Shown here: piece by piece, positions 1 to 28,740 of the stretch
How positions within the stretch are numbered: position 1 is the first letter of the stretch
How the letters are laid out: each line of letters starts with the position of its first letter
IMG/VR virus record: IMGVR_UViG_3300005527_000221
Span: 1 to 28,740 of that record
Source: a virus
Length of the DNA: 28,740 nt
Direction: 5' to 3' (one strand)
Notes under the pieces: generated by a model
What the model saw: the letters and a program-made list of their open reading frames with translations, nothing else
Database searches by the model: none
What the model was told of the DNA's origin: nothing
Program-made: the position numbers and the translations under genes

Positions 1-98
1 TTGTATTTAGTTTTCGTACTAAACTTATTTTTTAAATTGTCTAATGAAAACTGTTTTTTACCAATAGACTTTTTTGTTGCTTCTTTACTTTCTGACAT
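1..98 (-). CDS. Partial gene after gp32, N-terminus only
   Basis: The first 32 codons of a minus-strand gene are visible before the window ends. The start is the ATG at 98, ten bases after the stop of the gp32-like gene, so the two are probably co-transcribed. The visible part is lysine- and serine-rich, followed by a short stretch (QFSLDNLKNKF) that looks like the start of a folded domain. In T4-like phages, genes for recombination or replication (for example a UvsX/RecA-like recombinase) often sit near gp32, but nothing in these 32 residues proves that. I do not recognise the gene. Confidence 0.6.
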   Translation of the reverse strand, partial: MSESKEATKKSIGKKQFSLDNLKNKFSTKTKY

Positions 99-108
99 AA
101 CTTAAAAA

Positions 109-942
109 TTAAAATGGCATTTCATCATCATCACCAGCCTCATCCTCAACACTAGGGGCTGTATATTTAGCCGAACTTGTAGGAGTTTCTTTCTTAACCG
201 TTTCTTCACCTTTAGCTACAAACTTTTCAAGTTTTTTATCCCAAACAGGTGTTTCACCATTAGCTATAATTTCAAGATATTCAAGTGGAGAAGATTTATA
301 AATTTCTTTCCATGATAAAGTATCTTTAACCCATGATTTAGCTTTTTCTTTATCATTTGTTAACATTGATGGGTCTTCGGCCATAATTGAAATTATTTTG
401 GTGTTGTTTTTATCACCACGGCCTAACATAAGTGTAAGGTCACGACCTTCTCTACCGTCTGCAAGATTTCCTTTTTTAGTGAATAAAGGTATCATTTTAT
501 CTAATTCACCTTCACCCTTATAGTTATGACGAAAACGCCAAATTTTAACACCGTCTTCTTCTTTGGAACGGTCAATAACACGAACAAGGTAAAATTTACC
601 TGCTTTGTAAGTTTTAGCTATTTTTTTATCTTCTTCACTACCTGTTGCTTTTAAAGCCTTTTCGACTTCACACAATGGACAAGTTTCACCGTCGTTATGT
701 TCTCTACAATAAAGTTTTCTCCATTGTCCATTAACTTGCATAACGTGAAAATAACCTTCTTCAAAAGGTGATGCACCTTCTTTGGTTGGCATTAAACGAA
801 TAGTTGCTTCGCCATTTTTTTCTCCATCTTCTAAACGTGGGTTAAAATACTTTGAAAAGTCCTTTTCTTCGAAATTTTTACTGCCACCAGTATTCTTATT
901 CTTCTCATACTGTGACATGATTGCATCTAATACATTACTCAT
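109..942 (-). CDS. gp32-like single-stranded DNA-binding protein
   Basis: This 277-residue protein matches the T4 gp32 plan. It would coat ssDNA during phage replication, recombination and repair. The zinc site is clear: H66, C79, C88 and C91 (H-x12-C-x8-C-x2-C), one residue different in spacing from the T4 gp32 site. The core has the alternating aromatic and basic residues of an OB fold (for example YLVRVIDRS and IWRFRHNYKG). After about residue 245 the chain becomes a low-complexity linker and then an acidic tail ending DDDEMPF. That end resembles the partner-binding tip of bacterial SSB (DDDIPF) more than the usual gp32 tail. The start ATG at 942 has no Shine-Dalgarno sequence, only an A-rich leader. 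It lies after a terminator and a possible promoter, so it heads its own transcript. Confidence 0.88.
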   Translation of the reverse strand: MSNVLDAIMSQYEKNKNTGGSKNFEEKDFSKYFNPRLEDGEKNGEATIRLMPTKEGASPFEEGYFHVMQVNGQWRKLYCREHNDGETCPLCEVEKALKATGSEEDKKIAKTYKAGKFYLVRVIDRSKEEDGVKIWRFRHNYKGEGELDKMIPLFTKKGNLADGREGRDLTLMLGRGDKNNTKIISIMAEDPSMLTNDKEKAKSWVKDTLSWKEIYKSSPLEYLEIIANGETPVWDKKLEKFVAKGEETVKKETPTSSAKYTAPSVEDEAGDDDEMPF

Positions 943-1007
943 TTTGTTTTTTTTTAATTGTTTAACATTTATTTAATACGCAGTACATATGATGTATACG
1001 TAGGTTA

Positions 1008-1036
1008 ATTATAATGGATAATTAAGATTTTGTAAA
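1008..1036 (-). promoter_or_regulatory. Possible promoter of the gp32-like gene
   Basis: On the minus strand TTTACA and TATAAT are separated by exactly 17 bases, the classical sigma-70 layout. The site lies just after the terminator of the upstream gene and about 65 bases before the gp32 start, where a promoter is needed. A short inverted repeat (TACAT, three bases, ATGTA) lies in the leader at about 983-995. In such AT-rich DNA the match could be chance, and Bacteroidota RNA polymerase usually prefers other elements. Confidence 0.35.
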
Positions 1037-1040
1037 GCAG

Positions 1041-1067
1041 AAAAAAAGGGGAAAGTTTCCCCTTTTC
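1041..1067 (-). terminator. Rho-independent terminator
   Basis: The minus strand reads AAAAGGGGAAA CTTTCCCCTTTTTTT: a GC-rich stem with almost no loop followed by seven T. It lies eleven bases after the stop of the acidic protein gene at 1078 and separates that operon from gp32. Confidence 0.85.
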
Positions 1068-1077
1068 TATTTACTTT

Positions 1078-1902
1078 TTAAATTGTTCTTTTTTTCTTTT
1101 TAGATTCAGGAACAAAAGATTTTTTAATATCTGTTGTGTTGTAATCTTTAACATCTTCAGGTTTTACTTTCCAAACTTTAACCTCACCGTCTTGACTTTC
1201 AGCGTCAGGAGTACCTGAAGTAATTTCATAATTATCTTTTAATTTTTCATCATTCCAATAATCAGTTAATTTAACGTTGAACGGATATGAGTCTAATGAA
1301 CGTAATTCTAATTTTTCTTTAGGTTTTTGTGATTGAATATCTCTCTTAATAACATTAAGTTCGTTAGCCACAGTATCTATCTTTGATAAAGTAGATTGTA
1401 ACGCGTCAAACTTGGACATTAAATCTGTTATCATATTTTTACCTTCTTCGGCTGCTTTAACAGCCTTTTCAGAATAACCTTTAGCATCGTCAGCACGTTT
1501 AACAATATCTGTTACATCTATTTCTTCAACTTCCTCGTCTGCATCTTCAGTTTCTAACTCGTCTGCAGCACTGAATTCATCAGCCGTACCAAATTCGTCG
1601 GTGTCTTCTTCCTCCCCACCTTCAGTATCAGCAGTTTCTTCATCACCACCTTCTTCTTCTCCTCCGAAATCGAAATCAGGGTTATCACCACCCTCTTCTC
1701 CACCTTCGGTGTCAGTTGTTTCTTCTTCTGTTTCTGTAGTCTCCTCTTCATCGGCATAATCAGTCATATCATCAACTGCCGGATATGTATGTCTATATCT
1801 ACTTTCTTCCAATGAAGACTTACCTTTGGTTGGATCATAACCAAGAAGTTCTCTATGTCTTTTTAGAGATTCCGATAATTCTTTAGATAAATCTTTTTCC
1901 AT
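1078..1902 (-). CDS. Acidic protein of unknown function with a coiled coil
   Basis: This 274-residue protein is not recognised. Residues about 45-130 are extremely acidic and repetitive (runs of E, D, T and G such as TEGGEEGGD and TEGGEEEDTDE), which suggests a disordered region. Residues about 130-195 look like a coiled coil (DIVKRADDAKGYSEKAVKAAEEGK, then LQSTLSKIDTVANELNVIKRDI). A compact C-terminal part follows (LDSYPFNVKLTDYWNDE), ending in a basic tail (ESKKKKRTI). The gene starts two bases after the stop of the 63-residue gene, so the two are translated together, and it ends at a strong terminator. Acidic, coiled-coil proteins occur among phage head-core or virion proteins, but this is only a guess. 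Confidence 0.8.
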   Translation of the reverse strand: MEKDLSKELSESLKRHRELLGYDPTKGKSSLEESRYRHTYPAVDDMTDYADEEETTETEEETTDTEGGEEGGDNPDFDFGGEEEGGDEETADTEGGEEEDTDEFGTADEFSAADELETEDADEEVEEIDVTDIVKRADDAKGYSEKAVKAAEEGKNMITDLMSKFDALQSTLSKIDTVANELNVIKRDIQSQKPKEKLELRSLDSYPFNVKLTDYWNDEKLKDNYEITSGTPDAESQDGEVKVWKVKPEDVKDYNTTDIKKSFVPESKKKKRTI

Positions 1903-1904
1903 AT

Positions 1905-2096
1905 TTAGTTTGTGTATTCGTTTAAAAGTTGTCTACCATCATTTGTGATGATTTTTTTATTTTCTCTCTTTACGATTTCTTCAGGGTTGTTAATTAAACA
2001 CTCATCGGTGTTACAATCTTCTTGTTTTTTACCCTTTAAAAAATTATCCAAATTAGATTGAATATTTTTTTCATTTTTGTTTTTGTTTACTAACAT
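1905..2096 (-). CDS. Small protein of unknown function
   Basis: This 63-residue hydrophilic protein has a lysine- and asparagine-rich first half, two cysteines (CNTDEC) and a C-terminal segment IITNDGRQLLNEY that looks like the only ordered part. The ATG at 2096 lies 13 bases after a late-promoter-like motif (2110-2119), so it probably heads a two-gene transcript with the acidic protein gene. No family is recognised. Confidence 0.7.
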   Translation of the reverse strand: MLVNKNKNEKNIQSNLDNFLKGKKQEDCNTDECLINNPEEIVKRENKKIITNDGRQLLNEYTN

Positions 2097-2109
2097 GACA
2101 CTTTTTTTA

Positions 2110-2119
2110 TATAAATATC
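2110..2119 (-). promoter_or_regulatory. Putative phage late promoter motif
   Basis: The minus strand reads GATATTTATA followed by TAAAAAAAGTG. This is the same element seen before five other minus-strand genes here. It lies 13 bases before the ATG at 2096 in a short intergenic gap. Confidence 0.55.
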
Positions 2120-2120
2120 G

Positions 2121-2522
2121 TTAATTATTAAAAAATATTCTTTCAATAGGTAAAATCTCTAAATCCTCCCCTTTGAGTAGTATTATTTTATTTTCATACT
2201 TACTCCAATCAACTTGAAAGTCTTTATGATTAACATTACCTTGTAAACCACTTTCTGTTTCTATTAATTTATTTAAAGCATTAATTGTAAACATGGTACT
2301 ACCTTTTTTATGTATTTGTATGGTTTTAGGGAGTTCTTTTTTTATGTCTATCCTTTTTTCAATATCTAAAGATAGTCTATATGTTAATACATAATCATCA
2401 TTCATTTTGAAGAAAAAAACATTTTGTTTTTTAACATTAAAATTTTTCCAAATTTTATTTAAGAACCAATCTAACTTATCTTCTTTAAGGAATGACGCTA
2501 GTAATAATGTTTTTTGTTGCAT
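2121..2522 (-). CDS. Protein of unknown function
   Basis: This 133-residue protein has no signal peptide or membrane segment. It contains alternating hydrophobic stretches (NVFFFKMNDDYVLTYRLSLD, ENKIILLKGEDLEILPIERIFF) that suggest a beta-rich small domain. Its ATG at 2522 lies inside the end of the upstream gene, giving a 38-base overlap in another frame, so the pair is probably translationally coupled. The next methionine is about 40 residues in, so the upstream start is preferred. Function unknown. Confidence 0.7.
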   Translation of the reverse strand: MQQKTLLLASFLKEDKLDWFLNKIWKNFNVKKQNVFFFKMNDDYVLTYRLSLDIEKRIDIKKELPKTIQIHKKGSTMFTINALNKLIETESGLQGNVNHKDFQVDWSKYENKIILLKGEDLEILPIERIFFNN

Positions 2523-3114
2523 CTCTGTATATTAAGTATGGTAAATATTTTATATCCAAGTACTTAAGTTCATTTTTAAATTCTTTTTCCATTTCACTGT
2601 TAAAAAAATTCATAATTTCTTTCACCACATTAAGTACAACATTTCTATCAAACTTTATGAAATCCAATTGATTAAGGTCGATAGAAAATAAATTAAAGTT
2701 GTGATATATGTACACAACTTTATTTAGATATAAATATGCAAAACCACCAGAGAGGCTCTTTATTTTTTCAATTAATTCTTCGGTATTATTTATTTTATAC
2801 ATAATAGGGTCTATATTAAAATATTTTAGACCTTTTATAAAATCGTCGTAAGATTTTTTAATAAATTTCTTTAAATCAGATTCAAATACACCACGTTTTT
2901 CATCGGTAGAAAATGTCCAATAAAGATTATCTGATATCTTTTTATTTAAAATTGATGCTTTATTAAAATTATCTTTAGTTAAACCCCATCCGATTATTAA
3001 TGTAGGGAGTTCTTTGTTATCTAATTTTAAATAATCTTCAGGAGACATACGAACAAAGTTTGTTGGTATTCCTGTTAAATCGTCTTTTGATACTATAATT
3101 CCAATGATATTCAT
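2485..3114 (-). CDS. Protein of unknown function, alpha/beta
   Basis: This 209-residue protein starts with a beta strand (MNIIGIIVSKDD) and contains LPTLIIGWGLTKDNF, which looks like a second core strand and turn. The middle is rich in lysine and aromatic residues, and the C-terminal third is helical. No catalytic motif, membrane segment or signal peptide is visible. The short gap before it carries an AT-rich stretch but no exact late-promoter motif, so it may be read through from the endolysin gene. The overlap with the next gene suggests coupled expression of the two proteins, perhaps as partners. Confidence 0.72.
   Translation of the reverse strand: MNIIGIIVSKDDLTGIPTNFVRMSPEDYLKLDNKELPTLIIGWGLTKDNFNKASILNKKISDNLYWTFSTDEKRGVFESDLKKFIKKSYDDFIKGLKYFNIDPIMYKINNTEELIEKIKSLSGGFAYLYLNKVVYIYHNFNLFSIDLNQLDFIKFDRNVVLNVVKEIMNFFNSEMEKEFKNELKYLDIKYLPYLIYRDATKNIITSVIP
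2729..2738 (-). promoter_or_regulatory. Intragenic copy of the late-promoter-like motif
   Basis: The minus strand reads CATATTTATA inside the coding region of the 209-residue protein, about 206 bases before the next gene. It may be a weak internal promoter or a chance match. Confidence 0.2.
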
Positions 3115-3153
3115 ATAATATAAAAATATAATGAATAAAAATGAAAAAATAAA

Positions 3154-3777
3154 TTAATACTTACTTAAAGCCATTTTATAAACAGTCCATATTTCTTCAG
3201 CACCTGACGAACATACTTTTGGTGTACAAATTTGTTTGTTTTTGGTTTCACCAGGTTTTGCTTGTTTTTCACATGGTTTTGCTGAAGATGATAAAGATCT
3301 AGCTAATGAAGTCCATGTACAATCTAATTTTGTTTTTTCAATCATAGTGGAAAAATTATTTACTGATTTTTCGGCCTCTACTAATAATTCTTCGGTTATT
3401 TTTTTTAATTTTAAATATTTGTAGGCCAAATAATCTTGATTAACTTTATTAAAAGGTGCGTTATAATTATAATTAACTTTTTTATAAGTTATTGGTGTAT
3501 CAAGTTTAGGTAATTTTAAAATGTCTTTTTCCCTTTGTGACATATCATACCAACTACTAGCTAAAAATTGATACCTTCCAGCAGCTGTTGTAAAATCATT
3601 ACCTATAGGTACAGACCAATTTTTACCTTGGTGTCCAAACTCAGCATTGTCTGACCAACCGTTTATGGTAAAAAAATTAAATAATAAATCATAACCGTTA
3701 TTAGAAACACCTAAAGTTCCTTCTGTGTAAGCCAATGTGTCCAACATAGCTTTGTAATGTTTTGGTATTGTTTCCAT
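3154..3777 (-). CDS. Lambda R-like endolysin or virion transglycosylase
   Basis: This 207-residue protein resembles the lambda gpR lytic transglycosylase family (GH104), which cuts the glycan strands of peptidoglycan. The N-terminal LDTLAYTEGT carries E19 at the same position as the catalytic glutamate of lambda R. It is followed by GYDLLF and by TAAGRYQFLASSW, matching GAGRYQLLSRWW in lambda. The region corresponding to the lambda IWASLPG segment (CTWTSLARSL) is followed by a lysine- and cysteine-rich insertion (C168, C184, C189) before the last helix. It directly follows the giant hub gene (four bases apart) and shares its transcript. It could therefore be the free endolysin or a virion-bound enzyme. 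No signal peptide is visible, so release would need a holin. Confidence 0.82.
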   Translation of the reverse strand: METIPKHYKAMLDTLAYTEGTLGVSNNGYDLLFNFFTINGWSDNAEFGHQGKNWSVPIGNDFTTAAGRYQFLASSWYDMSQREKDILKLPKLDTPITYKKVNYNYNAPFNKVNQDYLAYKYLKLKKITEELLVEAEKSVNNFSTMIEKTKLDCTWTSLARSLSSSAKPCEKQAKPGETKNKQICTPKVCSSGAEEIWTVYKMALSKY

Positions 3778-3781
3778 ATTT

Positions 3782-6700
3782 TTATATTTTACCTAAATAA
3801 CCTAATCTATAACTTATTTTTTGAATGTTACTTAATTTTTGTGTACTTTTTGTACCTAATGTACCGTTACCTTCAGTTCCTTCACCAGAATCAACTTTTT
3901 TATATTTACAGTCAGTATAAACAGCTGTTTTACCGTTTTTAGTTTTTGGGTTTATGACTATGGATTTATCTGGTTTGTCAACTTTAATTGTGTACCCATA
4001 TACTGTAGGTGATTCATTAACTAAGCACTTAGCAGATGTTCCGTGATATTCAAAATGCCAATGTTCTTCAAGTGGATCACCATCCCTCAATTTTTCAGGT
4101 AATATCCATCCGTAAGTGTATGAATTATCGAATAACCATTTTAAAGCCGGATTTTCATTAATATTAAAATATTGTGGTTGATTTTTCTTATTAGGTATTA
4201 TGGATCCATCTTTTCTAAACATTTGTATATCTACCGCTATACACCAACCGTGTGGTGATGTACCAGGTTCTGCGGCTGCATTACCATATTCTTTTTTAAT
4301 ATCAACTTGTTTATTATAATCTCTAAATACTGATGTTATATAAGCGTAAATGCCTTTGTCACCTTTAAAACCATCTTGTATCATCCAACTAACCCAATCA
4401 TTCATCATTACCACTAAAGAATCTGAAGCTTCGGTTATTAATAAATTTTCTCTAGCATTGTTTAATTTAAAATTGTTAATACCTTTTATTGGTGGTATTG
4501 CTTTTAATGTAATATTACCAGCTGATACATTACCGTTTGTTGACCCATTTTCTATTAACGTTTTTACAATTGGTGCGTAAGAACCGGTTGGTATTACTGA
4601 CTTACTTTTAGAACTACTTCCGTTATTATTATTATTATTATTATTGTTATCAACAATAGACTGTCCTGAACCATCACTAGATTCACCTTTAAATGATAGA
4701 TTCATTGCTGTCGCTACATCAGTGACAATAGGTACAGTCATTTTAGGTTGTCTAACACCTTTAAAAGATGTTGTGGAGTTGTTTGGTTTAAAATTATGTT
4801 TAACTTCTGTTATTAAATAAGTTCCACTAAACATTGGTACTCCCATTAAATCAAAGTAAATCATTGGTTGTATCATCATATTACCAAATGATTCTATTTC
4901 ACAAGTGTATGAACGTGTTAAATAGGCTGTATTTAAATTTTGTCCCTTTGTCGTTCTATCGCTACCACCTTGTTGTGATAGTTTATCTATAACCATTAAC
5001 GATTCTGCAGTTTCTTTAAAATCAGCCTGATCTAACTGTATATTTTTAAAATGGTTTTGGTTTTCAATACCATAAGTAACTTTAAAAGCTGTTGTAGTTT
5101 TGGATATTTCGGTGTTGGTGAAATCTTCCGGTATGTTATTACCAAATCCTGTTAAAGAAAAACTGTCGTTATTTATGTTTTTTAAAGCATCATTATCTTG
5201 TTTACAATTAGATTTTAAAGTATTGTTATTTAAGTCTAATTGTCTGGAAGTACCTCCCACATACATAGACAAAAATATTGGCCCACAACTTATTGTACTT
5301 AAATCATTTACTGGCCTAAACATATCCACTAAAGCGTCATCAGATAATCCTGAATGTGTAAAATTTATGTATGCTGGAAGTGGAAAAAATAAATATTCAT
5401 TTTGTACTAACAAATCTGTTATGTATTGATATAGTGATAATTTTGGATTGTCTAATATTTCCATTAATTTTGTCACGTCTATTACAGCAATATCACCAAT
5501 GTCACCCATAGCTCTATTTACGTATTGAAAATTGTTTGCCAATGTTTTTGGTGGTTCATTACTTTGTGAATCATTACTTTGTGTTTTACCTCTGTATCTG
5601 TAATTGCCATCACATACGTTATTACCGTCATTAACAAGAGTAAAAAAAGATTTACCTTTATTTGATGCTGAAATCCATTTATCCGATAAAGATTTAAAAG
5701 TTCTATAAAGAGATAATTTAATATCATCATCGTTAATTATGGAATCGTTGTTTGTACCACTCTCAGTTTCTTTTTTATTAACCTCTTGTATCCTTTCATT
5801 CCTTTGTTTTGTAAACTCATTATAAAAAGAAGTTAAATAACTATCTAATATTTTTTTTGAAACTAAAAATGGTTGGGAGTTACCTATAGATTTAAATTGA
5901 TTTGTTATTGCATCTGTACCAGGTTGTGTATCATCTCCAATACCATACCATATCTTAGGTGTAGAAGATAACAACCAATATTGATCCGTTAACAATTTTT
6001 TTAAACTAGATGTAGATTCATCGTCTTTAAGTGTTAAAACATAACTATCTTTATGATTACCTACGGTTTTAACCGATATGTCTTGTCTAAGTTGGTAATT
6101 TGTAAATATAGTAGAAGTTTGAGATCCAAAATTTACAGGATCAAAAATTGGTAATATGTTTTGTCTCCATTCTTGACTATCACACCATTTTTCAAATTCT
6201 TCAATTATTTTATTTTTTATATCGTCTGGTATATATTGTAATACCATACCTAAGTTACCATCATAACTTCTGGATCTGTAAGTGTAATATTCACCACTAT
6301 TTAATGATGTACCATCATAATACTCAGTATTATCATATGTAACAGGCATTATTGTTTGGTAGTCCATGTAATCTATACCATTTTCAAAAGCCACAACAAA
6401 CCCTGATGCTTCACCTTCATCGTTATCATAAAAAATTTCTGGATTAACATAAGGTATGTGGTGTGGTGCTATCCATAGTTGTGGCCAACTATATGATTTA
6501 GTTTCAGATTGTGGGGTGACCTGTTCGTTAGTTAAATTTAAATTATCTTTTAACGGTCCCATTTTGTCTTTATAGATATTATAATATCTAAAAGAACAAT
6601 AAGGATCATTACCACCATCTAATATTTGACCTTTCTTTCTGTTTTGATATTCATTACTAAAAACAGATGTTTGTATGTTGTTAACATAAAAATTATTGTT

Positions 6701-9700
6701 AGTTATATTGTATAATTTATTTAAATATACTGGTATATCATTCCTCTCTATCGGTTCATTTTTATCAAATCCAAGTGTATAATTTTTATACAATCTTTTT
6801 GTGTATGTACCACCTGTTGGGTTATAATTAAATCCGGGTTGTGCTAAAGGGTCAAAACCATTGGGTTTATCGCCTTTATCACATTTTTTACAAGTTAAAG
6901 GTTTGTTCCATACTATTTTGTCATTAATTGTTTTAGTACCCACAAACATTTTCCATCTCCATAATTCAGAACCAAGTGTTAGTAACCAAGCCTTTGGTAC
7001 TTTCGCCATACCACCATTAATCATAAAAGCTCTTAATGATTGTATTAATGCTGGGTCAGAAGATTTACCTTGATCTATAAGATTTGATGCACCTATTGCT
7101 TTATTTTTATCCCATAAATAACCATCATCAGACGTATATCTAGTTATTAATGGGGTGGTTTTTAGTGTATGTAAAAATAAATAAGCTAAATTTCTATACT
7201 GAATTTTATCGTCAGTATCCATTCCACCACTAGAGTTAGTTTTTAATCTACTTCCACTTGCGTTAGTTCTAAATTTATTTATATTATCCAACCATAATGG
7301 TGTTGATATGAATGGTGTAGAAATACCGTCACCACCTGCCACACCTTCACCTGTTATATTATCTTCCGGTTCTATTTTAGTACTTTTAGGATCAGAAAAA
7401 TTTTCTAATTTAGGGAAATTATCACCATTAAAATCAATTTTATTGCCAAATATATCACCTTGATTGTTTTCATCTGTTAAAAAACTAATTCCATATGTTT
7501 CATTCAAATTATCGTAGTCCCAATAAGATAATAAACCCATGTTTGATATAGATAATTTACTAATATCAGTGTTTTTGTACCAATCCGTTAATTTACCTTC
7601 TTTAACATCTGACATTGCCAAAGTTATATATTGTTGTGGGTTACTTAATGAAGTTATGAACCAACCAACTTTTTCATTTTTATCTAAAGTGATTTTATTT
7701 ATATCTTTAGGGTAATCTGTTGCATCATCTAATGATTTAGTATTAAAATTTATAAATGAAGTTTCTAACGATATTTTATCGGAGTAGTTGTTTATTTGAC
7801 TAACTAATTTGTCATTGGTTATTTCTATTTGTCTAGTACTACTTTCAGGTGATCCGTTTGGTGCTGGTATTATTTTAAATAAATTATTGAAATCCATTTT
7901 ATGTGGATTAGCATGAATAACAACTTTTCCAAGAGTGTCTAACTTTATTCCATTATTACCAGTATCTAATACATAATACACGTCATCCCAATTAAAACCA
8001 TATGAAGCACCTAACGTACTTCCAGTTGATATTGTAGTATTTAAATTGGATATTTCTGCTGCTGTTTTTTCCGTCCAATTAAATCCGTCTGTTTTTAAAC
8101 GACTTAATACGGATTGTATAAATTTTTCGGGATCATTTTCTTTAAGAATTAAATTTAACTCAAGACTTATTTTATCACCGTCATCTTTACTGTTTAATAA
8201 ATTCCAAGCATCCATTGCTCCTAATATAGATGCAATATCGTCCTGACCATTATCTGTGTTTTTAATAGGATTCCATTCTGTTTCTTTCCTTCTAATACCT
8301 AATGGCATGTCCAACATGTCAGGTGTCATTCTAATTGGTGAAAAATAACTGTGATCTAAATTAATAAAAGCTCTTTCACCTATAATCCTGTAAGTGGTTT
8401 CTTTATCGTGAACATCTTTGTATTTTGTAGGGTTTTCATACCACAAAGGTGACTCCAATGGGTTTATTGGTACATAATTGTCAAAACCACCTATACCAGT
8501 TGTATCATTTTCAATTATTTTTGTCTCTTCTTTAAACTTTTTTAATGCTTTTAAAAAATCTTCAACAAATATACACTCAACCCAATTAGGGTATCTTCTA
8601 CCTGGATATACTTCTTTTTCACCTTGGTTTTTGGCAGAACCAGATGGGGGTGTATAACCTTTTTCAATGTAAGTTGGCCATGGGTATACTTTATCATAAC
8701 CAGAAAAAATATCACCTTGTCCATTTGGTGTTACTTGTGTGTTTTGTTCATGGTATTCTTCAGCCTTTACTTGTAAGTCTACTAATATGTCAATAAAAGT
8801 TTCAGTGTTACATAGTATGACAGTAAATATATTTCTTATTGAGGGTTTAAAACCAATTGTTGTGCTAAAAACATTATTGATTGCCTTATTAACTTCTAAC
8901 CTTTTTTTATTTATTACACCAAGTTGATTTGGGTCTGAGGAGTTGTTATTTAAAATTTTTAAAGAATTGTCAATATCTTTTAATATAAAACCAAAATCTA
9001 TAAAACTTATTGTTTGACCGTTTTTATCTTTTTGTATCTGATTGCTATCAGCATAAGACATTCCTTTTAAAATACCGTATTGAAAAGGTTTATTATCTAA
9101 TAGATTATAAAAAAAAGTATATAATTGTTCTTCAGGATTTTTTTCTTCTATACTTTTTACATAATCATTGTTAAAACCCTCACTTAAACAATTAGTATAC
9201 CTATCACCATAAACATCATTATTTGTTATTTTTTTTATTAAAATATCTTTTACTAAATTTAAAAATGTACCATTTTTTTTATTAAAATAACCGTATAATA
9301 AACCACTATCTTGTTTATTTAATTCATTAATTTGATCAGGGTTATTTAAAACTAATTTTTGTTTAAGTGGTGGTAAATTTTCATCTTTATAAGCCTCACT
9401 ATTTTCAAAAAGATAGTTTTGGCTTTGTAATTGATTAATTAAAGTTGTAACAGTGTCACGATATTGTGTCAATAATTTTTGTAGAGCCTCTAAGTTTTGT
9501 AACTCAAAAAATTCCGGACTTTTAATAATGTTGGATTTGTTGTCTTTTTCAAAAACATTAATAAGTTTTACCAAATCCATTATAGTAGTACATCTATTAT
9601 CACCTATAGCCGTATTGTCACACCAAGGTGAAAATGGTGATGTATCATCTATATCACTATCCAATTCTTGATTGTTGTAATGTATTTTAGTGGCTTTGTA

Positions 9701-10423
9701 TTTTTCTCTTAATATTTGTTGTGGTTTATATTTATCTTCATCTAAAAATTGTGAAGCAGCTATGTAACCAACAATCATGTCAGAAAGAAAAGCAAATGTA
9801 TAACCTATGAATTTACCAGAACACTCCATGTTACCGTTAGATGAATTAAATTTACAAGTAAAATTCATTAAATTAAGGTAATATTTTACTGGTCTACCAT
9901 AATATCCTTTTAAAGTTAATTCAAAAATAGGGTATGGTAAATTAAAAAATAAACCATAAGGTGAACAAGAACCTTGTTCAAATAATGTAGCCCCACGAAC
10001 ATCAACAAAATCTATGTTAACTATCGGTGTTGTTTGTGATTTTATTTCTATATTTATATTAGTTATTCCAAAACCTTCAAAATCACTACCCACATTTTTT
10101 AATGTCCCACCAATCTCAGTCCAATCAGTAGTAAGATTGGGTTTTGTTTTAAATAATAATTTATTATCAATTATTTCTGTTTGTTGTGGTGATATTAATT
10201 CTATAGTATTTACTGGTGTAATTGGTTCTATAACTAAATTACTATTTTCGTCTTCAGTAAGTACTGTTTTTGTTTTTTGTCTAGCTCTTAAACTAGCATA
10301 AATAATCATATCTTCATGTGGTACAACTTGACCAGCAGGATTTGGATCTATTATTTTAATATTGTTAAAACCACCAACCGTCGGATCAACTTTTGGTTTA
10401 AATTCACTTTCCGATAAACCCAT
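3782..10423 (-). CDS. Giant baseplate hub protein with C-terminal M15 peptidase
   Basis: At 2213 residues this is the largest protein in the window. Near the N-terminus, about residues 145-205, is a conserved-looking block (YGLFFNLPYPIFELTLKGYY, CKFNSS, ECSGKFIGY) typical of myovirus baseplate proteins. Around residues 1800-1910 a hub-like segment (QPMIYFDLMGVPMFSGTYLI, TEVKHNF) recalls the gp27/gpD-type hub fold. A nine-asparagine linker (1926-1934) leads to a peptidase domain: SPHGWCIAVD gives zinc ligands H2058 and D2065, and EEHWHFEYH gives H2121 and H2123 with a preceding glutamate. This is the M15 (VanY or LD-carboxypeptidase) signature. The protein probably replaces T4 gp27 plus gp5, cutting peptide cross-links during DNA entry. 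It lies nine bases after the gp53-like gene. The middle about 1500 residues are not assigned. Confidence 0.85.
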   Translation of the reverse strand: MGLSESEFKPKVDPTVGGFNNIKIIDPNPAGQVVPHEDMIIYASLRARQKTKTVLTEDENSNLVIEPITPVNTIELISPQQTEIIDNKLLFKTKPNLTTDWTEIGGTLKNVGSDFEGFGITNINIEIKSQTTPIVNIDFVDVRGATLFEQGSCSPYGLFFNLPYPIFELTLKGYYGRPVKYYLNLMNFTCKFNSSNGNMECSGKFIGYTFAFLSDMIVGYIAASQFLDEDKYKPQQILREKYKATKIHYNNQELDSDIDDTSPFSPWCDNTAIGDNRCTTIMDLVKLINVFEKDNKSNIIKSPEFFELQNLEALQKLLTQYRDTVTTLINQLQSQNYLFENSEAYKDENLPPLKQKLVLNNPDQINELNKQDSGLLYGYFNKKNGTFLNLVKDILIKKITNNDVYGDRYTNCLSEGFNNDYVKSIEEKNPEEQLYTFFYNLLDNKPFQYGILKGMSYADSNQIQKDKNGQTISFIDFGFILKDIDNSLKILNNNSSDPNQLGVINKKRLEVNKAINNVFSTTIGFKPSIRNIFTVILCNTETFIDILVDLQVKAEEYHEQNTQVTPNGQGDIFSGYDKVYPWPTYIEKGYTPPSGSAKNQGEKEVYPGRRYPNWVECIFVEDFLKALKKFKEETKIIENDTTGIGGFDNYVPINPLESPLWYENPTKYKDVHDKETTYRIIGERAFINLDHSYFSPIRMTPDMLDMPLGIRRKETEWNPIKNTDNGQDDIASILGAMDAWNLLNSKDDGDKISLELNLILKENDPEKFIQSVLSRLKTDGFNWTEKTAAEISNLNTTISTGSTLGASYGFNWDDVYYVLDTGNNGIKLDTLGKVVIHANPHKMDFNNLFKIIPAPNGSPESSTRQIEITNDKLVSQINNYSDKISLETSFINFNTKSLDDATDYPKDINKITLDKNEKVGWFITSLSNPQQYITLAMSDVKEGKLTDWYKNTDISKLSISNMGLLSYWDYDNLNETYGISFLTDENNQGDIFGNKIDFNGDNFPKLENFSDPKSTKIEPEDNITGEGVAGGDGISTPFISTPLWLDNINKFRTNASGSRLKTNSSGGMDTDDKIQYRNLAYLFLHTLKTTPLITRYTSDDGYLWDKNKAIGASNLIDQGKSSDPALIQSLRAFMINGGMAKVPKAWLLTLGSELWRWKMFVGTKTINDKIVWNKPLTCKKCDKGDKPNGFDPLAQPGFNYNPTGGTYTKRLYKNYTLGFDKNEPIERNDIPVYLNKLYNITNNNFYVNNIQTSVFSNEYQNRKKGQILDGGNDPYCSFRYYNIYKDKMGPLKDNLNLTNEQVTPQSETKSYSWPQLWIAPHHIPYVNPEIFYDNDEGEASGFVVAFENGIDYMDYQTIMPVTYDNTEYYDGTSLNSGEYYTYRSRSYDGNLGMVLQYIPDDIKNKIIEEFEKWCDSQEWRQNILPIFDPVNFGSQTSTIFTNYQLRQDISVKTVGNHKDSYVLTLKDDESTSSLKKLLTDQYWLLSSTPKIWYGIGDDTQPGTDAITNQFKSIGNSQPFLVSKKILDSYLTSFYNEFTKQRNERIQEVNKKETESGTNNDSIINDDDIKLSLYRTFKSLSDKWISASNKGKSFFTLVNDGNNVCDGNYRYRGKTQSNDSQSNEPPKTLANNFQYVNRAMGDIGDIAVIDVTKLMEILDNPKLSLYQYITDLLVQNEYLFFPLPAYINFTHSGLSDDALVDMFRPVNDLSTISCGPIFLSMYVGGTSRQLDLNNNTLKSNCKQDNDALKNINNDSFSLTGFGNNIPEDFTNTEISKTTTAFKVTYGIENQNHFKNIQLDQADFKETAESLMVIDKLSQQGGSDRTTKGQNLNTAYLTRSYTCEIESFGNMMIQPMIYFDLMGVPMFSGTYLITEVKHNFKPNNSTTSFKGVRQPKMTVPIVTDVATAMNLSFKGESSDGSGQSIVDNNNNNNNNNGSSSKSKSVIPTGSYAPIVKTLIENGSTNGNVSAGNITLKAIPPIKGINNFKLNNARENLLITEASDSLVVMMNDWVSWMIQDGFKGDKGIYAYITSVFRDYNKQVDIKKEYGNAAAEPGTSPHGWCIAVDIQMFRKDGSIIPNKKNQPQYFNINENPALKWLFDNSYTYGWILPEKLRDGDPLEEHWHFEYHGTSAKCLVNESPTVYGYTIKVDKPDKSIVINPKTKNGKTAVYTDCKYKKVDSGEGTEGNGTLGTKSTQKLSNIQKISYRLGYLGKI
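4622..4648 (-). repeat. Trinucleotide tract coding for nine asparagines
   Basis: Nine AAT/AAC codons in a row encode a poly-asparagine linker just before GSSSKSKS and the M15 domain of the hub protein. Such tracts can change length by replication slippage in steps of one residue without breaking the frame. Confidence 0.85.
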
Positions 10424-10432
10424 TAATTAAAA

Positions 10433-10753
10433 TTATTTATTGTATAAAATATTATATGTATTTAAATTTTCTTGGTATCTTTGTAGGACGGTGTTTAACG
10501 GGTATGGTACTCTTATAACACTACCGACAGGTATATCAAATTCTAAACCACCGTATTGTGGGTTAGCCTGTAATATTAACCAACCATAATAAGGTACACC
10601 ATAATACCTTTGTGAAACAATGTCAAGTCTTGTCCTACTTTTATATTCGATAAAAATATCAGAAGTGTTTTCTGGTATTTTTATAAAAGGTAAGGGTTTT
10701 ACTTCATTGTTAATTTTAAAATTTTGATATCTATCGTAATATTGTTTTGCCAT
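10433..10753 (-). CDS. gp53-like baseplate wedge protein (LysM-like)
   Basis: This 106-residue protein resembles the conserved core of T4 gp53. It has the LysM-like pattern SRTRLDIVSQRYYGVPYYGW, followed by LILQANP and then IPVGSVIRVPYPL. In T4, gp53 joins baseplate wedges to each other around the hub. Its position between the two giant baseplate genes fits that role. It is shorter than T4 gp53 (196 residues), keeping mainly the LysM part. It overlaps neither neighbour: one base separates it from the upstream stop and nine from the next start. An alternative is a LysM tail protein of the XkdP/gpX type. Confidence 0.75.
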   Translation of the reverse strand: MAKQYYDRYQNFKINNEVKPLPFIKIPENTSDIFIEYKSRTRLDIVSQRYYGVPYYGWLILQANPQYGGLEFDIPVGSVIRVPYPLNTVLQRYQENLNTYNILYNK

Positions 10754-10754
10754 A

Positions 10755-13700
10755 TTATTCTGGTTTTATTATAGGTTTTATTACAATACTTTTAGGTCCA
10801 TTAGTAATTAAATTTATATTTGCACTTTTCTGCGTATATAAGTCTATTTTTGGTGTGTCGTAAACCCATATATCTATTGTTTGATTTTTTAAAACAGGTT
10901 GTTTTGGGAATTGTGATGTGGGTTTAGTACAAGAAGGACAATCAGAATAACTAACATTTGTTATAATAACCGGTGATATCATTTTATTAACAAGTTTGTA
11001 AAGAACTCTATATGTACCACCTTTTTTAACTGTTGTGTTTATGTCACTTACTGTTACAGTACCGTTTGCGTTAACTATTATTTGACCTACATCTACTTTT
11101 TCTTTTGGTGTTGTTGTTTTAGGTTTATTGTCACCGTCTGTTGTTTTTTCTTTGTCATCTAAATTTTTTGACGAACCGTCTTCTATTTCTTTTTTAGTTT
11201 TATCATCCGTAGTTACATTACTAGTATCATCATTACCAGCGGTTATTTCAACCTCCTTTAGTTGTATTGGATTATCCTCACTACCTAATTTTGGGTTATA
11301 AAAATCTTCTGCCTGATCAGGTGTTAAAAAGGCTCCATAAACTAAAGATTTTTTACTTTGAACGTTATCGTCGACAATTTTCTTAAACGGTCTATAAACA
11401 CCTGTGTTAGCAAAAAAGTTATAAGACACAGCGTTTTGTAGTTGTTTTATAGGTCCACCCAATGAAGAACCACCAATAAACTTAAATCCCATACTAACTT
11501 TGGCAATCATAGGTTGTACACCAATACCTTCTGGATTTAAATCCCATTGTAAAGGTTCATAAGTTATATTAACGGAATCGATAACAATTTTAGTATGATA
11601 AAAATCACCAATTCTTAAAACACAAATGGGTGGTCTACCGAACACCATGTTTTGTGGTGTAGTACCTTCATCTATTAATTGTGGTCCTTGTCTTGTACAT
11701 TGTAATAAAAATGTTAAACGAGAGTTAAGACCTTCAGGTGTCATAGAATGAAAGGCTGGATGAAAGTTATCAATTTTGTCATGTAAATTTTTAAAAGCCA
11801 CAGGGTCGGTTCTTTCTAATTCTGAAAAATAATCCATTTCTGTTATAAATCTACCTATTAAACTTTCTCTAGCGTCCCTTTCTTGTTTGTTTTTTAATTC
11901 TTGTTGTTTTAAAAACTCTGGTTGATTTTTTAAATTTATTGTATTTAAAATAGAAGTTTGTATATCAGTATTTTCTTCTAATGTAATAGAAACATATCTT
12001 TGTAGTTTAGCGGTTTTTGAATTTGCTTGACCGTCTTCCAAAGGTGTACTTGAACAAGGATTACCGTCAGGACAACGACCATTAATTTTTGTAGAATTAG
12101 GGCAACCACTACCAACATCATCACTAAGTGGGTTATATTTTAAAGACCACCTTATGTCTCTTGGCATATCAACTTCTTTAGGATAATATTCGTTACAACC
12201 CTCACCACAATCTAATTTTACACCATCACCGTCTTCAAAATTAACTAAATCATCATAAAGTAAATTATAAACACTGTTAACTCTGTCTTCCGCTAATTTT
12301 TGATTAAAACCTGAAGAAGGGTCGGCAGGTGATGTGTAACCAACAATGTTTATTTTATAATTTTTACCATCAGGCGTCAAAAGAAACTCAACTAATTTAG
12401 AAATTTTATCAATAACACCGGCGTTTAATCCAGTGGTACCACTACAAATATCTAAATTAGGGTTATCACCTGCTATTGTTGATTTGGTGTCTTCATAACC
12501 ATATACAAATAAATCACTTACAGATCTTCCTATATTTTTGGGTGGTCCATAATCTCCTGTACTACTTCTACAATTTTCAAAATAAATTTTAATCTCATCA
12601 AATGGTGGGGCTTTTGGTTTAGAAGCAGTCACGGGTTGATATTGTTGTGTATCTGGTGTAAAACCTATTTCTTCGTTTGTTAATTCTTTATCCGCTATTT
12701 GATAACTTGAAAATAATTCTTCTAGTTCTTTCATATTACATCCAGCAAAAAATGAATGGTATATATTATCTCTAGCTTTCTCATCGGTTACTTTACTAAC
12801 AAAGTCATCCCTAAGTTGGTTTAATACTGAAGGATGATCAACAATTATAGTAAAATCTAAATTACCAGTACGTTCTGAATTATTGTAAGTATATATTGGT
12901 TCTCCTCTACCTATAAAACTTGTTGTTTCCCAATTAACGGAATTATTTTCACTAAAATTTAAATTATAAGGTGGAAACCACATAATTCTACCACTATTAG
13001 GTCCTCTTTCTGATGGTGGTAAGTATCTGTATTGAACAGCATCCTTCCAAGCCAAGTTTTCAATTGAAAACATGTATGGTATTACCATACCTCTAGTATC
13101 ACCCTCTGAACGTACAATTTTTTTAAACCTATCTAAATCTTCCTTTGTCCAAGCTATTTTAGGTATACCAGTTGGGTTTTTACCGTAATTCATAGTTAAT
13201 AATGAATTATCATCTTTAACTAAATTTTTATTATTTTTTACACCTAACCACCAATTACCGCCACTTCTAACCAAATCTTCATATGACTTACCAAACCTAT
13301 TAGTTGATGCCCATGAACGACAATACAAATCACCACCTTCAGTTCCACCACCTTTTTTAACTCTAACATTCCTAACTTGATTACCTTTTGATGGTAGTGT
13401 TGGATTTGTGGATGGATTGTCACTTCCTGTTTTGTGTACACCATCTTTTTTAGATTCCAATGAATCGAAATAACCTATATAACCACCTAATTTATTTAAA
13501 TCACTCTTACTATTGTTTACTATATTTTGTGTATATTTTAATAAACCTTTTTTAAAAGGGTTAGATGATTTTTTATTTTCGGTTTCATTTGATGTCCATA
13601 CAAATTTGGTGTGGTCTGTAATGTCTGGATTATTGTCCAATGAGTTAAATCCGGAAACATAAGAAAACGGATTTTTTCTTGGGTATTCATTTTGTCCGTA

Positions 13701-15200
13701 AAAACCACCTTCTTGTGTATCATCAGATACTTCACCATCATTTGTTGGTATGGGTCCCCTTTTTTGATTTTGTTTAGTTATTAAACTATCATCATCACTT
13801 AAATACGTACCATCGTTAAATTTTGTATATTCACCTTCAAAGTTAGGACCGTATTTATTTATATTTGTAGTATCTATTATTAGTTCACGAGTGGCTTTAC
13901 CTGTTCTATCCAATAAATCACTCGCAACATCAATTTCATTAATGTTGCTTGGGTTTATTTCTCTACCTACTTGTACTTCTTTATTATAAGATAATAAATT
14001 TAAATCATCTGGTTCTAATATACTCTTAGGGTAATTAAAACCTGTAAGGTTGGCAATAAAATCAGCTACTTTACCTAAGGTACTTTTAGGTCTTGTAATA
14101 CTAAAATCTCTGTTTAATAATGTACCTCCGGCCAATAAACCAAAAACATTCGTGTTTACAATACCTAAAGTATCATCAACAAAGTTTAATTGTATCCTAT
14201 TTTTTAACTCAATACCACGTCTTTTTCTAGCCTCTTTATCCAACTCTGATGGTCCTTCACCTTCTATTGGTTCATAATTTATGCCTGAACTAACTTCGCT
14301 AAAAGGTATAATACCAACACCTAAACTTCTAGATAATAAAGCGTCTCTAAAATCACCACTAACTTTTGTATTGTATTGTTTAAAACCTGTACCTTGTGTT
14401 AATACTTCATCTAATTGTTCTACTACAGAAGAATTATTTTCTCTTTTATTGTTAGAGGTATAGTACTGTATAATATCTTTAGGTCCATATACGTTGTTTA
14501 ACATATAATAACCACGATCCCTTACATCAGACGTTGTGACTATATTACCACCCAATACCCATTCATCAACATTGCCAACATACCCTATTCTAAGTGTTGT
14601 TGGTACCGTCCAATCAGTATTGTATGTATCATATTCTTGGTTTAATATATTTATATAATTTTGGTAAGGGTACCAACTTATTAATTCATCTTTAGTTGGA
14701 TTAAAGTCTAAATTATCTTGTTTAGGGTTAGTAAAATTATTATAAAATGAAGGTGTATTGGAAACTTCTTTTAACCCTGGTAAATCAATAATTGTTGGGT
14801 TGATATTTAATAATGTTGCAGCATCCACGTTTCGACCTTCCTGATCAGGATTAGTCGAACTTACACTTGTATTATCAACAACTTGTTGATTTATTTGTTG
14901 TAAATTTCTATCTAAATTATCCGGTCTTGGTTCTGTTAGGTTATTATAAAATGAAGGTTGAACAGCAACGTCTGTAAGATTTGGTATGTCTATAACGTTA
15001 AATGTTGATTGTGCAATATCATATTCTGTACCTCTATCAGCTAAAGGGTTTCCACCTAAAACACCTCCCACTATTGGATTTACAGAAGCTAAACTATGTG
15101 TAAATAAGAAATTACGAAAATTGGTATCCGATATTGGTCCTAAAAAACCACTATCGAAGTTGTCTATATTGTAATTGAACGGATTTATTTGGTTTGACAT
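10755..15200 (-). CDS. Large baseplate protein with OmpA-like and DUF1573-like domains
   Basis: This 1481-residue protein is a mosaic. Near the N-terminus two copies of a 32-residue unit are visible (68-99 and 136-167; shared pattern IDxPxLxxV, then PSFYNN, then DNLD). Around 865-990 an OmpA-type peptidoglycan-binding domain is suggested by KINIVGYTSPADPSSGFNQK and LAEDRVNSVYNLL. A following baseplate-like block (about 1180-1270) includes RPPICVLRIGDFYHTK and PMIAKVSMGFKFIGG. After an acidic and threonine-rich linker, the last about 100 residues (VNKMISPVIITNVSYSDCPSC, then an N-rich strand) look like a DUF1573/ASH Ig-like domain, common in Bacteroidota. The gene starts 18 bases after a late-promoter-like motif and has the only clear Shine-Dalgarno-like sequence noted (AAGGAT). 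It probably forms part of the wedge or hub and may touch the cell wall. Confidence 0.8.
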   Translation of the reverse strand: MSNQINPFNYNIDNFDSGFLGPISDTNFRNFLFTHSLASVNPIVGGVLGGNPLADRGTEYDIAQSTFNVIDIPNLTDVAVQPSFYNNLTEPRPDNLDRNLQQINQQVVDNTSVSSTNPDQEGRNVDAATLLNINPTIIDLPGLKEVSNTPSFYNNFTNPKQDNLDFNPTKDELISWYPYQNYINILNQEYDTYNTDWTVPTTLRIGYVGNVDEWVLGGNIVTTSDVRDRGYYMLNNVYGPKDIIQYYTSNNKRENNSSVVEQLDEVLTQGTGFKQYNTKVSGDFRDALLSRSLGVGIIPFSEVSSGINYEPIEGEGPSELDKEARKRRGIELKNRIQLNFVDDTLGIVNTNVFGLLAGGTLLNRDFSITRPKSTLGKVADFIANLTGFNYPKSILEPDDLNLLSYNKEVQVGREINPSNINEIDVASDLLDRTGKATRELIIDTTNINKYGPNFEGEYTKFNDGTYLSDDDSLITKQNQKRGPIPTNDGEVSDDTQEGGFYGQNEYPRKNPFSYVSGFNSLDNNPDITDHTKFVWTSNETENKKSSNPFKKGLLKYTQNIVNNSKSDLNKLGGYIGYFDSLESKKDGVHKTGSDNPSTNPTLPSKGNQVRNVRVKKGGGTEGGDLYCRSWASTNRFGKSYEDLVRSGGNWWLGVKNNKNLVKDDNSLLTMNYGKNPTGIPKIAWTKEDLDRFKKIVRSEGDTRGMVIPYMFSIENLAWKDAVQYRYLPPSERGPNSGRIMWFPPYNLNFSENNSVNWETTSFIGRGEPIYTYNNSERTGNLDFTIIVDHPSVLNQLRDDFVSKVTDEKARDNIYHSFFAGCNMKELEELFSSYQIADKELTNEEIGFTPDTQQYQPVTASKPKAPPFDEIKIYFENCRSSTGDYGPPKNIGRSVSDLFVYGYEDTKSTIAGDNPNLDICSGTTGLNAGVIDKISKLVEFLLTPDGKNYKINIVGYTSPADPSSGFNQKLAEDRVNSVYNLLYDDLVNFEDGDGVKLDCGEGCNEYYPKEVDMPRDIRWSLKYNPLSDDVGSGCPNSTKINGRCPDGNPCSSTPLEDGQANSKTAKLQRYVSITLEENTDIQTSILNTINLKNQPEFLKQQELKNKQERDARESLIGRFITEMDYFSELERTDPVAFKNLHDKIDNFHPAFHSMTPEGLNSRLTFLLQCTRQGPQLIDEGTTPQNMVFGRPPICVLRIGDFYHTKIVIDSVNITYEPLQWDLNPEGIGVQPMIAKVSMGFKFIGGSSLGGPIKQLQNAVSYNFFANTGVYRPFKKIVDDNVQSKKSLVYGAFLTPDQAEDFYNPKLGSEDNPIQLKEVEITAGNDDTSNVTTDDKTKKEIEDGSSKNLDDKEKTTDGDNKPKTTTPKEKVDVGQIIVNANGTVTVSDINTTVKKGGTYRVLYKLVNKMISPVIITNVSYSDCPSCTKPTSQFPKQPVLKNQTIDIWVYDTPKIDLYTQKSANINLITNGPKSIVIKPIIKPE

Positions 15201-15218
15201 ATCCTTAAATCTTTTTCT

Positions 15219-15228
15219 TATAAATATT
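15219..15228 (-). promoter_or_regulatory. Putative phage late promoter motif
   Basis: The minus strand reads AAATATTTATAAG, 18 bases before the start of the 1481-residue baseplate gene. It differs from the consensus GATATTTATAAT in the first base. It would head the baseplate operon that runs to the endolysin. Confidence 0.5.
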
Positions 15229-15336
15229 TACTTATTGGTATTTTCTTGCTAAATTTAGCGCAGATCCCTAAAGCAATAAGCAAATAATATATAATAAAGC
15301 AACTTAAATAAATAATAGGATCTAATTAGAGAATTT

Positions 15337-17958
15337 TTAAGATTTTTGATTTCTACTTTCAACTTTAGTTTTAGCTAATTTTGTACTCAGTGCTCTAACA
15401 AAACTATCGTTGTTGACTAAATCCATACTAGACCTACCACCGGCCTCACCTTTAACTTCTATACTTCCACTAACTTTTAATGTCTCGTCGAATTTTATTG
15501 TTGTTGTAGCCCCTAGTAACGACATAAATAGTGACAATTCCTTTAGAGCTTCCAATTTATCGGTATCAACTCTGTTTATAGCATCTATAGTTTTACCCAA
15601 CCCACTAGAGTCTATTTTACTAACCCTTTCTATAGGATCTGTTACTTTTGTTAAACCTTCACCGAATACATTAAGAGCAACACCTAAAGCTAGAAAACCA
15701 GCTACACCTGCCCCGAATAATAAAGCCCCTAAACCACCACCGGCAAATAATAAAGCCCCTAAACCGAACATAGCGGCAGAGAAACCTACAATAGCTACAC
15801 CAGCTTTAGCCATAGTACCCCAATCTATACCATTAAATTGTTGCATAGCCGACCCTAAAACATATAATGCACCACTCAGTACAACTACAGCTGCGGCACC
15901 TAAAATCATTTGTACAGAACCGTTAGATAATATTCGTGCCGTTAAACCTAATGTTATTAAACCTGCTGCGGCCATAGCTATAGTTTCACCTTTATTTGTC
16001 ACTTTATCTAATTCCTGTAAAGCCTTACCGAATACAAATAAAGCACCAGATAATATTAATACAGCTGCCGCACCTTTTACCATATTACCCATATCCATAC
16101 CTTTGGTCATATTGGAAGGGTTATTTTGTGCTATTTCACCTGTAGCATCTTCCCTGAATTGTCCGGGTACACCTGTAGGAGTCCATCCGGGTCCACCTTC
16201 TTTAGTTTTCCCACCGAATATTTTACTCATAATCCCACCTTTTCCACCACCACCCATGGTACCAGTATTAAATGCTGCTGCAGCTGAGGAACCGAATATC
16301 CTACCTTGTATAAAAGCCCATACAGCTTTACCACCGAAATATATGGCCAGACCACTTAATAATAACCCAGTTGGACTAAATGTTTCTCGTAACCAATCTA
16401 TAGCGTTCTTAATCCAACCAGCCACCGATTTTAAAGTCTCCATAACAGATTTCCAATCTACACCTTCGAATACTTTTACTAAAGCAACCATTAGTTCATT
16501 TTTAATAGCATCAAAATTGTTCTGTATTGACATAGCTTTTTTAGCTAATTCATCCCTTTTAGATTGATCCTCCTTAAACATAGCAGCTTGTTCTTTTGTG
16601 ATATCTTTAAGTAAAACCTCATTACCGTTAATAGTTAAAAACGCCCCATCCTTACCCATTTGTGCTGCACCAACCAAAGCATCCATTGTTTCCTTATCTA
16701 AACCTTTACCACCCAATAAACCTTCAAACTTACCAACTTTAGCACCTTGTTTTGCAACCTCAACTAAATGTGAGTAATCCATACCTAAAGCTTGAGCAGC
16801 TTCTCTAAGTCTATCCAATTCATGAGCGTTAACTTCAAACTCACCAGTTTTAGCGTTAAAAGTTGCTGAAGCTGTTGCTGCCTTTGTTAAACTCTTAGCC
16901 AATTCTTCAGGAGAGTTACGGGCTTTATACATTAAAGTAAAAGGGTCACCTAATGCCGCCAAGTCACCACCTAAAACTTGTAACTGTGCTGCAGCTTCAA
17001 TAGCACCTTCAGGTCTAAACACTTTATCAGCTACACCAGCTACGGCTTGCATATCTATTTTATATTTCTCAGAAAACTTGGTCATTTCTTTAAGACCTTG
17101 AACACCGTTCTTGAAGTTTAACTTATTTAATAGGTTTAAGTTTTGTTCAAATTTTTTAATAACCTTACCAGAATTAAGACCCATTGCCGCAGACTCTCTA
17201 GAAATTTGTAAGACAATATCAGCTGACTGTTTAGCCCCTAAACCAAATGCATCCATTTGACCAGCCATAGCGGTTAATTCCTCAACCTCCATACCTGTAA
17301 TTCTAGCTGTTTCCGCCATAGCCACAGAAGCTTGTTTACTCAACATAACTTGTCTACCTGTAGCGTCAGATAATGCTGATTGAGCCTTGTAAGCTGACTC
17401 AATACTGTAACCCATCTCAACAAAAGTATCTCTAGTGACAGTTAAATTATCTTGCATGAATTTAAATCTATCACCTTGAAAACCTATTGTGTTCGCTGTT
17501 TGATGGGCTAAGTTGTCTATTTCTAAGAATTTATTAAATACCTCACCTAAAGATGGTATGAAATAGTTTTTTAAAGCCTTGGCACCATCCATTATTGAAC
17601 CACCAACAGACTTTAATAAATTTCTTTTCTTGGATAACTCTTTATTGATACCTTGATATAAAGCGTATTGTTGTCTATTTTCTTCGTTTATCTTCTCAAG
17701 AGCCTGAACTTCTTTTAATAATATTTTCTTCTGTTCCTCACTAGCGTTTTTAATTTTTTCGTTAAGTTCGGATATTTTACGTTCGTTATTAGCAGTCTCT
17801 TCTGATAACTCTTTCATTAACTTATAGTTCTTAACTATAGTTTTTTGGGCGTCAGCAAAACTGTCTAAATTTTTTGTGGCGTCTTGTATACTTTCGGCTA
17901 TCTTCTCCCTGAGTTCAGCTTCAGCTTTAGTTCTTTTGTAATTACTATCTTCAGCCAT
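15337..17958 (-). CDS. Tail tape measure protein
   Basis: This 873-residue protein has the form of a phage tape measure protein, which sets tail length and is ejected with the DNA. Residues 1-120 are a long charged coiled coil. A helical alanine-, glycine- and methionine-rich middle follows. About residues 530-780 hold several hydrophobic segments (for example SGLAIYFGGKAVWAFIQG, AAVLILSGALFVFGKAL, AAVVVLSGALYVLGSAM), two of which are near-repeats of each other. A short polar tail closes the protein. Its ATG overlaps the upstream stop by one base (TAATG), so translation is coupled. It follows the gp26-like gene with one gene between, a usual order. From the rule of about 0.15 nm per residue, the tail would be about 130 nm, which is an inference. 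T4 gp29 is shorter (590 residues). Confidence 0.82.
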   Translation of the reverse strand: MAEDSNYKRTKAEAELREKIAESIQDATKNLDSFADAQKTIVKNYKLMKELSEETANNERKISELNEKIKNASEEQKKILLKEVQALEKINEENRQQYALYQGINKELSKKRNLLKSVGGSIMDGAKALKNYFIPSLGEVFNKFLEIDNLAHQTANTIGFQGDRFKFMQDNLTVTRDTFVEMGYSIESAYKAQSALSDATGRQVMLSKQASVAMAETARITGMEVEELTAMAGQMDAFGLGAKQSADIVLQISRESAAMGLNSGKVIKKFEQNLNLLNKLNFKNGVQGLKEMTKFSEKYKIDMQAVAGVADKVFRPEGAIEAAAQLQVLGGDLAALGDPFTLMYKARNSPEELAKSLTKAATASATFNAKTGEFEVNAHELDRLREAAQALGMDYSHLVEVAKQGAKVGKFEGLLGGKGLDKETMDALVGAAQMGKDGAFLTINGNEVLLKDITKEQAAMFKEDQSKRDELAKKAMSIQNNFDAIKNELMVALVKVFEGVDWKSVMETLKSVAGWIKNAIDWLRETFSPTGLLLSGLAIYFGGKAVWAFIQGRIFGSSAAAAFNTGTMGGGGKGGIMSKIFGGKTKEGGPGWTPTGVPGQFREDATGEIAQNNPSNMTKGMDMGNMVKGAAAVLILSGALFVFGKALQELDKVTNKGETIAMAAAGLITLGLTARILSNGSVQMILGAAAVVVLSGALYVLGSAMQQFNGIDWGTMAKAGVAIVGFSAAMFGLGALLFAGGGLGALLFGAGVAGFLALGVALNVFGEGLTKVTDPIERVSKIDSSGLGKTIDAINRVDTDKLEALKELSLFMSLLGATTTIKFDETLKVSGSIEVKGEAGGRSSMDLVNNDSFVRALSTKLAKTKVESRNQKS

Positions 17959-19298
17959 TATTTATTCATTAAAACCAAATTATTTATTTGAGCGTCTGAT
18001 CCCTCAAAATCTTTATCACCCAAAGCCTTCTTACCGACTTTAACATTACCTTTCCACTGTTTAGGGTCTTTTGGTGATTTTATATTTTGACCTGCTAATG
18101 TGAAGAAATCACCGGACTGATTTTCTGTTTTACTGAATATTAACACAATACCTTTTGGTTTTTGTGACATTCTAACAAAAAAATTACCGTTCTTTAAACC
18201 ATCTTGTATTTGTTTCTTTAGTTGTTTATTAAAGAAACCATCATCTTCTTCTTTAAATTTTAATTCTGCCTTACATTTTACATATTCATCAGTAGGAATC
18301 TTATCTACTGAACCTCCTGATGTGTCAGAATCATCTTCTTTTGGGTATAAATCACCTAATATACCTATTTTTAAAATTTTAATTTTTTCTATCGGAGTAG
18401 ATTGTTCATCTTGTTCTGTAATTAAAAGACTTTTAGATATATCATCTATTATAGACTCTACTGTATTTATTTTATTTTGTAACTTTTTATTACTATTAAA
18501 AATGAACTTAAAAAATCCTGCTAAATCATTATATAGACCTATTTGTTTATTATCCTCTTTTTTAGTTGAAATGTCTATTTTAGATGTTATATTACTTTTT
18601 TTGATAGTAATTTCACCACCTTTACCGTCACCGATAACATAGTTATCACCATCTATTTTTGAAATCGTACCAGAACCTAATTTACCATCATTTGTCTTAA
18701 AATTAACCTTATCACCTACTTTATAATTTTCTGAACCTTTTTTATCACCGCCTTCTTGGTTGGTATTAGAGATATTACCGATTATTTTTACGTCAAAAAT
18801 AGAATTAGTTTGTAGACCCCTTAATGATAACTTTTCTTTATATTTAGCCCAAAAACCTTTTTTAGCTAAGAAAGGTCTTTTAATAGAATCCTGAGAAAAT
18901 ATTATACTACCATTATTAAAATTTAAAACTATAGTATTATTTTGTTTAGATAATTCTTTATTATAAGTGGCTTTACCAGAAAATTTTTCACCATTTTCTT
19001 TCATAAAAGAAAAATCAAATGGTTGGGTATAACTTTTTAATAATTCTTCAGTATATATACCCTGTATTTTCATATAAGACCTTAGGTCATAAGCGGGTAT
19101 ACCTAACTTACTAAAGTTTTGTTCTATTTTATCTCTAAGATATTCTGAACGTGCTTCAGCTGAACCAGCATCGTCACCACCTAAATTTTTTATAACTCTT
19201 GTAGGATCAGAAGGTTCAGAAGCGTAAGGGTTCAATGGATTGTATTTTCCGCCAGTAACATCAACTTCTTTAATAATATCTTTAACCTTTATTATCAT
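17958..19298 (-). CDS. Putative tail-associated protein with SH3-like segment
   Basis: This 446-residue protein is not assigned to a family. The N-terminus IIKVKDIIKEVDV resembles the short basic-hydrophobic motif of several neighbours. Residues about 192-236 (VGDKVNFKTNDGKLGSGTIS, DGDNYVIGDGKGGEITIKKS) look like a small SH3-like or KOW-like barrel. Residues 254-265 (GLYNDLAGFFKF) are repeated almost exactly in the large protein at 26066-28585. The C-terminal third contains FFVRMSQKPKGIVLIFSK. The gene starts 12 bases after a good late-promoter-like motif and overlaps the tape measure gene by one base. The context suggests a tail assembly or virion protein made together with the tape measure. 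Confidence 0.75.
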   Translation of the reverse strand: MIIKVKDIIKEVDVTGGKYNPLNPYASEPSDPTRVIKNLGGDDAGSAEARSEYLRDKIEQNFSKLGIPAYDLRSYMKIQGIYTEELLKSYTQPFDFSFMKENGEKFSGKATYNKELSKQNNTIVLNFNNGSIIFSQDSIKRPFLAKKGFWAKYKEKLSLRGLQTNSIFDVKIIGNISNTNQEGGDKKGSENYKVGDKVNFKTNDGKLGSGTISKIDGDNYVIGDGKGGEITIKKSNITSKIDISTKKEDNKQIGLYNDLAGFFKFIFNSNKKLQNKINTVESIIDDISKSLLITEQDEQSTPIEKIKILKIGILGDLYPKEDDSDTSGGSVDKIPTDEYVKCKAELKFKEEDDGFFNKQLKKQIQDGLKNGNFFVRMSQKPKGIVLIFSKTENQSGDFFTLAGQNIKSPKDPKQWKGNVKVGKKALGDKDFEGSDAQINNLVLMNK

Positions 19299-19308
19299 TA
19301 TAGTTTAT

Positions 19309-19320
19309 ATTATAAATATC
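19309..19320 (-). promoter_or_regulatory. Putative phage late promoter motif
   Basis: The minus strand reads GATATTTATAAT exactly, 10-12 bases before the ATG at 19298 and directly after the terminator of the preceding gene. This is the cleanest terminator-promoter junction in the window and marks a new transcript that includes the tape measure gene. Confidence 0.6.
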
Positions 19321-19325
19321 ACATA

Positions 19326-19353
19326 AATAAAAAATGGGACTATTAGCCCCATT
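19326..19353 (-). terminator. Rho-independent terminator
   Basis: The minus strand forms ATGGGGCTAATAGTCCCAT (stem with one mismatch) followed by TTTTTATTTA. It starts at the stop of the small ORF after the gp26-like gene. Confidence 0.7.
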
Positions 19354-19608
19354 TTATCTTTTAGATTTGTTTTTAATTTTTTCATATTCCTGTTTTTGTT
19401 CCTCTAGTTCTTTTTGCCATAAATCCAGAAAAATCCTTCTTTCCCATACTGGCATATTTTGAACAGATTCGTAAGAAAATCTCATATGTTTTACCATATA
19501 ATATATTTCCCTACGTAAACTTAAACTATATTCTGACGTTAGGCCAAAAAAAGTTGAGTCCGATGGTAATTGGAGCTTGAAATGTACCAGTCGGCCCCTC
19601 CACCTCAA
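19354..19608 (-). CDS. Small tail assembly ORF overlapping the gp26-like gene
   Basis: The open frame gives 84 residues, but the first about 20 (MRWRGRLVHFKL...) overlap the gp26-like gene out of frame and look non-coding. From about residue 25 the sequence is convincing: LRREIYYMVKHMRFSYESVQ, NMPVWERRIFLDLW, then a charged helix. It resembles small proteins found after gp26-like genes in other T4-like phages. No ATG lies between the end of gp26 and the REIYY segment; the first usable ATG (19497, MVKHMRF) would cut into it. Either translation starts at 19497 (47 residues), or the segment is joined to the gp26-like protein by slippage on the seven-T run at 19546-19552. The frame is +1 relative to gp26. 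Confidence 0.6.
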   Translation of the reverse strand: MRWRGRLVHFKLQLPSDSTFFGLTSEYSLSLRREIYYMVKHMRFSYESVQNMPVWERRIFLDLWQKELEEQKQEYEKIKNKSKR

Positions 19609-20302
19609 CCGACATGTCTATTCCTGGTTCAATTTTATCTGAATATTCTCTAAACTTAAGTGAATCGTAAGCTGGCATTACATTTATAAATTGTTGTATA
19701 AAGTTTATATCTCTATTACCATCAACTTCTTTAATTTGTGTTTGTAATCTATAAGTTAATGTATTTGATATTTGTGACTTAGTGGCTTTTTCATATTTTT
19801 CAGTTTTTGAAGCAATGCTTTTTTCATCACCCACTGTTAAAAGTTTAAACTTAATCATTTTCTTACTTCTAGGTAATTCAAAAGAAAATTCACCGTTTTC
19901 ATCAGGTTCTATACCATCAAGTAAGGGCTTAGACTTTAATTGACTTAAATCGACCTCATACTCAAATTCAACACCACTATTAGGATCAGTTAATTTAACA
20001 GGATAAATTTCACCATACCCTGTAGCTCGTAACCAAATCATAATAGCATTTCTATCACCCACCAATAATTGTTCAAAAGGTACTGGTGCTTCTTTTATTT
20101 TCCTTTCCATTAAAACATCAATAACTTTACCACTCTTAATTAAATTAGGTGATGTTAAGATGTTTTCATCCATAGCTGTCATATATTCAACTTTTACATT
20201 TCCATTTTGACCTGGATATAATAAACCTTTTGATGGCAAAGGTATAACATCGAATGGTGTTTGAAATTGAATCTCTTGTGTTTGTTGTTTTACATTTGAC
20301 AT
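19526..20302 (-). CDS. gp26-like baseplate hub or tail assembly chaperone
   Basis: This 258-residue protein matches the pattern of T4 gp26-like proteins: FDVIPLPSKGLLYPGQNG near the start, then VEYMTAMDENILTSPNLIK, then LLVGDRNAIMIWLRATGYGE. A short domain (YPVKLTDPNSGVEFEYEVD) stands where relatives often have a CxxC zinc ribbon; here the cysteines are missing. The helix KFKLLTVGDEKSI and the end IGLNFFWPNVRI agree with the family. T4 gp26 takes part in hub assembly; related proteins before tape measure genes act as tail assembly chaperones. The start ATG at 20302 is followed by a natural N-terminus and preceded by an A-rich leader. Its promoter is unclear: CTATTTATTAATA about 80 bases upstream is only a weak version of the late motif. 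Confidence 0.75.
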   Translation of the reverse strand: MSNVKQQTQEIQFQTPFDVIPLPSKGLLYPGQNGNVKVEYMTAMDENILTSPNLIKSGKVIDVLMERKIKEAPVPFEQLLVGDRNAIMIWLRATGYGEIYPVKLTDPNSGVEFEYEVDLSQLKSKPLLDGIEPDENGEFSFELPRSKKMIKFKLLTVGDEKSIASKTEKYEKATKSQISNTLTYRLQTQIKEVDGNRDINFIQQFINVMPAYDSLKFREYSDKIEPGIDMSVEVEGPTGTFQAPITIGLNFFWPNVRI

Positions 20303-20412
20303 GTTTAAAACTTTTTTTTAAATTTGTTATTCAGACTAATAATAAAACCTTGTTTTAATATGTAAAGGTTTATTAATAAATAGATTTAATTCACATTTTT
20401 ATTAAAATTAGT

Positions 20413-20443
20413 TTTGCCAATAATGATTAAATTAGTAAGTTTG
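20413..20443 (+). promoter_or_regulatory. Host-type (Bacteroidota) promoter of the peptidase gene
   Basis: TTTG at 20413-20416 and TAAGTTTG at 20436-20443 are 19 bases apart, a full match to the Bacteroidota housekeeping promoter (TTTG at -33, TAnnTTTG at -7). The predicted start of transcription is near 20450, about 15 bases before the ATG. It lies in the 162-base gap between the divergent gp26-like and peptidase genes. Confidence 0.75.
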
Positions 20444-20464
20444 TAATAACAAATAGAATCAAAG

Positions 20465-21457
20465 ATGAAAATGACACAAGAAAAACTCAATCGTTTAAAA
20501 GAAGTACTATCAGTACCTACTCATTCTAGAAATGAGAAGTTAATGATTGAGTATCTTCAGAAAGTTCTAACAGAAAAAGGTATAGAACATTATACAGACA
20601 CACACGGTAATATTTACGCAACCAAAGGTAAAGCTGAATGGTACCCATGTTTTATTTCACATACTGATACTGTGCACAGAGTTAACTTAAACCTAAAAGT
20701 GGTTGAAGAAGTTAAGGACGGTAAACAAATACTTAGAGGTATTGATGGTAAGACCAAACAACCGTCAGGTATCGGTGGTGATGACAAGTGTGGGGTGTTT
20801 CTATGTTTAGAGATGTTAGACACATTAGAAAACGTTAAGGCAGCTTTCTTTGTATCTGAAGAAATAGGGTGTCAAGGTAGTAAGTACGCTGACCCTGAAT
20901 TCTTTAAGAATGTTGGTTATGGTATTCAATACGACTCACCTGAAGGTAATTCCATGAGTTTAACACTTATGGGACGTTACTTATTTAATCAAGAAAGTGA
21001 ATTCGCTAACAAGGTTACGGGTTTAATTACAGAAGCTGGAATTGATGATTGGGCATACCACCCTTACACTGACGCTTGGCAAATTGTTGGGAAATTTGAT
21101 ATAGCTTGTCTTAACTTAGCGGCCGGCTATTATCGTTATCATACTGACCATGAATATGTTATTATCGACGATGTCCAAAACGGTTTTGAATTAGGTCTTA
21201 AATTAATATCTGAATTGGGTGAAGAAAAATATGAAAATCGTAAACAAGAAAAAACCTATTCTTTTAGTAACTCAAACAATAGAGGTTTATTAAATGAAGA
21301 AAAAAAAAGTGATTTTTTTAATGACTTAGATGATGACGATGATTTTGATTTATTATTCAATAATGGAGAGTTTCTAGGATCAGATAGAAGTAATAAAAAT
21401 CCTTATTATAACGGTGGTAATTATGATGATAAATCCAAATACGATTTTGATTGGTAA
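20465..21457 (+). CDS. M20-like zinc metallopeptidase
   Basis: This 330-residue protein has the metal-ligand series of M20/M28-clan di-zinc exopeptidases (peptidase T-like): H66 and D68 in ISHTDTVHR, D106/D107 in GIGGDDKCG, E132/E133 in VSEEIGCQGS, D157 in YDSPEG, and H226/H229 in RYHTDHEY. It probably cleaves small peptides or related amides in the cytoplasm; no signal peptide is visible. After about residue 245 a disordered, acidic and asparagine-rich tail follows (NDLDDDDDFDLLF), not typical of the family. It is one of only two plus-strand genes here, has a strong host-type promoter and its own terminator, so it is probably expressed early or independently of the late genes. Its role for the phage is unknown; it may supply amino acids or alter a host peptide. 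Confidence 0.85.
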   Translation: MKMTQEKLNRLKEVLSVPTHSRNEKLMIEYLQKVLTEKGIEHYTDTHGNIYATKGKAEWYPCFISHTDTVHRVNLNLKVVEEVKDGKQILRGIDGKTKQPSGIGGDDKCGVFLCLEMLDTLENVKAAFFVSEEIGCQGSKYADPEFFKNVGYGIQYDSPEGNSMSLTLMGRYLFNQESEFANKVTGLITEAGIDDWAYHPYTDAWQIVGKFDIACLNLAAGYYRYHTDHEYVIIDDVQNGFELGLKLISELGEEKYENRKQEKTYSFSNSNNRGLLNEEKKSDFFNDLDDDDDFDLLFNNGEFLGSDRSNKNPYYNGGNYDDKSKYDFDW

Positions 21458-21460
21458 AAA

Positions 21461-21485
21461 TGGGGACTTAACGGTCCCTTTTTTT
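21461..21485. terminator. Bidirectional terminator between convergent genes
   Basis: GGGAC TTAACG GTCCC forms a stem with T-runs on both sides: seven T on the plus strand and CCCCATTTTT on the minus strand. It ends both the peptidase gene (plus) and the gene at 21487 (minus). Confidence 0.8.
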
Positions 21486-21486
21486 G

Positions 21487-21963
21487 TTAATCAGGTTCTT
21501 TTAATCTAACTTCATATTCAACACCACCTTCATCAAAATAAGAAATTTCAACACTTTCAAGATAAGCTGGAACATCAGAACCAGCAACAAAATCTGACAT
21601 GTCTTTAGATGTACCATAGGCGTCTTCGTCATCATAAGACCCCAAAGCCAAATCAATACTTTTGGCTAATACCGACACATCTTTCCATATACTATAACCA
21701 CGAGAATCCAATAGAACCAAATAAAATTTACAAACATTAACAAAAGTTTCAAATTCTTTTGGATCTTCAGAATGAAAAACAAATTCTTCCCTAAGATATG
21801 TATCAGCATATTCCCACTCTGTTTTCATAACAAAAAGATTACTTTTTTGTGGTTTGTTTAAGGGTTCTTTGACAATTTCAAAAGGCAGAGTTTCATTATT
21901 AATGAACTCATTAGCCCATTCAAAATCAGATTCTCTTAGTATTTTTTTTATTAATGTTTTCAT
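21487..21963 (-). CDS. Protein of unknown function with shared N-terminal motif
   Basis: This 158-residue acidic protein begins MKTLIKKILRES, almost the same as the start of its upstream neighbour (MKDLIRKILKEN), although the rest differs. The body includes FETFVNVCKFYLVLLDSRGY and an acidic stretch DDEDAYGTSKD, and ends YFDEGGVEYEVRLKEPD. No enzyme motif is visible. Its ATG lies 38 bases inside the end of the upstream gene, so the N-terminal motif is encoded over the other protein's C-terminus in another frame. The two are probably translated together. The stop lies directly beside a bidirectional terminator. Confidence 0.75.
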   Translation of the reverse strand: MKTLIKKILRESDFEWANEFINNETLPFEIVKEPLNKPQKSNLFVMKTEWEYADTYLREEFVFHSEDPKEFETFVNVCKFYLVLLDSRGYSIWKDVSVLAKSIDLALGSYDDEDAYGTSKDMSDFVAGSDVPAYLESVEISYFDEGGVEYEVRLKEPD

Positions 21964-22408
21964 TTAATTGACTTTCTAATTCTTCTATTCTAGATTTTAA
22001 TTCTTCTATTTCGGATTCACTTTCTTCTTTACCCCTTTCATAACCTTCTTCCCTCGCTTCCTCAACTTCTTCTTCATGAGTTTCATACCATATATAATCA
22101 TCACAACAACCATCACAAGTACAATTATCCATACCAGAATCATAACCATCACGATGTCCGTTATCGTGAACTTCTTGAAATTGATCGTACAATATTTCAG
22201 CCATACTTAATAATTGTTTAGGGTCGTATACACCAAAATCTTTCAATTCATCAAAAACATCTTCCAAATCAGCACCAAAATCCATTTCAATTTGACGCCA
22301 TTTTTCATAAACAATTTTTTTTCCTTGTTCTATTGAATGTTCGTCAGCCTCAACCCAACCAAACTCATCTTCGTTTTCTTTTAATATTTTACGAATTAAA
22401 TCTTTCAT
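21926..22408 (-). CDS. Coiled-coil protein with a cysteine cluster
   Basis: This 160-residue protein starts MKDLIRKILKEN, has an acidic helical middle (residues 40-80), then a cluster C96, C98, C101, C102 (CxCxxCC) flanked by histidines H81, H85 and H111 that could bind a metal. Residues about 112-150 form a strongly charged coiled coil (EEVEEAREEGYERGKEESE and so on). The family is not recognised. A late-promoter-like motif ends only four bases before the ATG, so the mRNA may be leaderless or nearly so. The gene overlaps the next one by 38 bases. Confidence 0.75.
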   Translation of the reverse strand: MKDLIRKILKENEDEFGWVEADEHSIEQGKKIVYEKWRQIEMDFGADLEDVFDELKDFGVYDPKQLLSMAEILYDQFQEVHDNGHRDGYDSGMDNCTCDGCCDDYIWYETHEEEVEEAREEGYERGKEESESEIEELKSRIEELESQLNENINKKNTKRI

Positions 22409-22411
22409 ATC

Positions 22412-22467
22412 ATATAAATATCTTTTTTATTGAAAAAATTTTGCCATTAATTAAAAGATATTTATAT
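22412..22467. repeat. Perfect 15-bp inverted repeat around divergent promoters
   Basis: The left arm ATATAAATATCTTTT (22412-22426) and the right arm AAAAGATATTTATAT (22453-22467) are exact reverse complements, separated by 26 bases. Each arm contains the late-promoter-like motif, pointing outwards: left towards the gene at 22408, right towards the small RNA. Confidence 0.85.
22413..22422 (-). promoter_or_regulatory. Putative phage late promoter motif
   Basis: The minus strand reads GATATTTATA followed by TGAT and the ATG at 22408. The spacing of four bases is the shortest of all copies. If this is a promoter, the transcript would start at or very near the start codon. Confidence 0.5.
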
Positions 22468-22470
22468 TTG
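22440..22470 (+). promoter_or_regulatory. Host-type (Bacteroidota) promoter of a small RNA
   Basis: TTTG at 22440-22443 and TATATTTG at 22463-22470 are 19 bases apart, the same layout as the peptidase promoter. Even the bases after the -33 element agree (TTTTGCCATTAAT against TTTTGCCAATAAT). It points into a gap with no protein gene on the plus strand. The -7 element overlaps the right arm of the inverted repeat. Confidence 0.65.
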
Positions 22471-22475
22471 TATTG

Positions 22476-22619
22476 TTAAAGAAACAGGGTTGAATTGGTT
22501 AGTCCCTTGAACCTAATCAACGTAATGACACGAAACGTCAAGGTGAAACTCCTCAATCATTAACGGATATTAATGGTGAAAAATAAAAACCCCACAGTCA
22601 GAATACTAGTGGGGTTTTT
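22476..22619 (+). ncRNA. Putative structured small RNA of about 145 nt
   Basis: The stretch lies between a host-type promoter and a strong terminator on the plus strand, opposite to all nearby genes, and has no convincing reading frame. Several helices can be drawn: GTTGA (22489-22493) with TCAAC (22517-22521) enclosing GGTT (22497-22500) with AACC (22510-22513); TGAC with GTCA (22526-22540); and CATTAA with TTAATG (22558-22575, extendable to eight pairs). CCTTG in the first loop (22505-22509) can also pair with CAAGG (22539-22543), which would compete with the second hairpin or form a pseudoknot. I recognise no known RNA family. It could be a regulatory RNA or a leader cut short by the terminator. 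Confidence 0.55.
22585..22619. terminator. Bidirectional terminator
   Basis: AAAAACCCCAC and GTGGGGTTTTT form a perfect 11-bp stem with a 13-base loop, followed by T-rich sequence on both strands. It ends the putative small RNA (plus) and the gene at 22622 (minus), whose stop lies two bases away. Confidence 0.88.
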
Positions 22620-22621
22620 AA

Positions 22622-23026
22622 TTATACAAATATTTGTAATTGTCCTCGACCTATATCGAAATCTTGTTTATTCATGACAGTGATGACACTAAGAACCCAA
22701 TCATAAGGATTTTTCATTTTTGGTTCTATTATAACATTTAAATATGGTGAATTTTTTTGTGAAACAATAAAACGTACATTGTCTTGAATTTGTTCCATTG
22801 CTATATTAAAACTTATATCGTTTTTAGCCCATTCAATAAGATCTTTTATATTACTATCATATATTCTTTCACCACCAGCTTTGCCAACATGTCTCCACTT
22901 TCTGTCTTGACCATGTTCACTTCTCTCGTCATGTCTTAAATCAAAATTAATTATGAGGTTAGCGGTTATCTGAGCTATCTTTTTCTCTAGAATAAGTTGT
23001 TCCTTAATTATATGTTTAATATTCAT
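22622..23026 (-). CDS. Small protein of unknown function
   Basis: This 134-residue protein starts MNIKHIIKEQLILEKK, a variant of the motif shared with neighbours. The next part, FDLRHDERSEHGQDRKWRHVG, is rich in H, D, E and R, and the second half looks like a small antiparallel sheet (NVRFIVSQKNSPYLNVIIEP, WVLSVITVM). This order resembles small RelE- or DUF4258-like folds, but the evidence is weak and no catalytic set can be named. It starts nine bases after the upstream gene's stop and ends at a strong terminator. Confidence 0.7.
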   Translation of the reverse strand: MNIKHIIKEQLILEKKIAQITANLIINFDLRHDERSEHGQDRKWRHVGKAGGERIYDSNIKDLIEWAKNDISFNIAMEQIQDNVRFIVSQKNSPYLNVIIEPKMKNPYDWVLSVITVMNKQDFDIGRGQLQIFV

Positions 23027-23034
23027 ATGAAATA

Positions 23035-23415
23035 TTATTTTGGACTATTAGGTTTTATTATATTTTCAGGTTGACGATTGGTATTTACAACAGTATTTGG
23101 ATTATAAATATCTCGTTGAACATTCATAAAAATTCCTTGAACCTTACCATCAACTTGATTTAATTGAATTGAAATTGTTTTTAAATCTTGATCCTTTATT
23201 GACCTAATTTCATCCTTCAAAGTTTCTATTTGGTCATAATTGGATTTATTATAAGCCTCAACCTTATTACTTATGTCAGACCAAAGATAAAAAAGCCCAG
23301 ACCCCAAAATACCTAATAATGTTAATAAAGTTTTTAAATTTATTTGAATTACGGTATTGGGACCAATTTTTTGGGGACCGATATTTACCTCATTATCTTG
23401 TATATTATTTGACAT
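23035..23415 (-). CDS. One-helix membrane protein with coiled coil (holin- or spanin-like?)
   Basis: This 126-residue protein has a hydrophilic N-terminus, one membrane segment at about residues 28-45 (LLTLLGILGSGLFYLW), then a coiled coil to about residue 95 (DQIETLKDEIRSIKDQ and following heptads) and a proline- and asparagine-rich tail. This layout fits some phage lysis proteins (holin or inner-membrane spanin) but is not specific. It lies two bases after the gene for a secreted protein, which suggests a functional pair at the cell envelope. Confidence 0.7.
   Translation of the reverse strand: MSNNIQDNEVNIGPQKIGPNTVIQINLKTLLTLLGILGSGLFYLWSDISNKVEAYNKSNYDQIETLKDEIRSIKDQDLKTISIQLNQVDGKVQGIFMNVQRDIYNPNTVVNTNRQPENIIKPNSPK
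23101..23112 (-). promoter_or_regulatory. Intragenic exact copy of the late-promoter motif
   Basis: The minus strand reads GATATTTATAAT exactly, inside the 3' part of the membrane protein gene and 74 bases before the ATG at 23026. It may give extra transcription of that downstream gene. Confidence 0.35.
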
Positions 23416-23417
23416 TT

Positions 23418-23846
23418 TTAATAATTTGTTGGTTCCATTTTACCCACCGAAATGGTTAATTTTAAATAGGGGTTGGGGTGATACAATGTATAAACTAAAC
23501 TTGTACTACCGACAGTTATCCAAAAAGGGTAAAAATTTAATGGTAATAAATATTTGTTTAATTTATCATCATAATAGTAGACATATATGTTTGGAATATA
23601 AGTTCTAGAAACTTGGCAATTAACAAAATAAGAATTTGTGGCAAAATATATTTCATATATATAATTACCGTAAATATTGGGCTGGTTACTTCTAATCACG
23701 GTACAATAAGCATTGCCCACACCACAAATAGGGTTACCAGAAACTTTCCAAGTATTATATTCTTTGGTCGTAAAAATATAATTTGTTTGACATAAAGAAG
23801 TTAAACAAATAAAGAAAAATAAAAAAGTTAATATAAATTTTTTCAT
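23418..23846 (-). CDS. Secreted protein of unknown function
   Basis: This 142-residue protein has a clear Sec signal peptide: basic MKK, a long hydrophobic core (FILTFLFFFICLTSL) and a probable cut near CQ-TNY. The -1 residue does not fit a lipobox, so a lipoprotein is unlikely. The mature part is tyrosine- and asparagine-rich with cysteines that could form disulfides (CGVGNAYC and VNCQVS), and looks beta-rich. It would act in the periplasm or outside the cell. It sits between the homing endonuclease and the membrane protein gene. Possible roles are lysis, blocking superinfection or changing the host surface; the sequence does not decide. Confidence 0.78.
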   Translation of the reverse strand: MKKFILTFLFFFICLTSLCQTNYIFTTKEYNTWKVSGNPICGVGNAYCTVIRSNQPNIYGNYIYEIYFATNSYFVNCQVSRTYIPNIYVYYYDDKLNKYLLPLNFYPFWITVGSTSLVYTLYHPNPYLKLTISVGKMEPTNY

Positions 23847-23868
23847 TTCGTTAGAAATATATCTATTT

Positions 23869-23879
23869 GATAAATATTC
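23869..23879 (-). promoter_or_regulatory. Variant of the late-promoter motif
   Basis: The minus strand reads GAATATTTATC, 22 bases before the ATG of the secreted protein. It differs from GATATTTATA by one inserted A and the last base. The position after the homing endonuclease stop fits a promoter, but the match is weak. Confidence 0.25.
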
Positions 23880-23881
23880 TT

Positions 23882-25465
23882 CTATTCAGAAAAATATTCC
23901 CATCTTATATTACCACAATCATATATACGGTAATATCCACGTTCAAACATTATTTCACGTTCAGATTTGTTTTTATCAAACCCTTGTTTAACCAAAACGT
24001 TTTTCTTGAAATTTAATCTATGGTATCTAATCGTATTATTAACGTACCAATAATTTGGTTGAGATGGTGTTGTTGGTTTAAACCCTAACAATTGATATAA
24101 TTCACCCGAAAACCACCTTCTATCAGAGTAAGAGATAACATTTTTAGGTTCATAGTTTTTTATAAAATATTTAAATAACTTAGATGCTGAACCAACAACG
24201 ATCGTATCTTTTTTATTACAAAATCTAATAAGTTCCCAATCTATAGTTTTACCAATACCATTTCGTCTACCAAAGGTCATTAATGAAACTAATTCGTCAC
24301 CATAGAATAAACCCAATTTGATTGTTGTGTTGACAGAACCTTGTATGTGATTATCCTCTAAAAAATCTTTATGTTGACCACTTGTTACTAATTTAATCCT
24401 ACAATTTCTGGCATATACCCTTTGGGTAATCAACCCTAATTTGTTTTTTATTATAGATAGTACCACATCTTTTTTATACAACCACTCGTCCTCAAATATA
24501 TGTATTAAATCCATTCCGTTTTTATCACACAATTCCGTCTTATTTAAATGATACTCAGTGTTAACAAAAAGTTCGTTATGCCAAAATAACCCATTGAATT
24601 CGATGGCGAGGTTAATTTGTGGTATTAAAATATCTAATTCTAACTTAGTACCAGGTATTTTGGTGTGTCTTAAATGTGCCACACCCCACTCATTTAATAT
24701 CTTAGATAACTCATCTTCATAAGAGGAAGAAAAGGACATACCAACAGGATTACAGTTAGTACAATTAACATATTTGTGTTTAACACGTTCTCTAAGTAAA
24801 CTTTGGGATATCTTATATTCGGTGTGACAATCGTCACACAAAATCTCCAATTCCGATAAATCTTCTGAAATATTTTTAATATTTAAATTAGGGTATCTTT
24901 CCTTAATTTTATTCTTTAATAAATCCCTATATTGTTTTGTTTTACAGAAATTATCTTCACCGTATTTATTTAAACACGTCTTCTTATATAAGTCAAAATT
25001 GTTATAATTTGTATTACCATATTTATCCAACTTGGTGGATAACATTTTTCCTACGTTATTATAGTTTTCATTACCGTATCTAACTGATTTAGTTTTTTTC
25101 TGCTTACCAACAAAATCTTTGTGTTGGGTGTAAAATTCAACACCGTGGTTTTCTAGGTTGGACTTTTTAATTTTATCTATTAATAAACCACTCTTGTTAG
25201 CACAATCCAACGAACAAAACTGATTGTAACCTCTATCGAACCTTTCCGAAAATTTAACCGTTGAACCACAGGATTCACAACAAGGTCTACCATCTAGTGC
25301 GTTGAAATAAACCCAAACCTTCTCTTTGAAAGAAGAATCTGTTGGTAATTTACTACCACAATAATCAATCACCGCTTGATATTCCTTTGGGTGGTTTTTA
25401 GAAAACCACGACTCTTTGGTCTTATGACCAGATTTATTGTCTGTTATAAAAAAAGAAAAGTCCAT
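23882..25465 (-). CDS. Free-standing homing endonuclease, EDxHD (Vsr-like) type
   Basis: With the ATG at 25465 the protein has 527 residues. It begins with a zinc finger (CCESC and CSLDC, C62/C63/C66/C84/C88), then three repeats with KYG-x-x-N (for example RYGNENYNN, KYGNTNYNN, KYGEDNF), a probable DNA-reading region. A second zinc ribbon follows (C210, C213, C235, C238). The nuclease domain starts at SSYEDELSKIL (E250) and continues with LELDILIPQINLAIEFNG (D278, E289), LFWHN (H296), YHLNKT (H306) and FEDEW. This agrees with the I-Bth0305I/Vsr-like family. It would cut alleles without the gene and spread by repair. It is inserted after the tail tube gene. An upstream TTG at 25501 or ATG at 25489 would place the promoter inside the coding region, so the later ATG is preferred. 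Confidence 0.82.
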   Translation of the reverse strand: MDFSFFITDNKSGHKTKESWFSKNHPKEYQAVIDYCGSKLPTDSSFKEKVWVYFNALDGRPCCESCGSTVKFSERFDRGYNQFCSLDCANKSGLLIDKIKKSNLENHGVEFYTQHKDFVGKQKKTKSVRYGNENYNNVGKMLSTKLDKYGNTNYNNFDLYKKTCLNKYGEDNFCKTKQYRDLLKNKIKERYPNLNIKNISEDLSELEILCDDCHTEYKISQSLLRERVKHKYVNCTNCNPVGMSFSSSYEDELSKILNEWGVAHLRHTKIPGTKLELDILIPQINLAIEFNGLFWHNELFVNTEYHLNKTELCDKNGMDLIHIFEDEWLYKKDVVLSIIKNKLGLITQRVYARNCRIKLVTSGQHKDFLEDNHIQGSVNTTIKLGLFYGDELVSLMTFGRRNGIGKTIDWELIRFCNKKDTIVVGSASKLFKYFIKNYEPKNVISYSDRRWFSGELYQLLGFKPTTPSQPNYWYVNNTIRYHRLNFKKNVLVKQGFDKNKSEREIMFERGYYRIYDCGNIRWEYFSE

Positions 25466-25470
25466 ATATA

Positions 25471-25501
25471 CAAATATATGAACTTTCATTTTGGTTGTCA
25501 A
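25471..25501 (-). promoter_or_regulatory. Host-type promoter of the homing endonuclease gene
   Basis: On the minus strand TTG (25501-25499) and TATATTTG (25478-25471) are 20 bases apart. The predicted transcription start is about six bases further, which is the ATG at 25465, so the mRNA may be leaderless. Confidence 0.55.
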
Positions 25502-25519
25502 GTATATGACAAATAATTT

Positions 25520-26008
25520 TTAGAATACGTGTATAGCTCTATCGAAACGTAAAGTTGCTGTAATTTCAGCTATATCATTAGCATCATAGGCCAAAGAACC
25601 GAAATCTACATCATTTAACATTGTACCTTGTAAAATCCATTTTTCTATAACAACACCTGTTGGATCTAGTAATTCTAATTCAACATCTTTCTTGTATCCA
25701 GCAGCGTATCCTTGTCTACCAGTTACGGATTCAGAATGAAGACGAACCCATTCCATTAAAGCTTGTGCCGCCGATGGACCAATAGGGTCACGGAATGTTA
25801 CACTTATAGTTTCCCAAGTAAATCTACCTGTTACAAAAGTAGATGTGTTTAAGAACTGAATTTCAGTTTCTTGTGACGTGTATTTAGGTCTTGAAGCTGC
25901 TTTAACAAACCATTCCTGAATACCTAGTGGTGATGGGAATCTTAATATAAATCTATTTTGTTTTTTTGGTTCGTATGGAACCGGCATTCTCATTAATAAA
26001 TCTGCCAT
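25520..26008 (-). CDS. Tail tube protein, gp19-like
   Basis: This 162-residue protein has the length of T4 gp19 (163 residues) and its typical segments: KKQNRFILRFPSPLGIQEWF, RPKYTSQETEIQFLNTSTFV, TWETISVTFRDPIGPSAAQA, MEWVRLHSESVTGRQGYAAG and the end ITATLRFDRAIHVF. It forms the hexameric rings of the inner tail tube around the DNA path. It starts 30 bases after a late-promoter-like motif, as expected for a protein made in large amounts. The usual neighbours (sheath, portal) are not in the window. Confidence 0.92.
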   Translation of the reverse strand: MADLLMRMPVPYEPKKQNRFILRFPSPLGIQEWFVKAASRPKYTSQETEIQFLNTSTFVTGRFTWETISVTFRDPIGPSAAQALMEWVRLHSESVTGRQGYAAGYKKDVELELLDPTGVVIEKWILQGTMLNDVDFGSLAYDANDIAEITATLRFDRAIHVF

Positions 26009-26038
26009 GGTATTTTATTTTTTAATGTGTTATCTTTT

Positions 26039-26050
26039 ATTATAAATATG
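26039..26050 (-). promoter_or_regulatory. Putative phage late promoter motif
   Basis: The minus strand reads CATATTTATAAT, 30 bases before the tail tube ATG, in the 57-base gap after the large upstream gene. No hairpin terminator is visible in that gap, so the two genes may also be read as one unit. Confidence 0.6.
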
Positions 26051-26065
26051 CTGAAATTTTATTTT

Positions 26066-28585
26066 TTATTTCATTAATTTTTTAATTCTACTTATTTCTT
26101 CTAGTAAGACTTTATTAGTAAAAATTTTAGATTCTTGTTGTGGTTTAGGTTCTTGTTTAGGTTTACTTTCTTTTTTACCACCGTCAGATGATAATTTACC
26201 TTGTTTTTTAAGTTTTGTCATATATTGGAACATTCCCATTAAGTCTGTGATGAAACTTATTATATGGTTTTTAAAGGTACTTTTAGCTTTAGCTTTCTTA
26301 CCCTTTCTTTCGACTAAATAAGATTCCTCCACACCAACCTTATTAATATTACCACCACCTAGTTTACCCATTTTCTCAACGGCACCACCTTCTTTATTGA
26401 AGGTTGTGACACCTTTAGCTACATCCTCTATTTTAGCACCTCTAAATCTACCTTTATAAACAATTTCAATAATATCATTAATGAAATCACCCATTGCCTC
26501 AACGTTCTGTTGGTTGTTAGGATCAACACTAAATGTTTTAACAAAATCTTTTGTCATTAGTGGGTTAGATTTTAATTTTTGTATAAACTTGTCTAGAACA
26601 TTATCACCAGTATTACCCATCTTATTAACCTTGTTTCTAATAACCTCTACTCTTCTTAGGAAGTTATCGAAAAAGGCCAACTTATTTTTATCTATACCTT
26701 TATTCTTTTCTAATATTTTTATAACTTGTGGGTCTTTTATGAATTTACCTTCGTTAATGACATCTTTGTTACTCATTATGTTTTCTGTTGATAATTGTTT
26801 TTTATTTACAGCCCTGGCAGGTTCGTTACCATACGTGTTATTAGGTTTTTTAAACACAACGAAAGCTGTACCAGGTTCTATACTATCTAATTTTTCATCA
26901 TCATTAGTACCGAATTTTTTATCATCACCAGCTTTATATTGGTTAGATAGTGAAACAACTTTAACAACATTTTTTTCACCTTTCTTATTAGTATAGAAAT
27001 ATTCTTTACCAACTTGAATATCACTGGTGTTTTCGACATCATCAGATGATTCCACACCACCTATTTTTCTATTGTTATATGTATATTTGAAAAACCCTAA
27101 TAAATCGTTGTATAAACCTTCTTTATCGTTCTTACCGTTACCACCTTCTTTCGTTGGATTTGGTTTAGGATCCGGTAATATTGGAACTGTTGTAGCTTCA
27201 CCCGCTTCTACAGGTTGTAATGATTGAAGTAAATCGTTAAGTGTTTTAGCTCTAGATTGTTTTAAACCTTTCATCCTCATAAGTTTAACTAAAGCACCTG
27301 TACCTATTAAAGCGATACCTATTGGGGCTAAAACAGAACCTATTGCCGCCACTTTAGCCGCAATAACTGTACCAGCACCTTTAACAACTGTTTTCTTAAC
27401 AACAGTTGTTATTGTTTTAGAAACAAAACTAGCCGACTTAGACACACCAAACAAGTTTCTACCTTGTTTCATATCACCAAAAGTTTCTGATTGAAACAAC
27501 TCACCTACACTTTTACCAGCGTTTTCACCACCAACTAATTGTTGGAGTTGTTTAACTTGTGTCATTGAATCACCGGCACCATTACCATCAAACATATGAC
27601 TAACATCTTCAGCACCAAACTTGTTAACAAATTCTGAAATATCAGCACCAGTTTTAAGGTCCTTACCCATTAGTTTACTTGCCCAATGAACAAAACCTTC
27701 AGAATCTGGATTACCACCATTAATTATTTCTGTTATTTTTTCAGTATCGGTTACATTGATATCACCACCAAAAATTTTAATGATAATTTCTTTAATGAAA
27801 TCAGTTTGTGCTAACCAACCTAATGCTCCTAAAGCCCCACCTAATCCAGCCAATACTAAAGGTAATTTATTTGATGCCAAACCTTCACCACCCATTCTTT
27901 TAGTATCGTAGGTTTTTTTACCGGCTTTAGATTGTAATTGTGTTCTAACATCTTCAGCCTCGTCCTCATTTATATCCTCTACTTCATCAGTTAAAAGTTC
28001 CTCATTACCATTTTCTTTATCTACTTTTTCTTCTTCAGAATCCATAACTGTATATGCGGCAGCTAAGTCGACATCTAAGAATTTTTGTACATATTCGGCT
28101 AAATCAGCTATAACTGAATTGGCCGCATCTGCCGGTAAAAATCCTTTTTCGTTAGGTTTTTTCTTAGTGGAAGCTACTATAGAATCATATACTGCCGCTA
28201 TTTCCATAACGGTTTTTAAGAATTGTTCACCTTTTTCGTTGTTAGGAAATTCAGGGTTTTCTTCTTTAATTTTAGTATCTAAAGCTTTAATAACCTCATT
28301 ACCTTTTTTATCTAATATAGCTTGTATTTTAGCCCCAGCCTCTTGGTCTATCTTACCTTTACCGAATATTTTACCACCTGCTTTGTAACGACCTAATTTA
28401 GCCAAACCATATTTAACCTTTTCCCAAAGACCTTCTTCTAGAACCATATATTCCGATTCTGATAATCTATTTTCAGTTAACATACGGTTACCTTTTAATA
28501 ATAGGTCACAGTTCTCCATCAACTCCTTTATTGTTTGTTGACGGTCCATTTCCATTGCTTTTTCAAACTCAGCTTTTGTAATCAT
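26066..28585 (-). CDS. Large putative virion protein with two hydrophobic segments
   Basis: With the ATG at 28585 the protein has 839 residues; an open frame extends further only through a TTG and lacks protein-like sequence. Residues 1-60 are helical and charged. A hydrophobic, glycine-rich helix lies at about 238-258 (LPLVLAGLGGALGALGWLAQ) and another at about 400-433 (VIAAKVAAIGSVLAPIGIAL). At about 490-505 GLYNDLLGFFKYTYNN repeats a motif of the 446-residue protein, followed by a similar SH3-like stretch (VGKEYFYTNKKGEKNVVKVV). The C-terminus is lysine- and proline-rich and ends LLEEISRIKKLMK. Soluble helical parts with hydrophobic helices recall proteins ejected with the phage DNA, but the family is unknown. 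A late-promoter-like motif lies 27 bases upstream. Confidence 0.75.
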   Translation of the reverse strand: MITKAEFEKAMEMDRQQTIKELMENCDLLLKGNRMLTENRLSESEYMVLEEGLWEKVKYGLAKLGRYKAGGKIFGKGKIDQEAGAKIQAILDKKGNEVIKALDTKIKEENPEFPNNEKGEQFLKTVMEIAAVYDSIVASTKKKPNEKGFLPADAANSVIADLAEYVQKFLDVDLAAAYTVMDSEEEKVDKENGNEELLTDEVEDINEDEAEDVRTQLQSKAGKKTYDTKRMGGEGLASNKLPLVLAGLGGALGALGWLAQTDFIKEIIIKIFGGDINVTDTEKITEIINGGNPDSEGFVHWASKLMGKDLKTGADISEFVNKFGAEDVSHMFDGNGAGDSMTQVKQLQQLVGGENAGKSVGELFQSETFGDMKQGRNLFGVSKSASFVSKTITTVVKKTVVKGAGTVIAAKVAAIGSVLAPIGIALIGTGALVKLMRMKGLKQSRAKTLNDLLQSLQPVEAGEATTVPILPDPKPNPTKEGGNGKNDKEGLYNDLLGFFKYTYNNRKIGGVESSDDVENTSDIQVGKEYFYTNKKGEKNVVKVVSLSNQYKAGDDKKFGTNDDEKLDSIEPGTAFVVFKKPNNTYGNEPARAVNKKQLSTENIMSNKDVINEGKFIKDPQVIKILEKNKGIDKNKLAFFDNFLRRVEVIRNKVNKMGNTGDNVLDKFIQKLKSNPLMTKDFVKTFSVDPNNQQNVEAMGDFINDIIEIVYKGRFRGAKIEDVAKGVTTFNKEGGAVEKMGKLGGGNINKVGVEESYLVERKGKKAKAKSTFKNHIISFITDLMGMFQYMTKLKKQGKLSSDGGKKESKPKQEPKPQQESKIFTNKVLLEEISRIKKLMK

Positions 28586-28612
28586 GTGTATATTTTTTTG
28601 ACAATTAATTTT

Positions 28613-28624
28613 ATTATAAATATC
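28613..28624 (-). promoter_or_regulatory. Putative late promoter motif in a divergent region
   Basis: The minus strand reads GATATTTATAAT exactly, 27 bases before the ATG at 28585. On the plus strand the same bases read ATTATAAATATC, containing the T4 late consensus TATAAATA about 30 bases before the ClpP-like gene. The site could serve either or both genes. Confidence 0.55.
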
Positions 28625-28650
28625 TTTACCTAAACAAAAATTAATAAAAT

Positions 28651-28740
28651 ATGACAGAATTTGAAAAATTTGCAATCAAAGACCAATATATTGGTTCCAA
28701 CACATTACATGCATACCAATCCTTTATGTCACAAATACCA
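28651..28740 (+). CDS. ClpP-like protease, N-terminal fragment
   Basis: The first 30 codons of a plus-strand gene run to the end of the window. The start MTEFEKFAIKDQYIGSNTLH resembles the N-terminus of Bacteroidota ClpP (pattern EFEKFA-K-x-GI-S, followed by a residue pair just before TPYIIEERQ), and the visible part ends IP where that family continues with the conserved core. ClpP is a serine peptidase of the S14 family that forms barrels with Clp ATPases; phage versions can serve as head-maturation proteases. The catalytic Ser, His and Asp lie outside the window, so the call rests on the N-terminus only. Confidence 0.5.
   Translation, partial: MTEFEKFAIKDQYIGSNTLHAYQSFMSQIP

Follow-up and report, generated by a model that had tools for sequence, protein, structure and literature searches.

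Type III toxin-antitoxin systems (ToxIN, CptIN, TenpIN) place an RNA of repeated motifs or H-type pseudoknots beside a small protein gene; the ToxI repeats precede the toxin gene on its own strand, and ToxN belongs to a different family from the protein considered here. The antitoxins of RelE and HigB are proteins. To our knowledge, no RNA antitoxin has been described for a toxin of the RelE fold, and a limited literature search likewise returned none. In Clostridioides difficile prophages, the RNA of the AbiF/RCd22 system binds and neutralises the neighbouring protein, also in trans, according to the available part of PMC12373285. The locus compared here is from a window of 28,740 nt, positions 1 to 28,740 of the IMG/VR virus record IMGVR_UViG_3300005527_000221. 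A 318-kb viral contig (G001) has a 6.4-kb piece identical to the window, and tail-tube and baseplate-hub matches identify the region as tail genes.

Within the part of its description available, AbiF/RCd22 is the closest working analogue: a phage small RNA with two motif hairpins, its own promoter and terminator, and an adjoining protein gene. However, the abiF RNA motif (RF03085) is absent from the Rfam matches of both the window and 22430-22640, and p134, the product of the adjoining gene here, has no AbiF (Abi_2-type) Pfam match. Here the two genes are convergent and have separate promoters, whereas there the RNA is upstream on the same strand. The RNA is like those of type III systems in being structured and repeated or pseudoknotted, but p134 has no ToxN match and the RNA is convergent to it rather than upstream on its strand. 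Since the motif of the RNA, the family of the protein, the arrangement of strands and the promoters all differ, the locus was assigned neither to AbiF nor to type III.

The sequence-only reading had described a 213-nt gap (22409-22621), flanked by minus-strand genes at 21926-22408 and 22622-23026, as a complete plus-strand unit of promoter, RNA and terminator, and on direct reading all three are where it had placed them (Table 1). In the available text of PMC7366714, the Bacteroides promoter consensus has TTTG at about -33 and TAnnTTTG at -7, and for Flavobacterium the -7 part alone is given as confirmed. The promoter of the window RNA matches the Bacteroides TTTG/TAnnTTTG consensus. Its claimed likeness to the promoter of the peptidase gene was also borne out, with TTTG-N19-TAAGTTTG found at 20413. 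From the gene start at 22408 to the RNA promoter there is room for a 15-bp inverted repeat (ATATAAATATCTTTT/AAAAGATATTTATAT, window 22412-22467), which two relatives (L036 and L038) do not keep.

Table 1. Features of the RNA-p134 locus, in window coordinates.
Feature	Positions	Strand	Remarks
Bacteroidota host-type promoter, TTTG-N19-TATATTTG	22440-22470	+	direct reading and the consensus in the available text of PMC7366714
Structured small RNA, ~144 nt	22477-22620	+	both ends predicted from promoter and terminator
H-type pseudoknot	22486-22520	+	AGGG 22486-22489 with CCCU 22504-22507; UUGGUUAG 22495-22502 with CUAAUCAA 22513-22520
Hairpin UGAC/GUCA, loop ACGAAAC	22526-22540	+	similar to hairpin 2 of the other RNA class, whose loop is of the CGAAA type
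Hairpin AGG-UGAAACU-CCU	22541-22553	+	outer pair seen as A-U, G-C, C-G and U-A
Hairpin AUCAUUAA/UUAAUGGU	22556-22577	+	three pairs altered on both sides
Terminator hairpin, usable on either strand	22585-22619	+	stem a perfect 11-bp inverted repeat, AAAAACCCCAC/GTGGGGTTTTT; loop motif GUCAGAAUAC at 22597-22606
p134, 134-aa convergent gene	22622-23026	-	H38 and R42 invariant; leader IIKEQLILE at the N-terminus

The window RNA folds better than expected by chance, with a z-score of -2.55, and 4 of 200 shuffles fold equally well. It was first found again in L028, L036 (which equals L037) and L038, by a BLAST comparison of the gap with related sequences. A DNA pattern scan gave 10 stretches, nine with the RNA, including the new pair L120/L124, and one (L121) by apparent chance; two matches of the same pattern in genome contigs were set aside as chance, and L121, L126 and L127 were excluded as chance pattern matches. 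Identity to the window is higher for the RNA (89.9% in L028, 81.1% in L036, 81.8% in L038 and 89.9% in L124) than for the adjacent gene (77.4, 66.7, 65.2 and 74.2%, respectively), and equal in the most distant relative, L137 (60.3% versus 59.5%). The several helices noticed in the sequence alone are conserved in relatives with compensatory changes: in a five-sequence alignment 98.9% of cells are paired and 8 of 37 pairs have changed on both sides, a result matched in pairing and compensation by none of 500 shuffles, while slid structures were 28.6-48.9% paired. A covariance model of these five RNAs then found L137/L138 (E 1.4e-8) and L389 (E 8.1e-12); hits of the model elsewhere, at E 0.003-1, were counted as noise. 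The strands of the five helices follow in the same order in all seven window-class RNAs, and 180 of 182 listed pairs are standard, the strands having been picked by eye for this count.

One element had to be replaced. The pseudoknot CCTTG/CAAGG proposed earlier lacks its partner in L036 and L038, and AGGG/CCCU is supported instead. It is kept in all seven window-class RNAs and invariant in five, with AAGGG/CCCUU in L137 and UGGG/CCCA, a single compensatory change, in L389. In L036 and L038 the UGAC/GUCA stem lacks its last pair. A reading frame is not conserved, as had been suspected: the one starting ATGACACGAAAC in the window, L028 and L124 collapses to ATG-TGA in L036 and L038, and a small peptide product was rejected on this ground. 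The suggestion that the RNA belongs to no known family agrees with Rfam, the check named at the time, which gave no match at the gathering score for the whole window; for 22430-22640, a cut-off relaxed to E 10 let through 30 matches, all with E 0.02 or worse and under their family thresholds, and most of them covered the terminator hairpin on one strand or the other. The stretch GGUGAAAAUCC, which we take to resemble a cobalamin riboswitch, was rejected as one, having no Rfam match. The 318-kb genome has no trusted second copy of the RNA, since the next matches of the covariance model were at E 0.0054 or weaker and ACGATTYAGATAC is absent. Overall, these comparisons support a small, structured and so far undescribed RNA that has a promoter of host type at one end and a terminator at the other.

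Most relatives have RNAs of another class, with one to four hairpins bearing the loop GGnAACGAUUYAGAUACAA. Read by eye, the 27 loci inspected have an opposite-strand promoter-like box and a terminated RNA beyond the p134 stop codon, and in most of them GGAAACGATTYAGATACAA or a near form makes up both the first hairpin loop and the terminator loop. When 22 of the 23 motif RNAs extracted were aligned to three hairpins, 96.1% of cells were paired and 13 of 20 pairs had changed on both sides. No shuffle out of 500 did as well, and slid versions were 26.9-46.9% paired; the number of further pair types, one of five measures used, did not exceed that in shuffles. Loops in this class are constant and stems vary. 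Many of its members have a CGAAA-type loop in the second hairpin, as the window RNA has ACGAAAC, and the two classes therefore seem to share a plan. Mimicry of 16S rRNA by the loop was considered and rejected: for two full-motif forms, 159 and 161 of 600 shuffles scored equally high, and with cheaper gaps 76 and 50 of 600, which is not significant. BLAST with the RNAs against named phages and plasmids gave LR745206 as the single convincing record, and it was the one of nine named phage records with the motif. This 634-kb phage (LR745206.1) has three single-hairpin copies (L304, L305, L306), each after a host-type promoter.

The convergent gene is as little labelled as the RNA. H38 and R42 are invariant among 24 aligned p134 members, and in L201 R42 is replaced by Q. 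Searches of PHROGs, Pfam, NCBIfam and PADLOC with p134 and relatives gave no convincing family, the best matches being chance-like (E 0.0013-0.0025), and no Pfam match to ToxN/CptN/TenpN or AbiF (Abi_2-type) was found with five members at E up to 10 or 24 at E up to 0.1. Among named records, relatives were found in LR745206 (by tblastn) and LR756508 (by profile), and in plasmids there were none. Two AlphaFold2 models have mean pLDDT of 81.0 and 85.7; Foldseek against the PDB gave no significant match for p134 (best E 0.098 and 0.19). In a second structural comparison (VIA), which lists RelE, HigB, ParE/YoeB and T4 RegB entries, the first model had pantothenate kinase on top at Z 4.2, with toxins from 4.1 downward, while for the second model entries for RelE, HigB or a complex of toxin and antitoxin filled 10 of the top 11 rows (Z 3.6-3.9) and Hsp70 scored 3.5. 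Z values under 5 can arise by chance, and unrelated rows score as high (4.2, 3.5). No ToxN, AbiF or other family is prominent in these second comparisons, which exclude none. From about residue 24 to 131, the helix and strand order of the p134 model is like that of RelE/HigB toxins and the T4 RegB endoribonuclease, but the Z values are about 3-4, there is no sequence match, and p134 has an extra N-terminal helix. The p134 model bears a weak likeness to RelE/HigB toxins, and "RelE-like" is used here as a working label.

The N-terminus suggests a possible link with the virion. In the available text of PMC9026906, T4 internal proteins have a short N-terminal capsid targeting leader with an L/I-x-E site, after which gp21 cleaves. 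p134 is like these proteins, so far as they are described there, in having a short N-terminal leader with sites of the L/I-x-E type (IKE and LILE), and G001 encodes a gp21-type prohead protease (PF03420, E 6.9e-31). Most distinct p134 members start IKE(Q/H)L(L/I)LE, the same pattern that had served to find members. Of the 334 ORFs of G001, 16 have a LIKKILKE-like leader within their first 20 residues, while no ORF has one at residues 21-40 or 41-60; given the gp21-type protease in the genome, these may target the capsid. The p134 leader is not among the 16, and its packaging and cleavage are putative. In L142 the p134 gene follows what appears by eye to be the major capsid gene. Packaging of p134 in the virion is plausible on such sequence features. 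The leaders of those 16 ORFs (L011-L026) and of window 21487-21963 and 21926-22408 form one family, of the M-K/R-N-L-I-K-K-I-L-K-E type, on otherwise unlike proteins.

Expression signals of the two genes differ. All 26 representative loci have a -7 box (TAnnTTTG) ahead of the RNA (235 of 2600 random 110-nt windows), and 17 of them have the two-box promoter (37 of 2600). On the p134 side, TATTTAT is located no more than 30 nt upstream of the gene in 24 of the 26, the exceptions being the window and L028. Across G001, 65 of the 334 ORFs have TATTTAT ahead of them (8 in the control interval) and 23 have a host-type promoter (2 in the control). TATTTAT shortly before an ATG is likely a phage promoter element; a role in late genes is speculative. 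The RNA would be made early and the p134 protein later.

In the window and its relatives the RNA accompanies the convergent gene, an association absent from the sequence-only reading. In L120/L124 it lies amid quite different genes, again beside a p134 homologue. A protein scan gave 61 p134 loci, of which 60 were used (L188, with a partial gene, was omitted), and a second retained 80 of 117 relatives; as both looked for patterns drawn from the leader and the domain, the 47 distinct p134 proteins obtained are not a random sample. By the protein scans alone, 44 of the 47 have the motif no more than 340 nt past the stop codon, on the other strand (25 of 25 in the first scan and 37 of 40 in the second, the sets overlapping). 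The remaining three are L412 and L413, with a one-letter variant recognised by eye, and L389, with the pseudoknot-type RNA. A count including motif-found loci is also 44 of 47; the protein-only count is the one relied on. L386 and L410 have the motif without the exact -7 box. By rough clustering, the upstream neighbours of 44 loci form 15 groups, of which 13 are left when L301, L302 and L303, which have no RNA, are taken out, so that the pair recurs next to about 13 different upstream neighbours. In four relatives (L040, L042, L043 and L044) the neighbouring tail-tube, p160, p158, peptidase and hub genes are retained; p134 is lacking at the site, as a second look at the records of L040, L042 and L044 also showed, and the covariance model found no RNA there above noise. 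The great majority of phages found with p134 have a convergent, structured and terminated RNA gene with a host-type promoter.

The reading preferred here, at a probability of roughly one half, is that the RNA and p134 are an undescribed RNA-protein pair in which the RNA putatively binds and restrains a RelE-like, possibly virion-packaged p134. Host RNA polymerase would produce the RNA, early or constantly, and phage-type promoters would drive p134, whose leader would direct it into the capsid and so to injection. The hairpin loops (in the window class, the pseudoknot and loops) would bind p134, and bound RNA would curb its RelE-like, RNA-directed activity inside the producing cell, much as a type III RNA antitoxin does, but with a different protein family and a convergent layout. 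Counted in favour are the linkage in 44 of 47, the roughly 13 neighbour contexts, the joint absence in the four relatives above, the p134 homologues elsewhere in the two large records with unlinked motif RNAs (LR745206 and G004), structure support in both RNA classes, the constant loops, and the RelE/HigB rows at the top of the structural comparison. Counted against are four RNA-less homologues, seven p134-less records, the non-random choice of the 47 proteins, the non-significant Foldseek results and the low Z values. A bolder version, in which these phages of Bacteroidota have a new effector class, a capsid-delivered RelE-fold ribonuclease with a hairpin-repeat or pseudoknot RNA as antidote, made by host polymerase from the incoming genome, is unlikely as it stands; the injected enzyme would hit the host first, and RNA from the same cell would then shut it off.

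The exceptions to linkage bear on the alternatives. The four p134 homologues L301, L302, L303 and L332 lack an RNA of this kind in the adjoining stretch read, and the p134 domain may have a wider, RNA-independent role. LR756508 has a p134 homologue and no motif, the sole such case among eight motif-less named phage records. Conversely, seven records of 8-67 kb and uncertain completeness (G002, G003, G005, G006, G016, G017, G018) have the motif RNA and no p134 that could be found, and motif RNAs without p134 nearby are present in L190, L193, L213, L216, L240, L248, L259, L262 and three LR745206 places. Such RNAs could be host-directed decoys, the loop binding a host protein or RNA and p134 being a frequent companion, for example a second takeover factor. 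This would suit the single hairpins right after host-type promoters in L190, L213, L248, L259, L262 and the three LR745206 places, the two-hairpin forms in L193 and L240, and L216, where the RNA is kept and an ORF (1380-2063), homing-endonuclease-like by eye, is at the would-be p134 place. It fits poorly with the RNA found beside nearly every p134 from the protein-only scans, and with the window RNA class, seen only beside p134, though in few examples; in addition, the large records LR745206 and G004 (L213), with their unlinked motif RNAs, do carry p134 homologues elsewhere. A decoy is possible, if somewhat unlikely.

The frequent position of a hairpin directly after the promoter could also point to a cis element, either a processive antiterminator or merely a shared terminator with a leader structure, and in L190, L213 and L304 there is a further promoter-like box downstream. 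But the RNA ends in its own terminator, the plus-strand sequence beyond it is antisense to p134, and the separate hairpins are under selection, so that such an element is improbable. The same position recalls Racr RNA anti-CRISPRs, in which a hairpin would mimic the host CRISPR repeat and misdirect Cas proteins: they are likewise short phage RNAs immediately after a promoter, and in the available text of PMC10651486 solitary repeat units of phages are often so placed. Here, however, there are several hairpins or a pseudoknot, an own terminator and a linked protein gene, which would be an unexpected partner, and it is the loop that is constant and the stems that vary; the odds for a Racr-like RNA are accordingly slim. 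An antisense or base-pairing regulator of divergent or other late mRNAs, the earlier idea, is the least probable, even with exposed loops that could pair with mRNAs and promoter DNA in common with the gene starting at 22408: by coordinates the RNA should start at ~22477 and would therefore share with the divergent gene only that promoter DNA, with no overlap, and it abuts the p134 stop codon without covering that gene.

Both halves of the proposed RNA-p134 pair are unlabelled in the libraries searched, yet the pair is present in many environmental viral contigs, and a limited literature search found no paper on it. If the RNA does restrain p134, RNA-antidote systems gain a protein family and a gene layout, and the GGnAACGAUUYAGAUACAA loop would be a compact test of RNA reading by a small protein; if it is instead a host decoy, the conserved loop points to an unknown host factor.

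Two further observations concern the surrounding tail genes. At the baseplate-hub gene, two minus-strand ORFs in different frames overlap (19354-19608 and 19526-20302), possibly a programmed frameshift. A homing-endonuclease-like gene (23882-25501) adjoins the tail-tube gene in the window, and in L036 and L038 it is directly beside p134.
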